DNA of 64,000 bases, from positions 1-64,000 of the forward strand of contig DVLI01000010.1 of the NCBI GenBank assembly GCA_018715595.1, given 5' to 3'. The DNA is from Candidatus Caccoplasma merdavium (lineage in GTDB: Bacteria; Bacteroidota; Bacteroidia; Bacteroidales; UBA11471). Below, piece by piece: positions 1-64,000 of the stretch (the first letter of the stretch is position 1; each line of letters begins with the position of its first letter). A program made the translations under genes and the position numbers. The notes below the pieces were generated by a model. The model worked only from the letters and a program-made list of their open reading frames with translations. It made no database searches and was not told where the DNA came from.

Positions 1-10
1 TTCTTCAAAG

Positions 11-83
11 TGGTGCCACCAGGAATCGAACCGGGGACACTAGGATTTTCAGTCCTTTGCTCTACCAACTGAGCTATGGCACC
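11..83 (-). tRNA. tRNA-Phe (GAA)
   Basis: Read on the minus strand, this 73-base stretch folds as a cloverleaf. The acceptor stem GGTGCCA (83-77) pairs with TGGCACC (18-12), and the discriminator base is A. The D-arm AGCTCAGTTGGTAGAGCA and the T-arm GGTTCGATTCC are both present. The anticodon loop CTGAAAATC gives GAA, which reads Phe codons. The 3' CCA is not encoded, so it must be added after transcription. Confidence 0.97.
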
Positions 84-99
84 ATCGCTTTTGCGTGTG

Positions 100-107
100 C
101 AAATGTA
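100..107 (-). promoter_or_regulatory. -7 element of the tRNA-Phe promoter
   Basis: On the minus strand this reads TACATTTG, matching the Bacteroidetes consensus TAnnTTTG, 17 bases upstream of the tRNA-Phe 5' end. No clear -33 TTTG is visible upstream. Confidence 0.55.
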
Positions 108-300
108 GGGGTTTTTTTTTATTCTGCCTAATTTTTTGAGAAAAAAATGTCGAAATCGATGTTTTTTCTCGAGTAATCGGGAAATCGGATTCTTTTTTTC
201 TCTTTTTGAGCCGTTTTTTCTATGGTGTCTTGAGTTGGCTCGGTATAGTCTTGTGCCGAAAACTTCGTCGACTTTTATTGTCTCTGCGCACAGCTTTTCC

Positions 301-308
301 TATCTTTG
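301..308 (+). promoter_or_regulatory. Promoter of sbcDC
   Basis: TATCTTTG matches the Bacteroidetes -7 consensus TAnnTTTG. A TTG sits at 278-280, 20 bases upstream, which fits the -33 spacing. The sbcD start codon follows 15 bases after the element, so the leader is very short. Confidence 0.65.
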
Positions 309-323
309 TGACAAACTCTATCT

Positions 324-1520
324 ATGGCATTGAAAATTTTGCATACGGCCGATTGGCATTTGGGTCAGACGTTTTATTCCTATGAACGCCATGACGAGCA
401 TGAAGCCTTTCTTTCGTGGCTGTGCGGGCAACTTGTCGCCCAGCGAGCCGATGTGCTCTTGATTGCGGGTGATGTTTTCGACACGCCCAATCCGTCGGCT
501 CTTTCGCAACGCCTTTTTTATCGCTTCCTGCGTCGGGCGACCGAGGAGAATCGCACGTTGCAGATTGTCGTCATTGCGGGCAATCACGATTCTGCGGCCC
601 GTCTCGAAGCTCCCGACCCGCTCTTTGAGGAGATGCGGGTGGTGGTGCGCGGTCTTGTGCGGCGCACCCCGGCGGGCGATATCGACCTCGACCGTCTCAT
701 TGTGCCGTTGGGTCACGCGCTTCACCCCGAGGCATATTGCCTGGCGGTGCCTTTCCTGCGGCAGGGCGACTACCCGCGTGCCGAGAATTATGGGCAGGGG
801 GTAGCGGCGCTTTACCGGGCGTTGTGCGAACGGGCTTCCCGGCTGGGCAAACCTCTGGTGGCCATGGGGCATTTGCAGGCTACGGGGGCGGAGGTGTCGG
901 AGAACGACCGTTCTGAACGAACGGTCATCGGCGGTCTCGAATGTGTGTCGCCTGAGGCTTTCGATGCGTCGCTCCGTTACACGGCGCTGGGGCATCTGCA
1001 TCGCGCCCAACGGGTGTCGCGACGTGAAAATGTGCGGTATGCCGGGGCTCCGATACCGATGTCGTTTGCCGAGCGCAACAATCGTCACGGTGTGGTGTGT
1101 GTCACGCTCGACGGTGACTCGACCGCCATCGAATGGCTTCCCTTTGAACCGCCGGTGCCGTTGGTGTCGATAAGTGGGACAAGTGAGACGATTTTTGAGG
1201 CCATCGCTCAGTTACCCCAGGGCGAGGCCGATGCGCACGCTCCTTATCTCGAAATAAAGGTGCGTCTCACGCAGCCCGAGCCGTCGTTGCGCCGTCGCAT
1301 CGAGGAAGCCTTGGTGGAGCGGCGGGTGCGTCTGGCGCGTTTGGCTCCGGAGTTGCCGGGGCAGGGAGCCGGCGGGGAGGCAGTCGCTTTTGCTGATGAC
1401 TGGCAGGAGGTGTCGCCCATGCAGATTGCCCGGGAACATTATCAGAAAATCTATCAAACGGAAATGCCGGCAGAGATGACCACTTTGCTGCAACAGGTGA
1501 TGAGGGAGGCGCAGCCATGA
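324..1520 (+). CDS. sbcD: Nuclease SbcCD subunit D
   Basis: This is the Mre11-type, metal-dependent nuclease subunit of SbcCD, which trims hairpins and blocked double-strand ends during recombination and replication repair. The 398-residue protein carries the calcineurin-like phosphoesterase motifs in order: DWH at 10-12, GDVFD at 49-53, GNHD at 86-89, MGH near 181-183 and GHLH at 223-226. These supply the metal ligands and catalytic histidine. The start is the first ATG after a TAnnTTTG promoter. The TGA stop overlaps the sbcC ATG (ATGA), so the two subunits are translationally coupled. Length and motifs are normal for the family. Confidence 0.96.
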   Translation: MALKILHTADWHLGQTFYSYERHDEHEAFLSWLCGQLVAQRADVLLIAGDVFDTPNPSALSQRLFYRFLRRATEENRTLQIVVIAGNHDSAARLEAPDPLFEEMRVVVRGLVRRTPAGDIDLDRLIVPLGHALHPEAYCLAVPFLRQGDYPRAENYGQGVAALYRALCERASRLGKPLVAMGHLQATGAEVSENDRSERTVIGGLECVSPEAFDASLRYTALGHLHRAQRVSRRENVRYAGAPIPMSFAERNNRHGVVCVTLDGDSTAIEWLPFEPPVPLVSISGTSETIFEAIAQLPQGEADAHAPYLEIKVRLTQPEPSLRRRIEEALVERRVRLARLAPELPGQGAGGEAVAFADDWQEVSPMQIAREHYQKIYQTEMPAEMTTLLQQVMREAQP

Positions 1521-4500
1521 AGATATTAGCCATACGCGGGAAAAACCTCGCTTCGCTCGAAGGTGAATTTGCGGTCGATTTTACAAGCGAACCTCTTGCC
1601 TCGGCCGGCCTTTTTGCCATAACAGGGCCTACCGGCGCCGGAAAGTCGACGCTGCTCGATGCCTTGTGTCTCGCGCTTTTCGACAAGACACCCCGCATGA
1701 ACCGGGCGCGGGAAAACGGTGTGCTGCTGCCCGATGTCTCCGACAAGACCCTCTCGCAGAACGACTGCCGCTCGTTGTTGCGGCGGGGAACAGCCGAGGG
1801 GTATGCCGAGACCGATTTTCAGGCGCTCAACGGCGATCTTTATCGGGCCCGTTGGGCTGTGCGTCGGGCCCGGGGGCGTGCCGAGGGGTCGTTGCAGCCT
1901 TCGGAGATGCGGCTTTACAATCTCTCCACCGGTGTCGAAGAACAGGGCGGAAAAGGGGAGATTTTGCGTCGCGTCACCCAGTTGCTGGGACTGACGTTCG
2001 ACCAGTTCACACGGGCGGTGCTGCTGGCCCAGGGCGACTTCGCCACCTTCCTCAAAGCCCCCGAGGAGGAAAAGGCCGACCTGCTCGAAAAACTCACGGG
2101 AACCGAGATATATTCGCGCATATCGCAACTCCTGTACCAGCGCAACAAGGAGATGCAGGAGCGTTACAACGACCTCTCCCGGCAACTCGAACTGATTCCT
2201 TTGCTCACCGCCGAGGAGCGGGCGGCTTCTGCCGCGGAGCTTGGCGCCTGCCGCTTGGCCGAGGAAGAGTCGTCCAAGCGTTGCGAGGCACTTAAAGGAC
2301 AGCTGCGTTGGCTCGATGAGCGAGCCGGGTTGGCGGCTCGTCGTCGTGAGGCCGACGTCGAGCATGAAAAGGCGCGGGCGGCCTATGATGAGGCGGCCCC
2401 GCGCCGGGAATATATCGGCCGTTATGATTTGGTGCAGGAGATACGAGATGACTACCAGTCACTGCGTCTCTGCGAGGAGACTCGAAAGTCGGAACAGACC
2501 CGCCTCGATGCACTGGCCGTCGAGAGTCGCCGGTGTGCCCAGGATTTGGCACGGAAAGAGGCGCAACGAAAAGACGTGGAACAGAAACGCCTCCTCCTGA
2601 GAACCGATTGGGACGCCTCGGCTCCCGAACGTCTTCGCGCCGCGGAACTCGATACCCGGCTGGCGGTGAGCCACCAGGCTCTCACCGCCGCCCGGAAGAG
2701 TTGCGAGAAAGCCTCTGCCGACCTGGCTGCCGCGCGGAAAATGCGCCTCGACCGCCAATCGGCTCTCGAACAGGCCCGCCAAGACCTTGCCTCTATCGAA
2801 ACGTGGCAGGCGAAGAACCGCGACTACGAGCCATTGGTCGGCCATCGTGCCCTCATCAAGGAGCTGCTCTCGGATTATTCCCGTCTGGTGCGGGAACGTG
2901 CGGCCGAGGAGCACATGCAGGCCGATAATGCCAAATTGTTGCAGAACTATGAGACGGAGTTGGCCGCCCAGCAGGAGGAGAACCGGCACCTCGATACCAT
3001 CATGCCGAGCGAGGTCTATCTGCTTCGGACCCGCTTGGTCGAGGGGGAGCCTTGCCCCGTTTGCGGCAGTCCCCATCATTATTTGACCGCCAAGGAGGCC
3101 AAGACCTTGCGGGAGGAGGAGCTCGAACGCCAAAAGAAGGAGACTTCGCAAAGAATCGAGACGCTGACCCGTCATGTCGAAAATGCCCGTCAGGCCGATG
3201 TGTTGCACCGTTCCCGCATCGAGAGTTACCGCCGGCAAGAGACGGAGCGTTCCCAAAAGCTCGATGAGCTGTTGCACCTCCTTGTCCCGGCTTGGCGCCA
3301 GGAAGAACAACTCGATGCACGCCTCGATGCCTATGCCGCCTCGTGGAATGACAAACAGACGGCGCGGGTGCGCTTGCAGAGCCTTGTCGAGTCCCTCTCG
3401 GGAGAGCTGCCGGCCTTGGACGAAAACCTGAAAAAGCTCGAATCCATCGAAAAAAACGAACGTCACTCCCTCGATGCGGCGTGCCGCTCGCACGAGGAGT
3501 TGCAGACATGCCGTCGTTCTTTGCTGGGAGGAAAACCGTTGCCCGACGTCGAAGCCGCGCATGAACGCGAAACCCGTCGTCTCGACGAACAATGGGCGGA
3601 GGAAAATCGCCTCTACAACGAACTCAACAGCCGGGCCGAGCATCTCAACGGCACCATGTCGCAACTGAGTCGCCATCTCTCCGATTTGCAACAGCAGTCC
3701 AAGGCCGGGCAGCGACGCATCGAGGAGTGGCTCGACACCCACCGCACGATAACGGCATCGATGCTGTCGGAGTTGATGTCTCATACCCCGGCCTGGGTGG
3801 CCGAGGAGAAAAAGAGCCTGGCTCTTTTGCAGGAACAGCTCTCGGCCTCGGCCACGCGATGCAAGGAAAGAGCCGAAGCGTTGCTTCGGCACGAAACGCA
3901 GCCCGACAAACCTTCGCTCGACGACCCGGCCCTCTTGCAGCAGCAACTGGCCGAGCAGTCGGCCCTTCTGCGCCAACAAAGCGCCCGCATGGCCGAGATA
4001 CAGGCTCGCCTCGATGCCGACGACAAAAACCGGCAGGCGACGGCCCATCTTGTCGAGCAACAGGCGGCGCTCGTGCCCGAAAAACAAAACTGGGAGCGAC
4101 TCAATGAGCTTTACGGTTCGGCCGACGGGCAGAAGTTCCGTCGCATAGCGCAGGGTTATACCCTCGACCGCCTGCTGCTTTATGCCAATCTGCATTTACG
4201 CGGCCTTTCGTCGCGTTACACGCTGCAACGGGTCTCCCGGTCGCTGGCGTTGCAGGTGGCCGACAACGACATGTTGGGCGAGATACGCAGTGTGCACACC
4301 CTTTCGGGCGGTGAGTCGTTCCTTATTTCGCTGGCGCTGGCGTTGGGGCTCTCGTCGCTCTCGTCCTACCGCATGAATATCGAGTCGCTCTTCATCGACG
4401 AGGGCTTCGGTTCGCTCGATGCCGACACCCTGCGCACCGCCATGGAAGCTCTCGAACATTTGCAGATACAAGGCCGCAAGATAGGCGTCATCTCGCACGT

Positions 4501-4588
4501 TGCCGAGATGACCGAGCGCATACCCGTGCAGGTGCAGGTCGAACGCGTCTCCAACGGGTGCAGTCGAGTGCGGGTGGTGGAGACATAG
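1517..4588 (+). CDS. sbcC: Nuclease SbcCD subunit C (SMC-like ATPase)
   Basis: This is the Rad50-like ATPase partner of SbcD. Both halves of a split ABC ATPase are visible: Walker A GPTGAGKST at residues 37-45 at the N-terminus, and signature LSGGES at 929-934 with Walker B ending in IDE at 960-962 at the C-terminus. Between them lie long Glu/Arg/Leu-rich coiled coils. They are interrupted by the zinc-hook motif CPVC at 513-516, almost exactly mid-protein, which dimerises two SbcC molecules through Zn. At 1023 residues it is a normal length. It overlaps sbcD by four bases, and nothing suggests disruption. Confidence 0.96.
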   Translation: MKILAIRGKNLASLEGEFAVDFTSEPLASAGLFAITGPTGAGKSTLLDALCLALFDKTPRMNRARENGVLLPDVSDKTLSQNDCRSLLRRGTAEGYAETDFQALNGDLYRARWAVRRARGRAEGSLQPSEMRLYNLSTGVEEQGGKGEILRRVTQLLGLTFDQFTRAVLLAQGDFATFLKAPEEEKADLLEKLTGTEIYSRISQLLYQRNKEMQERYNDLSRQLELIPLLTAEERAASAAELGACRLAEEESSKRCEALKGQLRWLDERAGLAARRREADVEHEKARAAYDEAAPRREYIGRYDLVQEIRDDYQSLRLCEETRKSEQTRLDALAVESRRCAQDLARKEAQRKDVEQKRLLLRTDWDASAPERLRAAELDTRLAVSHQALTAARKSCEKASADLAAARKMRLDRQSALEQARQDLASIETWQAKNRDYEPLVGHRALIKELLSDYSRLVRERAAEEHMQADNAKLLQNYETELAAQQEENRHLDTIMPSEVYLLRTRLVEGEPCPVCGSPHHYLTAKEAKTLREEELERQKKETSQRIETLTRHVENARQADVLHRSRIESYRRQETERSQKLDELLHLLVPAWRQEEQLDARLDAYAASWNDKQTARVRLQSLVESLSGELPALDENLKKLESIEKNERHSLDAACRSHEELQTCRRSLLGGKPLPDVEAAHERETRRLDEQWAEENRLYNELNSRAEHLNGTMSQLSRHLSDLQQQSKAGQRRIEEWLDTHRTITASMLSELMSHTPAWVAEEKKSLALLQEQLSASATRCKERAEALLRHETQPDKPSLDDPALLQQQLAEQSALLRQQSARMAEIQARLDADDKNRQATAHLVEQQAALVPEKQNWERLNELYGSADGQKFRRIAQGYTLDRLLLYANLHLRGLSSRYTLQRVSRSLALQVADNDMLGEIRSVHTLSGGESFLISLALALGLSSLSSYRMNIESLFIDEGFGSLDADTLRTAMEALEHLQIQGRKIGVISHVAEMTERIPVQVQVERVSNGCSRVRVVET

Positions 4589-4661
4589 CATTGACCGGCA
4601 TTTGAAATGTCGGAATAAAATTTTTCCCGAATATATGTTTGATAAATTCAAATCAAAACAT

Positions 4662-4669
4662 TACCTTTG
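4662..4669 (+). promoter_or_regulatory. Promoter of tRNA-Pro
   Basis: TACCTTTG is the -7 element and TTTG at 4638-4641 is the -33 element, 20 bases apart. The tRNA 5' end lies 17 bases downstream. This is one of the best-formed Bacteroidetes promoters in the window. Confidence 0.75.
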
Positions 4670-4685
4670 CGCACGCAAAGCCAAT

Positions 4686-4758
4686 CGGGGTGTAGCACAG
4701 TTGGCAGCGCGCCACGTTCGGGACGTGGAGGTCGGAAGTTCGAGTCTTCTCACCCCGA
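4686..4758 (+). tRNA. tRNA-Pro (CGG)
   Basis: The acceptor stem CGGGGTG (4686-4692) pairs with CACCCCG (4751-4757), with A as discriminator. The anticodon arm CCACG-TTCGGGA-CGTGG gives CGG, which reads the Pro codon CCG. The T-arm contains GTTCGAGTC. CCA is not encoded. Confidence 0.95.
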
Positions 4759-4761
4759 CAC

Positions 4762-4804
4762 AATACCTCGCAACTATTTGATTATCAGATAGTTGCGAGG
4801 TATT
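4762..4804 (+). terminator. Long perfect hairpin downstream of tRNA-Pro
   Basis: A 16-bp perfect inverted repeat (4762-4777 and 4789-4804) with an 11-base loop begins three bases after the tRNA. Only a short, T-rich stretch follows, so this is a probable but not textbook terminator or 3'-processing structure. Confidence 0.6.
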
Positions 4805-5045
4805 TGATTTTTCAGCCGGGACAAAAACGAGACCCTCATGCGGCTTTGGGAATTCTTCTTTCCCATGTGTGAGAGCCGTAAGGGGATATGTGTGTCGAAA
4901 TGAATCGGGAAGGGGAGCCTTGTGGAAAAGGCGGCCGGTTATGTCGATGTGTTTTTATGAGCCTTTGATTTTCCCGGGAATCAAACAAGGGACGGGAGAG
5001 GTGATGTCGTAAGTAGGGCAACTCCGTCGAAATTAATGAAAAAAA
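4805..5045. other. Intergenic stretch without a recognisable gene
   Basis: Between the tRNA-Pro hairpin and the minus-strand terminator at 5046 I see no credible reading frame, promoter element or repeat. Short frames on both strands have proline/arginine/histidine-rich, low-complexity translations typical of chance. Confidence 0.6.
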
Positions 5046-5071
5046 GAGTACGGATTAACAAATCCGTACTC
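5046..5071 (-). terminator. Intrinsic terminator of the EFR1/two-helix gene transcript
   Basis: An 11-bp perfect stem (5046-5056 and 5061-5071) with a four-base loop is followed on the minus strand by TTTTTTTC. On the plus strand no T run follows, so it terminates leftward transcription. It lies 8 bases past the stop of the damaged two-helix gene. Confidence 0.8.
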
Positions 5072-5079
5072 CGGCAGCA

Positions 5080-5356
5080 TCAATAAACATCAATTTCTAT
5101 AAAATCATTATCGTCTATTAATTTATTGAATTTTCTGAATTTGAAGGATAATATGATGCGGAATATGCCATATAAGATGAATGATATTCCAATGAAAACG
5201 AGAATAAAGATTCCGCCATATATGGGGGGTAACCAAGTATATGAAGAAGCCGATCAAACTCAGAATGCTGCACCCCAGCAACCAGCCCCAGCCCCTGATG
5301 GGAATTTTTGAGAGTTCACAGGATTCTATCGTGTCGCTGTCGGTCGGTTTTTTATT
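5080..5356 (-). pseudogene. Small two-helix membrane protein gene, frameshifted at a C6 tract
   Basis: On the minus strand, one frame from about 5356 gives a polar start and then a clean transmembrane stretch (GWGWLLGCSILSLIGFFIYL). At the six-C run (plus-strand G6, 5224-5229) the sense passes to the +1 frame. That frame gives a second helix (GGIFILVFIGISFILYGIF), a basic segment KFRKFNK and an acidic tail ending EIDVY. The stop at 5080-5082 is 8 bases from an intrinsic terminator. Removing one C from the tract joins the halves into one 2-TM protein with a TP-IYGG turn. No ATG is found upstream in frame before the TGA at 5357-5359, so the start is also lost or non-ATG. It follows the EFR1 gene on the same strand. 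I do not recognise the family. The frameshift is inference, and a sequencing error is possible. Confidence 0.55.
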
Positions 5357-6143
5357 TCAGTCGGTAGATGCAGTGGTTCTTTTGCGGGGTGGCGAATTTT
5401 TTGAAAAACTGGCGGGCGGCCAGTCGGTAGACCAGTCCGCCGAAGTGTTTGGCCCGTTGGGGGCATACCGCGATGCAGTGGGCGCAGGAGAGGCATTTCC
5501 CTGGGTCGAGATGCCGCGGGTTTTCTTTGTCGATGGCTCCGGCCGGGCATTGTGCGGCGCAGATACCGCAACCGTTGCAGTGCCGGTTGGTCTTGGGTTT
5601 CAGCGGCGGATTCATCGTGGGGCGGTAGGGATAGTTACCCGGCACGTCGATGCGGGGTGATGTTGCCCATTCGGGGTGGGTCGACAGCCATTGCCGGCTT
5701 TCTTTCCCGAATTGTTTGGCTTCGGCCAGGTCGGCGGCATCGGGGCGTCCTGCGGCTACGCGGGGGAAGATGGAGTGCTGGGCGATGAAAAGCCCGGCCG
5801 AGATGACCGAGAAGCCTTGTTTCTCGACTCGGTCGCGCAGTTCGCGCAAGGCGTCGTCGTAGTGGCGGTTGCCATAGACGCAGGCGATGATGGCGGGCGT
5901 CTTTTCACCGTGTATCTGTTCCAATGCTTTCGTGGCCGGTTGTGGTATGCGGCCGGCGTAGACGGGCATGACGAAGAGGGCTGTTTCGCAGGCCGGGATT
6001 GTAACGGCTTCTTTCGGAGCCTGCAACAGCAGGTCGTGGAAGCGTATGTCGGGATTCCCGATTCCGGTTGCGATGGCTTCGGTGATTTGTCGGGTCGTGC
6101 CGGCTGCGCTGAAAAAAATGGCATGGGTGCGGAGGATATCCAT
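5352..6143 (-). CDS. EFR1-family flavodoxin/ferredoxin protein
   Basis: This 263-residue soluble redox protein joins an N-terminal flavodoxin-like domain (roughly 1-155, FMN-loop FFSAAGTTRQI near 10-20) to a C-terminal bacterial 2[4Fe-4S] ferredoxin domain. The cluster motifs are CNGCGICAAQCP and CLSCAHCIAVCP, which hold eight cysteines. This architecture is that of the EFR1-type ferrodoxins, which are probable low-potential electron carriers of anaerobes. The partner is unknown. A TATCTTTG element lies 24 bases upstream of the chosen ATG. The gene is followed by the damaged two-helix gene and then a terminator. Confidence 0.88.
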   Translation of the reverse strand: MDILRTHAIFFSAAGTTRQITEAIATGIGNPDIRFHDLLLQAPKEAVTIPACETALFVMPVYAGRIPQPATKALEQIHGEKTPAIIACVYGNRHYDDALRELRDRVEKQGFSVISAGLFIAQHSIFPRVAAGRPDAADLAEAKQFGKESRQWLSTHPEWATSPRIDVPGNYPYRPTMNPPLKPKTNRHCNGCGICAAQCPAGAIDKENPRHLDPGKCLSCAHCIAVCPQRAKHFGGLVYRLAARQFFKKFATPQKNHCIYRLK

Positions 6144-6589
6144 CGTTTTGTCTTTTGAGGTTTCCGCAAAGATAAGAAATAGGCTCTACAAAAGGCCGCT
6201 CCTCCTGCCGGAAAAAGGCTTGCCGGGAATCCTTTTCGTGCGGAGGTTAATTTTCCCGGTGAAACCGCTCGCTCCGCTCATGGCTATTTTCATGGGTAGG
6301 CGGTTTGGTATGACAAACATGAAAGTTGCCCGGCAGAAATCCCCTCTGTGAGGCTTGCCTCCGCAGTAGAGATGTGTGCCGTGAGACTATAACAACCGAT
6401 GGTGCTGAAAAGATGCCGCAACGATCCTTCTTTTGTCGGGAAATCTCGGACATGTGGTGTTCCGGCGATTTCATGACCCTGTTTTTTTTCGATGAAACCG
6501 CCGAATCGTGTCGATTGTCAGCTCCGTGTCATTGTGCACAGCTCCCCCTCTCCGTGTCGTCCTTGCCGGCCCCCCTCTTGTAAAAAAAA
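6144..6589. other. Intergenic region with only a promoter
   Basis: The only recognisable element is the -7 motif at 6167-6174 for the leftward EFR1 gene. The two short frames seen here (plus 6326-6583, minus 6247-6474) are cysteine/serine- and arginine/histidine-rich with no domain character, and I do not call them genes. Confidence 0.6.
6167..6174 (-). promoter_or_regulatory. -7 element of the EFR1 gene
   Basis: On the minus strand this reads TATCTTTG, 24 bases before the ATG. A TTTTG sits only 14 bases further upstream, so the -33 element is uncertain. Confidence 0.5.
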
Positions 6590-6624
6590 CGCCAGCTATC
6601 TCGGTAATTCAGGGATAGCTGGCG
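6590..6624 (-). terminator. Terminator of the RND efflux operon
   Basis: An 11-bp perfect stem CGCCAGCTATC/GATAGCTGGCG with a 13-base loop is followed on the minus strand by eight T. It lies 37 bases past the outer-membrane gene stop. Confidence 0.85.
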
Positions 6625-6660
6625 ATGAGAAATGTAGAAATGTGGGCCTGTGACCATGGG

Positions 6661-8046
6661 TCATTGCCAGCCGCCGCCCAACGCTTTGTAGAGTTGCACA
6701 AAGGCGAGCTGCTTGCCGAGAATGGCTTCGTTGAGGCTGATTTGTGCATCGAAATAACCACGCTGGGCATCGAGCACGTCGAGGTAACTGATGTAACCGT
6801 TGATGTATTGCAGGTTGGCCAGTTGGTTGTTGCTGTATGCGGCCTGTTCGAGTTTCTGCCGTGAACTGAACACCTCCTCGCTCATGTTGTAGGTGACTAT
6901 GGCGTCGTGCACGTCCTTGAAAGCGACAAGCACCTGCTTCTCGTAGAGGTAGACGCTGCGCTCGTAGGCGGCTTTCTTGGCTTTGTGCTGGGAGATGTTC
7001 TTCCCCATGTTGAAGAGGGGTGTGAGGAGCGTCCCGCTCAGGAAATGGGCGGGCGACTGGAAGATGTTCTTGATGTCGTCGCTTTCCATGCCGAATTCGG
7101 CGGTGAGCGTGATTTGCGGGAACATGCTGGTGAGGGCGATACCCACTTCGGCGTTGGCGGCCATGAGGGCTTTTTCGGCGGCTCTCACGTCAGGACGGCG
7201 TTCGAGCAGGGCCGAGGGCAATCCGGCGGGCAGGTATTGCGGCAGGCGATTGATGTACCGGTCGGTCTGCCGGGCTATTTCCCGGGGAAATGTCCCGGTG
7301 AGCAAGGCGATCTCGTTTTTCTTGATGGCGATGGCGCGTTCGAGATCGGGCACGAGGGTGGCGGTGCGGGCGAGCTCCACGCGGGCTTGTTGGAAGGAGG
7401 TCTCAGAGGTGAGCCCGCCTTCAAAACGCAGACGGGCAAGCCGCACGCCTTCTTGCCGGGCTCGCAGGGTCTGACGCACAATGGCGAGCTCGTGGTCGAG
7501 GGCTATCAGTTCAAAGTAGGATTGTGCCACTTGTGCCACGAGGCTCACTTGCAGGGCTCGTTGGTTTTCGATGGCTTCGAGCAGTTCGGCTTTGCTCCGC
7601 TCGGCTCCCCAGCGGAGTTTCCCCCACAGGTCGACCTCCCACGACAGTACGGCGCGGGCATGGAGCTCGGGGTCGTTGCTGTAATCGTCGCCGCCGTAAT
7701 TGGTCGCGTCTTTATCGGCATAGAGGCGGCCGTTGATTTGAGGCAGTATCTTGCTGATGTCGACGCGGCGCAAGGCAGCCAGCTCTTTGATGCGGGCCGA
7801 GGCGGCGAGCATGTCCTTGTTGTGTTCGAGCGTTTGGGTGATGAGGTTCTGCAAGATGGTGTCGGTGTACACGGTCCACCAGTGCATGTCGGCAACCGAG
7901 AAGGTGTCGGGAAGGGCAGCGGTGGAGTCTATCCGTTCGGGCAATGCCATCTCGGGTCGGGAATATTTTTTCCCGACCTTGCACGAGGTTACCGCCCCCA
8001 AGGTAAGGGCGCAGAGCAGTAGGGCGATGTATCGGGTCGTTTTCAT
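6661..8046 (-). CDS. RND efflux outer-membrane lipoprotein (OprM/NodT family)
   Basis: This is the outer-membrane channel of a tripartite drug or bile-salt efflux pump. The 461-residue protein begins with a lipoprotein signal whose lipobox is VTSC, with the acylated cysteine at residue 22. It then shows the KYSRPEM start common to NodT-family channels and two outer-membrane efflux repeats rich in long helices. It is the last gene of the operon, and its ATG overlaps the pump gene's TGA (ATGA). The substrate cannot be read from sequence. Confidence 0.93.
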   Translation of the reverse strand: MKTTRYIALLLCALTLGAVTSCKVGKKYSRPEMALPERIDSTAALPDTFSVADMHWWTVYTDTILQNLITQTLEHNKDMLAASARIKELAALRRVDISKILPQINGRLYADKDATNYGGDDYSNDPELHARAVLSWEVDLWGKLRWGAERSKAELLEAIENQRALQVSLVAQVAQSYFELIALDHELAIVRQTLRARQEGVRLARLRFEGGLTSETSFQQARVELARTATLVPDLERAIAIKKNEIALLTGTFPREIARQTDRYINRLPQYLPAGLPSALLERRPDVRAAEKALMAANAEVGIALTSMFPQITLTAEFGMESDDIKNIFQSPAHFLSGTLLTPLFNMGKNISQHKAKKAAYERSVYLYEKQVLVAFKDVHDAIVTYNMSEEVFSSRQKLEQAAYSNNQLANLQYINGYISYLDVLDAQRGYFDAQISLNEAILGKQLAFVQLYKALGGGWQ

Positions 8047-11000
8047 GCGCGTTTTACTTTCAGGGCTTTCTGTTTCAAAGCCGCTTTGAGTTTATAGATA
8101 TATACAAAGAAGAAAGGCACGAGCAGAATGCCGATGGCTACGGCGGCAATCATACCGAAGAAAACGCCGGTGCCGATAGCCTGCCGGCTGGCCGAGCCGG
8201 GGCCGCTGGCCAATACCATGGGCAACATACCCAAGATGAATGCCAGTGAGGTCATGAGAATGGGTCGGAAACGCAGGCGGGCGGCATTGAGGGTGGCTTC
8301 GATGAGCGGAGTACCTGCGTCGACCTGCTCTTTGGCAAACTCGACGATGAGAATGGCGTTCTTGGCCGCCATACCCATGAGCATCACAAGTCCTATTTGG
8401 AAGTAGACGTCGTTTTCGAGGCCGCAGACCCAAATGCCGAGATAGGCGCCCAGGGCCGCCACAGGCAGCGAGAGCAAGATGGCCACGGGGATAATCCAAC
8501 TCTCGTAGAGGGCGGCCAGGAAGAGGAACACGAAGACGAAGACGAGTGCCAGAATGAGGCCGGTCTGCCCGCCGGCTTTTTTCTCTTGGTAGGAGAGTCC
8601 GCTCCACTCGACGCCGATGTTCGACGGGAGATGCCGTTGCACAATCTCTTCGAGCGTGTTCATGGCTTGCCCCGTGCTGTATCCTTTGGCGGCCTCACCG
8701 CGGATTACGGCCGCGTTGAACATGTTGAAGCGCTTGATACTTCCCGGTCCTGTCGTGTAGGAGGCGTCGCCCAGTGAGGTGAGGGGTATCATGGCATTGT
8801 CTTTTCCGCGAACGAAGAAGAGGTTGAGGTTCTCCTTGAATTTCCGGTACGAGGCTTCGGCCTGGATATATACCCGGTAAATGCGGTTGAACATGTTGAA
8901 GTCGTTGACGTAGACCGACCCCGTGTAGGCTTTCATGGTCGAGAATACGTCGGTCAGGGGGACGCCGGCGAACTTCACCTTGTCGCGGTCTACGTTGAAG
9001 TAGAGTTGGGGTATCTCGGCTTGCAACGACGACGACAGTCCCGAGAGTTCTTTCCGTTGTGAGGCGTAGAACATGAGGGTGTCGACGGCCTGCACGAGGT
9101 TGTCGAACGTGGCGTCGCCGCGGGCTTCGAGCTGCATCTCGAAACCTCCCGAGCTACCCAGCCCCGGAATCACCGGCGGGGTCGAGAGGTAAACCTTGCT
9201 CTCGGGGTATTTCTCCAACTCTTCGCGTATGCGGGCCATGATGTCGCTGATTGATTCGTCCTTGCGTTCGTCCCACGGTTTGAGAATGACGGTCAGTTCG
9301 CTGCGGGCTTGGTTGGTACCGACGCGCGGGCTGGTACCCGTTACATTCTGCACATAAGAGACCGCCGGGTCGTCCATGATGTAGGCAATGGCGCGGTTGG
9401 TTACCGTGCGGGTGCGTTCGAGCGTGGCCCCTTCGGGCAGTTCGAGCTCGACCTTGAAGTACCCCTGGTCTTCGGTGGGAAGGAAGCTGGTGGGGATTAA
9501 ATAGTTGAGCGAGACTATGATGGCAAGACCTATCCCGAAGGCGGCCATGATGCGCCGCGGGTTGGCGATGCAGGCCCGTATGCCGTTCATGTACTTGTGG
9601 TTGCCCGTGTGCAGCCACATGTTGATGTAGCGGAAGACGATGTTCTTTTTCTTGTTGGGGTCATCGGGTTTGAGAATCAGGGAACACATGACCGGGCTCA
9701 ACGTGAGGGCCACCACCGTGGAGATGATGACCGACACGGCAATGGTGATGGTGAACTGCCGGTAGAGCATGCCGGTGATGCCCGAGAGGAAGCTCACGGG
9801 AACGAATACGGCCACGAGGACGAGCGAGGTGGCGATGAGGGCGCTGCTCAGGCCGTTCATGGCTTTCTTGGTTGCCTCGTAAGGGGAGAGTTTCTCGTCG
9901 TCCATGATGCGTTCCACGTTTTCGACCACGACGATGGCGTCGTCGACGACGATACCGATGGCGAGAACGAGTCCGAGCAAGGTGAGCATGTTGAGTGAGA
10001 AGCCGAAGATGAGCATGCACCCGAACGTACCGATGAGCGAGATGGGTACCGCCACGACGGGAATGAGCGTGGCGCGCCAGCTTTGCAGGGAGAAAAAGAC
10101 GACGATGATGACCAGGAAGAGGGCCTCGAAGAGGGTTTTGTAGACCTCATGTATCGACTCGGAGATGTAGGTCGTCATGTCGAACGGTATCTCGTAGGTA
10201 AGGCCGTCGGGGAAGTTGCGGCTGATTTCTTCCATGGAGGCTTTTACGTTCTCGGCCACTTCCATGGCGTTGGCGCCGGGAAGCATGTAGATGGTAAGTA
10301 CCGCGGCATTACCGCCGTTGATGCCACTCTCGGTGTTGTATGAAGAGGCTTCGAGCGACACGCGGGCCACGTCGCTGAGGCGGATAATCGAGCCGTCGGC
10401 ATTGGCTCGTACGACGATGTCCTCGAACTGGCTTACCGTGGAGAGGCGCCCCTGCGTGGTGATAGGTATCGTGATGTCGACGTCGCTCACCGGCTGTTGG
10501 CCCATGACGCCGGCTGCCGCTTCGGTATTTTGGTCTTTGAGTGCGGTTTGCAGGTCTTTCACGGTGAGGCCGAAACTGGCCAGCTTGTCGGGTTGCACCC
10601 AGATCTGCATGGCGTAGTAGCGGCTTCCGACGTTCGATACGCGGCCCACGCCGGGAATGCGGCGCAGGAGGTCTACGACATTCAGCGTGGCGAAGTTGCT
10701 GAGGTAGATTTCATCGAATTTGGGGTCGTTTGATGTTAGGCAGATTGTCATCAACTGGCTGGCGGCCTGTTTCTCGACCGATATGCCGTTTTGCACCACT
10801 TCGCTGGGCAGTCGCGACTCGGCCAGTTTCAGGCGGTTCTGCACTTCGACGGCGGCGAGGTTGGCATCGGTCGATACGTCGAAGGTGACGGTAGCCGAGA
10901 ACCCTCCCGAGTTGGAACTGCTCGACTCCATGTATATCATGCCGGGGGTGCCGTTCAACTCCTGTTCGATGGGCGTGGCAACGGCTTGCGACACCGTGGT

Positions 11001-11165
11001 GGCGCTGGCACCGGGATATGAGGCGCTGATTTTTACCACCGGCGGGGTGATTTGCGGATATTGGTCGATAGGCAAGAGGGTCAGCCCGATAAATCCCACG
11101 ATGACGATGAGAATGGAGATGACCATCGAAAAGACCGGGTGGTCGATGAAGAAATTCACTTTCAT
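8043..11165 (-). CDS. RND efflux pump, HAE1 (AcrB-like) family
   Basis: This inner-membrane proton/drug antiporter is 1040 residues, the usual AcrB length. The N-terminal helix is followed by SASYPGAS in the pore domain. TM4 carries the proton-relay pair D408-D409 within GIVVDDAIVVVEN. The matching second-half segment LMGMAAKNAILIVEFA contains the conserved lysine of TM10. All of these point to a complete, functional HAE1 pump. The ATG lies 13 bases after the adaptor gene stop, and the gene's TGA overlaps the outer-membrane gene start. No regulator is adjacent. Confidence 0.95.
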   Translation of the reverse strand: MKVNFFIDHPVFSMVISILIVIVGFIGLTLLPIDQYPQITPPVVKISASYPGASATTVSQAVATPIEQELNGTPGMIYMESSSSNSGGFSATVTFDVSTDANLAAVEVQNRLKLAESRLPSEVVQNGISVEKQAASQLMTICLTSNDPKFDEIYLSNFATLNVVDLLRRIPGVGRVSNVGSRYYAMQIWVQPDKLASFGLTVKDLQTALKDQNTEAAAGVMGQQPVSDVDITIPITTQGRLSTVSQFEDIVVRANADGSIIRLSDVARVSLEASSYNTESGINGGNAAVLTIYMLPGANAMEVAENVKASMEEISRNFPDGLTYEIPFDMTTYISESIHEVYKTLFEALFLVIIVVFFSLQSWRATLIPVVAVPISLIGTFGCMLIFGFSLNMLTLLGLVLAIGIVVDDAIVVVENVERIMDDEKLSPYEATKKAMNGLSSALIATSLVLVAVFVPVSFLSGITGMLYRQFTITIAVSVIISTVVALTLSPVMCSLILKPDDPNKKKNIVFRYINMWLHTGNHKYMNGIRACIANPRRIMAAFGIGLAIIVSLNYLIPTSFLPTEDQGYFKVELELPEGATLERTRTVTNRAIAYIMDDPAVSYVQNVTGTSPRVGTNQARSELTVILKPWDERKDESISDIMARIREELEKYPESKVYLSTPPVIPGLGSSGGFEMQLEARGDATFDNLVQAVDTLMFYASQRKELSGLSSSLQAEIPQLYFNVDRDKVKFAGVPLTDVFSTMKAYTGSVYVNDFNMFNRIYRVYIQAEASYRKFKENLNLFFVRGKDNAMIPLTSLGDASYTTGPGSIKRFNMFNAAVIRGEAAKGYSTGQAMNTLEEIVQRHLPSNIGVEWSGLSYQEKKAGGQTGLILALVFVFVFLFLAALYESWIIPVAILLSLPVAALGAYLGIWVCGLENDVYFQIGLVMLMGMAAKNAILIVEFAKEQVDAGTPLIEATLNAARLRFRPILMTSLAFILGMLPMVLASGPGSASRQAIGTGVFFGMIAAVAIGILLVPFFFVYIYKLKAALKQKALKVKRA

Positions 11166-11178
11166 GGCGGTGCGGAGA

Positions 11179-12360
11179 TTACGGTTGGGCTTCCAAATAC
11201 TGGTTGTCGACTTTCACTTTCATGCCCGGGGTGAGCTTGTGATAGCCTTCGACGACGATTTCTTCGTCGGTCGACAAGCCGCGTTCGACGACAACCATGT
11301 TTTCTTGTTGGGGTCCGAGTTCGATGAAGCGTTTCTCGGCTGTGCCGTTTTCACGCACCACATAGATGTAGGCACCGCCTTTTTCGATGATGACGGCCTT
11401 CAACGGTACGGTTACGGCATTTTCGCGCACGTCGAGCAATAGCAACACCTTGGTCGACTGGCCCGGCAGGAGCACATGGTCGGGGTTGGGCATCTCGGCG
11501 CGCACCGAGAAAGTCCCGGTGAGCGGGTCGACCTGCGGCTCGGCGAAGTCGACCAGACCTTTGTAGGGATATTGCGTGTTGTCGGCCAAGGTAATGGTGA
11601 TGTAGGGTTGCCACGAGCGGTTCTCGACCTTCTGGCCCAAGTTCACGTTACGCTCCTTGCTGCGCAGGTAGTCGAGGGCGGTCATGCTGAAATCGACCAG
11701 CACCGTGTCGCTCTTGACGATGGTGGCCAGTTGCGATTTGCCGTTGGTGCCCACCAGCGTTCCGAGGTCGACGAGGCGCTCGCTGATGTTGCCGGCGATG
11801 GGCGACCGCACGACGGTGTAGTCGAGTTCCATGAGGGCTTGGTCGAGGTCGGCCTGGCTCATGATGACCGAGGCTTTGGCGCTTTCATAAGCCGCGATGG
11901 CGTTGTCGAGGTCGAGCTGGCTGGCCGCGTTCTGCTCATAGAGCGGGCGGATACGTTCCAAGTCGTGCTGCGCCTTGCTTTCCTGGGCCTGGTCCTTTTT
12001 CAGTTGGGCGGCCGCTTTGTCGGCTTTGGCCTTGTACTGGCGTTGGTCGATGACAAACAGCACCTGGTTCTTTTTTACATAAGTCCCCTCCTCAAACAGC
12101 ATCTGTTCGAGGAAGCCTTCGACACGCGCATGCACCTCGACAAATTGCTGGGCTCGTACGCGGCCCACATATTCGCCATACACGCCGACATCGTTTTGCT
12201 CGGCTTTCATGGTTGCCACGATGGCATATTCTTCTTGCGGTTTCTCCTTGCGGGAGAAAATGAAATATGCGCCGATGAGAAGTGCGATGAGCAGGAGTAT
12301 GCCCCACAATTTCTTGTCGGCGAGTCGTTTTGCATTTACTGATAGGGCGAGTCGTTTCAT
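11179..12360 (-). CDS. RND efflux periplasmic adaptor (AcrA-like)
   Basis: This is the membrane-fusion protein linking the pump to the outer-membrane channel. The 393-residue protein has one N-terminal membrane anchor (about 19-36). The lipoyl half-motif near FVEVHARVEGFLEQML comes next, then an alpha-hairpin rich in Ala, Asp and Lys, and a second lipoyl/beta-barrel part (TVVRSPIAGNIS). There is no lipobox cysteine, so it is anchored by a helix rather than lipid. It is the first gene of the three-gene operon and has a TACCTTTG promoter element about 95 bases upstream. Confidence 0.93.
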   Translation of the reverse strand: MKRLALSVNAKRLADKKLWGILLLIALLIGAYFIFSRKEKPQEEYAIVATMKAEQNDVGVYGEYVGRVRAQQFVEVHARVEGFLEQMLFEEGTYVKKNQVLFVIDQRQYKAKADKAAAQLKKDQAQESKAQHDLERIRPLYEQNAASQLDLDNAIAAYESAKASVIMSQADLDQALMELDYTVVRSPIAGNISERLVDLGTLVGTNGKSQLATIVKSDTVLVDFSMTALDYLRSKERNVNLGQKVENRSWQPYITITLADNTQYPYKGLVDFAEPQVDPLTGTFSVRAEMPNPDHVLLPGQSTKVLLLLDVRENAVTVPLKAVIIEKGGAYIYVVRENGTAEKRFIELGPQQENMVVVERGLSTDEEIVVEGYHKLTPGMKVKVDNQYLEAQP

Positions 12361-12454
12361 AAGCGAATCCTGAGGTTACGGATAGATGTGTGTATGTCTC
12401 TTGTTGCGACGGTTGGGTATCGAACCGTATATTCTTGTATTCAAAAATTTGTCG

Positions 12455-12462
12455 CAAAGGTA
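12455..12462 (-). promoter_or_regulatory. -7 element of the RND operon
   Basis: On the minus strand this reads TACCTTTG, giving a leader of about 90 bases before the adaptor ATG. No operator-like palindrome is obvious in that leader. Confidence 0.55.
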
Positions 12463-12843
12463 CGATACTTTAATGAGGAAACGTCTTTTGTGTGCGATTT
12501 ATTAGTGAAATAAAGTTTTTTTAAATACTTGAACCTCACGCAAAAGTGAATCATCGGTTTTCGGTGAGACCATCGTCGGCCTCCTTTTTTTGAGTTTTTT
12601 TGTCAAACGACTTCCGATTTTATGAGAAATAAACCAAAAATCCCTTCCCCGCAACAAAAGGTTGCAAGGAACAATCAACGTCGATAGGCCACTTTCAATT
12701 CGCGACAAAGAAGCCCGTTGATGTTTTTTTATGCTTCAAAAGATAATTTAAAAACGATTCCCCCCGACTTGGCCAACGTTACTCTACTGAGCCGGCGGAA
12801 AACAGGAACCCCGGCCGGTTGTGTAAACGCGCCTGAGAACCTT
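12463..12843. other. AT-rich intergenic region, no gene seen
   Basis: Between the RND promoter and the crcB stop I find no frame with domain character. The one short minus-strand frame (12502-12708) is lysine/arginine-rich without a ribosome-binding context. No strong hairpin with a T run follows crcB. Confidence 0.55.
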
Positions 12844-13230
12844 TTATAAAAGGGATTTTACCAGCGAAAAGGCGAGAAAGAAGAGCAACATGCCCCCCAC
12901 CAGGCTGGCGAGCAGATAGAGCCCCAGGGTAAGGTACTGCCCCGATTGCAGGAGCAGGACGTTTTCCTGGGTGAACGACGAGAAGGTGGTAAATCCGCCA
13001 CACAGCCCTACCATGAGCAGAAGCCGGATTTCCCCCGCGAATATCGGGAACCGCGAGGAGAGGGCAAACAGGAGCCCCATGACGAAGCACCCGATGACGT
13101 TTACCAGAAACGTACCCCACGGAAAAAATCCGTCGAATCCGTGGGTGCGGGTATAGAGTGCCACCAAGTAACGAAGAATGCCGCCGGCAAAACTGCCGAG
13201 GCCCACCCAAAGCAAATGTCGGAGGAGCAT
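12844..13230 (-). CDS. crcB: Fluoride exporter CrcB/Fluc
   Basis: This is a fluoride channel of the Fluc family, 128 residues with four hydrophobic helices, forming a dual-topology dimer. The family signatures GGILRYLV, GTFLVNVIG (with the conserved Asn) and GLCGGFTTFSSF (the Phe-box and Na+ site) are all present. It is a single gene, so the channel should be a homodimer. A TAAATTTG element lies 29 bases upstream of the ATG. The short leader leaves no room for a fluoride riboswitch, and none was seen. Confidence 0.95.
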   Translation of the reverse strand: MLLRHLLWVGLGSFAGGILRYLVALYTRTHGFDGFFPWGTFLVNVIGCFVMGLLFALSSRFPIFAGEIRLLLMVGLCGGFTTFSSFTQENVLLLQSGQYLTLGLYLLASLVGGMLLFFLAFSLVKSLL

Positions 13231-13258
13231 AGTCGTGTCGTTTTTTTCGATGAGTCGG

Positions 13259-13266
13259 CAAATTTA
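13259..13266 (-). promoter_or_regulatory. -7 element of crcB
   Basis: On the minus strand this reads TAAATTTG, about 29 bases upstream of the crcB ATG. Confidence 0.5.
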
Positions 13267-13439
13267 ACCATAAAAAAGCAGCCCGCATAAAACTCTCCTC
13301 TTCTTTATGGGAAATATCCATGACCGACACATCGGTCGACAATTTTTATCGCTCCATGGCAATTTAGGTATAGACCCTTTCTATCGATGCAGAAAAACGT
13401 AAAACAAAAAACGACTCCCTTTTTTTAAGATATTTCATT

Positions 13440-13447
13440 TACCTTTG
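13440..13447 (+). promoter_or_regulatory. -7 element of the TlpA-like gene
   Basis: TACCTTTG lies in an AT-rich stretch. If used, it gives a leader of about 120 bases before the lipoprotein ATG at 13575. Confidence 0.5.
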
Positions 13448-13574
13448 TAAAAGTAGAACATGGAAGTCGGAGATGCTCCCAACACAGCAACAAGTTGCGG
13501 CGCGTGTCAAGAAAAAATACATGAGTTACGGGAAAGGTGTATTGCTATCTCTAAAACGGCTAATTACAAACAAT

Positions 13575-14702
13575 ATGAAAAATTATTCTTTCTGTATTAC
13601 CCTATTCTGTTGGTTATTTGTAGCCTGTTCACAACCTCAAATCGAAATCACTTTCAAGGAATTTACCAATGACACGGTAATTATTTGTCACTGTCCATTG
13701 AAAAATTACTCAACCCTGAGGGGAGACAAAGATTTAAGCATCATCTACGATACTCTCCTTATGCAAAACGGTATTATAAACCTCATTCCCGACAAGCAAC
13801 CATCACTATATGTCATCAGCCTAAACGAAAGACCGGCTCACCCGATACGCATGGCAATTTATCCCAATGACCGCATACATATAGACATTCTACGCACCGA
13901 ATATAATTTACAATGCAGAGCAACAGGTTCGGAAATGGCAGAAGGAATAACCGATTACATGCAGACACTGCGCCCGATTAACGAAAGGATTGACAGTTTG
14001 TGCCTGTTATTGGAAGCCTCCCCGTCTGATACACGCCTTCTCCGGCCATACAATCAACTTTTCGACCAACGCAGGTTGGAGTCCGCCCGATGGATTCGGG
14101 AGCATTCGTCCAGCCCGGCAGCGGGAATCATATTGCGATATGCTCCACTCGATTCAATCCCGGCACTCTGTGACGTACTTGACATGAAAATACTACATTC
14201 CGAACTGAGCCCTTTGATTGAAAAGCTCAAAGACAATGCCTGTCGTTATATATCCACCATGCAAGACAGGGAAAAAATAAAACAAGGAGCAAAAGCTCCC
14301 GATTTCACCCTTTGTGACCCACAGGGAAAAGACTGGAAGTTGTCACAACTACAAGGCAAGTGGGTGGTACTCGATTTTTGGGGGACATGGTGCGGTTATT
14401 GCCTTCAAGGAATCCCTGAAATGAAAAAATATGAATCCAAGTACAGGGAACAGTGCACGTTTGTCAGTATAGATTGCCAGGATACTCGCGAAACATGGAT
14501 CGCGGCACTTGAAGAATATCGCATGCCATGGTTACAACTTTACAATCCCAGCACATGCAATGCGGATAAAGATTTGAGTATGGTCTATGGAATTTTAGGA
14601 TTCCCAACCAAACTTATCATCACACCCGGAGGATACATACATGAGATTTTTGTAGGAGAAGATTTGGCATTTTACGATGCCTTGGACCAGCTGTTCAAAT
14701 AG
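13575..14702 (+). CDS. TlpA-like thioredoxin-fold lipoprotein
   Basis: This is a 375-residue exported thiol-disulfide protein. I chose ATG 13575 because it yields a short lipoprotein signal with the lipobox FVAC (Cys18), while the longer frame from 13473 buries the signal behind about 34 polar residues. The middle (about 20-230) resembles the DUF4369-type N-terminal region of Bacteroidetes TlpA proteins but is divergent. The C-terminal part (about 240-375) is a TlpA/AhpC-type thioredoxin domain with active-site WCGYC at 272-276 and the cis-Pro segment GFPTKLI. Its likely role is periplasmic thiol redox, with unknown substrate. The gene is visibly AT-richer than its neighbours, which may indicate separate acquisition. 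Confidence 0.85.
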   Translation: MKNYSFCITLFCWLFVACSQPQIEITFKEFTNDTVIICHCPLKNYSTLRGDKDLSIIYDTLLMQNGIINLIPDKQPSLYVISLNERPAHPIRMAIYPNDRIHIDILRTEYNLQCRATGSEMAEGITDYMQTLRPINERIDSLCLLLEASPSDTRLLRPYNQLFDQRRLESARWIREHSSSPAAGIILRYAPLDSIPALCDVLDMKILHSELSPLIEKLKDNACRYISTMQDREKIKQGAKAPDFTLCDPQGKDWKLSQLQGKWVVLDFWGTWCGYCLQGIPEMKKYESKYREQCTFVSIDCQDTRETWIAALEEYRMPWLQLYNPSTCNADKDLSMVYGILGFPTKLIITPGGYIHEIFVGEDLAFYDALDQLFK

Positions 14703-14719
14703 GGGACACTTAAAAAAAC

Positions 14720-14754
14720 AGCTCCACAAGCGGATTTTTTCCGCTTGTGGAGCT
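14720..14754 (-). terminator. Terminator of the DUF2795 gene (probably two-sided)
   Basis: A 15-bp perfect stem with a five-base loop lies between convergent genes. On the minus strand it is followed by GTTTTTTT, so it best serves leftward transcription. It may also stop the TlpA transcript. Confidence 0.8.
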
Positions 14755-14784
14755 GGTCATTCGATGAGCCTCTTTTGAAGGCTA

Positions 14785-15006
14785 TTAATACTCTTCCTCG
14801 TTGAAGAAGAAGTCTTCTTTGCTGGGATAGTCGGGCCAAATATCTTCGATGCATTCGTAAATTTCGCCTTCGTCTTCCATTTCTTGGAGGTTCTCGATGA
14901 CTTCGAGGGGGGCTCCCGAACGCATGGCATAATCAATCAATTCGTCTTTGGTGGCAGGCCAAGGGGCGTCTTCGAGTTTCGATGCTAATTCCAAAGTCCA
15001 GTACAT
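14785..15006 (-). CDS. DUF2795 domain protein
   Basis: This is a 73-residue, strongly acidic cytosolic protein. Its N-terminal half has the DUF2795 pattern (WPATKDELIDYAMRSGAP, then a helix EVIENLQEM). Its tail is rich in Glu, Asp and Phe. The family's function is not known. It has its own TACTTTTG element 36 bases upstream, and a strong terminator follows. The adenosyltransferase gene ends just upstream on the same strand. Confidence 0.85.
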   Translation of the reverse strand: MYWTLELASKLEDAPWPATKDELIDYAMRSGAPLEVIENLQEMEDEGEIYECIEDIWPDYPSKEDFFFNEEEY

Positions 15007-15042
15007 AATAAGTAATGATTAGAACGGTTTTGAATTTTCCCG

Positions 15043-15050
15043 CAAAAGTA
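15043..15050 (-). promoter_or_regulatory. -7 element of the DUF2795 gene
   Basis: On the minus strand this reads TACTTTTG, 36 bases before the ATG and just past the adenosyltransferase stop. The small gene can therefore be transcribed alone. Confidence 0.5.
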
Positions 15051-15062
15051 GAACAAATATTT

Positions 15063-15632
15063 TCATTTGCAACCTTTATTCCAATAAATTTCATCTTTTC
15101 CGGCGGCAAAATTGCATTGTCGCGAAAGAATGAAAAGATAATCGGACAAACGGTTGATGTACTGCAATAAAAGGGGGTCGATGGGGTGGGTCGCGTGCAG
15201 CTCGCAGATGCGCCGTTCGGCGCGTCGGCACACGGTGCGGCACACATGGGTCTGGGCCGATGCGGTGGTGCCGCCGGGGAGTACAAAGTTGCGCAGCGGG
15301 GGGAGGGTGGCGTCGAGCTGGTCGATGCGGCGTTCGAGTCGTTCTACCTCTTCGGGATAGATGCGGCTGGCTTCGCGCAGGGTGGTGTCGGCGGTATCGG
15401 TGGCGAGGTGCGAGCCGATGGAGAAGAGGCGGTGTTGTATGTCGAGGAGCAGGTGGGAGTCGTCGGGCATATTGTCGGGCAGGAGGGTGCGCAGCAGTCC
15501 GATGTGGGCGTTCAGTTCGTCGATGGTGCCGTAGGCTTCGAGGCGCAGGTCTTGTTTGGCTACGCGTTTTCCGCCTACGAGCGAGGTCTCCCCGTGGTCG
15601 CCGGTGCCGGTGTAGAGGTTGCTTTTTTTCAT
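15063..15632 (-). CDS. Cob(I)alamin adenosyltransferase, PduO type
   Basis: This enzyme transfers the adenosyl group of ATP to cob(I)alamin to make coenzyme B12. The 189-residue protein shows the PduO signatures: N-terminal ATP loop [36 protein letters not shown] (with the conserved Arg that contacts ATP and the neighbouring subunit) and [10 protein letters not shown]. It acts in the cytosol as a trimer. The 61-base gap to the upstream methyltransferase gene and shared strand allow cotranscription. No cobalamin riboswitch was seen nearby. Confidence 0.94.
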
Positions 15633-15693
15633 GTTGTTTCTTTGGGGTTATAATGCCGATGTGGGCACAAAGGTTTTTGTGGTGGGTTGTTTT

Positions 15694-16410
15694 TTAGAAG
15701 GCAACGATGTAGTTTTGCCGATTGAGCTTGGGGTAGCAAATGGCGATGCCCATGTTGCAGAGGTCGAATGTCGCCCTGATTTGCGGGTTTTGCATCAGGA
15801 ATTTTTCCCAGCAACGGTGAATCGATTTTCCTTTTCTGATGCCGTCGATGATGATGATGCTTTTGTCGTTGAGCAGCGGGGCGATGTGTTCGAGGGTGAT
15901 TTGGCATTGCCCCGCGTCGGGCTGGGCATGCACATAGATGAGGTGCGGTTGTTCTCCTTGGGCATGCAGGAGGTCGAGCCCGGCTTGCATCGGCAGGTTG
16001 AGGTAGGTGGCTTTTCCCGGCAGACGCATGAGGAGCTGTTCGGCGGCGGTGCGGGCGATGGGGTCGGGCTCGATGCAGAAGTGGCGGGCCGAGGGGCACC
16101 CTTTTTGCAGATAGAGGGTGGCATAGCCGCCTCCGGTGCCGCACTCGACGGTGCATTGTGGTTTGAACCGGTTGGCCAACCTGAACAGCAACCGTCCTTT
16201 GCGTTTGCTGAAATCCTGCTTGTCGTGGAGCAGCCGGTGCAACTCCTCGATTTGCTGGTAGGCGTAGTAGCCCGATTTTTCTTCGATGACTTTTGTAATC
16301 AGCCCGTAGGCAAAGGGCGAATGCACGCCATAGCCTTTCCGGTGCCGTATTTTGCGGAACTCGCGCAGGCAGAATTGTTTGACGTTTTTTACGTTGAGGG
16401 GGCGTTGCAT
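15694..16410 (-). CDS. Class I SAM-dependent methyltransferase
   Basis: This is a 238-residue O-methyltransferase-like protein of unknown substrate. I use the ATG at 16410, 25 bases after a TATTTTTG element, because the longer frame would start upstream of that promoter. Motif I is TVECGTGGGYATL, followed by an acidic post-motif FCIEPDP and a motif-II-like segment PHLIYVHAQPD, where the usual Asp is replaced in part. The C-terminal part carries IIIIDGIRKGKS, typical of the methyltransferases next to the cobalamin gene in related bacteria. Confidence 0.8.
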   Translation of the reverse strand: MQRPLNVKNVKQFCLREFRKIRHRKGYGVHSPFAYGLITKVIEEKSGYYAYQQIEELHRLLHDKQDFSKRKGRLLFRLANRFKPQCTVECGTGGGYATLYLQKGCPSARHFCIEPDPIARTAAEQLLMRLPGKATYLNLPMQAGLDLLHAQGEQPHLIYVHAQPDAGQCQITLEHIAPLLNDKSIIIIDGIRKGKSIHRCWEKFLMQNPQIRATFDLCNMGIAICYPKLNRQNYIVAF

Positions 16411-16434
16411 GACCGTTTGTTGTCTCTTCTTACA

Positions 16435-16442
16435 CAAAAATA
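16435..16442 (-). promoter_or_regulatory. -7 element of the methyltransferase gene
   Basis: On the minus strand this reads TATTTTTG, 24 bases upstream of ATG 16410. It sits back to back with a weaker CATCTTTG (16505-16512) facing the Nudix gene. Confidence 0.5.
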
Positions 16443-16538
16443 ATCCTTTTTTGTGAACCGTGAAAGTTTTTTGCCGATAGGGCGGTGATGCCGTTGTTTT
16501 TTTGCATCTTTGCCCAGGTATCATTTGTCTTGAAAATT

Positions 16539-17114
16539 ATGTCTATGGAAGAAGAACCGATAAAGCCGTGGCGTGTGCTGAGCAGTCGTTATATTGCTGA
16601 ACAGCCTTGGTTCACCGTGCGGCACGAGCATGTGCAGTTGCCCAACGGGAGCGAGATTCCCGATTATTATGTTTTTGAGTATCCCGACTGGATCAACGTG
16701 ATAGCCATTACGACCGAGGGGAAGTTTGTCTTTGAGCGTCAGTACCGTCATGCCGCGGGACTGGTGTCGTATGAGTTGTGTGCGGGGGTGTGTGAACCCG
16801 ATGATGCCTCGCCGCTCGACTCGGCTCGGAGGGAGTTGCTCGAAGAGACGGGTTATGGCAACGGGGAGTGGGAGGAGCTCATGATTCTCTCGCCCAATCC
16901 GGGGACGCACACCAACCTTACTTATTGTTATCTGGCGCGGAATGTCGAGCCGGTTGCTCCCCGGCATCTCGAAACGACCGAGGATATTGCCGTCGAACTC
17001 CTGTCGCTCGACGAGGTGCGGGCGTTGCTCGATTGCAACGGGGTGTTGCAGGCTCTGCATGCGGCCCCGTTGTGGAAGTATATGGCGTTGTATGGCATGC
17101 GGGAAGGGAAGTGA
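16539..17114 (+). CDS. Nudix hydrolase (ADP-ribose pyrophosphatase-like)
   Basis: This protein is predicted to hydrolyse a nucleoside diphosphate derivative such as ADP-ribose or a nucleotide sugar. The 191-residue form from ATG 16539 (MSMEEE) is chosen over the upstream frame, which begins upstream of the promoter-like element. An N-terminal beta domain precedes the Nudix helix region containing RRELLEETGY. The box deviates from the consensus: the first Glu is Asp, and one extra residue lies before the RE pair. The catalytic EE pair is kept. It is divergent from the methyltransferase gene, and a two-sided terminator separates it from ribH. Confidence 0.88.
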   Translation: MSMEEEPIKPWRVLSSRYIAEQPWFTVRHEHVQLPNGSEIPDYYVFEYPDWINVIAITTEGKFVFERQYRHAAGLVSYELCAGVCEPDDASPLDSARRELLEETGYGNGEWEELMILSPNPGTHTNLTYCYLARNVEPVAPRHLETTEDIAVELLSLDEVRALLDCNGVLQALHAAPLWKYMALYGMREGK

Positions 17115-17143
17115 CCGTTGTTTGTTCCCGGCCGGATGATAGC

Positions 17144-17179
17144 AAGAGCCGCCACCGATGGATTTCGGTGGCGGCTCTT
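17144..17179. terminator. Two-sided terminator between the Nudix gene and ribH
   Basis: A 15-bp GC-rich stem AAGAGCCGCCACCGA with a six-base loop lies between two convergent genes. No T run is marked on either side, but stem strength and placement fit termination. Confidence 0.7.
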
Positions 17180-17200
17180 GTCGTATGGACGGTGTCGTGC

Positions 17201-17692
17201 TTATTTCATGCGGGCGGCGAAGGCGGCCATTTTTATGGCGGTGACGGCGGCTTCGTCGCCTTTGTTGCCATATTTGCCTCCGGCACGGTCGAGGGCTTGT
17301 TGTTTGTTGTTGGTTGTGAGAACACCGAAGATGACCGGTATGTCGAGTGTGGCGTTGAGGCGGGTCGTGCCTTCGGTGACGCCTTGGCACACATAGTCGA
17401 AGTGGGGGGTGTCGCCTTGTATCACGCAACCCAACACGATGACGGCGTCGGGACGGTAGTGGGCGGCGGTGCGTTGGGCTCCGAAGGTGAGCTCATAGGT
17501 CCCCGGTACATACTCGACGAAGATGTTTTCGGGTTTCACGCCGTGTTTTTCGAGGGTGTCGCAAGCCCCTTTGAGGAGTTGGCCGGTGATGTCGGCATTC
17601 CATTCGGCGCAAACGACGGCCACGCGCAGTTGCGGCGAATAGGGTACGGTGTTGTTGTCGCAGGCCGAGAGGTTCTGATAGGCTGTTGCCAT
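17201..17692 (-). CDS. ribH: 6,7-dimethyl-8-ribityllumazine synthase
   Basis: This enzyme carries out the penultimate riboflavin step: condensing 5-amino-6-ribitylaminouracil with 3,4-dihydroxy-2-butanone 4-phosphate. The start at 17692 gives 163 residues, matching the family. The motifs seen are [11 protein letters not shown] (substrate loop), [25 protein letters not shown] with the catalytic His, and [11 protein letters not shown]. The protein forms icosahedral or pentameric assemblies. A terminator-like hairpin lies between it and the TPR gene upstream. No FMN riboswitch was found. Confidence 0.96.
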
Positions 17693-17727
17693 GACTTTTC
17701 TTGTTTTGGGTGAGGTGATTATACATA

Positions 17728-17756
17728 AAAAGGGTATCTCCACGAGGTACCCTTTT
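17728..17756 (-). terminator. Hairpin between the TPR gene and ribH
   Basis: A 9-bp stem AAAAGGGTA/TACCCTTTT with an 11-base loop is followed on the minus strand by TTTTT. It ends 36 bases before the ribH ATG. It could terminate the TPR transcript or attenuate ribH. Confidence 0.6.
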
Positions 17757-17776
17757 GGTGCGTTACGGCACAGATA

Positions 17777-18460
17777 TTAGAGTTTTGATTGTGCGCGTTC
17801 GATGTATTTGTCGATGTCGCGGGCAACCGACGAGGTGGCGTAGTCGTTCTTGATTTGGTTATAAAGGGCGAGGGCCTTGTTGTAGTTGCCCATGGCTTCG
17901 GCGATGGTGGCGGCCTTTTGCAGGTAGAACGGCGAGAAGAGCTCATTGCCGGCTTTTTTTGCGGCTTTCTCAAATGTCGACAGAGCTTCGCTCATTTGGT
18001 CCATGTTGGCGTAGCAGTTGCCAATCATGCCCAAGACGTTCGGCGAAACGAATTTGTCGTCGGCCTTGAATTTTTTGAAGTAATTGAGCGCTTCGCTGTA
18101 ATTGCCGAGGTTGAAGTGGCAGATGCCTGCATAGGCGGCAGCCAGATTGGCGGCGTCGGTGTGGGCGTAGTCGTCGACGATGGCTTCGAAGCCGATGTAG
18201 TCGGCGCCGTTACCGTTGAGGGCCAAGGCGAAGGAGTCGGTATCGAGGTAAAATTCTCCTTTGAACATCTCGGCATAGGCGTTTGCCTCGCGAGGTTCGA
18301 AATAGAAGTGACGCAATGCCAGCCATGCGCCTACGGCGATGACAATGACCAGTATCACGATGGAAATGCCTTTTTGGTTTTTCTCGATAAATTGTTCCGA
18401 AGAGGAGAGTACCTCGTTCACTTTATCGATTTCGTCGGGGGTGTTTTGTTTTTGTGCCAT
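17777..18460 (-). CDS. Membrane-anchored TPR protein (YfgM-like)
   Basis: This 227-residue protein has a cytosolic N-terminus of about 30 residues, one transmembrane helix (about 31-52, ISIVILVIVIAVGAWLALRHF) and a C-terminal periplasmic TPR array. The repeats include AAAYAGICHFNLGNYSEALNYF and ATIAEAMGNYNKALALY. The layout resembles YfgM, an ancillary partner of the Sec translocon and periplasmic chaperones, but identity with YfgM is not proven. It lies upstream of ribH and divergent from recF, each with its own TAnnTTTG element. Confidence 0.8.
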   Translation of the reverse strand: MAQKQNTPDEIDKVNEVLSSSEQFIEKNQKGISIVILVIVIAVGAWLALRHFYFEPREANAYAEMFKGEFYLDTDSFALALNGNGADYIGFEAIVDDYAHTDAANLAAAYAGICHFNLGNYSEALNYFKKFKADDKFVSPNVLGMIGNCYANMDQMSEALSTFEKAAKKAGNELFSPFYLQKAATIAEAMGNYNKALALYNQIKNDYATSSVARDIDKYIERAQSKL

Positions 18461-18503
18461 ATTTTTTTGTCGTTTTAATAGCAGGATAATTGATTTGAGC
18501 AGA

Positions 18504-18511
18504 CAAAAGTA
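18504..18511 (-). promoter_or_regulatory. -7 element of the TPR gene
   Basis: On the minus strand this reads TACTTTTG, 43 bases upstream of the ATG. Confidence 0.5.
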
Positions 18512-18628
18512 CGCTTTTATCTTTAATAATAAAAAAATCGACCCGTTTTTTTGCTTTTCCCGGTTGCAGATGAGGCGACAAACCCTATTTTTCTGGCGGG
18601 CAGCCGCGGTAAAATGAAAAAGTTTATG

Positions 18629-18636
18629 TACGTTTG
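18629..18636 (+). promoter_or_regulatory. -7 element of the recF operon
   Basis: TACGTTTG lies 24 bases upstream of the recF ATG at 18661. It overlaps a possible TTG start at 18634, which excludes that longer reading. Confidence 0.55.
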
Positions 18637-18660
18637 TGTCGTATAAAAAAGGTTTTCAAC

Positions 18661-19758
18661 ATGATTCTTTCCCGATTGTCGATTGTCAATTTCAAGAATA
18701 TCGCGCAGGCCGACCTGTCGTTTTCGCCCGGCCTTAATTGCTTTTTGGGGAACAACGGTATGGGGAAGACCAATCTCCTCGATGCGCTTTATTATCTCTC
18801 TTTCTGCAAGAGTTCTACGCTGCTGGTCGACTCGCAAAACATTCGCCACGGGGAGGATTTTTTCCTGTTGCAGGGCCTTTATGAGGGGGAGGGTGCCGTC
18901 GAAGAGATATATTGCGGCATGAAGCGGCGCCAGAAAAAGGTGTTCAAGCGCAACAAAAAGGAGTATGACCGGTTGGCCGACCACATCGGGCTTATCCCGC
19001 TGGTGATGATTTCTCCGGCCGATGCCGAGTTGATACAAGGCGGGAGCGAGGAGCGTCGCCGTTTTCTCGACATGGTTATTTCCCAGTTCGACAAAGCCTA
19101 TCTCGACAAGCTCATACGCTACAACAAGGCGCTCCTGCAACGCAATACCTTGCTCAAACAAGAGATGACCGACCCCGCCCTTTACGAAATCTGGGAGGAG
19201 CAGATGGCTTTTGCCGCGACCGACATTTACCGGGCGAGGAAAGCGTTCCTTTCTGCGTTTATTCCTGTCTTCCAGGAATTCTACGATGCCATTTCGGGCG
19301 GCGACGAGCCGGTGGGCATTACCTATGTGTCGCACATCGAGCGGGGCGACCTCCGCGATTTGTTGGCCGAGGTGCGGGAACGCGACCTCATACTGGGCTA
19401 CACCTCTCGCGGCGTGCACAAGGACGACCTCGAAATGATGCTCGGCGACTATCCGATGAAGCGCATCGGTTCGCAGGGGCAGAACAAGACGTTCTTGATT
19501 GCGTTGAAGTTGGCCCAGTTCGACTACCTCAGCCGCAACGGGCATACCCGTCCGCTGCTCCTGCTCGATGACGTCTTTGACAAGCTCGACGCCCGGCGCA
19601 TGGAACGCATCATTGCCTTGGTTTCGCAGGACCGCTTCGGGCAGATTTTTGTAACCGATACCAACCGGGAATATCTCGATGCCATCGTGCGCCGCACCGG
19701 AGGCGATTATCGCCTGTTCGAGGTTGAGAACGGCGATTTCAGCGTGATAGGAGAGTGA
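18661..19758 (+). CDS. recF: DNA replication and repair protein RecF
   Basis: This SMC-like ATPase loads RecA at gaps with RecO and RecR. The 365-residue protein starts MILSRLSIVNF. Walker A GNNGMGKTNLL is near residue 32, the signature-like region is IGSQGQNKTFLIALKLAQF, and Walker B is LLLLDDVFDKLD. All match RecF. ATG 18661 is chosen because the longer frame overlaps the promoter. It is followed after four bases by the DUF721/DciA-like gene, a common pairing around replication genes. Confidence 0.96.
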   Translation: MILSRLSIVNFKNIAQADLSFSPGLNCFLGNNGMGKTNLLDALYYLSFCKSSTLLVDSQNIRHGEDFFLLQGLYEGEGAVEEIYCGMKRRQKKVFKRNKKEYDRLADHIGLIPLVMISPADAELIQGGSEERRRFLDMVISQFDKAYLDKLIRYNKALLQRNTLLKQEMTDPALYEIWEEQMAFAATDIYRARKAFLSAFIPVFQEFYDAISGGDEPVGITYVSHIERGDLRDLLAEVRERDLILGYTSRGVHKDDLEMMLGDYPMKRIGSQGQNKTFLIALKLAQFDYLSRNGHTRPLLLLDDVFDKLDARRMERIIALVSQDRFGQIFVTDTNREYLDAIVRRTGGDYRLFEVENGDFSVIGE

Positions 19759-19762
19759 CCCC

Positions 19763-20053
19763 ATGCAACGGAAAGACCCCCAACGCCTCAGCGAGCTGCT
19801 CCCGCAGATTCTCTCCGACCTGCACATCGACCGCCGTCTCGACGAGACGCAGGCGGCGGTGTTGTGGCGCGAGATTTTCGGCCCGGCCGTTACCCAGTAC
19901 ACCACGCGGGTGCAGGTGAGGTCGGGGGTGATGTATGTCACGCTCTCCTCGGCCGTGTTGCGGAACGAACTGTTGAGCTGCAAAGCCTCGCTGTTGCAAC
20001 GGCTCAACGAGGAAATGGGGCGGAAGGTGATAAATGATATTGTATTCCGATAA
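19763..20053 (+). CDS. DUF721 (DciA-like) protein
   Basis: This is a 96-residue basic protein with the DUF721 core: an N-terminal helix, WREIFGPAVTQYTTRVQVRSG, then YVTLSSAVLRNELL. DUF721 proteins include DciA, which loads the replicative helicase in bacteria lacking DnaC. A helicase-loader role here is inference from family and from the tight coupling to recF. It is followed by the thioesterase gene after 15 bases. Confidence 0.88.
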   Translation: MQRKDPQRLSELLPQILSDLHIDRRLDETQAAVLWREIFGPAVTQYTTRVQVRSGVMYVTLSSAVLRNELLSCKASLLQRLNEEMGRKVINDIVFR

Positions 20054-20068
20054 TCCGACAGAAACGAT

Positions 20069-20497
20069 ATGACACAACAACCTCTATTCAAGCATACCGT
20101 GCCCGTTCAGGTGCGATTTAACGACATCGACCCGCTGGGGCATGTCAACAACTCGGTCTATTTCACCTTCTATGATCTCGGGAAAGTGAACTATTTTGCG
20201 GCTTTGCGCCCGCAGATGACGCAGCTGCAAGAGATTGACCTGGTGATTGCCAATGTGAATGCCAACTTCCTGCTGCCGATTTTTGTCCACGATGAGATAG
20301 CGGTGCAGACCACGACGCTCTCCATCGGGAACAAGAGCGTGAAACTTTTGCAACAGATTGTCGATGTGAAGACCGGGGCTGTGAAGGCCAATTGTGAAAC
20401 GGTGCTGGTGGGCTTCGATTTCAAGAGCGGGACGACCAAGGTCATTTCGCAGGAATGGCGTGAGGCCATCGAAGCCTATGAGGACCGTGCGTTTTGA
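20069..20497 (+). CDS. Acyl-CoA thioesterase, 4HBT hotdog family
   Basis: This 142-residue single-hotdog protein has the 4-hydroxybenzoyl-CoA thioesterase signature RFNDIDPLGHVNNSVYFTF, where the Asp is the catalytic residue, and a second strand pair KSVKLLQQIVD. It likely cleaves a cytosolic acyl-CoA or acyl-ACP of unknown identity. It is the third gene after recF and DUF721. A strong two-sided terminator follows, facing the glycine-lipid operon. Confidence 0.88.
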   Translation: MTQQPLFKHTVPVQVRFNDIDPLGHVNNSVYFTFYDLGKVNYFAALRPQMTQLQEIDLVIANVNANFLLPIFVHDEIAVQTTTLSIGNKSVKLLQQIVDVKTGAVKANCETVLVGFDFKSGTTKVISQEWREAIEAYEDRAF

Positions 20498-20510
20498 ACG
20501 GGGCTGTCCG

Positions 20511-20555
20511 AAAAAAAGCAGGCTTGTCTCCTACGGAGTCAAGCCTGCTTTTTTT
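20511..20555. terminator. Two-sided intrinsic terminator
   Basis: A 16-bp stem AAAAAAAGCAGGCTTG/CAAGCCTGCTTTTTTT has a 13-base loop, with A and T runs on both sides. It ends both the recF operon and the convergent gls operon. Confidence 0.92.
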
Positions 20556-20573
20556 CGATGAAATCGCGGTTTT

Positions 20574-21503
20574 TTATCGTTCGTATGTGTCGACGTGACG
20601 TTTCTTTTTTTCTTCGAGTATCTCGTCGATGGCGATGAGGATACCCGACTCTTCGACGTCGCCAAACTCGTCGTTGATGGCGGTGCCGAACATGCGCATC
20701 GTGGGCGACAGGCTCATGTAGCTGTTGACCAGCGGGGGAATGTTGAAGCCCAATGCGCGTACCTCCTGGTTGAGTATCTTATAATCGTCTTTGAACGAGT
20801 TCCCTTCGGGGAAGATGCGCCGCAACTCGTCATAGTCGCTGTTGGTTTCGAGCGGGGTGCGGGGCCATACGAGGTGCTCGGTGTCGGCAAAATGCTTGTT
20901 GAGGAAGTAGAGTATCATGTTGCGGCCCTTGACCGAGAAGGTGGGATACATGGTCACTTTGCCGAAGAAATATTTGATTTGCGGGTAGATGACGATAAGG
21001 GCTCCCAGCCCGTCCCACAGATTGTCGAGGGCGAAGAGCCCTTTGGCTCCGGCGCGGGTCGACTGGTATTCGACCGAGACAAACGAACGGCCCAACTCGA
21101 TGGTGTGGGGCATATATTCCTGAATGAATTTCGGCGAGAAGTCGAACATGTGGGCGATGGCGATAATGGGACGTCCTTCCTGGTCGTACCGCATGTTTTC
21201 ACCCAGGATAAAGCGGTATCCGCCGAGAATCTCTTTGGCGTCGGGGTCCCACACGATGAGTTGCTGACAGGGGGGCTCCATCGTGTCGTACATGTCGATG
21301 TCGGTCTCCTTCCCGGTACCTCCGCCGGCCGTCCGGAATGCGATTTCGCGCAACCGGCCTATCTCCTGCATGGTGTAGGGGGCATTCTTGTAGTCGACGA
21401 CATAGATTTCGTTTCCCCCCTTGTTGGTTGTGCGCAGAAAACGTTCGGGCGTGAGTTCGGCCTCTATTTTTTCTCGTTCAATGGGGGCAATGATTTCTTT
21501 CAT
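20574..21503 (-). CDS. glsB: Glycine N-acyltransferase of glycine-lipid synthesis (GlsB-like)
   Basis: This 309-residue protein belongs to the OlsB-type GNAT/hemolysin acyltransferases. Its N-terminal part carries VVDYKNAPYTMQEIGRLREIAFR, and its core has LGGYRFILG and ELGRSFVSVEYQ, which are family landmarks. In Bacteroides the equivalent enzyme (GlsB) transfers a 3-hydroxy-acyl chain from ACP to glycine, giving commendamide. It overlaps the upstream GlsA-like gene by four bases. The pairing of an N-acyl and an O-acyl transferase is the main reason for assigning glycine lipid rather than ornithine lipid. Substrate choice is inferred from the phylum. Confidence 0.85.
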   Translation of the reverse strand: MKEIIAPIEREKIEAELTPERFLRTTNKGGNEIYVVDYKNAPYTMQEIGRLREIAFRTAGGGTGKETDIDMYDTMEPPCQQLIVWDPDAKEILGGYRFILGENMRYDQEGRPIIAIAHMFDFSPKFIQEYMPHTIELGRSFVSVEYQSTRAGAKGLFALDNLWDGLGALIVIYPQIKYFFGKVTMYPTFSVKGRNMILYFLNKHFADTEHLVWPRTPLETNSDYDELRRIFPEGNSFKDDYKILNQEVRALGFNIPPLVNSYMSLSPTMRMFGTAINDEFGDVEESGILIAIDEILEEKKKRHVDTYER

Positions 21504-22348
21504 ATCCGTTTGGGTTTGTTTAGACTGTCTCTGATGCTATAAACTTGTTCTTTGACATATTGGGCCCACTCCATGCGGGTTTTGGAGTTGTCGAAGGTCT
21601 GCCACGGAATGGGTTTGCCAAAGTGTATGGTGAAGGTTTTCTTCTCGCTGCGGAACATCTCGTCGGGCAGGTAGATCAGCTCGATGTTGAATTTCAGCCC
21701 CAGTCGTTTGCGCCAACGGGCAAAGCGGTAGAAGAAAGATGAATTGTATCCTTCGAACCAGATGGGAATGATGTCGCGTTGGTATTGTACGCTTTTGGCG
21801 ATGAATGCCTTGTTCCAGGTGAGGTCTTTGATTTCGTTTCCTTGTCGGCGCGAAACGAGGCCGGCCGGGAAGACGGCCATCTGCCCGTTGCCTTCATAGG
21901 CTTTGCCCAGTGCGTCGGCCTTGTCCTTGTCTTGCTTGCCGTATTTGTTGATGGGCAGGAAATTGTCTGTCAGGGGCTCGATGGCCATGAGCAGGTCGTT
22001 GACGACAAACTTGATGTCGCGATTGTATTTCCGCCCCAGCACGGCGATGAGGGCTACGCCGTCGAGACCGCCCAGCGGGTGGTTCGAGGCAAAGATGAAA
22101 CGGCCTTTCTCGGGTATGTTCTTTTCTCCGTCGAGACGCACGGTGATGTCGAGATATTCGAGCAGGGTCTCGGCGAAGTCGACGCCGCGCACATGGGGGT
22201 AGGTCTTCAAGAAGCGGTTGATGCGGTCTTCCTGAATGGTGCGCTTGATGTAGTTGAAGACAAAACGCGGAATCTTTCGCGCGATTCGCGGCGATTTCTT
22301 TCTCACAACCTCTTCTACGTCAACGTATAAAATCTTTTTTTCGTCCAT
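21500..22348 (-). CDS. glsA: O-acyltransferase of glycine-lipid synthesis (GlsA-like)
   Basis: This 282-residue member of the PlsC/LPLAT family adds the second acyl chain to the 3-hydroxyl of N-acyl-glycine. The acyltransferase motif is NHPLGGLD (H and D four residues apart, catalytic), followed by VVNDLL, FLPINKYG and FPAGLVSRR. The C-terminal segment ends in IRDSLNKPKRI. It is the first gene of the two-gene operon, with a TATCTTTG element 21 bases upstream. The glsA/glsB unit lies head-to-head with the dcw cluster. Confidence 0.85.
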   Translation of the reverse strand: MDEKKILYVDVEEVVRKKSPRIARKIPRFVFNYIKRTIQEDRINRFLKTYPHVRGVDFAETLLEYLDITVRLDGEKNIPEKGRFIFASNHPLGGLDGVALIAVLGRKYNRDIKFVVNDLLMAIEPLTDNFLPINKYGKQDKDKADALGKAYEGNGQMAVFPAGLVSRRQGNEIKDLTWNKAFIAKSVQYQRDIIPIWFEGYNSSFFYRFARWRKRLGLKFNIELIYLPDEMFRSEKKTFTIHFGKPIPWQTFDNSKTRMEWAQYVKEQVYSIRDSLNKPKRI

Positions 22349-22368
22349 CGTTTACCTGGAAAAACGGA

Positions 22369-22376
22369 CAAAGATA
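22369..22376 (-). promoter_or_regulatory. -7 element of the gls operon
   Basis: On the minus strand this reads TATCTTTG, 21 bases upstream of the glsA ATG. Confidence 0.6.
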
Positions 22377-22542
22377 GTGATTCTTTATAGAATAAGACTT
22401 TTTAAATAAAGAAAAATGTATTTTTCAAACGGTTTTGCCCTCGTTTTGTGGATTTTGTCGCTTCTTGACGGGTGTGCATGACTGTTGAGAAAATTGTTGA
22501 AAAAAAAATAGAAAATATGGTGTGCGTCCGTGTTTTTCTTAC

Positions 22543-22550
22543 TACTTTTA
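22543..22550 (+). promoter_or_regulatory. Possible -7 element of the dcw operon
   Basis: TACTTTTA differs from TAnnTTTG only in its last base and lies 30 bases upstream of the rsmH ATG. The 230 bases between glsA and rsmH hold no mraZ and no other frame. Confidence 0.35.
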
Positions 22551-22579
22551 CCCACTAAAACATCTACTCGAACAAATTG

Positions 22580-23491
22580 ATGCAATCTTCTGTCTATCAT
22601 ATACCTGCACTGCTTGACGCCTGCATCGACGGATTGGCCTTGCGACCCGATGGCACTTATGTCGACGTGACCTTTGGCGGAGGCGGACATTCGCGGGCGA
22701 TACTCGACCGTCTGGGCGAGGGCGGGCATCTCTATGCTTTCGATCAGGACGAAGATGCGTGCGCCAATCGCATCGATGACCCCCGGTTCACCTTTGTGCG
22801 AAGCAATTTCTGTTTCCTCAAAAATTTCATGCGTTACCACGGCGTGGAGCAAATCGACGGTTTGCTGGCCGACCTGGGTGTCTCGTTTCATCACTTCGAC
22901 GCTTCGGAACGCGGATTCTCGTTCCGTCTCGACGGGGCGCTCGACATGCGCATGAACCGCCGTGCCCGCACGACGGCGGCCGATATTGTCGAAGAATACA
23001 CACAAGAGCAGTTGGCCGACCTGTTCTACCTCTATGGGGAGCTGCGCACGGCCCGTCGCATAGCCGAGGCGATTGTCTCGGCCCGACGCGTGCAGAAAAT
23101 CGACACGACCGCCCGGTTGGTCGATGTCGTCATGCCCTATATCGATAGACGTCAGGAGAAGAAAGAACTGGCGCAACTCTTTCAGGCGTTGCGCATCGAG
23201 GTCAACCACGAGATGGAGGCGTTGCGTCGCATGCTCCTCTCGGCCAGCGAACTGGTGCGTCCCGGCGGACGCATCGCGGTGCTTACCTACCATTCGCTCG
23301 AAGACCGCCTGGTGAAAAACTTTTTCAAGACCGGGAATTTCGAGGGCCGTGCCGAGAAAGATTTCTTCGGCCGCATCGAAGCTCCCCTGCGGCCGGTCAA
23401 CAACAAGGTGATTGTGCCCGATGAGGAGGAGGTGGCCCGTAACCCGAGAGCCCGCAGTGCCAAATTGCGCATTGCCGAAAAACCTGAATGA
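22580..23491 (+). CDS. rsmH: 16S rRNA (cytosine-1402-N4)-methyltransferase RsmH
   Basis: This enzyme methylates N4 of C1402 in the 30S P site using SAM. The 303-residue protein starts at ATG 22580 (a TTG directly before it is ignored). The SAM site is TFGGGGHSRAIL. DLGVSFHHFD, FRLDGALDMRMN and LTYHSLEDRLVKNFF are the conserved blocks. It opens the dcw cluster and overlaps ftsL by four bases (ATGA). The usual first gene mraZ is missing upstream. Confidence 0.95.
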   Translation: MQSSVYHIPALLDACIDGLALRPDGTYVDVTFGGGGHSRAILDRLGEGGHLYAFDQDEDACANRIDDPRFTFVRSNFCFLKNFMRYHGVEQIDGLLADLGVSFHHFDASERGFSFRLDGALDMRMNRRARTTAADIVEEYTQEQLADLFYLYGELRTARRIAEAIVSARRVQKIDTTARLVDVVMPYIDRRQEKKELAQLFQALRIEVNHEMEALRRMLLSASELVRPGGRIAVLTYHSLEDRLVKNFFKTGNFEGRAEKDFFGRIEAPLRPVNNKVIVPDEEEVARNPRARSAKLRIAEKPE

Positions 23492-23898
23492 GAGATATGG
23501 ACGAGAATCAAGAAACAAAAGAGAATATCCCGACCTCCGATGAGGCTTCCCTTTCCAAGACGCAGGTTCGTCTTGTGCATTTCATGAAAGAACTTTTCGA
23601 GGGAGAAATCGTGTCGTTCGATTTCTTCTATCGCAAGTGGAAGGCGTGTCTTATTCTGTTGATACTCTTGTTCTGCTACATCGGCAACCGGTATAGCTGC
23701 CATCGCAAAATGGCCGAGATAGAGCGGTTGCGCACGCGGGAGACCGAGCTGCGCTACGAGGCAACGACCTTATCGTCGGAGTTGACCGGCGTGAGCCGCC
23801 CTTCGCACATCGAGAAACTTTTCGAGGAGAGAGGGGTCGATATTCGTTCGGCCAAAACCCCTTCGTACACATTAAAACGGGAGTCTTATGACGAGTAA
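23488..23898 (+). CDS. FtsL-like cell division protein
   Basis: This is a 136-residue bitopic membrane protein. It has a cytosolic N-terminus of about 55 residues, one helix (about 52-70, ACLILLILLFCYIGN) and a short periplasmic coiled coil with REXELRYEATTLSSEL spacing. Sequence conservation in FtsL is poor, so the call rests on position between rsmH and ftsI, topology and size. It overlaps rsmH by four bases and ftsI by about ten, consistent with tight coupling. Confidence 0.82.
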   Translation: MRDMDENQETKENIPTSDEASLSKTQVRLVHFMKELFEGEIVSFDFFYRKWKACLILLILLFCYIGNRYSCHRKMAEIERLRTRETELRYEATTLSSELTGVSRPSHIEKLFEERGVDIRSAKTPSYTLKRESYDE

Positions 23899-26053
23899 GG
23901 GGTTGCATTTCAGATATTTGTTGATTGTCATGGCCATTGCTTTGGCGTGTGTGGCCATTCTCTTCAAGATGTCGCGTACGATCATCTTCGAACGGGCCCG
24001 GTGGCAGGCCAAGGCCGAAAAGCCGCTCTACGACACGGTGCCCGTCTATGCGACGCGAGGCAATATCTTGGCAGCCGATGGCCGCTTGCTGGCCACGACG
24101 ATGCCCCGTTATACGATGTATATGGATTTTGCGGCCGACGGCTTCAACCGCGATACCTTCAACCGCTATCTCGACCCCTTGTGCCGGGCGTTGGCCAAGA
24201 TGCCCGGTGACCGCACGGCCGAGGAGTACAAAGCCCATTTGCGCGCCGGCTTTTCGAGCCGTTACCGCCGTCACTACCGTCTCTCTTACAGCCGCATCTC
24301 CTATGTGCAGATGAAAGAGATTCTCGAATACCCTTTCTTCAATCAGAAAAACTCCAACAAGAGCGGCCTCGTGTTTGAAGAGCTGCTGAGCCGCGAACGG
24401 CCTTTCGGCCAGTTGGCCACCAGCACGGTGGGCAGTGTGTATGCCGCCCGTGAAGACGGGGAGAGCCGGGGCGGAGCCTCGGGCGTGGAGTTGGCCTGCG
24501 ACTCTTTGCTGCGGGGTACCAACGGCAAGCGGGTGCGTCAGCGCGTGCAGTGGCAGTGGGTCGAGGAGATTCTCAGCAAGCCGGTAGCCGGGAAAGATAT
24601 TCTCACGACCATTGACGTCGACATACAAGACATGGCCGAGTCGGCCCTGCTCGACAAACTGCAAGAGACGCAGGCCGATTACGGGGTGGCCATTATCATG
24701 GAGGTGGAGACGGGGGCCATACGCGCCATCGCCAACCTCGACCGTCAGGCCGACGGTTCCTACAAGGAGGGGGTAAACCATGCGGTGAGCGACCTCATCG
24801 AACCGGGCTCGACCTTCAAGACCGCTTCGATGATGGTGGCTTTGGACGCCGGCGTGGTGCGTCCCGATGATATTTTTTACGGTGAAAAGGGCAAGTTTGT
24901 CTATGCCCGTCAGCCGATGTATGACCACAACTATCGCAAGGGCGGATATGAAAATCTCACGGCGGCTCAGACCATCTGGTACTCGTCAAACATCGGTATC
25001 TCGAAAATCGTCTTGAAAGGGTTTGAGAACGACCCGCGGAAATTTGTCGACGGCCTTTATGCCATAGGACTCAACAAGAAAGTCGACCTGGGTATCCCCG
25101 GCGCCTTGGCTCCGGTCATCAAATATCCCGTGACGGCCGACGGCAAGCCCAATCCCGCCTGGTCGAAACTCTCCCTGCCCTGGATGAGTTTCGGGTATGA
25201 AGTGACGATTCCTCCCATCTATACCCTCATGTTCTATAATGGCATCGCCAATGGCGGTAAGATGATAAAGCCCTATATCATTGCCGGCGTCAGCGAAAAC
25301 GGCGATGTGGAAGAAGAGTTCGAGACCGAGGTGGTCACCCGGCAGATGTGCAAACCGCAAACGCTGAAAGAGATTCAGCAGATGCTGGCCGATGTCGTGC
25401 AGAAAGGCACGGCGCATGGCCGCAAGGCGGTAAGTTCGGACTATGTGCAGATTGCCGGGAAGACCGGTACGGCGCAAATCCACCAGGGGAAAGCCGGGTA
25501 TAAAGGCAACATCGTGCGCCACCGCGTATCGTTCTGCGGATATTTCCCGGCCGAGAATCCCAAATATTCGGGCATCGTGGTCGTGTCGGCGCCCCGCATC
25601 GGTTATCCTTCGGGCGGTACCATGCCCGGAGCCGTGCTCCGCACGGTGGCCGAGGAGATGTATGCCCGCGGTTTCCTCCCCGGTGAGGAAACCCTTGCTC
25701 CCGACACGGTCTTTGCCAAGATGCCCACCATCAAGAAAGGAAACCTCGAAGACGCGACCTATGTGTGCCGTCGCCTCTCTTTGCCCTTTGTGGCTCCCGA
25801 ACCGTCGGGCGAGAATGAAGACGACTGGGTGACCGTACGTTCGCACGACTATACCATTGTCATGAATCGCATCGAACCCAATCGCGTCACGGTGCCCGAT
25901 GTCGTGGGTATGGGAGCCCGCGATGCCATCTATCTGCTCGAACGGGTCGGCCTGCGGGTCAATGTCGAGGGACAGGGCAAGGTGGTGCGCCAGTCGTTGC
26001 CTGTGGGTCGCCGGGTCTATCGGGGAAACAAAATAACCATCATATTGAAGTAA
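23888..26053 (+). CDS. ftsI: Division transpeptidase FtsI (PBP3) with PASTA domain
   Basis: This class B penicillin-binding protein crosslinks septal peptidoglycan. The 721-residue protein has an N-terminal membrane anchor (about 8-28), a dimerisation/pedestal domain and a transpeptidase domain. The active-site motifs are STFK at 308-311 (nucleophile S308), SSN at 366-368 and KTGT at 525-528. A C-terminal PASTA domain follows (about 662-721, [19 protein letters not shown]). A PASTA domain on PBP3 is usual in Bacteroidetes and unlike E. coli FtsI. It is followed by murE after ten bases. Confidence 0.95.
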
Positions 26054-26063
26054 AAGAGAGAGT

Positions 26064-27515
26064 ATGCAACTGAAAAATCTTCTTCGCGAATTGCATGTGT
26101 CCCGCATCGTGGGAAACGACGCGGTCGAAATATCGTCTGTCGAAGCCGACTCGCGCCGGGTGGCTGCCGGCTCGCTTTTTGTGGCCGTGCGCGGTGTCTC
26201 GGTCGACGGGCACACCTTTATCTCCAAAGCCGAGGCCCAAGGGGCTGCGGCCATCGTGTGTGAGGAGTTGCCGGCCGAGCTTTCGCCGGCTGTCACCTAT
26301 GTCGTGACCCCCGAGAGCCGGGAAGCATTGGGTCTGTTGGCCTCGGCCTGGTATGGCGAGCCGTCGCGACAACTCACCTTGGTGGGTGTGACCGGGACCA
26401 ATGGCAAGACCACCATTGCCACGCTGCTCTATGAGATGTTTCGCCTCTTTGGCGAGAAGGTGGGGTTGCTCTCGACCGTGTGCAACTATGTCGACGACCG
26501 GGCTATCCCGACCGACCACACCACCCCCGACCCTCTCACCCTGCATCGCTTGCTGCGCGAGATGGTCGATGCCGGTTGCCGGTATGCCTTCATGGAGGTG
26601 AGTTCGCACTCGGTCGACCAGCGGCGCATCGCCGGCCTCGAATTTGCCGGAGGTATTTTTACCAATCTCACCCGTGACCACCTCGACTATCATAAGACCG
26701 TGCAGGCTTATCTCAAAGCCAAAAAACGTTTCTTCGACGACCTGCCGCAAGATGCCTTTGCCCTTACCAATGCCGACGAGAAAAACGGCGCCGTCATGTT
26801 GCAAAACACCCGTGCCGCCAAGCACACTTATGCCCTGAATACACTGGCCGACTACAAGGGCCGCATCATCGAGAGCCGCCTCGACGGAACGACGCTCGAA
26901 GTGAACGGCCGGGAGGTGGAGGTGCAGTTTGTGGGCAAATTCAACGCCTACAATCTGCTGGCCGTCTATGGCGCGGCCTGCCTTTTGGGAGAGAATCCCG
27001 AGAAGGTGCTGATAGCCCTCAGCCGGCTGGTCCCGGTTTCGGGACGCTTCCAGACGTTGCACGCCCCGCAGAAATACACGGCTATCATCGACTATGCCCA
27101 TACGCCCGACGCGCTTACCAATGTCCTCACGTCGATACGCGAGGTGGTGGGTCGCCGGGGGCATGTCATCACCGTGGTGGGCGCCGGAGGCAACCGCGAC
27201 AAGGGAAAACGTCCGCTCATGGCCCAAGAGGCGGCCAAGTGGAGCGATAAGGTAATCCTCACGTCGGACAACCCCCGTTATGAGAAGCCCCAGGATATTC
27301 TCGACGACATGCTGGCCGGCCTCGATGCGGCGCAGCGCCGTCGGACACTGGTCATTGCCGACCGCCGCGAAGCCATACGCGCGGCCACCCAGCTGGCTCA
27401 GCCCGGCGATGTGGTGCTTGTCGCCGGCAAAGGCCATGAAGACTACCAGGAGATAGAGGGCGTGAAACACCACTTCAACGACCGCGAAGAGGTGGAACGC
27501 CTGTTTAATGAGTAA
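26064..27515 (+). CDS. murE: UDP-MurNAc-tripeptide synthetase (meso-DAP adding)
   Basis: This Mur ligase adds meso-diaminopimelate to UDP-MurNAc-L-Ala-D-Glu. The 483-residue protein contains the ATP motif [10 protein letters not shown]. The Lys of YLKAKKRFF is probably carbamylated. The specificity motif DNPR is at 402-405, which marks DAP rather than lysine use. The three Mur domains are complete. It lies 15 bases before mraY. Confidence 0.96.
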
Positions 27516-27530
27516 AACCGGAGAAGAATC

Positions 27531-28784
27531 ATGCTATATCCATTGTTTCAGTTGCTCGATGAGTGGGACATACCCGGAACGGGTGTGTTCCGGTATATTT
27601 CGTTCCGTTCGGGCATGGCGCTCATCTTGTCGCTTTTCATTTCGACCATCATCGGTCGGCGCATCATCTCGCGTTTGCAGCGCATGCAGATAGGTGAAAT
27701 CGTGCGCAACCTCGGTCTCGAAGGCCAAATGAGCAAAAAGGGTACCCCCACGATGGGCGGTATCATCATTATCATCTCGATACTGGTGCCCTGCCTGCTG
27801 GTGGGACGTCTCGACAACCTCTACATGATTTTGATGCTTGTCACGACCGTGTGGATGGGTGCCATCGGCTTCCTCGATGACTATATGAAACTCAAATATC
27901 ACAACAAGGAGGGGCTGCACGGGCGGTTCAAGATTTTCGGTCAGGTGGGGCTGGGCCTCATCGTGGGCGTGTCGCTCTATCTGAGTCCCGATGCGGTGAT
28001 ACGCGAGAACATCACGGTGCAGAAAGACGACACGGCCGAGGTGCAGTACCTCCCCGAGAATATCAAGTCGACACAGACGACAATACCTTTTGTCAAGAAC
28101 AACAACTTCGACTATGCCGACCTGGTGCCTTTCCTCGGCGACCATGCCCAGACGGCCGGCTGGATTATCTTCATACTGGTCACCATTCTCGTGGTGACGG
28201 CCGTCTCGAACGGCGCCAATCTCACCGACGGTCTCGACGGTCTGGCTACCGGCTCGTCGGCCATCATCGGGGCGGCACTGGCCATCATGGCCTATCTCTC
28301 GGGCCACATAGCCTATGCCTCCTACCTCAATATCATGTATATACCCGGGAGTGAGGAGCTGGTTGTCTTTTCGATGGCCTTCATCGGGGCTACCATCGGC
28401 TTCCTCTGGTATAACGCCTACCCGGCACAGGTATTCATGGGCGACACCGGCAGCCTCACCATAGGAGGCATTATCGGTGTCTTTGCCGTGCTCATACACA
28501 AGGAGCTGCTCACTCCGTTGTTGTGCGGCATTTTCTTGGTCGAGAGCCTTTCGGTCATCATGCAGGTATCTTATTTTAAATACACCAAACGTCGGTATGG
28601 CGAAGGACGGCGACTTTTCAAGATGGCGCCGTTGCATCACCATTTCCAGAAAGCCGGCGAGAGCATCGACGCCTTGTGGAAAAAGCCCTTTGCACCGATA
28701 CCCGAGTCGAAGATTGTGATACGCTTCTGGATTATAGGCATCATCTTGGCTGCATTGACGCTGGTAACTTTGAAAATGCGATAA
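27531..28784 (+). CDS. mraY: Phospho-MurNAc-pentapeptide transferase MraY
   Basis: This integral membrane enzyme makes lipid I from UDP-MurNAc-pentapeptide and undecaprenyl phosphate. The 417-residue protein has about ten helices. The signatures are [19 protein letters not shown] (catalytic Asp pair), [12 protein letters not shown], and MAPLHHHFQ (His cluster). A longer periplasmic loop (about 160-200) with charged residues is typical of the Bacteroidetes form. The next gene, murD, begins six bases later. Confidence 0.97.
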
Positions 28785-28790
28785 GGAAAA

Positions 28791-30134
28791 ATGAATATGA
28801 ACAAACGCATGGTCGTATTGGGTGCCGGCGAAAGTGGAGCCGGTGCCGCCGTTTTGGCAAAAGTCAAGGGTTTCGACGTATTTGTCTCGGATATGTCAGG
28901 AATCAAGGAAGTTTATAAAAACCTGCTCGACGAATATGGTATCGAGTGGGAAGAAGGTGGACACACCGCCGAGAAAATCCTCTCGGCCGATGAAGTGGTG
29001 AAGAGCCCCGGCATACCCGAGACGGCTCCCATGGTCGAGGCGTTGGTCAAGCAGGGCACCCCGATTATCTCCGAAATCGAGTTTGCCGGCCGCTATACCG
29101 ATGCCCGCATGATTTGCATCACCGGCAGCAACGGCAAGACGACCACGACGTTGCTCACCTATCATATTTTGAAAAAGGCCGGTCTCGACGTGGGATTGGC
29201 CGGTAACGTGGGCAAGAGCCTTGCCTTGCAGGTGGCCACCGAGCATCACGATTACTATGTCATCGAGTTGAGCAGTTTCCAGCTCGACAACATGTACCGT
29301 TTCAAGGCCGACATTGCCGTGCTGCTCAATATCACGCCCGACCATCTCGACCGTTATGGCTATGACATGCAGAATTATGTCAATGCCAAATTCAGAATCA
29401 CGCAGAACCAGACCGAAGATGATGCTTTCGTCTTTTGGAACGACGACCCCGTCATCACCCGGGAGCTGTCGAAACACCCCTTGAAGGCACGTCTGTACCC
29501 CTTTGCCGATACTCATGAAGAGGGGACAAAGGCTTATGTCGAGAACGAGCGTCTCTGCATCGAAACCCCCGGTGAGTTTTTCGATATGGACGAGGCCGAA
29601 CTCTCCCTGCCCGGCCGGCACAACCTCTATAACTCGATGGCGGCCGGCATCTCGGCCCGCATTCTCGAAATCAGAAAAGAGAAGGTGCGCGAAGCGCTGT
29701 CCGACTTCAAGGGCGTCGAACACCGTCTCGAAAAGGTGGCCGATGTGCGCGGCGTGTCGTTTATCAACGATTCCAAAGCCACCAACGTCAATTCGTGCTG
29801 GTATGCCCTCGAAAGCATGACGACCCCCGTCGTGCTCATTCTCGGCGGCAAGGACAAGGGGAATGACTATTCCGAAATCGAGTCGCTTGTGGCCGAGAAG
29901 GTCAAGGCCATCGTGTGCCTGGGCGTCGACAACCGCAAGTTGCACGATTTCTTCGATGGAAAGGTGACGATGGCCGGCGATGCCCTGTCGATGAAAGAGG
30001 CCGTAGACAAGGCTTTTGCCGCGGCAGAACCCGGCGATACGGTGTTGCTCTCACCCTGTTGCGCCAGCTTCGACCTCTTTAAGAGTTACGAAGACCGGGG
30101 CCGCCAGTTCAAGGAGTGCGTGCGCAATTTATAA
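28791..30134 (+). CDS. murD: UDP-MurNAc-L-alanine:D-glutamate ligase
   Basis: This Mur ligase adds D-Glu to UDP-MurNAc-L-Ala. The 447-residue protein has an N-terminal UDP-binding Rossmann part (VVLGAGESGAGAAVLA), the ATP loop CITGSNGKTTTT, and the VIELSSFQLD block. The downstream blocks are HRLEKVADVRGVSFINDSKATN and LGGKDKGNDYS. It is complete and sits between mraY and ftsW. Confidence 0.96.
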   Translation: MNMNKRMVVLGAGESGAGAAVLAKVKGFDVFVSDMSGIKEVYKNLLDEYGIEWEEGGHTAEKILSADEVVKSPGIPETAPMVEALVKQGTPIISEIEFAGRYTDARMICITGSNGKTTTTLLTYHILKKAGLDVGLAGNVGKSLALQVATEHHDYYVIELSSFQLDNMYRFKADIAVLLNITPDHLDRYGYDMQNYVNAKFRITQNQTEDDAFVFWNDDPVITRELSKHPLKARLYPFADTHEEGTKAYVENERLCIETPGEFFDMDEAELSLPGRHNLYNSMAAGISARILEIRKEKVREALSDFKGVEHRLEKVADVRGVSFINDSKATNVNSCWYALESMTTPVVLILGGKDKGNDYSEIESLVAEKVKAIVCLGVDNRKLHDFFDGKVTMAGDALSMKEAVDKAFAAAEPGDTVLLSPCCASFDLFKSYEDRGRQFKECVRNL

Positions 30135-30161
30135 CCGACAGCAGCGAAAGGAGCGTGTGGA

Positions 30162-31430
30162 ATGAACGATAACAATACCATATTCAAGGGCGACCGTTTC
30201 CTGTGGGGAGTCTACTTCCTGTTGTGCCTCATCTCCATTGTCGAGGTGTATAGCTCATCGAGTTTCCTCACCCGTCGGGGGGGTGATTTCCTGGGCCCGG
30301 CCATGCGGCAGATTTCGTTTGTGCTGGCCGGTACGGCATTGGTGGTCATCATGCACAATTTGCATTATAAGTGGTGCAAGTTGCTGATGCTGCTGTTGAT
30401 GCCCATCTCGCTCGTGCTCATGCTTTGGGTCGATATTTTCGGTTCGAATGTGAACGATGCCAGCCGTTGGCTCAATATTTTTGGCGTGTCGATACAGCCG
30501 TCGGAACTGGCCAAGCTGACTACCATTATCACACTGGCCTTTATCCTGGCTAAGTTCCGTTCCAAGGAGACCGGAAAGGTCACGCCCGATGCCTTCAAGT
30601 GGAGCCTTATCGTGATAGGCGTCTTTTGGTTCCTCATCTTCGTCGACAACTTTTCCACCTCGGTCCTGCTGGCTCTCGTGGGCTTTTGCATGATGATGGT
30701 GGCCGGCGTCGAAACCAAGAAGCTGGTTGTATTGGTAGCCATTGTGCTTGCTGCTTTGGCGGTGATAATCCCCGTTTCGGTAAAGGTGTTCGAGTATGAA
30801 AGCGAACATAAGGAGCCGTTCCCGGTCTTGGGCGATTCGCGACTCTCCACCATCGGGGCGCGTACGATACGTTTTGCCGAGAATTGGGGAAAGCCCGCCT
30901 ATGAAGAGAAAATCGACCAGTTCAATTATCAGCCGCAACATGCCTATATGGCCGTGGCCAACGGCGGTTTCTTCGGTGTTTTCCCGGGAAACAGCCGCGA
31001 ACGCGACTTTCTGCCTCAGGCTTTCTCCGACTTTATCTATGCCATTATCATCGAGGAGATGGGCATGGTTGGCGGTATCGTCGTCATGTTGCTCTATATG
31101 TCGATGCTCTTGCGAGCGGGGGTGATAGCCCGACGGTGCGAGAAAGCCTATCCGGCCTTCCTCATTACGGGGCTGGCCATGATGATAGCCTTCCAGGCGC
31201 TCATAAACATGGGTGTCTCGGTGGGGTTGCTTCCGGTGACGGGACAGCCGCTCCCGTTGGTGAGCCGCGGCGGTACCTCATTCCTCATCACGAGTGCCTA
31301 CTTCGGCATTATGCTCAGTGTGAGCCGCTATGCCCGTCAGGCGGGAAAGAACGAAGAAGTTGTTGAGCCTCAGGTCGAGGAGACGGGCGATATTTCGGCT
31401 CCCAACCCGGCTCAGATGTCAGATAAATAA
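30162..31430 (+). CDS. ftsW: Septal peptidoglycan glycosyltransferase FtsW
   Basis: This SEDS-family protein polymerises lipid II at the septum with FtsI. The 422-residue protein has about ten helices. The conserved segments are NDASRWLNIFGVSIQPSELAKL, the extracytoplasmic loop with YQPQHAYMAVANGGFFG, and LPVTGQPLPLVSRGGTSFL near the C-terminus. The C-terminal cytosolic tail (about 385-422) is acidic and low in complexity. It lies directly before murG. Confidence 0.95.
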   Translation: MNDNNTIFKGDRFLWGVYFLLCLISIVEVYSSSSFLTRRGGDFLGPAMRQISFVLAGTALVVIMHNLHYKWCKLLMLLLMPISLVLMLWVDIFGSNVNDASRWLNIFGVSIQPSELAKLTTIITLAFILAKFRSKETGKVTPDAFKWSLIVIGVFWFLIFVDNFSTSVLLALVGFCMMMVAGVETKKLVVLVAIVLAALAVIIPVSVKVFEYESEHKEPFPVLGDSRLSTIGARTIRFAENWGKPAYEEKIDQFNYQPQHAYMAVANGGFFGVFPGNSRERDFLPQAFSDFIYAIIIEEMGMVGGIVVMLLYMSMLLRAGVIARRCEKAYPAFLITGLAMMIAFQALINMGVSVGLLPVTGQPLPLVSRGGTSFLITSAYFGIMLSVSRYARQAGKNEEVVEPQVEETGDISAPNPAQMSDK

Positions 31431-31440
31431 AGAATATGCC

Positions 31441-32559
31441 ATGTCAGGAAAAATAAGAATGCTGGTAAGCGGCGGCGGCACGGGCGGTCACATCTTTCCG
31501 GCCGTCTCGATAGCCAATGCCGTAAAGGAAAAATGCCCCGATGCCGAAATCCTCTTTGTCGGTGCCGAGGACCGTATGGAGATGGAGAAGGTGCCGGCTG
31601 CCGGCTATAAGATAGTGGGGCTCCCCATCAGCGGCTTCTCGCGGAGCCATCTGTGGAAAAACTTCCGGGTCCTCTTCCGGCTGTTCAAGAGCCTTCGCAA
31701 GGCCCGTTCCATTGTCAAGACATTCCACCCCGACATCGCCGTGGGCGTGGGTGGATATGCCAGCGGCCCTACGCTGTGGGCTGCCGCCCGCCAAGGTGTG
31801 CCGACCCTCATACAGGAACAGAACTCTTATGCCGGCGTGACCAACAAACTCCTGGCCTCGAAAGCCGTGAAGATATGCGTCGCTTATGAAAACATGGAAC
31901 GCTTTTTCCCGAAAGAACGGATTGTCCTCACCGGGAACCCCGTGCGACAGTCGTTGCAGGAGGCGACCTGCACGCGTGAAGAGGCGATAGGCTTTTTCGG
32001 CCTCGACCCGGAGAAGAAGACCATTCTTGTCGTGGGGGGGAGCCTGGGCGCCCGCACCCTCAACCTCAGTGTCATCGCAGCTCTCGACCGCATTCCCGGC
32101 GATGAGGTGCAACTGATATGGCAGAGCGGCGCTTATTATGAAGCGACGGTAAAAGCGGCGTTGGCCGGGAAAAACTATCCGCATGTCGTGCAGATGCCCT
32201 TTATCGCCCGCATGGATATGGCCTATAAAGCCGCCGACCTGGTCATATCGCGCGCCGGAGCCGGGTCTATTTCCGAACTTTGCCTCTTGGGTAAAGCGGC
32301 CATTCTGGTGCCTTCGCCCAATGTGGCCGAGGATCATCAGACCAAGAATGCCATGGCGCTCTCGGAGAAAGGTGCCGCCTTGCTCATTCCCGACCGTGAA
32401 GCCGAGAACCGCCTCATCGATACCGCCATCGAAAATGTGCAGAATGAGGCACTGCTCGCCAAGATGCAGGAGCGCATTCTCCAACTGGCGCAACGCGACT
32501 CGGCCGCGCGCATTGCCGACATTATCCTCGGAATCGTAGCAGAAAGGAAATCGAAATGA
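31441..32559 (+). CDS. murG: Lipid II synthase MurG
   Basis: This GT28 glycosyltransferase adds GlcNAc to lipid I. ATG 31441 starts the protein directly before the glycine-rich loop MLVSGGGTGGHIFPAV. The upstream-extended frame runs inside ftsW and is rejected. The protein is 372 residues. Other MurG blocks are GVGGYASGPTLWAA, LIQEQNSYAGVTN, VVGGSLGARTLN and SRAGAGSISEL. Its stop overlaps murC by four bases. Confidence 0.97.
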   Translation: MSGKIRMLVSGGGTGGHIFPAVSIANAVKEKCPDAEILFVGAEDRMEMEKVPAAGYKIVGLPISGFSRSHLWKNFRVLFRLFKSLRKARSIVKTFHPDIAVGVGGYASGPTLWAAARQGVPTLIQEQNSYAGVTNKLLASKAVKICVAYENMERFFPKERIVLTGNPVRQSLQEATCTREEAIGFFGLDPEKKTILVVGGSLGARTLNLSVIAALDRIPGDEVQLIWQSGAYYEATVKAALAGKNYPHVVQMPFIARMDMAYKAADLVISRAGAGSISELCLLGKAAILVPSPNVAEDHQTKNAMALSEKGAALLIPDREAENRLIDTAIENVQNEALLAKMQERILQLAQRDSAARIADIILGIVAERKSK

Positions 32560-33935
32560 AAGCCTTGACAGCCTACACATCGGTCTATTTTGTCGGTGCC
32601 GGAGGCATCGGCATGAGCGCACTCGTGCGCTATTGTCTGGCAAAGGGCTATGTCGTGGCCGGATATGACAAAACACCCTCGACGCTCACCTCGGCACTCG
32701 AAAAGGAGGGCGCGCGACTCTTTTATGACGAATCGGTCGAGTTGATTCCCGCCCCGTTCAGAGACGCGGCGACGACGCTGGTCGTATATACCCCGGCCGT
32801 CCCCGATAGTCATGCCGGTCTTACCTATTTCCGTGAAAACGGTTTTACGGTGGTGAAGCGAGCCGAACTCTTGGGCCTGATTACCCGGGCGAGTCGCGGG
32901 CTTTGTGTCGCCGGTACGCATGGTAAGACCACCACGTCGAGCATGGCGGCCCACATGTTGGCCCAGTCGTCGGTGGGGTGCAGCGCATTCCTCGGTGGTA
33001 TTCTGAAAAACTACGACAGCAATCTGATTCTCTCCGACAAGAGCGATTTGGTCGTCGTGGAGGCCGACGAGTATGACCGCTCGTTCCATCACCTGCAACC
33101 CTATATGGCGGTCATTACGGCCACCGATGCCGACCACCTCGACATCTACGGCACCTATGAGGCATATCTCGAAAGTTTCCGCCATTTCACCTCCCTCATA
33201 CGCCCCGACGGGGTCTTGATTTTGAAAAAAGGCTTGCCTTTGCAGCCTGCACTTGCCGAGGGCGTGCGCCTGTATACCTATTCGCTCGATGACGGCGGCG
33301 ACTTCTACGCCCGGAATATCCGCATGGGCAACGGGCAGATACTCTTCGACTGGGTCTATCCCGGCGGGGTGGTTGCCGACATCGACCTGGGGGTGCCCGT
33401 GCGGGTCAATATCGAGAACGGCGTGGCAGCCATGGCCTTGGCCTGGCTCAATGGCGTCACACCCGACGAGATGCGCCGGGCCATGAAGAGTTTTGCCGGA
33501 GCCCGGCGACGTTTCGACTTTTGGATACGCGAGGGCAAGACGATCTTGGTCGACGACTATGCCCATCACCCCGATGAGATAAAAGCCAGCCTTTCCTCGC
33601 TGCGGGCCCTGTATGCCGACAAAAAGATTTCGGTCATTTTCCAGCCCCATCTCTATACAAGAACCCGCGATTTTTGCGATCAATTCGCGGCGGCGCTCTC
33701 CTTGGCCGATGAGTTGATACTGCTCGACATCTATCCGGCCCGCGAACAACCGATACCGGGTGTCACTTCCCGCATCATCTTCGACAAGGTAAATTGCAAA
33801 AAGAAAGCGCTTTGTTCCAAAGAAAAGTTGCTCGAAACGATAAAAGAACGTAACTTTGAAGTCCTTATTACACTCGGAGCCGGCGACATCGACCGTTTGC
33901 TGCCGGCCATAAAAGAAGAGATACTCGCTCGATGA
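32556..33935 (+). CDS. murC: UDP-MurNAc:L-alanine ligase
   Basis: This is the first Mur ligase of the pathway. The 459-residue protein has an N-terminal Rossmann UDP-binding loop FVGAGGIGMSALVRY, the ATP loop CVAGTHGKTTTSSM, a EADEYDRSFHHL block, and DDYAHHPDEIKASL. All of these are MurC-like. Overlap with both murG and ftsQ (ATGA at each end) indicates translational coupling. Confidence 0.96.
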   Translation: MKALTAYTSVYFVGAGGIGMSALVRYCLAKGYVVAGYDKTPSTLTSALEKEGARLFYDESVELIPAPFRDAATTLVVYTPAVPDSHAGLTYFRENGFTVVKRAELLGLITRASRGLCVAGTHGKTTTSSMAAHMLAQSSVGCSAFLGGILKNYDSNLILSDKSDLVVVEADEYDRSFHHLQPYMAVITATDADHLDIYGTYEAYLESFRHFTSLIRPDGVLILKKGLPLQPALAEGVRLYTYSLDDGGDFYARNIRMGNGQILFDWVYPGGVVADIDLGVPVRVNIENGVAAMALAWLNGVTPDEMRRAMKSFAGARRRFDFWIREGKTILVDDYAHHPDEIKASLSSLRALYADKKISVIFQPHLYTRTRDFCDQFAAALSLADELILLDIYPAREQPIPGVTSRIIFDKVNCKKKALCSKEKLLETIKERNFEVLITLGAGDIDRLLPAIKEEILAR

Positions 33936-34663
33936 AACGCTTTTTTACCTACATATTGGCCGCCTTGTTTTCCCTCTACCTGCTGGTATCGCTGGCATGG
34001 GGGAATGCTGCCGCCCGTCATCGCCTTTACAAGGGGTTCAGCGTGACGGTGGTCGACAGTGCGCGGGCTCAATATGTGACGGCGGCCGAGGTGGCGGCTC
34101 ATCTCTCCAAGTACATCAAGGCCGATGAGAATACCTTGCTCCAAGACATCAATACCGAAGACCTCGAAGAGCAGCTTTACCAGAACCGGCTCATCGAGGA
34201 GGTGCGTTGTTACAAGACGCCTTCGGGACTGTTGCGGGTCGATATTTCGCAGCGGGTTCCCATCTTGCGCGTGTTGGGCGACAGCGCCGCCTATTTTCTC
34301 GATGAGCACGGCAAGTTGATGCCTGCCAATCTTTCCGAGGCGGTTGCCGTCCCGGTTGCCACCGGACACATCTCGTCGGCCTATGCCCGGGAGACACTTT
34401 ATCCCTTTGCCCGTTTCCTGCAAAAAAATGATTTCTGGCGGGCGCAGGTCGAGCAGATATATGTCGACGCTCACCAAAACGTGGAACTCACCCCCCGGGT
34501 GGGCGACCATCGCATATTGATGGGTAAGCTCACGGCTTACGAAGAGAAACTCGACAATCTCAGATGCCTCTACGAACAAGCCTTCTCGAAGTGCGGGTGG
34601 AACAAGTACAGCATCATCAACCTTAAATATAAGAATCAGGTGGTGTGCACACGACGCAAATAA
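33932..34663 (+). CDS. ftsQ: Cell division protein FtsQ
   Basis: This bitopic divisome protein bridges the FtsA/FtsZ ring and the FtsL/FtsI/FtsW enzymes. The 243-residue protein has a very short cytosolic part, one helix (about 5-25), a POTRA-like segment (about 35-105) and a beta domain ending near the C-terminus. Sequence identity within FtsQ is low, so the call relies mainly on position and topology. It overlaps murC by four bases. Confidence 0.9.
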   Translation: MKRFFTYILAALFSLYLLVSLAWGNAAARHRLYKGFSVTVVDSARAQYVTAAEVAAHLSKYIKADENTLLQDINTEDLEEQLYQNRLIEEVRCYKTPSGLLRVDISQRVPILRVLGDSAAYFLDEHGKLMPANLSEAVAVPVATGHISSAYARETLYPFARFLQKNDFWRAQVEQIYVDAHQNVELTPRVGDHRILMGKLTAYEEKLDNLRCLYEQAFSKCGWNKYSIINLKYKNQVVCTRRK

Positions 34664-34677
34664 TAAAAAACTCAGAT

Positions 34678-35991
34678 ATGGAAGATACGAAGAAATATAT
34701 CGTGGCGGTCGATTTGGGCTCCTCGCACATTTCGGCGGCGGCCGGCCACCGAGATGAGTCGGGCCGTTTCGTGGTCGATGCCGTGGAAACGGCCGAGAGC
34801 AAAGATGCCATCAAGCGGGGACGCATCATCAACGTCTCTGACGTTGCTTTCAAGCTTTCCCTGCTGTTCCATCGTCTCGAAACCCGTCTCTCCCCGAGCA
34901 AAATATCCAAAGCCTATGTCGGAGTGAGCGGGCAGTCGATACGTTCGCTCGATTATCCTGTGGTGCGGACGATTTCGATGGAGACTCCCATCGACGCCGC
35001 CTTGTTGGGCGAGCTCGAAATGGAGGCCCGGAACCGTGTCCTCGAAAACGGACTGGTTGTCTTCGATGTCATACCCGGCGATTTCAAGGTCGATGGCCGT
35101 TCGACCGAAAAACCCTGCGGTGAATACGGCTCGGAGATACGCGCCTCTTACCGTTTGATAGTGGGGAACGAAATTCACAAGCGCAATATCGAAAAGGCTT
35201 TTGAACAAGCCCAGATGCCGATAGCCGGTTACATCTGCACGATTCATGCGTCGGCTTCGGCCGTGCTCTCCGACGAAGAACGCCGCCAAGGTTGCGCCCT
35301 CGTCGATTTTGGCGCCGAGACGACCACGCTGGCCCTTTATAAGGAGGGCTCTTTGGTCGCGATGTTGACGATACCTTTCGGCGGGAACAATATTACCCGC
35401 GACATCACCTCCCTGCATGTGAAGGAGTCCGAAGCCGAGACCATCAAGAAAGCATACCAGCCGCAAAGCGACGCTTCGCAACCGGTCGATTGGGATATGA
35501 AAGATTACTATTTCGACTTCTCGGCCGAGGAAATCGAGGAGGTGATTACTTCCCGCATGGGTGAGATTGTCGCCAACGTCAAGGCTCAAATCGCCAATCT
35601 GTCGAAAAAATGTCCTTTGTCGGCCGGCATAACGCTCATCGGAGGCGCTTCCCTGATGAAAGGCCAAAAACAACTCCTGGCCAAGGAAACGTCGCTTGGC
35701 GTCTATAATGGCACGTTGTTCAATATATCTTTGCCGCAAGGCATCAACGGCATCGCTTCGGTGCAGGTCATCGGTTTGTTGCAGATGGGCCGCGAAGTGT
35801 GCGCCGAGCCGCCCGTGGTCGAGAAGAAGGCCGAGCCTGCGGCCCCTGTCGTCGAGTCCAAACCGCTTTTCCCCGAAGAGGAACCGGTGAAGGAGCCGCA
35901 AAATCGTCCCGATGAATCTACTGAGACAAAAGCACCCTTGTGGAAGAAATTTTGGGACAAGGTCAGCGAAGAAATGGACAAGGAAAATTAA
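34678..35991 (+). CDS. ftsA: Cell division protein FtsA
   Basis: This actin-like ATPase tethers FtsZ to the membrane. I take ATG 34678 (MEDTKKYIVAVDLGSS) because the longer frame begins inside ftsQ. The 437-residue protein has the phosphate-1 loop VDLGSSHISA, a phosphate-2 loop ALVDFGAETTTLALY, and an adenosine block GITLIGGASLMKG. The C-terminus ends in an amphipathic helix LWKKFWDKVSEEMDKEN, the expected membrane-targeting segment. A charged proline-rich linker of about 50 residues precedes it. Confidence 0.95.
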   Translation: MEDTKKYIVAVDLGSSHISAAAGHRDESGRFVVDAVETAESKDAIKRGRIINVSDVAFKLSLLFHRLETRLSPSKISKAYVGVSGQSIRSLDYPVVRTISMETPIDAALLGELEMEARNRVLENGLVVFDVIPGDFKVDGRSTEKPCGEYGSEIRASYRLIVGNEIHKRNIEKAFEQAQMPIAGYICTIHASASAVLSDEERRQGCALVDFGAETTTLALYKEGSLVAMLTIPFGGNNITRDITSLHVKESEAETIKKAYQPQSDASQPVDWDMKDYYFDFSAEEIEEVITSRMGEIVANVKAQIANLSKKCPLSAGITLIGGASLMKGQKQLLAKETSLGVYNGTLFNISLPQGINGIASVQVIGLLQMGREVCAEPPVVEKKAEPAAPVVESKPLFPEEEPVKEPQNRPDESTETKAPLWKKFWDKVSEEMDKEN

Positions 35992-36010
35992 CCGATAACT
36001 ATCTGTACCC

Positions 36011-37210
36011 ATGGACGAATATAATGATAAACCGCAGTTCGAAGTGGCTGAACGTTCGGAATTGCCGGCCATCATCAAGGTGATAGGGGTCGGCGGTGGC
36101 GGTGGAAACGCCGTCGAGAACATGTTCAGAACAGGCATCAAAGATGTCTCTTTTGTCCTTTGCAATACCGATAAGCAGGCCATGCGCGGCACCAAGATAC
36201 CCCGCACCCTCCTTCTCGGTCCCGGCCGTGGTGCCGGAGGCGACCCCAAGGTAGCCCAGGAATTGGCCGAGCAGAGCGTGGAGCAAATCAAGGAGTTGCT
36301 CAGCGACGATACCGACATGGTGTTTATCACCGCCGGTATGGGCGGCGGTACCGGGACGGGGGCTTCGCCCGTCATTGCCGGCGTGGCCCGTAGTTTGGGC
36401 ATTCTCACCGTAGGCATTGTCTCTATCCCCTTTGCCTGGGAAGCGGAGTTTAAGATAAGGCAGGCGCTTGCCGGGGTCGAGAACCTGCGTAAAAATGTCG
36501 ATGCCCTGCTGGTCATCAACAACGAAAACCTGCGCAAGGTATATCCCGACCTTACCTGGCTCAACGGTTTCAAGAAAGCCGACGAGACCCTTACCATAGC
36601 CGCCAAGAGTATTGCCGAGCTGATTACCGTAAAAGGGTATATCAATCTCGACTTTGCCGACGTGCGCCGTACCCTCGAAGACGGAGGCGTGGCGGTGATG
36701 AGCAGCGGGTTCGGCGAGGGCGAACACCGTATCACCAAGGCCATCGAAGATGCCCTGCACTCGCCCCTGTTGGCGGCCGACAACCTCTATCGGGCCAAAC
36801 GCATACTCATCAACCTCTACCTCAGTTCATCGTCCGACGACCAGGTCGTCATGGAGGAGTTCAAGGAACTCAACGAGTTTATGGCCCGCTTCGACGGCGT
36901 GAAGACCATCTCGGGCATCACCATCGACGATTCGCTCGAAGCCAAGGTGAAGGTAACGATATTGGCTTCGGATTTTGGCGACGGCGTGATGGACATCGAG
37001 GGCGCCTATCCCGGAGAAAAAGAGTATGTCATTCTCTCCCTGTCCCAAATGGACGACAATGCCGTGCTCGAAAAACTCGACCGCACCCCCACCTATGACC
37101 GACCGGGCAATTTTGCCAAGCAGTTGCTGCAAGTGTCGCGGGAAGAGACCCCTGCCCGCGAGGACAATTACAATGGCAATGGGGTGATACTCTTTGACAA
37201 AATCGAATAA
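36011..37210 (+). CDS. ftsZ: Cell division GTPase FtsZ
   Basis: This tubulin-like GTPase forms the Z ring. The 399-residue protein has an N-terminal extension of about 18 residues and then GVGGGGGNAVENM. The tubulin signature is GGGTGTG at 111-117, and the T7-loop region includes NLDFADVR. After the globular core the linker is short, and the protein ends GVILFDKIE instead of a clear proteobacterial-type D-I-P-x-F-L tail. ftsA precedes it by 19 bases and a GatB/YqeY gene follows. Confidence 0.97.
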   Translation: MDEYNDKPQFEVAERSELPAIIKVIGVGGGGGNAVENMFRTGIKDVSFVLCNTDKQAMRGTKIPRTLLLGPGRGAGGDPKVAQELAEQSVEQIKELLSDDTDMVFITAGMGGGTGTGASPVIAGVARSLGILTVGIVSIPFAWEAEFKIRQALAGVENLRKNVDALLVINNENLRKVYPDLTWLNGFKKADETLTIAAKSIAELITVKGYINLDFADVRRTLEDGGVAVMSSGFGEGEHRITKAIEDALHSPLLAADNLYRAKRILINLYLSSSSDDQVVMEEFKELNEFMARFDGVKTISGITIDDSLEAKVKVTILASDFGDGVMDIEGAYPGEKEYVILSLSQMDDNAVLEKLDRTPTYDRPGNFAKQLLQVSREETPAREDNYNGNGVILFDKIE

Positions 37211-37230
37211 GAACAAAAAAACGAAAAGAT

Positions 37231-37680
37231 ATGAGTTTATTTGACCAAATCAGTAATGATATCAAGACCGCCATGCTGGCTCGTGACAAACAACGCCTCG
37301 AAGCCCTGCGCGGCATCAAGAAAGAATTTATCGAAGCCAAGACCGCCAAAGGCGCCGATGGCGAGTTGCACGACGACGTGGCTCTGAAAATCCTCGCCAA
37401 GATGGCCAAGCAACGCCGTGAAAGTGCCCAAATCTATGCCGAGCAAAACCGTCCCGACCTGGCCGGGCCCGAGTTGGCCGAAGCCGCCGTTATCGAGTCA
37501 TACCTGCCTCAGCCCATGACCGATGCCGAGCTCGAAGCCGCTCTCAAAGAAATCATCGCCGAGGTGGGTGCCACATCGGCCAAGGAGATGGGAAAGGTGA
37601 TGGGTGTCGCCTCGAAGAAACTGGCCGGGAAAGCCGACGGAAAAGCCATCTCGGAGAAGGTAAAGGCTTTGTTGGCCTGA
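37231..37680 (+). CDS. GatB/YqeY domain protein
   Basis: This 149-residue helical protein belongs to the YqeY family, related to the tRNA-binding tail domain of GatB. The signature segments are DIKTAMLARDKQRLEALRGIKKEF and YLPQPMTDAELEAAL, then GKVMGVASKKLAGKADG. It may act in tRNA-dependent amidation or tRNA binding, but stand-alone function is unproven. It sits between ftsZ and serS, spaced 20 and 41 bases. Confidence 0.92.
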   Translation: MSLFDQISNDIKTAMLARDKQRLEALRGIKKEFIEAKTAKGADGELHDDVALKILAKMAKQRRESAQIYAEQNRPDLAGPELAEAAVIESYLPQPMTDAELEAALKEIIAEVGATSAKEMGKVMGVASKKLAGKADGKAISEKVKALLA

Positions 37681-37721
37681 TGCACAAAAGAAAAATGTTG
37701 TTTTTACTAAAAAGATAGATT

Positions 37722-38993
37722 ATGCTTACACTTGCCGCAATCAAAGAGAATCCCGAAGAAATCATTCGGAAGCTGGCAAAAAAACATTTCGACGCCCGTG
37801 AGGCCATTGCCAAAGTTTTGGAACTGGATAAAGTGCGTCGCTCCTCACAAATGGAGTTGGACAAGAGCCTCTCCGAATTGAAAACCCTTTCGGCGCAAGT
37901 CGGTAAACTCATGAAAGAGGGAAACGCCGCCGAAGCCGAAGCCGTGAAAGCCAAAGTGGCCGAAATGAAGGAGTCGAACAAGAAACTCGAAGAGACCATG
38001 ACATCGGCCGAAGCGAATATTACCGACATACTCCTCTCTGTCCCCAATACGCCCTGTGATATGGTGCCCGAGGGACGCACGGCCGAAGACAACATCGTGG
38101 AGCGTTCGGGCGGAGTCATGCCCAATCTGCCTGCCGATGCTCTGCCCCACTGGGAATTGGCCCGCAAATACGACCTCATCGACTTTGAACTGGGCGTGAA
38201 AATCACCGGAGCCGGATTCCCCGTTTATAAAGGTAAAGGTGCCCGCCTGCAACGAGCCCTCATCAGCTTCTTCCTCGACAGCGCCCGCGAAGCCGGTTAT
38301 CTCGAAGTGCAACCCCCCTATGTGGTCAATGCCGCTTCGGGTTATGGCACCGGACAACTCCCCGACAAGGAGGGCCAGATGTACCATTGCAACGAAGACG
38401 ACCTCTATCTCATACCTACCGCCGAAGTCCCCGTCACCAACCTCTATCGCGACGTGATACTCGACGAGTCGCAACTTCCTATTCGCAACACCGCTTATTC
38501 GGCATGCTTCCGTCGGGAGGCCGGCTCTTATGGCAAAGATGTGCGGGGGCTCAACCGCCTGCACCAGTTCGACAAGGTCGAAATCGTGCAAATACAGCAC
38601 CCCGACCACTCCTATGAGTCCCTCAAAGAGATGATCGATTATGTGCAGACGCTGGTGGAACGGCTCGAATTGCCGTGGCATATCCTCCGTCTTTGCGGCG
38701 GTGACATGAGTTTCACATCGGCCATCACCTTCGACTTCGAGGTATTCTCGGCCGCCCAGAAACGTTGGCTCGAAGTGAGCTCCGTCTCCAACTTCGAGAG
38801 CTATCAGGCCAATCGCCTCAAATGCCGTTTCCGTGGTGCCGACAAAAAAATACGTTTGGCACATACCCTCAACGGCAGCGCGCTGGCTCTGCCGCGTATC
38901 GTGGCCGCTTTGCTCGAAAACAACCAGACTCCCGAGGGCATTCGCATACCCAAAGTGCTGGTTTCCTATACAGGATTCGACATCATCGACTGA
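37722..38993 (+). CDS. serS: Seryl-tRNA synthetase
   Basis: This class II synthetase charges tRNA-Ser. The 423-residue protein begins with the long antiparallel coiled coil (about 25-105) that grips the tRNA variable arm. Motif 2 lies in AYSACFRREAGSYGKDVRGLNRLHQFDKVE, and motif 3 in LNGSALALPRIVAALLENNQ. It ends the long co-oriented run that began with rsmH and is followed by an intrinsic terminator. Confidence 0.96.
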   Translation: MLTLAAIKENPEEIIRKLAKKHFDAREAIAKVLELDKVRRSSQMELDKSLSELKTLSAQVGKLMKEGNAAEAEAVKAKVAEMKESNKKLEETMTSAEANITDILLSVPNTPCDMVPEGRTAEDNIVERSGGVMPNLPADALPHWELARKYDLIDFELGVKITGAGFPVYKGKGARLQRALISFFLDSAREAGYLEVQPPYVVNAASGYGTGQLPDKEGQMYHCNEDDLYLIPTAEVPVTNLYRDVILDESQLPIRNTAYSACFRREAGSYGKDVRGLNRLHQFDKVEIVQIQHPDHSYESLKEMIDYVQTLVERLELPWHILRLCGGDMSFTSAITFDFEVFSAAQKRWLEVSSVSNFESYQANRLKCRFRGADKKIRLAHTLNGSALALPRIVAALLENNQTPEGIRIPKVLVSYTGFDIID

Positions 38994-39013
38994 TGGGTTT
39001 CCCTGCCACAAGG

Positions 39014-39050
39014 AAGAGAGAGGCTCGACTTTGTGTCGAGCCTCTCTCTT
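39014..39050 (+). terminator. Terminator of the dcw-serS operon
   Basis: A 16-bp stem AAGAGAGAGGCTCGAC with a five-base loop is followed by TTTTA. It begins 21 bases after the serS stop. Confidence 0.88.
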
Positions 39051-39107
39051 TTATGCTCCGGAGTTGAGAATAAATGCCCCAATAGTTGCCTATTAAAGAA
39101 AAAAGAA

Positions 39108-39115
39108 TAAATTTG
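39108..39115 (+). promoter_or_regulatory. Promoter of the SDR gene
   Basis: TAAATTTG is the -7 element and TTG at 39086-39088 is the -33 element, 19 bases apart. The ATG follows 30 bases downstream. Confidence 0.65.
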
Positions 39116-39145
39116 CAAAACGAGGAACCTTAAAAACTGTTTGTC

Positions 39146-39895
39146 ATGGATACCGTGAAACGCATTCTCATCATGGGGGCAACTTCGGGTATAGGCTTGG
39201 AGCTTGCCAAGTTGTGTATTGCCAAAGGGTGGCGGGTAGGTATTGCCGGCCGGCGAGCCGAGCCGCTCGAAAAACTTCGCCAGTCGGCGCCCTCGCAGGT
39301 GGTGGCAGGTTGTATCGATGTCACTCGGGAGTCGTCGGCTGCGGATATGTTGCAGTTGGTCGAGAATATGGGCGGCATGGATATTTATTGCCATGTCTCG
39401 GGTATCGGCGCGCAGAATCCCACACTCGACCCGGCCGTGGAGTTACGCACGATGGAAACCAATGTCATGGGCTTTACCCGCATGGTGACGGCCGCATACA
39501 ACTATTTCGCCCAGCGGGGCGGTGGGCAGATTGCCGTTGTCTCTTCCATTGCAGGCACGAAAGGGCTTGGCTCGGCCACGGCCTATTCGGCCTCGAAGCG
39601 GTTGCAGAACACCTATCTCGATGCCTTGTCCCAGTTGGCGCGTATGCGGAAGTTGAAAATTACCTTTACCGACATACGTCCCGGTTTCGTGGCTACCGAC
39701 CTGCTCAACAAGGAGCATCACTACCCGATGCTCATGCCCTTGCTGCCTGTGGCCCGTAAGGTGTTCCGTGCCATCGAGCGCCGTCGCCGTCGCGTGATTA
39801 TCGACTGGCGTTTTGCGATTTTGGTCTTCTTCTGGCGCCTTATTCCTGCCGGCTTGTGGGAGCGCATGCCCGTGAGCGTCATAAAGAACGAATAG
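39146..39895 (+). CDS. Short-chain dehydrogenase/reductase
   Basis: This 249-residue NAD(P)-dependent oxidoreductase has an unknown substrate. The nucleotide loop is GATSGIGLELA, and active-site residues sit in VVSSIAG and YSASK (Tyr147, Lys151). The C-terminus carries a hydrophobic stretch WRFAILVFFWRLIPAGLW that may associate with membrane, as in some lipid-modifying SDRs. It is a single-gene unit with its own promoter and terminator. Confidence 0.9.
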   Translation: MDTVKRILIMGATSGIGLELAKLCIAKGWRVGIAGRRAEPLEKLRQSAPSQVVAGCIDVTRESSAADMLQLVENMGGMDIYCHVSGIGAQNPTLDPAVELRTMETNVMGFTRMVTAAYNYFAQRGGGQIAVVSSIAGTKGLGSATAYSASKRLQNTYLDALSQLARMRKLKITFTDIRPGFVATDLLNKEHHYPMLMPLLPVARKVFRAIERRRRRVIIDWRFAILVFFWRLIPAGLWERMPVSVIKNE

Positions 39896-39900
39896 AAAGA

Positions 39901-39937
39901 AAAAACGGTCTTTGCCATTGTGGCAAAGACCGTTTTT
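39901..39937. terminator. Two-sided terminator
   Basis: A 17-bp stem AAAAACGGTCTTTGCCA with a three-base loop has A and T runs on each side. It lies between the convergent SDR and epimerase genes. Confidence 0.92.
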
Positions 39938-39958
39938 CTTGTTTATGAATCGACAGGA

Positions 39959-40960
39959 TTACATCTTGTTGCTGACGAAGAGGTGGGTCGACGCACGGAA
40001 CTCGCCGCCGGGAGCGATGTAACGGAATCCGTAGGCTTCGGGGTCGGAGAGGTTGGGAGCGTTTGTGGCCCAGCTTTGCGGTTCGGGGCAGGCGTAGGGC
40101 ACGTTGCCTCCGTTGTTCCAGAATGTCCAGTATTTGAAGTTCTCATCGACTTCGTAGCAGGCCGACCAGCCGCTGGCGGTGTCGGTCATGATGGCGCCGT
40201 TGTAGGGGTGGCCGTCAACGGTGAGCGTCTCGTTTACCAAGGCCCACTCCATGGCTTCGCCGCAGGGGGCGATACCTTCGGTGCGCAGGGGGGCTTCGGC
40301 GGGGGTGAAGTCGAGCAGTTTTTCGGTGGGGAGCGTGCGCTCGTTCATCTCCATGCGTTTGCCCACGGAGAGGCGCAGGCGGTAGTCACTGGCTTTGCCG
40401 TCGGCGGTGAAGGGTACGCGTATGGGGGTGTGGAATCCCATGCCCACGGGCATGTCTTTGTCGCTGAGGTTCTCGAAGACGGTGGTCTGGTGCAGACCGT
40501 CGGCGTCGAGGCGGAATATCATGCGACAGCAGAATTCGTGGGGAAAGTCACGGAAGATGGCGTTGTTGAAGGCGTTGCTGTAATAGACGGCTTCGACCTC
40601 GGCAAACCCGTCGCCGTCGACGGTGCGCGACACATCGAACGGCTCTCCTTTGATGATGCCGTGGTGGTAGTTGTTCTGGGCCGGAATGGTGATGGGGTAT
40701 TGGTATTTGCGGCCTTCGAAGGTATAGGTGCCGTCGGCGATGCGGTTGGGCGGGAAGAGCAGGGGCAAGCCGTAGATTTGGGGGCGTTCCTTGAAGTTGT
40801 CCATCTCATCGGCTTCGGGGGTGCGCAGTATTTCGATGCCGGTGGCAAGGTGTTTGAGTTTTACGACATTGGCACCGACCGAGGGCACCATGATGGCTTC
40901 GTATCCTCCGGCGGTGAATTGCACGGCCGGGACGCCGTTGAAATTGATTTTCTCAATCAT
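39959..40960 (-). CDS. Aldose 1-epimerase family protein
   Basis: This 333-residue beta-sandwich protein belongs to the galactose mutarotase superfamily. It contains GLPLLFPPNRI, NNYHHGIIKG with the probable catalytic His pair, and VGMGFHTPIRVPF. A third family-like segment is ACPEPQSWATNAPNL. It probably interconverts sugar anomers in the cytosol, and the exact sugar is unknown. It is transcribed alone from a TATTTTTG element about 29 bases upstream. Confidence 0.88.
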   Translation of the reverse strand: MIEKINFNGVPAVQFTAGGYEAIMVPSVGANVVKLKHLATGIEILRTPEADEMDNFKERPQIYGLPLLFPPNRIADGTYTFEGRKYQYPITIPAQNNYHHGIIKGEPFDVSRTVDGDGFAEVEAVYYSNAFNNAIFRDFPHEFCCRMIFRLDADGLHQTTVFENLSDKDMPVGMGFHTPIRVPFTADGKASDYRLRLSVGKRMEMNERTLPTEKLLDFTPAEAPLRTEGIAPCGEAMEWALVNETLTVDGHPYNGAIMTDTASGWSACYEVDENFKYWTFWNNGGNVPYACPEPQSWATNAPNLSDPEAYGFRYIAPGGEFRASTHLFVSNKM

Positions 40961-40988
40961 GGTATTCTGTGTTTAAATGATTCGTTCT

Positions 40989-40996
40989 CAAAAATA
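40989..40996 (-). promoter_or_regulatory. -7 element of the epimerase gene
   Basis: On the minus strand this reads TATTTTTG, 28 bases upstream of the ATG. Confidence 0.5.
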
Positions 40997-41065
40997 GGAA
41001 ATTATTTTGCATTTCTTCTCATGTGCCGCCTATTTTTCGATAAAATTTTGGGTGGAACAATAAAA

Positions 41066-41093
41066 AACGGCTGCCCCCAGCGGGGCAGCCGTT
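41066..41093 (-). terminator. Terminator of mdh
   Basis: A 12-bp stem AACGGCTGCCCC/GGGGCAGCCGTT is followed on the minus strand by TTTTTATTG. It lies 20 bases past the mdh stop. Confidence 0.88.
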
Positions 41094-41112
41094 ATAGAGG
41101 GCGGGGTCTGTA

Positions 41113-42042
41113 TTAGAGGTTGAGGGCGCTGTTGGTTTTGCGCACGGCCTCCGCGCTGGCTTTGAAGAGGGCTTTCTCTTCGTCGTTGAGTTGGAAGTCG
41201 ACGACTTTTTCCCAACCGGTGCGGCCCAGTACGACGGGCACGCCGATGCAGATGTCGTTCTCTCCGTATTCGCCTTCGAGGTAGACGCTGCACGGAACCA
41301 CTTTCTTCTGGTCGCGTATCACGGCTTCGGCCACATAGGCGGCGGCAGCGCCGGGGGCATACCAGGCCGAGGTGCCGAGCAGTTTGGTGAGGGTGGCGCC
41401 GCCCACCATGGTGTCGGCTACGACTTTGTCGAGCGTCTCTTTTTCGAGCAGTTGGGCGACGGGCATGCCTTTGTAGGAGGCGAAGCGCACCAAGGGTATC
41501 ATGGTGGTGTCGCCATGGCCGCCGATGACGATGCCTTCGATTTCGTTGGCGTTGGCGTTGAGGGCTTTGCTCAGGTAGCATTTGAAGCGGGAGCTGTCGA
41601 GGGCGCCTCCCATGCCGATGACACGGTTTTTGGGCAGCCCCGAGGTTTTCTGTATCAGATAGGTCATCGTGTCCATGGGGTTGCTGACGCACACGATGAT
41701 GGCATTGGGCGAGTGAGCGAGAATGCTGTCGGTCACGGCTTTGACGATACCGGCGTTTACGCCGATGAGCTCTTCGCGCGTCATGCCCGGTTTGCGGGGA
41801 ATACCCGAGGTGATGACAACAACGTCCGAACCGGCCGTCTTGGTATAATCGTTGGTTACGCCGCTGATTTTGGTGTCGAATCCGAGAAGGGTTGCCGTCT
41901 GCATCATGTCGAGGGCTTTGCCTTCGGCTACGCCTTCTTTGATGTCGAGCAGAACAACTTCATCGGCCACTTCATTGAATGCCAAAACATTGGCACAGGT
42001 GGCACCCACATTACCGGCGCCTACGACTGTGATTTTTGCCAT
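41113..42042 (-). CDS. mdh: Malate dehydrogenase
   Basis: This enzyme interconverts malate and oxaloacetate with NAD, which serves the reductive branch to fumarate and succinate in anaerobic Bacteroidales. The 309-residue protein is of the LDH-like type. It has NAD loop VVGAGNVGATCA, the substrate loop GIPRKPGMTREEL (Arg recognises the dicarboxylate), SNPMDTMTYL and catalytic His in IGGHGDTTMIP. A promoter element lies 62 bases upstream and a terminator follows, so it is a single-gene unit. Confidence 0.95.
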   Translation of the reverse strand: MAKITVVGAGNVGATCANVLAFNEVADEVVLLDIKEGVAEGKALDMMQTATLLGFDTKISGVTNDYTKTAGSDVVVITSGIPRKPGMTREELIGVNAGIVKAVTDSILAHSPNAIIVCVSNPMDTMTYLIQKTSGLPKNRVIGMGGALDSSRFKCYLSKALNANANEIEGIVIGGHGDTTMIPLVRFASYKGMPVAQLLEKETLDKVVADTMVGGATLTKLLGTSAWYAPGAAAAYVAEAVIRDQKKVVPCSVYLEGEYGENDICIGVPVVLGRTGWEKVVDFQLNDEEKALFKASAEAVRKTNSALNL

Positions 42043-42103
42043 AATTTGAAAATTAAAGGGTTATACAATCTTTTTTACTGTAAGCAAGACTCAGTTTGTA
42101 GGA

Positions 42104-42111
42104 CAAAGGTA
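42104..42111 (-). promoter_or_regulatory. -7 element of mdh
   Basis: On the minus strand this reads TACCTTTG, 61 bases upstream of the mdh ATG. Confidence 0.6.
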
Positions 42112-42358
42112 TGGAGATTTTCTTTTATGGAAAATTTTCCCTAATTAAAATTCGATAAAAAACGGCAATCGGGAAATGTCGGCCGCTTGTGGAGCGGGAG
42201 CCGGGACGGCCGGTACCCGGAGATGCGTCCGGGAGGAAAAATCCATTTTGTAAGGTTTACCTGTCAAAATAGCCCATAAAATGAAAATTTTCAAGAGGAT
42301 AGGGGCGGGAAAAGATGTTTTTTTATCAAAAAAGATGCGCGGGTAAAGATAAAATAGC
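42112..42358. other. Intergenic region between mdh and gapA
   Basis: The region between the divergent mdh and gapA start codons (42043-42448) contains only their two -7 elements. I see no frame, strong hairpin or repeat in it. Confidence 0.6.
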
Positions 42359-42366
42359 TACCTTTG
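42359..42366 (+). promoter_or_regulatory. -7 element of gapA
   Basis: TACCTTTG gives a leader of about 75 bases before the gapA ATG. Confidence 0.6.
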
Positions 42367-42397
42367 CGTCGGAAAAAATGAGACATCATTTTTCTGA

Positions 42398-43456
<1,059 letters not shown>

Positions 43457-43485
43457 GATTTACACTCCTTGTAAATGATAGCGCA

Positions 43486-43516
43486 AGAGTTGCCCGACAC
43501 CCCGTCGGGCAACTCT
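43486..43516. terminator. Terminator of gapA
   Basis: A 13-bp stem AGAGTTGCCCGAC with a five-base loop is followed by CTTTTTT on the plus strand. It also lies just past the stop of the convergent small gene. Confidence 0.9.
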
Positions 43517-43521
43517 CTTTT

Positions 43522-43851
43522 TTATGCCTCGACTTTGCGAGGAGAGTAGGTGCGGTAATTTTCGAGGTAGGCGTTGATCCACTGCCGGGCCTTGACGCGG
43601 GCATCGCGCATCGAGCCGATGATGCGTATCGGGGTGCGGCGGTCGCAACTTTCGACGTCGAAGTCGAAATCGGTAATCCCTTCGCCTTTCTTGTCGAATT
43701 GCGCCCGGCAATGCAGCCGCAGCGGAATGCTGTCGACCGAGGTTTCGTACTCGCTGCGGTAGCGGTTGTCGACCAGGTCGTCGTAGTCGAAGTGGGCAAT
43801 GAACTGCCCGGCACACAATAGTGCCAGATGGCGGGTGTCTAATGCGGTCAT
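43522..43851 (-). CDS. Hypothetical 109-residue protein
   Basis: I do not recognise this family. The protein is soluble, without signal or membrane helix, and has an acidic aromatic centre (HFDYDDLVDNRYRSEY) and a C-terminal basic helix (RIIGSMRDARVKARQWINAYL). Codon use fits the genome, so I take it as real. The ATG at 43851 is the first of the frame. No TAnnTTTG element is seen upstream, but a 13-bp inverted repeat spans 43880-43960 in its leader. Confidence 0.65.
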   Translation of the reverse strand: MTALDTRHLALLCAGQFIAHFDYDDLVDNRYRSEYETSVDSIPLRLHCRAQFDKKGEGITDFDFDVESCDRRTPIRIIGSMRDARVKARQWINAYLENYRTYSPRKVEA

Positions 43852-43879
43852 ATCTTGCTCCTTTCTTCCTGTCCGGTGG

Positions 43880-43960
43880 GGGGAAGGACGACGAAGTCCA
43901 AAATCCGAAGGTTCCCATTCCTCCGATAAAACAATCCTAAAATAAAGGTCGTCCTTCCCC
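43880..43960. repeat. 13-bp inverted repeat spaced by 55 bases
   Basis: GGGGAAGGACGAC (43880-43892) is the exact reverse complement of 43948-43960. The spacer is AT-rich. No target duplication flanks it. It could be a structured leader of the 109-residue gene, a small RNA, or a relic of a mobile element. The rest of 43852-44167 holds only the repressor gene promoter and an operator-like palindrome. Confidence 0.6.
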
Positions 43961-44077
43961 GACGGATACCATTTTGTTGAAATATGATTGGTATAAAACC
44001 ATGAAAATGAAATTACTCAAAAAGGCTTAGAAATAAAAAATATACCTAAAATAATAGGATATTTGAAACTCTTTCCT

Positions 44078-44085
44078 TACCTTTG
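44078..44085 (+). promoter_or_regulatory. -7 element of the S24 repressor gene
   Basis: TACCTTTG implies transcription starting near 44092 and a leader of about 75 bases. Confidence 0.55.
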
Positions 44086-44111
44086 CTGCAACAAAAATAT
44101 GGTAATATAAC

Positions 44112-44125
44112 CACACAATCGTGTG
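44112..44125 (+). promoter_or_regulatory. Candidate operator (CACAC-AATC-GTGTG)
   Basis: This is a 5-bp dyad with a four-base centre, 27 bases downstream of the -7 element and 43 bases upstream of the ATG. The position suits autorepression by the HTH protein it precedes. The link is inference. Confidence 0.4.
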
Positions 44126-44167
44126 ATATTTATCAAATCGGAAGTCCAATAAAAAAATTCCCACATT

Positions 44168-44854
44168 ATGACGAACGATGAACTCATAGGTCGGGTCAGG
44201 GAGCTGATAAAAATGCTGCAAATCACTCAGAATGAGTTTGCCGACCGCATCAAAACCGATCGTTCCAATTTCTCGAAGCATGTCAATGGCAAGTTGCCCA
44301 TCAACGAGTCGCTCATCAACAAGATTGTCGTGGGCCTGGGGGTATCGAAGGAGTGGCTGCTCACCGGTCGGGGCAACGTCTTCTACATGATGCCGCCTCA
44401 GCACAGCAAGGCCGTGTCGTTGCCGGCCTCGGCCATACACAGCGACGTGCGTCAGGGAGCGAAAGTCTATGATGTCGATGTGACCGCCGGCAACATGGGG
44501 CGCAGCATGATGTTCTCCAACGACCGCCTTATCGGGGCGATAGACGTTCCCTTTATCAGCCCCGACAGCAGCATCGTGCGGGTGAGCGGAGACAGTATGC
44601 AGCCGGTCATTTGTTGCGGCGACATGGTGGCCATCAGGGAGGTGCGCAACCTCGACCTCATTTTCTGGGGACAGATATATGTCGTGCTCCTCGACGACTA
44701 CCGCATGGTGAAGTATGTGCGCAAGCACCAGGACCCCTCGATGGTGATTCTGCGCAGCGCCAACAAGGAATATGACGATATAGAGGTGCGCAAGAGCGAC
44801 ATACGCGACCTCTTCGTGGTGGAACACATCATACGTTTCGACAGTCGCATGTAA
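44168..44854 (+). CDS. XRE-family LexA-like repressor with S24 peptidase domain
   Basis: This is a 228-residue regulator. The N-terminal HTH (about 5-66) has the phage-repressor style core [22 protein letters not shown]. The C-terminal S24 domain carries a possible self-cleavage site Ala107-Gly108 in VTAGNMG, the nucleophile Ser143 in SGDSMQPV and the general base Lys182 in YRMVKYVRK. All three LexA-type elements are thus present, so RecA-stimulated autocleavage is plausible. No phage genes are nearby. trmB starts 14 bases downstream. Confidence 0.88.
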
Positions 44855-44868
44855 GACAATCACAACCT

Positions 44869-45627
44869 ATGGGAAAAAACAAATTACAGAAATTCGACGA
44901 CATGAGCGGCTATCCGCATGTCTTTCAATACCCCTTTGCCGTTTTGCGGGAGAAAGGTTTTGCGATGCAAGGCCGTTGGAATGCGGATTTTTTCAAGAAC
45001 GACCACCCCATTGTCCTCGAACTGGGCTGCGGCAAAGGCGAGTATGCCGTGGGACTGGCACGCAAGTATCCGCACAAGAACTTTATCGGCGTCGACATCA
45101 AGGGCGCCCGCATGTGGACCGGCGCAAAAGCCTCCTTGCAGGAAGGACTCTCCAATGTGGCCTTTTTGCGCACGTCGATAGAACTCATCGACCATTTCTT
45201 CGCACCCGGAGAGGTGTCGGAGATATGGATTACCTTCCCCGACCCTCAGATGAAGAAGGTGCGCAAACGCCTCACCTCGACCCGTTTCATGGAGTTGTAT
45301 CGCCGGGTGTTGCGTCCCGACGGGCTGATACATCTCAAATGCGACAGTCCGTTCCTTTATACCTACACTTGCGAGATGGTGAAGGCCAACCGCTATCCCG
45401 TGCGGGTGCAGACCGATGACCTCTACCACTCGGGCATCGACGACGACATTCTCTCCATACGCACGTTTTATGAACAGCAATGGCTCGACCGCGGCATGAC
45501 CATCAAATACATACAATTCGTGTGCGAGCCCCGTGACGCCTATGTCGAGCCCGATGTGGAGATAGAGTATGACTCCTATCGCAGTTTCAACCGCAGCAAG
45601 CGCAGCGCCGCCGCTTCGGGAAAATAA
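44869..45627 (+). CDS. trmB: tRNA (guanine-N7-)-methyltransferase
   Basis: This enzyme methylates G46 of the tRNA variable loop. The 252-residue protein has SAM motif [25 protein letters not shown], and the family signature [17 protein letters not shown]. The C-terminus is Ser/Arg/Lys-rich and low in complexity. It lies 14 bases after the repressor gene and 30 before mrp, so the three are probably cotranscribed. Confidence 0.95.
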
Positions 45628-45657
45628 GGCAACAGAGAACTTTCATTCTTATCTAAT

Positions 45658-46767
45658 ATGGCAATATATCCAAAACTGATTCTCGACGCACTGGCTACGG
45701 TGCGTTATCCCGGTAACGGGAAAGACCTCGTTGCGGCCGGCATGGTCGAAGACGACATTCGCATCGAGGGCAACAAGGTCTCTTTCTCGCTCATTTTCGA
45801 GCGAGCCAACGACCCTTTCCAGAAGTCGGTGGTGAAAGCGGCCGAGACCGCCATTCTCACTTATGTGGGCGAGGAGGTCGACATCAAAGGTAACATACGG
45901 GTCAAGAGCCGTCAGGCGCAGGCGCCTGCGCCCGGGAAGCTCCTGCCGCAGGTCAAGAACATCATCGCGGTCTCTTCGGGAAAAGGCGGTGTGGGAAAAT
46001 CGACCGTCTCGGCCAATCTGGCTGTCGCCTTGGCTCGCCAAGGTTACAAGGTGGGCTTGCTCGATGCCGATATTTTCGGCCCGTCGATGCCCAAGATGTT
46101 CGATGTCGAAGACGCCCGTCCCTATGCCGAGAATATCGACGGACGCGATCTTATCCTCCCTGTGGAGAAATACGGCGTAAAGCTCCTCTCGATAGGCTTC
46201 TTTGTAAATCCCGAGAGTGCCGTCGTGTGGCGGGGCGGAATGGCCAGCAACGCGCTGAAACAACTCATCGCCGATGCCGCGTGGGGCGACCTCGACTATT
46301 TTGTGCTCGACCTGCCCCCGGGAACGAGCGACATTCATCTCACCCTCATACAGACCTTGGCCATCACCGGGGCGATTGTGGTCTCCACTCCCCAACAAGT
46401 GGCGCTGGCCGATGCCCGCAAGGGTATCGACATGTTTACCAACGAGAAGGTGAACGTGCCGGTGCTGGGGTTGGTCGAGAATATGTCGTGGTTTACACCG
46501 GCCGAACTGCCCGAGAACCGCTATTACCTCTTCGGAAAGGAAGGGGCAAAGCATTTGGCCGAGGAGATGAATATTCCCCTGCTTGGCCAGATTCCCATCG
46601 TGCAGAGCATCTGCGAGGGGGGAGACGACGGCCGGCCCGTGGCTCTCGACGAGAATACGGTTACCGGGCAGGCTTTTGCCGAGTTGGCCCGGGCTGTGGT
46701 CGAGGCCGTGGATCGTCGCAACGAATCATTGCCTCCGACGCAGATTGTCGAGACCCACAAGTCGTAG
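45658..46767 (+). CDS. Iron-sulfur carrier Mrp/ApbC
   Basis: This P-loop ATPase holds and transfers [4Fe-4S] clusters. The 369-residue protein begins with a DUF59/MIP18-like domain (about 1-85). The Mrp domain follows, with Walker A SSGKGGVGKSTVSANLA and DLPPGTSDIHLTL. In the place where many Mrp proteins have CxxC (after ENMSWF) this one reads TPAELPENRYYLFG, with no cysteines. This is a feature I associate with the Bacteroidetes branch. Confidence 0.93.
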   Translation: MAIYPKLILDALATVRYPGNGKDLVAAGMVEDDIRIEGNKVSFSLIFERANDPFQKSVVKAAETAILTYVGEEVDIKGNIRVKSRQAQAPAPGKLLPQVKNIIAVSSGKGGVGKSTVSANLAVALARQGYKVGLLDADIFGPSMPKMFDVEDARPYAENIDGRDLILPVEKYGVKLLSIGFFVNPESAVVWRGGMASNALKQLIADAAWGDLDYFVLDLPPGTSDIHLTLIQTLAITGAIVVSTPQQVALADARKGIDMFTNEKVNVPVLGLVENMSWFTPAELPENRYYLFGKEGAKHLAEEMNIPLLGQIPIVQSICEGGDDGRPVALDENTVTGQAFAELARAVVEAVDRRNESLPPTQIVETHKS

Positions 46768-46816
46768 TTTTGTTTTGAGGGTCATCCCTCTGACGGGAGG
46801 GAGTGCCAAAAGAAAA

Positions 46817-46848
46817 AAGCGGCCAGCCTTTTGCAGGGCTGGCCGCTT
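46817..46848. terminator. Two-sided terminator between mrp and purT
   Basis: A 12-bp stem AAGCGGCCAGCC/GGCTGGCCGCTT has an eight-base loop, with an A run before it and CGTTTTA after it. It separates convergent genes. Confidence 0.88.
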
Positions 46849-46868
46849 CGTTTTATCGGAGGGGTGAA

Positions 46869-48059
46869 TTAGCGGGGAAGCGTGCGTATTTTGAGTTTGG
46901 CATAGGCGCGTTCGGCTTTGGCCAATGCCTCTTCGACCGTGTCGGCAGACGCCAGAATCACACCCAGGCGGCGGTGCCCCTTGACTTCGGCCTTGCCGAA
47001 TATGCGTATTTGCACGTCGGGTTCGCTCAATACCTCTTCGAGGTTGTCGAACTCGACCTTGTCGGTATCGCCTTCGACGACGATGGCCTTGGAGGCCGAC
47101 GGGGCGTGGAAGCGGATTCCCGGGACGGGGAGTCCCAGCACGGCGCGGGCGTGGAGGGCAAACTCCGACAGGTCTTGCGAAATCATCGTTACCATGCCCG
47201 TATCGTGCGGACGGGGCGATACTTCGCTGAATATCACTTCGTCGCCGCAGATAAACATCTCCACACCGAAGATGCCCCAGCCACCCAGTGCGGCCGTGAT
47301 TTTACCGGCAATCTCTTCGGCGGCTTTCAGGGCTTTCTCGCTCATGGCTTGCGGTTGCCACGATTCGCGGTAGTCGCCGTCGACCTGGTGGTGTCCGATG
47401 GGTTTGAGGAAGGTGGTGCCACCGATGTGGCGCACGGTGAGGAGGGTTATCTCGTAGTCGAAATTGACAAAGCCTTCGACGATGACGCGTCCGGCTCCGG
47501 CGCGTCCGCCTTCTTGGGCGTAGTGCCAGGCGTGGTCGATGTCGGCTTGGGTGCGTATGACGCTTTGGCCGTGGCCCGACGAGCTCATGATGGGTTTTAC
47601 GACGCAGGGCATGCCTATTTCGGCCACGGCGGCCTCAAATTCTTCCCGGGTCGAGGCGAAGCGGTAGGGCGAGGTTTTCAGCCCCAGTTCTTCGGCGGCG
47701 AGGCGGCGTATGCCTTCGCGGTTCATGGTGAGGAAGGTCGCTTTGGCCGTGGGGGTGACGTTGTAGCCCTCTTTTTCGAGTTCTACGAGGGTGGGGGTGG
47801 CGATGGCCTCGACCTCGGGTATGATGTGGTCGGGTTTCTCTTTTTCGATGATTTCGCGCAGCTTGGCTCCGTCGAGCATCGACAGCACATAGGAGCGGTG
47901 AGCCACTTGCATGGCGGGGGCGTTGGGGTATTTGTCGAGGGCAACGACTTCCACACCATAGCGTTGTAGTTCGATGGCGACCTCTTTGCCGAGTTCGCCC
48001 GAACCGCATAGGACGACTTTGGTTCCGATTTCTGAAAGGGCAGTTCCGAGTTTAGTCAT
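46869..48059 (-). CDS. purT: Formate-dependent GAR transformylase PurT
   Basis: This ATP-grasp enzyme makes formylglycinamide ribonucleotide from GAR, formate and ATP, a folate-free route for purine step 3. ATG 48059 gives 396 residues, as usual. The longer frame is rejected because its extra residues lie across a terminator hairpin. The protein begins with [21 protein letters not shown]. Other ATP-grasp blocks are [15 protein letters not shown] and [13 protein letters not shown]. No clear promoter was found before it. Confidence 0.95.
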
Positions 48060-48089
48060 AGTGTAAGGGTTTTGGAGGTAGGAAGAAGA

Positions 48090-48119
48090 GAAAATCGGAA
48101 ACGCCTGTCTCCGATTTTC
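48090..48119 (-). terminator. Terminator after the GH43 gene
   Basis: A 10-bp stem GAAAATCGGA/TCCGATTTTC has a 10-base loop and is followed on the minus strand by TCTCTTCTTCC. It lies between the GH43 stop and the purT ATG, separating the pectin unit from purT. Confidence 0.7.
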
Positions 48120-48132
48120 CGTGTATGTGAGA

Positions 48133-49803
48133 TTACTTGCGGGTGATGCGGAACCAGTCTGTTTCGAGCCAGCCGCTGTCGTTGCTCTTCCACGGACGGG
48201 TGCAGAAGAGGCCGACCTTGGCGCCAATCCATTTGCCTACCTGGGCGGTGAAGGCTTTGCCGACAGGCTCATATTTCTTGCCGTCGAGGCTGTAATAGAA
48301 AGTGCATACGCACTTGTAGTCTCCTTTTTGGGTCGGTTTTTTGGCTCCGGCCTGTTCGAACTTCACGCGCAGGTAGAGCTCATCGCTGTCGAGTTTGATG
48401 GCGGCATTCTCTTTTTCGATGCCCCCTTTGTCGGCTTTCTTGCAGTCGGCTTGCACGAGGTAGAGGCCGTCGGCCCGGCTGTCGAGAGCCAGCACGGCGT
48501 AGTCGAGGCCCATGACCACGAGTCCGGCGCGTTCGCCTTCAACCGTTTTCCCTTTGTTCTTGCGGGGCACGAATTTTACTTTCGTGGTGGCCGTGAAGTT
48601 TTCGGTGGGGAGTTTTTGCAACAGCAGGTTGGGAACGTCATAGAGGCTCTTCATGTCGGGGGTGTAGTGCGAGAAGAGGCGTAGTTGTGAGGCGGCGGCA
48701 TCGCAGAAGTACCACAAGGCATTGGGGTTGCCGTGCCATTGCCATTGCAGGCCGAGGTCCACACTGTCGAACTCGTCGCTTTCGGCGGGGGTGGCTTTCG
48801 GGTAGGTCTTGCCTACGTTGGGTTTTTTATAGGTGCTGACCGGTTCGCCGCAGCCGTCGCCGTCTTTGTCGACACCGATGACGGGCCAGCCGTTTTCGAG
48901 CCATACCATGGGTTGCAGATGCACGACGCGACCGTAAGCGCCTTTGTCTTGGAAGTGCAGGAACCAGTGTTCCTTGCCGTCGGGGGTGTCGACCCAACCA
49001 CCTTGGTGCGGGCCGTTGACGTCGGTGTTGCCTTGTGCCATGACGGTGCGGGTTTCATAAGGTCCCCACACGTTTTTGGAACGGAGCACCACCTGCCAAC
49101 CCGTGGCTACGCCGCCGGCGGGCGAGAAGATGTAGTAGTAGCCGTCGCGTTTATACATTTTGGCCCCTTCGATGGTCTCGTTGCCGATGTGTCCGTCATA
49201 GATGACGCGGTCGGACCCGATGGTGGCGGTGCCGTCGGGAGTCATCTCTATCATGCCGATGATACTCTTCACACCGGCGCGGCTACCGGCATAGCCATGG
49301 GCAATGTAGGCGCGGCCGTCTTCGTCCCAGAAGGGGCAGGGGTCGATGAGCCCTACTGCGGGGTGAATGAGTATGGGGTCGTCCCAGCGTCCGGCCGGGT
49401 CTTTGGTCTTAATCATGTAGATGCCCCGGTCAGGGTCGCCATAGCATACATAGAATTCTCCGTTGTGGTAGCGTATGCTGGGAGCCCACACGCCGTTGCC
49501 GTGCTGGGGCTTGGAGAAGTCTTCTTCGGGGGTGAGCCGTTCGGCGGCATAACCGATGAGGGTCCAGTTGACGAGGTCTTTGGAGTGCAGGATTTGCAGG
49601 GCCGGTATGCAGTTGAAGCTCGATGAGGTCATGTAGTAGTCGTCGCCGACCCGGCAAACGTCGGGGTCGGAGTAGTCTGCGTTGATAATCGGGTTTTTGT
49701 ATTTTCCGTTACCGAGGTCGGGAACCCATACTTCCGAGATGTTTTGGGCCGCGAGCTCGCCGGCCAGGAGCAGGAGGGCTGCAATGAGGCTGTTTTTTTT
49801 CAT
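48133..49803 (-). CDS. GH43 glycoside hydrolase (arabinofuranosidase/xylosidase type)
   Basis: This exported five-bladed beta-propeller enzyme has a C-terminal beta-sandwich. ATG 49803 gives 556 residues with a signal peptide (about 1-20, cleaved after AAQ). The propeller begins [13 protein letters not shown], where Asp46 is the expected base. [17 protein letters not shown] holds the pKa-modulating Asp, and [18 protein letters not shown] carries the acid Glu. The C-terminal domain (about 350-556) resembles the GH43_C2 sandwich. Likely substrates are arabinan or galactan side chains of pectin, or xylan. It follows the CE8 gene by 38 bases. Confidence 0.88.
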
Positions 49804-49841
49804 GGGAGTTTGTTTAGATGTGTTTATATGAGAGATTTGTT

Positions 49842-50819
49842 TTATCGGTTTTGCCACCAGTCGCCGCCGAGGACGTTCTCGCGGGTGTATTTGCGGGCTT
49901 CTTTCTTGGAGAGTTGGCGGCACCAGTCTACTCTTTTCTCGATGCCGGCACCTTCGCCGCTGTTGTGGTATTCGGCATAGCGGGCGGTCTTTTCGTTCTC
50001 GGGGTTACGCCAGTTTTCCCAGCCTTCGTAACGGATATGCTTGCCGAGGTCGCACTCCATGAAGACAACGGCGGCGTAGGCTCGCCACGGACGTCCGAGG
50101 TAGACTTTGTTTACGTCGTTCTCGGCGGTGAGGGTGCAGTTGTGGAAGACATAGCCGAAGGGACTCTCGGCGGCCGTGGAGGCGGCTGTGATGTAAGAGT
50201 TCTGCTTGCTGTGTATCTGGCAGTTCTCAAACCAGCAGATGGCCGGGCCGAAGATGAAGTCGGTCGTGCCGTCGATGTAGCAGTTCTCAAAGTAGACGTG
50301 GCTCTTCTCGTCACCGGTGAAGAGCGTGTCCTGGTTGCCTTTGAGGCGGCAGTTGCGTACGATGATTTGGTCGCCTTCGGTGTGCAGGGCTACGGCCTGT
50401 CCCACACGCCCGGCGTTGTTTTCGATGGTGAGATTTTCGAGGGTGATGCGATGGCCGGCCACCAGCATCGTGTGGGTGCGGAAGGTTCCCATTTTGGTGA
50501 TGCTGTCTCCGAAGTAGACAATTTCTTTGCCGGCGTAGTCGCCAAAGGTGATGATGGTGCTGTCGGCGCTTTCTCCGGTGAGGGTGATGTCGCATTTCCA
50601 GGTGGGAATGATGACTTTCTCGTTATAGGTGCCGTTCTTGATAAAGACGGTGATGGGTATGGGGGTGTAGTCGCGTATGGCGTATATGGCTTCTTGTATG
50701 GAGGTGTAGTCGCCGCTGCCGTCTTGGGCCACGATGAGGCGTTGCTTGGGGCCTTGGGCTGCCGAGATGAAGGTGCAGGCAAGGAAAAAGAAGAGGAAAA
50801 ATTTCATTCGGTTTTTCAT
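49842..50819 (-). CDS. Pectin methylesterase (CE8)
   Basis: This is a right-handed beta-helix esterase that removes methyl groups from homogalacturonan. ATG 50819 gives 325 residues with an N-terminal signal ending near SAAQG. Active-site segments are GNQDTLF, TTDFIFG with the nucleophile Asp, and YLGRPWRAYA with the substrate Arg. The N-terminal IVAQDGSGDYTSIQEAI is the family start. A near-consensus TATCTTAG lies 25 bases upstream. It begins the second pectin unit with GH43. Confidence 0.92.
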   Translation of the reverse strand: MKNRMKFFLFFFLACTFISAAQGPKQRLIVAQDGSGDYTSIQEAIYAIRDYTPIPITVFIKNGTYNEKVIIPTWKCDITLTGESADSTIITFGDYAGKEIVYFGDSITKMGTFRTHTMLVAGHRITLENLTIENNAGRVGQAVALHTEGDQIIVRNCRLKGNQDTLFTGDEKSHVYFENCYIDGTTDFIFGPAICWFENCQIHSKQNSYITAASTAAESPFGYVFHNCTLTAENDVNKVYLGRPWRAYAAVVFMECDLGKHIRYEGWENWRNPENEKTARYAEYHNSGEGAGIEKRVDWCRQLSKKEARKYTRENVLGGDWWQNR

Positions 50820-50844
50820 GATGCGAATTTTTATAATTTGGGGT

Positions 50845-50852
50845 CTAAGATA
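50845..50852 (-). promoter_or_regulatory. Possible -7 element of the CE8-GH43 unit
   Basis: On the minus strand this reads TATCTTAG, one base away from TAnnTTTG, 25 bases upstream of the CE8 ATG. Confidence 0.35.
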
Positions 50853-50920
50853 CGCTTTTTTTTTCTTTGAGAGGTGTCTCTTTGATGCAAAACAGGGGGA
50901 CTTTTTGGTTTTTATGGAAA

Positions 50921-50960
50921 AAAAATCGGTGACGCGCATTTCCTCGCATCACCGATTTTT
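50921..50960 (-). terminator. Terminator of the wHTH gene
   Basis: A 16-bp stem with one G-U type mismatch and an eight-base loop is followed on the minus strand by a long T run. It lies 21 bases past the wHTH stop. Confidence 0.85.
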
Positions 50961-50981
50961 TGTTGTATGCCAGATAAATTC

Positions 50982-51185
50982 TTATCTGATGAGCGATACT
51001 TCCAAGTCGTTCTCGACTTCGGAGGTAGAAATTTTGTCTTCGCGAGACAGCCAACCCAAAGCTGCAAAAATTTGTTTATCTTTCAGTTTGGTCGCTTTTT
51101 TCAAATCTTTTACGGTCATGGGACCTTTTTCGTTCAGTGCATTCCACACCAAACCGGCATTCATGCCAATTTCTTCTCTTTTCAT
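50982..51185 (-). CDS. Winged helix-turn-helix protein (DUF2582)
   Basis: This 67-residue protein is the compact wHTH seen in Bacteroidetes (NAGLVWNALNEKGPMTVKDLKKAT, then IFAALGWLSREDKI). It probably binds nucleic acid, but neither target nor function is known. It is a monocistronic gene between the two pectin units, with its own TACCTTTG promoter and terminator. A role in pectin regulation is possible but not supported by more than position. Confidence 0.88.
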   Translation of the reverse strand: MKREEIGMNAGLVWNALNEKGPMTVKDLKKATKLKDKQIFAALGWLSREDKISTSEVENDLEVSLIR

Positions 51186-51225
51186 AATCAGTAAAAAATT
51201 TATTCTAGTTATAGAATATGCCGCA

Positions 51226-51233
51226 AAGGTATG
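51226..51233 (-). promoter_or_regulatory. -7 element of the wHTH gene
   Basis: On the minus strand this reads TACCTTTG, 40 bases upstream of the ATG. Confidence 0.6.
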
Positions 51234-51258
51234 AATTTATTTTTAAAACAATAAAAAA

Positions 51259-51296
51259 ATAGAAGCTATTTCATGAAAATTTGAAACAGCTTCTAT
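51259..51296 (-). terminator. Terminator of the GH105 unit
   Basis: A 15-bp stem (one G-U) with an eight-base loop is followed on the minus strand by TTTTTTTATTG. It lies 46 bases past the last GH105 stop. Confidence 0.88.
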
Positions 51297-51342
51297 CTGA
51301 TAATGGGTTTTTTTATCGTCAGTTTTTATTCATTATCCGGTT

Positions 51343-52572
51343 TTAGTCGTTCATTTCGATGCAGAGCATGATAAACGGGGCGACACCTTTGGGGTCGTTG
51401 TCGCGAATCACTTCGTTGATGTAGTATTCGAACGAACCGTCGCGGTAGGGTTTGCCGCCCAAGCCGGCTACACCGCATACGCGGGTGAGCGAGACGAGAC
51501 CTTTTTCATCGACTTTGATGAAGTTGTCGAGAATACCTTGATAGGCTTTCTTGGCCATTTCGAGGGTCGAAGGGTCGAGGTAGCCTTTGCGCACGCCTTT
51601 GGCAATGGCATAGGCATACATGGGTGTGCACGACATTTCGAGGTAGTTGCCTTCACGGCCGGTTTGGTCGATGACCTGGCACCAGGCTCCGGTTTGCGGG
51701 TCTTGGTATTTGGCCAGATTTTTCACGATGCCTTGCAAGATGGTGATTATTTTGTCGCGACCCGGTTGGTCTTGGGGCAGATAGTCGAGGGCATCGACGA
51801 TGGCCATCATGTACCAGCCGAGGGCGCGTCCCCATACATGAGCCGAGCGGCCGCTCTTGTCCGACCAGGGCAGTGCCTTGATTTCGTCCCAGGCGTGACG
51901 GTAGAGGCCGGTCTCCTTGTCGTAGGTGCGTTTGGCGACAAGGAGGAACTGGTTGACGATGTCGGCATAGGCAGCTTCGTTATCGGCATCGAACGTGGCG
52001 GTGTATTGTGCATAGTAGGGTTCTCCCATGTAGATGCCGTCGAGCCACATCTGGAACGGATAGACGCGTTTGTGCCAGAATCCGCCTTCGGAGGTGCGGG
52101 GTTGTGATGCCAGTTGCGAGCGCAGGGTGTCCATGGCGATTTTGTAGCGGGGGTCTTGCTCGCGTTCATAGAGTCGGAAGAGTATCTTGCCGGGATTGAC
52201 GTGGTCGAGGTTGTAGTTGCTTTTCTTGTACCCGTAGATGATGCCTTTCTCGTTGATGATGGTGTCGGCAAATTCTTTGACATAGGTGTAGAAAGGCGCT
52301 ACGATTTTGGCGTATTTCTTGTTGTCGATGTAGTGGTCATGGACGTCGAGGAACGATTGGCATTCGAGGCCGTGGCAGTAGTTCCATTTCAGCCCTTTGC
52401 TGAAATCGAGCATCCACCCTTCGGGGTTGCGGATTATCTCCGATTGCGTCATGCGTATCGACATGGGCAGGTCGGGGTCTACTTCGAATTTCTGTTTTTT
52501 CTTGGCGTCGATGCTGCCGCAGCAGCCGATGGCCAAGGCTGTGAAAAGTACGATTTTAAAGGTCTTTTTCAT
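51343..52572 (-). CDS. GH105 unsaturated rhamnogalacturonyl hydrolase
   Basis: This (alpha/alpha)6-barrel enzyme removes the unsaturated galacturonyl residue left by rhamnogalacturonan lyases. The 409-residue protein has a signal peptide with two Cys near residues 17-18 (IGCCGS), which may be a lipobox. Core segments match YteR-type enzymes: SLKWNYCHG equivalent KGLKWNYCHGLE, YPFQMWLDGIYMGEPYYAQY with the catalytic Asp, and HVWGRALGWYMMAIVDALDYLP. It lies six bases after the second GH105 gene and is the last gene of the unit. Confidence 0.93.
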   Translation of the reverse strand: MKKTFKIVLFTALAIGCCGSIDAKKKQKFEVDPDLPMSIRMTQSEIIRNPEGWMLDFSKGLKWNYCHGLECQSFLDVHDHYIDNKKYAKIVAPFYTYVKEFADTIINEKGIIYGYKKSNYNLDHVNPGKILFRLYEREQDPRYKIAMDTLRSQLASQPRTSEGGFWHKRVYPFQMWLDGIYMGEPYYAQYTATFDADNEAAYADIVNQFLLVAKRTYDKETGLYRHAWDEIKALPWSDKSGRSAHVWGRALGWYMMAIVDALDYLPQDQPGRDKIITILQGIVKNLAKYQDPQTGAWCQVIDQTGREGNYLEMSCTPMYAYAIAKGVRKGYLDPSTLEMAKKAYQGILDNFIKVDEKGLVSLTRVCGVAGLGGKPYRDGSFEYYINEVIRDNDPKGVAPFIMLCIEMND

Positions 52573-52578
52573 AAGCTC

Positions 52579-54105
52579 TTAGGGTTTTGTGTATTTTATG
52601 GTGATGATTTCGTGGTCGGCTTTTATTTGCAAGAGGTAGAGACCTGCGGGTAAAGCGTGTGTTGCCAGCTTTTGGCTATGTGCGCCGGCCGGCTGGTTTT
52701 TCAAGACGATATTGTCGTGTCTCCTCCCGGCCGGGTCGATGAGTGTCATCTCTACGTCGCTCTGTCGGGGAAGGAGGTAATGCACCTCGGCTTCGCCTCT
52801 GCCCGGTAACAGCCGGGCCGAGAGCGTCTGTGCGGGAGTGTTGTTCACGGCGGAGGGCTGCTCCTCGTTTTCGATGCGGTCCATCTCGATGCAGAGGAGG
52901 ATAAAGGGCCCGACTCCTTTGGGGTCGTTGTCGATTGTCTTGGTCTGGTTCACATAGTAGTCATAGGAGCCGTCGCGGTCGCTGCTCAGTCCTGCGACGG
53001 AGCAGATTTGGTGCAGCAGGGTTTTCCCCTCGGCGTCGAAGGAGAGGTAGTGCTCGCAGATGCCCTGATAGGCTCTCTCGGCAACGGGCAGAAGCGTGTC
53101 GTCGAGGTATCCCAACCGCACGCCCTTGGCAATGGAGTAGGCAAACATGGCGGTGCAGGAGATTTCCTGATAGTTGTCGGTACTGTCGGGGTAATCGACG
53201 ACTTGGTACCAGGCTCCCGTTTCAGGGTCCTGATAAGCCGGCAGTCTGTCGAAGATGCCTTGCAGGATTGTAAGCAGAGATTCCCGGTCGGGGGTGTCGT
53301 CGGGGAGTATTTCGAGCACGTCGACCAGTGCCATGGTGTACCAGCCGAGGGCGCGTCCCCACACATGCTGCGACTGCCCGGTGGTCTTGTCGGCCCATAT
53401 TTGCGCCCGTTTCTCGTCCCAGCCGTGGCGGTAGAGGCCGCTATGGTCGTCGAGGGTGTGTTGTGCCACGAGGTTGAACTGTTTGATGACGTCGGCATAG
53501 GAAGCTGCCGGGTCGTCTTCGAAGTCCCGGGCATATCGGGCATAGTAGGGTGTCCCCATGTAGAGGCCGTCGAGCCACATTTGGTAGGGGTAGTTCTGTT
53601 TATGCCAGAAACCGTCGTCCGAAGTGCGGGGTTGGTTTTTCAACTGCTTGCGCAGGGTCTTCATGGCGGTGAGATAACGGGCGTCGCCGGTCTCTTCGTA
53701 GAGGCGGAACAGGTTCTTGCCGGGGTTTACATGGTCGAGCGAGTAGTTGCGCTCTTTGTAGTTGTAGATGGTGCCCTGGCTGTTGATGGTTGCCTCGTAG
53801 TATCCCTTGGCATAGGTGTAGAGGTCGCTGCAATCGAGCGTGTCGCCGTGGTAGTAGTCATAGGCGGCGAAGATGGCTTGGCACAGCAGTCCGTGGGTGT
53901 AGTTCCATTTGAGGCTGGTGTTGCCGTCGATGGTCTTGTAGTCGGGGTGGCGCAGCATCTCAGAGCGGCTCATGCGCACGGCCATCGGCAGGTCGGTGTC
54001 GATGGCCCTGTTCTCGGCTCGGGCCGATGACGCAAAACCCATTATCATCGCCATGGCAGCGATGATAATGGGCGCGTATGGAGAGAGTAAGGTATGTCGT
54101 TTCAT
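52579..54105 (-). CDS. GH105 hydrolase with C-terminal T9SS-type sorting domain
   Basis: This 508-residue paralogue of the next gene shares the same landmarks (LKWNYTHGLL, YPYQMWLDGLYMGTPYYARY with catalytic Asp, HVWGRALGWYTMALVDVLEILP). It has a cleavable signal peptide (about 1-30, ending ARA). After the catalytic domain (ends near 415) a linker leads to about 80 residues with the type A sorting-domain pattern: VEMTLIDPAGR, then ALPAGLYLLQIK and a Lys-rich end IKYTKP. Such tails direct type IX secretion and surface attachment. No T9SS gene is in the window. It is the middle gene of the three-gene unit. Confidence 0.9.
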   Translation of the reverse strand: MKRHTLLSPYAPIIIAAMAMIMGFASSARAENRAIDTDLPMAVRMSRSEMLRHPDYKTIDGNTSLKWNYTHGLLCQAIFAAYDYYHGDTLDCSDLYTYAKGYYEATINSQGTIYNYKERNYSLDHVNPGKNLFRLYEETGDARYLTAMKTLRKQLKNQPRTSDDGFWHKQNYPYQMWLDGLYMGTPYYARYARDFEDDPAASYADVIKQFNLVAQHTLDDHSGLYRHGWDEKRAQIWADKTTGQSQHVWGRALGWYTMALVDVLEILPDDTPDRESLLTILQGIFDRLPAYQDPETGAWYQVVDYPDSTDNYQEISCTAMFAYSIAKGVRLGYLDDTLLPVAERAYQGICEHYLSFDAEGKTLLHQICSVAGLSSDRDGSYDYYVNQTKTIDNDPKGVGPFILLCIEMDRIENEEQPSAVNNTPAQTLSARLLPGRGEAEVHYLLPRQSDVEMTLIDPAGRRHDNIVLKNQPAGAHSQKLATHALPAGLYLLQIKADHEIITIKYTKP

Positions 54106-54129
54106 GCCATGGGGAATGAGCGATACTGA

Positions 54130-55776
54130 TTATTTGGCTTCCTTTTGGGGATTCCAGCCGTCATTCCCGCCCAATACGTCTTCGATGGCGTAACGGGAGG
54201 CTTCTTTGCGACTCAGTTGGTGCGACCAGGTTACGCGGCCTTCGGTGTCGGCTCCTGCTCCTTTGTTTTTGTATTCGCAGTAGCGGGCGGTCTCTTCGTT
54301 GGAGGCTTTGCCCCAGTTGTGCCACCCTTCGGGACGAATGTGGCTGCCCATGTCGCAATGGGTGAAGAGCACGGCGGCGTAGGGTCGCCACGGACGGCCC
54401 AGGTAGACGCGGTCTACGCCTTCGTCGGCAGTGAGACGGCAGTCATGGAACACATAGCCGTAGGCGATGTGTTCGGGTGTGGCGGCGGCTGTGATGTAGG
54501 AGTTTTGTTTGCTGTGTATCGTGCACTCTTCGAACCAGGCCGTGCCTTTGCCAAAGATGAAGTCTGTGGTGCCTTCGATGTAGCAGTTCTCGTAGTATTG
54601 ACGGGTGCCTTCACCGTAGGTGTAGAGGGTGTCCTGGAATCCTTTCATCTTGCAGTTCTTGAAGACCGATTTGTCGCTGGCCACAAAGAGGGCGACGGCT
54701 TGTCCCACGGGGCCGGCGCTGTTCTCGAAGGTGACGTTCTCGGCCTTGAATCCGTCGCCGTAGACATAGAACGAGGCCGAGCCTGAGGTGCCGATGTTGT
54801 CGCCGAATTCGTTTTTCTTGGAGGCGTAATCGTCATAGGTGAAGACCACTTTGTCGACATCTTCGCCGATGATGTGAATGTTGGTGCGGTTGCCGGGCAC
54901 GGTGATTTTCTCTTTATACACGCCGTTGCGCACATAGATGGTTATCGGCCGTTTGCTGAATGTGGGGGCGGCGTCGATGGCGCGTTGCAGTGTGAAGAAG
55001 TCGCCGCTGCCGTCTTGGGCCACGACGTAGTCGTAACGGCGGATATAGGGGGCGAGTTTGGGTATTTTCTTCTCGATGGAGTCGACGGCCATGCCGGCTA
55101 CGATGCGGGCGCCTTTCACTTTGAGGTGGGTGTCGTCTTTCCGTCCGTCAGGAATGGCGGGGCAGGTGCCGGGAGCCACCCACATGAAAAGCTCCTTGGA
55201 GGCGTCGTCGCCGAGGTTGTTGACGAGGGTTTCGGTGCTGTTGTTGAGGTCGATGCACACGACTTTCATTTCGGCGGCGACCTCTTTGCAGGCCGTGATG
55301 TAACGCCCGTGGGTGTCGACGAGTTTCCCGTCGTCACCAAACTTGCGGCGGATTATCGAGGTGAAGAGTACCGGTATGGCGCCTTTTTCTCGGGTTTGGT
55401 TGATGTAGAAACGCAGGTTGTTCTTGTAGGCGGTATCGGGGTCGGAGTAGCGGTCGGGCTTTTTCTTCTGGTCGTTGTGCCCGAATTGTATGAAGACGTA
55501 ATCGCCTTTTTTCAACTGGTCATATACGGCGCCCCACCGGCTCATGAAGCTGAGTGAACTGCGGCCGTTCACGGCATGGTTGTCGATTTTTATTTCGGGC
55601 GAGAAGAATCCCGGGAGCACATGTCCCCAGCCCCGCTCGGGGTTTCCTCCGACAAGCGATTTGTTCGACATGGTTGAGTCTCCAATCATGTAGATGACCG
55701 GTTTTTGTTTGTTTGACAAAGCCATGAATGCGGCAATCAAGCAAACGCCAAACAGATATAAAATGATGCGTTTCAT
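54130..55776 (-). CDS. Two-domain carbohydrate esterase (CE12 SGNH + CE8 pectin methylesterase)
   Basis: This 548-residue exported protein joins two catalytic domains. Residues about 25-240 form an SGNH/CE12 acetylesterase: GDSTMSN with Ser34, GHND with Asn101, and DDTHL with Asp214 and His217. Residues about 250-548 form a CE8 beta-helix methylesterase with GFQDTLYT, TTDFIFGKG (nucleophile Asp) and YLGRPWRPYA. It likely strips acetyl groups from rhamnogalacturonan and methyl groups from homogalacturonan. A helix with LIAAFMALS at the N-terminus is the export signal. It is the first gene of the unit, 24 bases before the GH105 gene. Confidence 0.92.
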   Translation of the reverse strand: MKRIILYLFGVCLIAAFMALSNKQKPVIYMIGDSTMSNKSLVGGNPERGWGHVLPGFFSPEIKIDNHAVNGRSSLSFMSRWGAVYDQLKKGDYVFIQFGHNDQKKKPDRYSDPDTAYKNNLRFYINQTREKGAIPVLFTSIIRRKFGDDGKLVDTHGRYITACKEVAAEMKVVCIDLNNSTETLVNNLGDDASKELFMWVAPGTCPAIPDGRKDDTHLKVKGARIVAGMAVDSIEKKIPKLAPYIRRYDYVVAQDGSGDFFTLQRAIDAAPTFSKRPITIYVRNGVYKEKITVPGNRTNIHIIGEDVDKVVFTYDDYASKKNEFGDNIGTSGSASFYVYGDGFKAENVTFENSAGPVGQAVALFVASDKSVFKNCKMKGFQDTLYTYGEGTRQYYENCYIEGTTDFIFGKGTAWFEECTIHSKQNSYITAAATPEHIAYGYVFHDCRLTADEGVDRVYLGRPWRPYAAVLFTHCDMGSHIRPEGWHNWGKASNEETARYCEYKNKGAGADTEGRVTWSHQLSRKEASRYAIEDVLGGNDGWNPQKEAK

Positions 55777-55811
55777 GGTGAAATAATTGTTTTTTTTATG
55801 ATTGAATGCGA

Positions 55812-55819
55812 CAAAAATA
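55812..55819 (-). promoter_or_regulatory. -7 element of the CE12/CE8-GH105 unit
   Basis: On the minus strand this reads TATTTTTG, 35 bases upstream of the ATG. Confidence 0.55.
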
Positions 55820-55893
55820 ATAAAAATATATCGAAATCGGGATTTGATGGCGATAATTGCTCTTCACCTCTCTTTTTCTCGGAGCGGGGAGGT

Positions 55894-57489
55894 TTAGGGA
55901 ATTCGGAGGGTTTGACCCGGTTTCAGTTTGTTTGAACTCAGGTTGTTGCTGTTTTTCAGGGCCTGTACCGTGGTGCCGAATTGCCGGGAGATTTCCCACA
56001 GGCTGTCACCTTCTCTTACTTTGTAATAGCGCACGCCGTTTTGAGTCCATGTCTCGGCTTTGCGGGTGGTTTTGGTCGTAGTGGTTGATGCCGTGGAACG
56101 GTTCTTGGCGTAGGCGGCACGCACGGCCAGTCGCATGCCGGGGTAGATGTTGTTGCTTTTCAGGTTGTTCCATTTTTTCAGGTTGGCTACGCTGGTGCGG
56201 TACCGGTGGGCGATGACCGAGAGGTTCTCACCCGAACGCACCCGGTGGTACCCTTGCACGGGCGACGCCGATGCTTTGGCCAGTTCGGCGGTGATGCGGC
56301 GGGCATAGAGTTCGGACTGGTGTTTGCTGATGGAATCTTCGTTCTCGACATAGGCATAGGCCGTCTCTTGGGGCAAGATGAGGGTGTAGGGGTGCTTGTC
56401 GGTTGCCGGGACGACATCGCGGCGGTATTGGGGGTTGAGTTGCCGCAGTTCGCTCACCTCGATGCCGATGACATCGGCTATCTGTTTGAAGTGCAACCGT
56501 TTCGATACCCACACGGTGTCGGTCTCGGCCGGTAGTTCTATCTCTCCCGGCTGTATGTTGTGCTTGTCGTAGTAGTTCATGATGTAGTTGGCCGCGATGA
56601 AGGCGGGGACATATCCGCGGGTTTCGCGGGGCAGATAGGGGTAGATGTCCCAATAGTCGCGTTTCCCGCCCGAACGGCGAATGGCTTTGTTTACGTTGCC
56701 CGGGCCGCAGTTGTAGGCGGCGATGGCGAGGGTCCAGTCGCCGAAGTTGTCGTGCAGTTGCAGCAGGTAACGGAGGGCCTGTTGGGTCGATTTGAGCGGG
56801 TCACGACGTTCGTCGACGACACTGTTGACTTCGAGCCCCATCATGCGGGCGGTGCCTATCATGAATTGCCACAGACCGGTGGCTCCGACCGGCGAGACGG
56901 CGTTGGGTCGCAGTGCCGACTCGATGACGGGCAGGTATTTCAATTCGAGCGGAAGTCCCATCTTGTCGAGTTCACGCTCGAAAATGGGTTCGTAATAACG
57001 GTTCAGGGCGAGTAGTTTCTCGACCAGTTCCCGGCGTTTCTCGGTGTAGAGCGAGATGTAGCCTTTGACCACGCTGTTGTAGGGCAGTTCGATGACGGCG
57101 GGGAGGGCGCTGAGCCGTTCGATGTAGACTTCGTCGGGGTAGTCGATGTTGCCGCCGTGCCGGTTGACTGGGGGTTGCAGGTTGTCGACTTCGGCACTGA
57201 TGAGGGTGTCGACACCGCTACTCAGACCTTCGGGAAGGACGATGTCGTTGTCGGTGATGGTGTCTTTGGCGGTCAGTTTGTGAGGCGTGGTTACCGATGG
57301 TTGTTTGGCGGGGCTTTGTTTCAGGGTGTCGACCGCTGCGAGAGTGGTGTCATGACGGGTTGCTGCGACAAGGGTATCGGCCGGGATTTCGATTTTATTT
57401 TGTTTTTTGTCTTTTTTCCGTTTGCCGGCCGAGGCTGTTACGGGAAGGAAAAATGCGAGGCACAGCAGTATGGCAAAAATCTTGTTCAT
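55894..57489 (-). CDS. Membrane-bound lytic transglycosylase D-like protein with LysM domains
   Basis: This periplasmic enzyme cleaves peptidoglycan to 1,6-anhydro products. ATG 57489 gives 531 residues with a signal peptide (about 1-21). The SLT domain (about 170-300) has catalytic Glu190 in PVIESALRP, GATGLWQFM, and AIAAYNCGPGNVNKAI. Two C-terminal LysM domains (about 428-470 and 488-531) bind glycan. Unlike E. coli MltD there is no lipobox cysteine. It ends the parA-parB-DUF5683 operon. Confidence 0.93.
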   Translation of the reverse strand: MNKIFAILLCLAFFLPVTASAGKRKKDKKQNKIEIPADTLVAATRHDTTLAAVDTLKQSPAKQPSVTTPHKLTAKDTITDNDIVLPEGLSSGVDTLISAEVDNLQPPVNRHGGNIDYPDEVYIERLSALPAVIELPYNSVVKGYISLYTEKRRELVEKLLALNRYYEPIFERELDKMGLPLELKYLPVIESALRPNAVSPVGATGLWQFMIGTARMMGLEVNSVVDERRDPLKSTQQALRYLLQLHDNFGDWTLAIAAYNCGPGNVNKAIRRSGGKRDYWDIYPYLPRETRGYVPAFIAANYIMNYYDKHNIQPGEIELPAETDTVWVSKRLHFKQIADVIGIEVSELRQLNPQYRRDVVPATDKHPYTLILPQETAYAYVENEDSISKHQSELYARRITAELAKASASPVQGYHRVRSGENLSVIAHRYRTSVANLKKWNNLKSNNIYPGMRLAVRAAYAKNRSTASTTTTKTTRKAETWTQNGVRYYKVREGDSLWEISRQFGTTVQALKNSNNLSSNKLKPGQTLRIP

Positions 57490-57503
57490 GGGAGTTTCTT
57501 CTT

Positions 57504-58241
57504 TTAAAATGTGATGGCACACTGGAATCCGATAGAGCCGGTCGAATATCGGGCCGGCTCTATGACCGTGGGTGTTACTTTCATAGACAGGTTGTCGGAG
57601 ATGTCGAAGTTGTAGAGGTGTGCATCGACATAGGCTTCGATCATGGCGACGAAGTAGACGCCTATCATCGAGATGATGCACAGGTCGCGGTATTTGCGGT
57701 AATAGTCTTTCTTGCGTTTCATGGCACTTTGCAGCCACGCCATGTTGGCGGCAATCCACTCGGGGTCGTTGCGCCGGTTGTAGGCCAGGAAGTTGATGAA
57801 ACTGTTGGTGTTGGGGTCATTGTCCATGGCATCGCGGTAGGCGGTGGAGTAGTCGCTGTAATAGCGGGCGTTCCAGTTGGTGGCGTAGATGAGCCCCAGG
57901 TAACCGCCGACGAGAATGGGCAGTTTCCAGTAGCTGCGGTTGTAGATTTGGCCCAGCCCCGGGCAGAGTGCCGAGTACCACACGGCCTTTACCGGGTCGG
58001 GGCTGAACAGGGTGGTGTCGGGGAGTGCGGCCTGTTGCGGGGTGACATCTTCGACGCGGTAGTAGTAAATCGTTTCGGCCGACTGGCCGGCGGGCTGCAC
58101 GACCTTGGCCGTGCTGCTGTCGGGTCGGGCGATAAGGGTGTTGCCCGGTGCCACTTGTGCAACCGATGGTAGTGTCAGGAGGCTTGTCGTGATGAGAACG
58201 ATGAGCCTCAGGCTATGCGGGAGAAACGGTTTCCGGTTCAA
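57504..58241 (-). CDS. DUF5683 membrane protein
   Basis: This 245-residue exported protein has a signal peptide (about 1-28) and a conserved core WYSALCPGLGQIYNRSYWKLPILVG followed by a helix. A further helix is IISMIGVYFVAMIEAYVDAHL, after which the domain ends. The family is of unknown function and found mainly in Bacteroidetes. It lies three bases after parB and 14 bases before the transglycosylase gene, which places it in an operon on chromosome partition and wall turnover. Confidence 0.87.
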   Translation of the reverse strand: MNRKPFLPHSLRLIVLITTSLLTLPSVAQVAPGNTLIARPDSSTAKVVQPAGQSAETIYYYRVEDVTPQQAALPDTTLFSPDPVKAVWYSALCPGLGQIYNRSYWKLPILVGGYLGLIYATNWNARYYSDYSTAYRDAMDNDPNTNSFINFLAYNRRNDPEWIAANMAWLQSAMKRKKDYYRKYRDLCIISMIGVYFVAMIEAYVDAHLYNFDISDNLSMKVTPTVIEPARYSTGSIGFQCAITF

Positions 58242-58244
58242 GTT

Positions 58245-59123
58245 TTATTTCAGTTTGTCGAAGAGGGCGATGAGTCGCTCCAATTCTTCTTCGTTTTTAA
58301 ACGGAATAGAGATTTTCCCTTTTCCTTTGGCGTTGCAGGTGAATTGCACCGGGGCTTTGAAAAAGTCGGAGAGGTGACGGCGCAATATGTCGTAGCCTTC
58401 GTTGTTCGTGACCGGCTTTTCTTCTTGCCCGGCGATGGGGGCTTGGGGGGTGTTCATCTCTTTGGCCAACTCCTCCACCTTCCGCACCGAGTACCCGTGT
58501 TCTTGTATTTGCTCATAGAGCCGCAGTTGCTGCGCGGGGTTGTCGACCGAGAGGAGGGCGCGGGCGTGTCCCATGTCGATTTGCTTGTTTTTCAGCCCGA
58601 TTTGTATCTCGGCCGGCAGTTTCAACAGCCTCAGGTAGTTGGCGATGGTGGCGCGTTTTTTGCCTACGCGTTCGCTCAGCCGGTCTTGGGTGAGGTGGTA
58701 TTGCTCGATGAGTTTCTGGAACGTCAGGGCGATTTCAACGGGGTTGAGGTCTTCGCGCTGAATGTTCTCGATGAGAGCCATTTCCATCACGGTCTCGTCT
58801 TCGACGGTGCGCACATAGGCCGGTATGGTTTCGAGCCCGGCCAGCAGGGAGGCCCGGTATCGGCGTTCGCCCGAGATGATTTGATAGCTGTCGTCGGGCA
58901 TCTGACGCAGGGTGATGGGCTGTATGATACCGATTTCGCGTATCGATGCGGCCAGCTCGTTGAGCGAGGCTTCGTCGAATTCCTGCCGCGGTTGTCCCGG
59001 GTTGGGCTTGATGAGGGACAGTTTTATTTCGTTGATCGATGATGACCCTCCGGTTTTCACGTCGTCCATGGTGATGAGGGCGTCGAGACCCCGGCCGAGG
59101 GCATTTCGTTTGATGGTCGTCAT
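58245..59123 (-). CDS. parB: Chromosome-partitioning protein ParB
   Basis: This CTP-dependent DNA clamp binds parS. ATG 59123 gives 292 residues starting TTIKRNALGRGLDALI, the short N-terminal motif that stimulates ParA. The ParB/Srx domain includes NPGQPRQEFDE and ISGERRYRASLLAG. The HTH follows (about 155-190, LSERVGKKRATIANYLRLL), and a C-terminal dimer domain ends the protein. It follows parA by 42 bases. No parS site was recognised in the window. Confidence 0.95.
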   Translation of the reverse strand: MTTIKRNALGRGLDALITMDDVKTGGSSSINEIKLSLIKPNPGQPRQEFDEASLNELAASIREIGIIQPITLRQMPDDSYQIISGERRYRASLLAGLETIPAYVRTVEDETVMEMALIENIQREDLNPVEIALTFQKLIEQYHLTQDRLSERVGKKRATIANYLRLLKLPAEIQIGLKNKQIDMGHARALLSVDNPAQQLRLYEQIQEHGYSVRKVEELAKEMNTPQAPIAGQEEKPVTNNEGYDILRRHLSDFFKAPVQFTCNAKGKGKISIPFKNEEELERLIALFDKLK

Positions 59124-59165
59124 ATGTGATTCTTTCTCTCTTTTGGGTTTTACCACCCCGAATGG

Positions 59166-59939
59166 TTATTTCGATTTCTTTTCGCGTTTGATGAGCTCCT
59201 TGGCGAGTTGCAGGTGGTTGAGGGCGCCTTTGGAGTTGGGGTCGTACATGAGTGCCGGTATGCCGTGGCTGGGGGCTTCGCTCAGTTTGATGTTGCGTTG
59301 TATGACGGTGTCGAAGACCAGTTCGCGGAAGTGCTTTTTCAGCTCTTCGTAGATTTGGTTGCCGAGCCGCAGGCGCGAGTCATACATGGTGAGCAGGAAG
59401 CCTTCGATTTCGAGGTTGGGGTTGAGCCGCGACTTGATGAGCTTTATCGTGTTGAGCAATTTGCTGATGCCTTCGAGCGCGAAGTATTCGGCCTGCACGG
59501 GTATGATGACCGAGTCGGCGGCCGTGAGCGAATTGACCGTGATGAGTCCCAGCGAGGGAGAGCAGTCGATGAGTATGTAGTCATATTCGCTCTTGACCTC
59601 TTCGATGAGGTGCAGCAAGATGCGTTCGCGGTTGGGGGCATTGAGCAGTTCGAGCTCGGCGCCTACCAGGTCGATGTGCGAACACACGATGTCGAGCCCT
59701 GCCACGCAGGTCGAGTCGATGGCTTCGCGCAGGGAGGCTTCGCCGATGAGGCACTCATATATCGAGATGTTTTTCTGCGTGATGTCTACGCCCAGTCCCG
59801 ACGAGGCATTGGCTTGCGGGTCGGCGTCGATGAGCAGTATTTTCCGGTCCAAGGCAGCCAATGATGCCGCCAAGTTGATGGTTGTCGTGGTTTTCCCTAC
59901 GCCACCTTTTTGGTTGGCTATTGCAATGATTTTACCCAT
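59166..59939 (-). CDS. parA: Chromosome-partitioning ATPase ParA (Soj)
   Basis: This deviant-Walker ATPase moves ParB-bound origins. ATG 59939 gives 257 residues beginning MGKIIAIANQKGGVGKTTT. Other motifs are LLIDADPQANASSGLG and IDCSPSLGLITVNSL. The leader is about 170 bases long from a TATCTTTG element at 60123-60130. It begins the operon parA-parB-DUF5683-transglycosylase. Confidence 0.95.
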   Translation of the reverse strand: MGKIIAIANQKGGVGKTTTTINLAASLAALDRKILLIDADPQANASSGLGVDITQKNISIYECLIGEASLREAIDSTCVAGLDIVCSHIDLVGAELELLNAPNRERILLHLIEEVKSEYDYILIDCSPSLGLITVNSLTAADSVIIPVQAEYFALEGISKLLNTIKLIKSRLNPNLEIEGFLLTMYDSRLRLGNQIYEELKKHFRELVFDTVIQRNIKLSEAPSHGIPALMYDPNSKGALNHLQLAKELIKREKKSK

Positions 59940-60122
59940 AATGAACTTTTTACCAAACAAAGAAACTCTTTTTTTCTTTGCGTATGTGCCTCTTTCGTCC
60001 GATTATTGGCGCCGGTGTTGATAAGTCGCTTCGGCTGTTGAAAAAAGCGGCCCGGGCCGGGAGGCGAGGCTGGGGTTTGCTGCCGGCACCGTGTCGGGAT
60101 CGGCAGCGATATGTCATTTGGG
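59940..60122. other. Leader of parA
   Basis: The stretch between the parA ATG and its presumed promoter is about 180 bases and contains no frame I can support. It includes a short GC-rich region (CCCGGGCCGGGAGG) that could fold. The 59940-60260 gap otherwise holds two back-to-back promoters. Confidence 0.45.
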
Positions 60123-60130
60123 CAAAGATA
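60123..60130 (-). promoter_or_regulatory. -7 element of the par operon
   Basis: On the minus strand this reads TATCTTTG, about 184 bases upstream of the parA ATG. No nearer match was seen. Confidence 0.45.
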
Positions 60131-60229
60131 CGAATTTACGGTGAAGATAGATAGGCTTTTATCTATATTTAGCAATTATGTCGCCGGCATGGCTCCCCTT
60201 TGGGGGTTGCTTGCAGGTCGATTTTTGTC

Positions 60230-60237
60230 TATCTTTG
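60230..60237 (+). promoter_or_regulatory. Promoter of surE
   Basis: TATCTTTG is the -7 element and TTG at 60207-60209 is the -33 element, 20 bases apart. The ATG is 23 bases downstream. Confidence 0.65.
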
Positions 60238-60260
60238 TTCTCGCAAAAATTATCGAGATT

Positions 60261-61043
60261 ATGTCTTCTGTCGATTCTCCTGCCAAGACCCTGCCCCGCA
60301 TACTCATCACCAATGACGATGGTATCGGGGCCAAAGGTTTGCGTTTTTTACTCTCTTGCGTTGCCGACATGGGTCGGGTGCGTGTCGTGGCTCCCGACTC
60401 TCATCGCTCGGGACAGTCCGGGGCGATTACCTCGGGGGTACCGCTGACGTTGCAGCCGGTTGCTCCGGTTTTGGGCGCGGAGTGTTATTCCTGCAACGGT
60501 ACGCCGGTCGATTGCGTGAAACTTTCGTTGCATGTTTTTCCCGAGTGGCGCCCCGATATTATCCTGTCGGGCATCAACCATGGCTCCAATTCGGGCATCA
60601 GCATCTTCTATTCCGGAACGATGGGTGCCGTGCTCGAAGGGTGTGTCGTGGGAATCCCCTCGGTGGGGTTCTCTTCGCTTTCGCACGACCCCGATGCTGA
60701 TTTCTCTTCCTGCCGCGATCAGGTGCGCCAGGTGGTGGCTCGCGTTTTGCGGGTGGGGCTGCCCGAGTCGGTGTGCCTGAATGTCAATTTCCCGACGCAG
60801 CCTTCCCTCGGGTTGCGGGTGTGCCGGCAGGCTCCCGGATACTGGACCGAAGAGTATGAGTGGCGAACCGGCCGCGATGGGCGGGAAGGCTATTTCCTTA
60901 CCGGCCATTTTGTCAATACCGAGCCCGACGCCGAGGATACCGACGAGTATTTCCTGGCGCGGGGTTACACGTCGGTTGTCCCTTGTACTTGTGACCAGAC
61001 GGCCTATCGTGCCATGCCTGCCGTCGCGGCGCTCTGTGATTGA
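60261..61043 (+). CDS. surE: 5'-nucleotidase SurE
   Basis: This metal-dependent phosphatase acts on nucleoside monophosphates and is linked to stationary-phase survival. ATG 60261 gives 260 residues. The metal site lies in ILITNDDGIGAKGL, followed by VVAPDSHRSGQSGA and the loop SGINHGSNSGISIFYSGTMGAVLEG. The frame upstream of ATG 60261 runs through the promoter and is rejected. It is divergent from parA. Confidence 0.95.
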   Translation: MSSVDSPAKTLPRILITNDDGIGAKGLRFLLSCVADMGRVRVVAPDSHRSGQSGAITSGVPLTLQPVAPVLGAECYSCNGTPVDCVKLSLHVFPEWRPDIILSGINHGSNSGISIFYSGTMGAVLEGCVVGIPSVGFSSLSHDPDADFSSCRDQVRQVVARVLRVGLPESVCLNVNFPTQPSLGLRVCRQAPGYWTEEYEWRTGRDGREGYFLTGHFVNTEPDAEDTDEYFLARGYTSVVPCTCDQTAYRAMPAVAALCD

Positions 61044-61131
61044 ATGCCCTTGCGTTTCCGCCTTTTGAGTTCCGATTCCCGTTTTGCCCGGGAACTTGCT
61101 TCCGCCCTTGTTGCCGAGTGATGTCGTGTGT

Positions 61132-61143
61132 GCATAAAAATGC
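61132..61143. promoter_or_regulatory. Candidate ARG box 1
   Basis: GCATAAAAATGC is a 4-bp dyad around AAAA within TGTGTGCATAAAAATGCGCG. Its form and AT centre resemble ARG boxes, and it lies 170 bases upstream of argR. The assignment is inferred from form only. Confidence 0.35.
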
Positions 61144-61256
61144 GCGACGCATATAATAAAAATTCGTTATATGATTTTTTCAACGACTTGAAAAAGAGCT
61201 GTGTATGGCCTAAGTGCAAGGAGGGAGATAAATATTTTATTAAAAAATAGGGAAAA

Positions 61257-61281
61257 ATGCATTGAGATAAATTTTTATGCG
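61257..61281. promoter_or_regulatory. Candidate ARG box 2 over the argR promoter
   Basis: TGCAT and ATGCG half-sites flank an AT-rich centre and overlap the -33/-7 region of argR, where binding would block transcription. Weak evidence. Confidence 0.3.
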
Positions 61282-61289
61282 TATATTTG
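61282..61289 (+). promoter_or_regulatory. Promoter of the arginine operon
   Basis: TATATTTG is the -7 element with TTG at 61262-61264, 17 bases upstream. The argR ATG is 27 bases downstream. Confidence 0.55.
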
Positions 61290-61316
61290 CCGCCTCAAAG
61301 AATAAATATGCACGAT

Positions 61317-61796
61317 ATGAAAGACAAAGTCAATAGATTGGAAGCGATAAAATCGATTGTGAGTGCCAATCGTGTGGGTGGACAAGAAGAACTTTTGCAG
61401 CGCTTGCGTGAACAAGGGTTTGACTTGACGCAAGCCACTTTGTCGCGCGACTTGAAGCAGTTACAAATCGTGAAAGTGTCTTTGCCGGCCGGCGGATACC
61501 AGTATATTCTTCCCGAGTTGGCCGGGTTGTCGCGTCGCCCCAGGATTACACGCGGAGGCTCGTTGGCTGCTTCCAACGGTTTTCTCTCCATCTCTTTTTC
61601 GGGCAACATGGCAGTTATAAAGACCCGTCCCGGCTATGCCGGCAGCACGGCCTCCGATATCGACGCGCACACGCTGCCCGAGTTGTTGGGAACCCTCGCC
61701 GGTGACGACACCGTGTTGCTTATCCTGCGCGAAGGGGTGACCCCCGAAAAAGCCGTTGAGGCATTGCGCATAGTGATACCGAATATTCAGTTATAA
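61317..61796 (+). CDS. argR: Arginine repressor ArgR
   Basis: This hexameric arginine-sensing regulator of arginine synthesis is 159 residues. The N-terminal winged HTH has RLEAIKSIVSANRVGGQEELLQ and the DNA-recognition part TQATLSRDLKQLQI. The C-terminal domain ends in GDDTVLLILREGVTPEKAVEAL with the arginine-contact Asp pair. ATG 61317 (MKDKVNRLEAI) fits the family start, and 61308 is an alternative. It leads the operon, so it probably represses its own transcription. Confidence 0.93.
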   Translation: MKDKVNRLEAIKSIVSANRVGGQEELLQRLREQGFDLTQATLSRDLKQLQIVKVSLPAGGYQYILPELAGLSRRPRITRGGSLAASNGFLSISFSGNMAVIKTRPGYAGSTASDIDAHTLPELLGTLAGDDTVLLILREGVTPEKAVEALRIVIPNIQL

Positions 61797-61825
61797 AAAT
61801 ACATTCGACTTATTCAAAATTAAAA

Positions 61826-62401
61826 ATGGAATCTCAGGATATTGAAGTGATGGTTGCCGATGCCTCCCATGAGGTGTACGTCGATACGATACTCGACACC
61901 ATCAGAGAGGCTGCCAAAGTGCGTGGAACCGGCATTGCCGAGCGCACGCACGAGTATGTGGCCCAGAAGATGAAAGAGGGAAAAGCCATCATCGCCTTGT
62001 GCGGAGATGACTTTGCGGGATTTACCTATATCGAGTCGTGGGGCAACAAGCAATATGTGGCCACCTCGGGACTCATCGTTCACCCCAAATATCGCGGGCT
62101 CGGCTTGGCCAAGCGCATCAAGCAGGCTTCTTTCCAGTTGGCCCGTTTGCGATGGCCGTGGGCAAAAATATTCTCGCTCACCAGCGGTGCCGCCGTCATG
62201 AAGATGAATACCGAGTTGGGCTATGTGCCCGTCACCTTCAACGAGCTCACCGACGACGAAGCCTTCTGGCGCGGTTGCGAAGGGTGCATCAACCACGACA
62301 TTCTCGTGGCGAAAAACCGCAAATTCTGCATCTGCACCGCCATGCTTTATGACCCCAAGGCCCATCAGGAGAAAGAACATCATCATCACCACGAAGAATA
62401 A
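61826..62401 (+). CDS. GNAT acetyltransferase, candidate N-acylglutamate synthase
   Basis: This 191-residue acyl-CoA N-acyltransferase lies between argR and argG. The acyl-CoA loop is VHPKYRGLGLAKRIKQ, preceded by ATSGLIV and followed by KIFSLTSGAAVMKMNTELGY. The C-terminus has a natural run of five His (EHHHHHEE) that may bind metal. Since this operon makes arginine and no other ArgA or ArgJ is visible here, it is a good candidate for the first step. In Bacteroidetes the acyl group may be succinyl, because their carbamoyltransferase acts on N-succinyl-ornithine. Function is inferred. Confidence 0.82.
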   Translation: MESQDIEVMVADASHEVYVDTILDTIREAAKVRGTGIAERTHEYVAQKMKEGKAIIALCGDDFAGFTYIESWGNKQYVATSGLIVHPKYRGLGLAKRIKQASFQLARLRWPWAKIFSLTSGAAVMKMNTELGYVPVTFNELTDDEAFWRGCEGCINHDILVAKNRKFCICTAMLYDPKAHQEKEHHHHHEE

Positions 62402-62415
62402 ATAAAAATCGAAAT

Positions 62416-63621
62416 ATGGAAAAGAAAAAGAAAGTTGTCGTCGCTTTCAGCGGCGGATTGGACACCTCGTTTACCGTCATGTATCTGGCCAAGGAAAAAG
62501 GCTATGAAGTATATGCCGCTTGTGCCAACACCGGAGGTTTCAGTGCCGAGCAATTGAAGCAAAACGAAGAAAACGCCTATAAGCTGGGCGCCGTCAAATA
62601 TGTCACTCTCGATGTCACGCAGGAGTATTACGAGAAGAGCCTTAAATACATGGTCTTCGGAAACGTGCTGCGCAACGGCACCTATCCCATCTCGGTAAGT
62701 TCGGAGCGCATCTTCCAGGCACTGGCCATCGCCCGTTACGCCAAGGAAATCGGCGCCGACGCCATTGCACACGGTTCGACCGGAGCCGGTAACGACCAGA
62801 TACGTTTCGACATGACATTCCTTGTGCTCACGCCCGGTGTCGAAATCATCACCCTCACGCGCGACATGGCCCTTACCCGCCAGTATGAAATCGACTACCT
62901 CAACCAGCACGGTTTTGCGGCCGACTGGACCAAACTCAAATACTCCTACAACGTAGGTCTGTGGGGCACCTCGATTTGCGGCGGCGAGATACTCGACTCG
63001 AAACAGGGATTGCCCGAGAGCGCCTACCTCAAACAAGTCACCAAGACCGGCAGCGAAGAGTTGCGTCTCGAATTCAAGAACGGTGAGCTTTGCGGCGTCA
63101 ACGGCGAGACCTATGACGACCCCATAAAGGCCATTCAGAAAGTCGAGGAAATCGGCTCGGCCTACGGTATCGGCCGCGACATGCATGTGGGCGACACCAT
63201 CATCGGCATCAAGGGCCGTGTGGGCTTCGAGGCTGCCGCGCCCATGCTCATCATCGGAGCACACCGCTTCCTCGAAAAATACACCCTCAGCAAGTGGCAA
63301 CAGTACTGGAAAGACCAGGTGGCCAACTGGTATGGCATGTTCTTGCACGAGAGCCAATATCTCGAACCGGTCATGCGCGACATCGAGGCCATGTTGCAAA
63401 GCTCGCAACGCAATGTCAACGGTACGGTCATTCTCGAACTGCGTCCCCTCTCGTTCTCGACCGTGGGCGTCGACTCGAAAGACGACTTGGTAAAGACCAA
63501 GTTCGGCGAGTATGGCGAGATGCAGAAGGGCTGGACGGCCGAAGACGCCAAAGGTTTCATCAAGGTGACTTCCACCCCGCTGCGGGTATATTATGCCAAC
63601 CACAAAGACGAGGAGCTCTGA
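62416..63621 (+). CDS. argG: Argininosuccinate synthase
   Basis: This enzyme condenses citrulline and aspartate with ATP to argininosuccinate. The 401-residue protein starts with the PP-loop VVAFSGGLDTSF and has AHGSTGAGNDQIRFD, with YNVGLWGTSICGGEIL in the synthetase domain. It lies 14 bases after the GNAT gene. Spacing and strand show one transcription unit with argR and argC. Confidence 0.96.
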   Translation: MEKKKKVVVAFSGGLDTSFTVMYLAKEKGYEVYAACANTGGFSAEQLKQNEENAYKLGAVKYVTLDVTQEYYEKSLKYMVFGNVLRNGTYPISVSSERIFQALAIARYAKEIGADAIAHGSTGAGNDQIRFDMTFLVLTPGVEIITLTRDMALTRQYEIDYLNQHGFAADWTKLKYSYNVGLWGTSICGGEILDSKQGLPESAYLKQVTKTGSEELRLEFKNGELCGVNGETYDDPIKAIQKVEEIGSAYGIGRDMHVGDTIIGIKGRVGFEAAAPMLIIGAHRFLEKYTLSKWQQYWKDQVANWYGMFLHESQYLEPVMRDIEAMLQSSQRNVNGTVILELRPLSFSTVGVDSKDDLVKTKFGEYGEMQKGWTAEDAKGFIKVTSTPLRVYYANHKDEEL

Positions 63622-63624
63622 ACC

Positions 63625-63822
63625 ATGCCACCGGTGAAAAAACTTTATCGCTCGACCGACAATCGGATTGTTGCCGGTGTCTGCGGCGGCTTGGGCGAAT
63701 ATTTCGACGTCGACCCCACGTTGGTGCGTGTCGCCTATGTGGTGCTCTCGCTCTTCACCGTGTTTGTGGGCCTTTTGCTCTATATCTGTTTAATCTTTAT
63801 AATCCCTGCCTCGCCCCGGTAA
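63625..63822 (+). CDS. PspC-domain small membrane protein
   Basis: This 65-residue protein consists of a single PspC domain. A basic N-terminal segment [31 protein letters not shown] is followed by one helix (about 35-61, [25 protein letters not shown]). PspC proteins sense envelope stress in Proteobacteria, but stand-alone mini forms have no settled role. Its place only three bases after argG and 28 bases before argC, inside an amino-acid operon, is unexpected. Confidence 0.9.
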
Positions 63823-63850
63823 GACGGTGCGGCGGATAAAAAATGTTTTT

Positions 63851-64000
63851 ATGATAAAAGTAGGAATCATAGGCGGAGCCGGATACACCGCAGGCGAGTT
63901 GTTGCGATTGCTCCTCAACCACCCCGATGTGGAGATTGTCTTTGTAAACAGCGCCAGCAATGCCGGAAACCGCATTGCCGATGTGCACAGCGGCCTTTAT
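63851..64000 (+). CDS. argC: N-acyl-gamma-glutamyl-phosphate reductase (partial, 5' end)
   Basis: Only the first 50 residues are in the window: [20 protein letters not shown] with the NADP loop, then [27 protein letters not shown]. These match the ArgC N-terminus. The gene runs off the right edge. It reduces the N-acylated glutamyl phosphate and continues the arginine operon. Confidence 0.93.

Follow-up and report, generated by a model that had tools for sequence, protein, structure and literature searches.

A probable divergent type A T9SS sorting domain on one of two tandem GH105 enzymes in a pectin gene cluster of Candidatus Caccoplasma merdavium

The window analysed here comprises the first 64,000 nucleotides of contig DVLI01000010.1 of Candidatus Caccoplasma merdavium. 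It contains a cluster of five carbohydrate-active genes in the order GDSL-CE8, tailed GH105, untailed GH105, CE8 and GH43 (Table 1), the two GH105 genes lying on the minus strand with a gap of 6 nt between them. The true start of the GH43 gene is probably an internal Met situated 40 residues into the open reading frame. The same gene order is found in L007, the only relative recovered by the genome-contig scan; its GH105 pair sequences are those of genome G006.

Table 1. Features of the pectin gene cluster, with positions in the window.
Feature	Positions	Strand	Evidence
GDSL esterase (CE12-like) fused to pectin methylesterase (CE8-like), upstream, no tail	54130..55776	-	PF13472 55.9 bits, PF01095 257 bits
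GH88/GH105 enzyme, unsaturated rhamnogalacturonyl hydrolase-like, YteR-related, 508 aa	52579..54105	-	PF07470 359 bits
Probable C-terminal T9SS type A sorting domain, residues 425-508 of the 508 aa enzyme	52579..52833	-	TIGR04183 18.4/21.3 bits, fold, motifs
Untailed tandem paralogue, GH88/GH105, 409 aa	51343..52572	-	PF07470 363 bits
Pectin methylesterase (CE8-like), downstream, no tail	49842..50939	-	PF01095 232 bits
GH43 glycosidase, cluster end	48133..49923	-	PF04616 236 bits, PF17851 116 bits

PF07470 (Glyco_hydro_88) covers residues 42-410 of the tailed copy and 40-407 of the untailed one. Beyond this domain the 508 amino acid protein continues for about 95 residues, whereas the 409 amino acid protein ends there. 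An earlier reading of the sequence alone had described about 80 extra C-terminal residues on the first enzyme and a neighbour that stops at its catalytic domain; both descriptions are borne out, the extra domain lying at residues ~429-507 and PF07470 extending to residue 407 of 409 in the neighbour. Of the proteins with known structure, 4wu0 and YteR are the nearest to both copies; the tailed copy matches 4wu0 with 293 bits and YteR with 250 bits (1nc5; also 2d8l and 2gh4). The catalytic Asp143 of YteR aligns to D179 of the tailed copy, and this position, which sits in an invariant QMWLDG, is common to both members of the pair. The YteR and 4wu0 chains carry no tail, whereas one of the two tandem copies here has a putative export signal. 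From the neighbouring genes and the similarity to YteR, the substrate of both copies would be unsaturated rhamnogalacturonyl compounds. Annotation as the beta-galactosidase BglB (NF051900) was dismissed, since that model requires 420 bits and the score was ~96. Judged by eye, both proteins begin with a Sec signal peptide: the tailed copy shows the n-h-c pattern with cleavage near SARA/EN, and the untailed copy ends its signal at xxDA/KKK, with an ambiguous lipobox.

The tail was compared with the profiles of type IX secretion system (T9SS) sorting domains. Residues 442-504 match TIGR04183 with 18.4 bits (E 0.0016), the genome-wide scan gave 21.3 bits (E 4.9e-4), and PF18962 scored 17.5 bits. 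All of these fall under the curated cut-offs (23 bits for TIGR04183, 27 bits for PF18962), and taken singly the profile match of this protein is suggestive, not decisive. Since the score left doubt, four further lines of evidence were examined: the tails of congeners, the fold, the motifs and the secretion machinery. The homologous tails of G001 (25.9 bits) and G005 (24.5 bits) exceed the TIGR04183 cut-off; that of G002 scores 16.6 bits, under it, and in the tail of the G006 orthologue (74% identical overall) TIGR04183 had no reportable match. The sequence-only reading saw the pattern of type A sorting domains in the tail and pointed to TIGR04183/Por_Secre_tail; the tail does match that model, below the cut-off in the 508 amino acid protein itself and above it in the two orthologues. 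An HMM built solely from the 14 other tails of the genome proved too diverse to decide, giving 10.6 bits for the tail, barely clear of shuffled sequences (best of 2000, 8.2 bits), 20.4 bits for G001 and 17.7 bits for G005.

AlphaFold modelling of the tail from two aligned sequences, those of the window and of L007, gave a seven-stranded beta-sandwich (mean pLDDT 83.5) with strands spanning residues 429-507, and the seven strands recur in the full-length model. The tail model superimposes on the C-terminal domain (CTD) of mirolase (8qb1, 88 residues) at 1.9 A over 75 residues, almost the whole target (Z 10.6), and on the C-terminal part of PorU (6za2) with Z 10.2. The top matches also include DUF3244 proteins, peptidase Vpr and Ig-like domains of GH2 enzymes. 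Ig-like sandwiches are a common fold. Since the GH2 domains, which are unrelated, give similar Z scores, the predicted fold is consistent with a T9SS CTD but is not specific to it.

According to published work (PMC11285876, PMC11969387), CTDs are marked by a glycine in the loop joining beta3 to beta4, by GxY and by a basic beta7 residue. In the tail, the motif B-like IDPAGRR (FDMNGRR in RgpB) places G460 in the beta3-beta4 loop, G488-L489-Y490 forms the GxY (motif D), and K504 is the beta7 lysine. The extreme C-terminus reads KYTKP, and KYHKK, KYIKK or KFHKK in orthologues, the K-x-x-K ending resembling KLIKK. The motif D glycine is absent from the G006 tail (PAALY). Very low sequence identity is tolerated among CTDs (PMC12618676). 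With the type A CTDs of RgpB, PorU and mirolase the tail thus shares its place in the C-terminal ~80 residues, a seven-stranded Ig-like sandwich, the beta3-beta4 glycine, GxY, the beta7 lysine and the K-x-x-K end; it differs from them in being divergent, in scoring under the curated cut-offs in its own species and in being borne by a GH105 enzyme. It occupies the extreme C-terminus (425-508 of 508), and the protein that bears it starts with what by eye is a Sec signal peptide. The tail is very probably a divergent type A T9SS sorting domain.

The genome encodes a full T9SS set. Profile scores were 2730 bits for SprA, 1101 for PorU, 534 for PorM and 485 for PorV, and PorK, PorL, PorN, PorP and PorZ are also present; the PorU gene adjoins PorV, and PorP-K-L-M-N form an operon. 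SprA occurs in 7/7 genus genomes. Genome-wide, 14 other proteins carry tails above the TIGR04183 cut-off, among them two PL1-type pectate lyases and two PL11 rhamnogalacturonan lyases located elsewhere in the genome, and a third GH105 gene adjoins two tailed proteins. It had been proposed that porU, porV, sprA, porK/L/M/N and other tailed proteins be sought in the genome, and all were found, with PorP and PorZ besides. The assignment would have been abandoned on a tail matching no sorting-domain model or a genome devoid of T9SS genes and other tails; what we found was a tail with a match, below the cut-off here and above it in two orthologues, in a genome with both. The cluster and the tailed cargo fit a pectin system that exports its depolymerases by T9SS.

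Several other places in this genome bear on its T9SS repertoire. A second pectin cluster (G000:C17:26331-35500, L012) comprises a GH105, a 781 amino acid protein, a tailed PL1-type pectate lyase and a GDSL-like esterase. The 781 amino acid protein has the best T9SS tail in the genome and otherwise matches nothing in Pfam; a GH105 next to a tailed protein of 755-783 amino acids recurs in three congeners. Another GH88 paralogue (L100, G000:C19:8500-11500, at 538-2004, minus strand) ends in a tail of ~40 amino acids (EYYSINGTRLPEIDNGVTIVKRVYSDGTVEYSKCVTTKP) similar to the "short CTDs" of Prevotella intermedia; TIGR04183 and PF18962 miss it. A profile made from two short-tail sequences finds three more such places (G000:C9:26451-26582, C4:5790-5906 and C17:121538-121651). 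Perhaps a short-CTD class, as these sequences suggest, is also part of the repertoire.

The tailed gene lies directly beside the untailed one in all five species with the pair, namely the present one, G001, G002, G005 and G006, and a tail was found in 0/6 genus orthologues of the untailed copy. Phylogenetic analysis of 33 GH105 domains groups the five tailed copies in a single clade (100/100) on a long stem; the six untailed copies make up a second clade (99/96), sister to the first at 95/87. Because the two are sister clades, the simplest history suggested by the tree is that the gene was duplicated in tandem in the ancestor of the genus and that one copy then gained the tail and changed faster. 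Between this species and G006, the closest pair, the catalytic domains are 95% identical in the untailed copies and 85% in the tailed ones. The tailed orthologue of G002 (L029:622-2745, minus strand) has an extra domain of ~200 residues, with no Pfam match, between GH105 and tail; the tail stays terminal despite this insert, as a C-terminal sorting signal would. That of G005 (L028:1495-3000, minus strand) combines a lipobox-like signal end, VLSSCAAKDE, with the T9SS tail, an odd pairing of two sorting signals, and cleavage by SPI after SSCA is possible.

The tail changes quickly. Its pN/pS is 0.58-0.84, compared with 0.18-0.26 for the catalytic domain of the same copy, and values in the tails of three other cargo families of the genus are 0.11-0.66. 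Fast tail change is thus normal in the genus, with the GH105 tail level with or beyond the upper end of these values. Its frame and C-terminal strand (K[YF]xK[KP] end) are nonetheless intact in 5/5 species at near-saturated synonymous sites, and in a simple neutral simulation at divergences of 0.3-0.9, 6-19% of tails remained open on any one lineage. The tail is under loose constraint yet retained.

These rates bear on the idea that the tail was formerly a T9SS signal and is now decaying in the lineage, leaving both enzymes periplasmic. Such decay would account for the sub-cut-off scores in this genome and G002, for the missing match in G006, and for the relaxed constraint, with pN/pS close to or beyond the upper end for other cargo. 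It sits poorly with a frame and terminal strand whole in five species despite the synonymous near-saturation, with the few tails that survive the simulation, and with a well-predicted fold that keeps the beta3-beta4 glycine and the beta7 lysine; CTDs moreover tolerate very low sequence identity (PMC12618676). We regard decay as very unlikely. We give still less weight, by our estimate a slim chance, to an accessory domain of Ig-like or carbohydrate-binding type that has no part in secretion. The GH2 Ig-like domains, DUF3244 proteins and peptidase Vpr among the best fold matches are what it would predict, but homologous tails in G001 and G005 exceed a T9SS-specific cut-off, the domain holds the extreme C-terminal site with CTD motifs (terminal even in G002 with its insert), and the genome has the full machinery and 14 other tails.

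A different objection concerns the untailed copy, which might itself be a surface lipoprotein, so that both enzymes would be at the surface and the tail would not separate the pair. Cysteines do occur near the end of its signal peptide (LAIGCC; ILGC in G002). By eye, however, the first cysteine position is F in G005 (LAVGFCG), the -3 position is non-canonical in most orthologues, the xxA/KK junction is kept in 5/5, and the cysteine is followed by no acidic export motif; we consider this arrangement quite unlikely.

The best reading of the sequences, and the one the sequence-only reading had put forward, is a surface or secreted enzyme and a periplasmic one, both GH105 and both in one pectin cluster. 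We propose, with a probability of about 0.87, that a divergent type A tail exports one enzyme while its untailed twin remains periplasmic, the pair having arisen by tandem duplication and tail gain. Secretion, cleavage of the tail, location, substrate and the division of labour of the pair are what we infer from this. Once past SprA, type A CTDs are recognised by the PorV shuttle, with anchoring or release as the outcome (PMC12618676). The tailed GH105 would cross the inner membrane by its Sec signal peptide, its C-terminal beta-sandwich would be recognised, and the SprA translocon would hand the protein on to the PorV shuttle; PorU would probably cut off the tail and anchor or release the enzyme. 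The untailed paralogue, having a signal peptide only, would stay in the periplasm. Outside the cell the exported copy would take unsaturated galacturonyl residues off rhamnogalacturonan fragments, at the exterior to which the tailed pectate and rhamnogalacturonan lyases would also be sent, and the periplasmic copy would finish the imported oligosaccharides. One might go further and suppose a single catalytic step split across the outer membrane, the surface GH105 trimming lyase products before import and its twin finishing them, with the drifted tail as a locally recognised CTD subtype. The subtype is suggested by the G006 tail, which lacks both a model match and the motif D glycine; this fuller version we hold to be unlikely.

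It is well established that T9SS exports enzymes that degrade polysaccharides (PMC10202324). A literature search of partial coverage found no description of a T9SS-tailed GH105. That GH88 plus T9SS tail is a unique build was dismissed, since it also occurs in G020, G083 and G101. Elsewhere in the order, PF07470 is joined to a C-terminal T9SS tail in L091 (G083, 26.9 bits) and L095 (G101, 41.6 bits), and in L055 and L056 (G020) with tails of 19.8 and 20.5 bits. These proteins are longer, multidomain and belong to three further families of the order. In the tree the G020 pair is distant from the present clade, so its tail was probably gained independently. The GH88 fold with a T9SS tail is a recurrent architecture. 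A separate GH105 variant was seen in G014 (L041:1435-3849, plus strand), in which the domain is fused in one frame to an apparent pectate lyase-like domain (GGRGGKVYVVTSLEDSGEEGTLRHAVEAEGPRIVEF); the fusion would unite a lyase with the enzyme that hydrolyses its products.

The tailed and untailed GH105 are a tidy example of protein sorting of a known kind, not a new kind. As sister enzymes of one duplication, one with and one without an export tail, they offer a clean natural pair for locating the GH105 step. The curated cut-offs would miss real T9SS cargo of this sort, and predicted T9SS repertoires would then be too low. For this uncultured genus of Bacteroidales, the findings suggest that much of the attack on pectin is run through T9SS.
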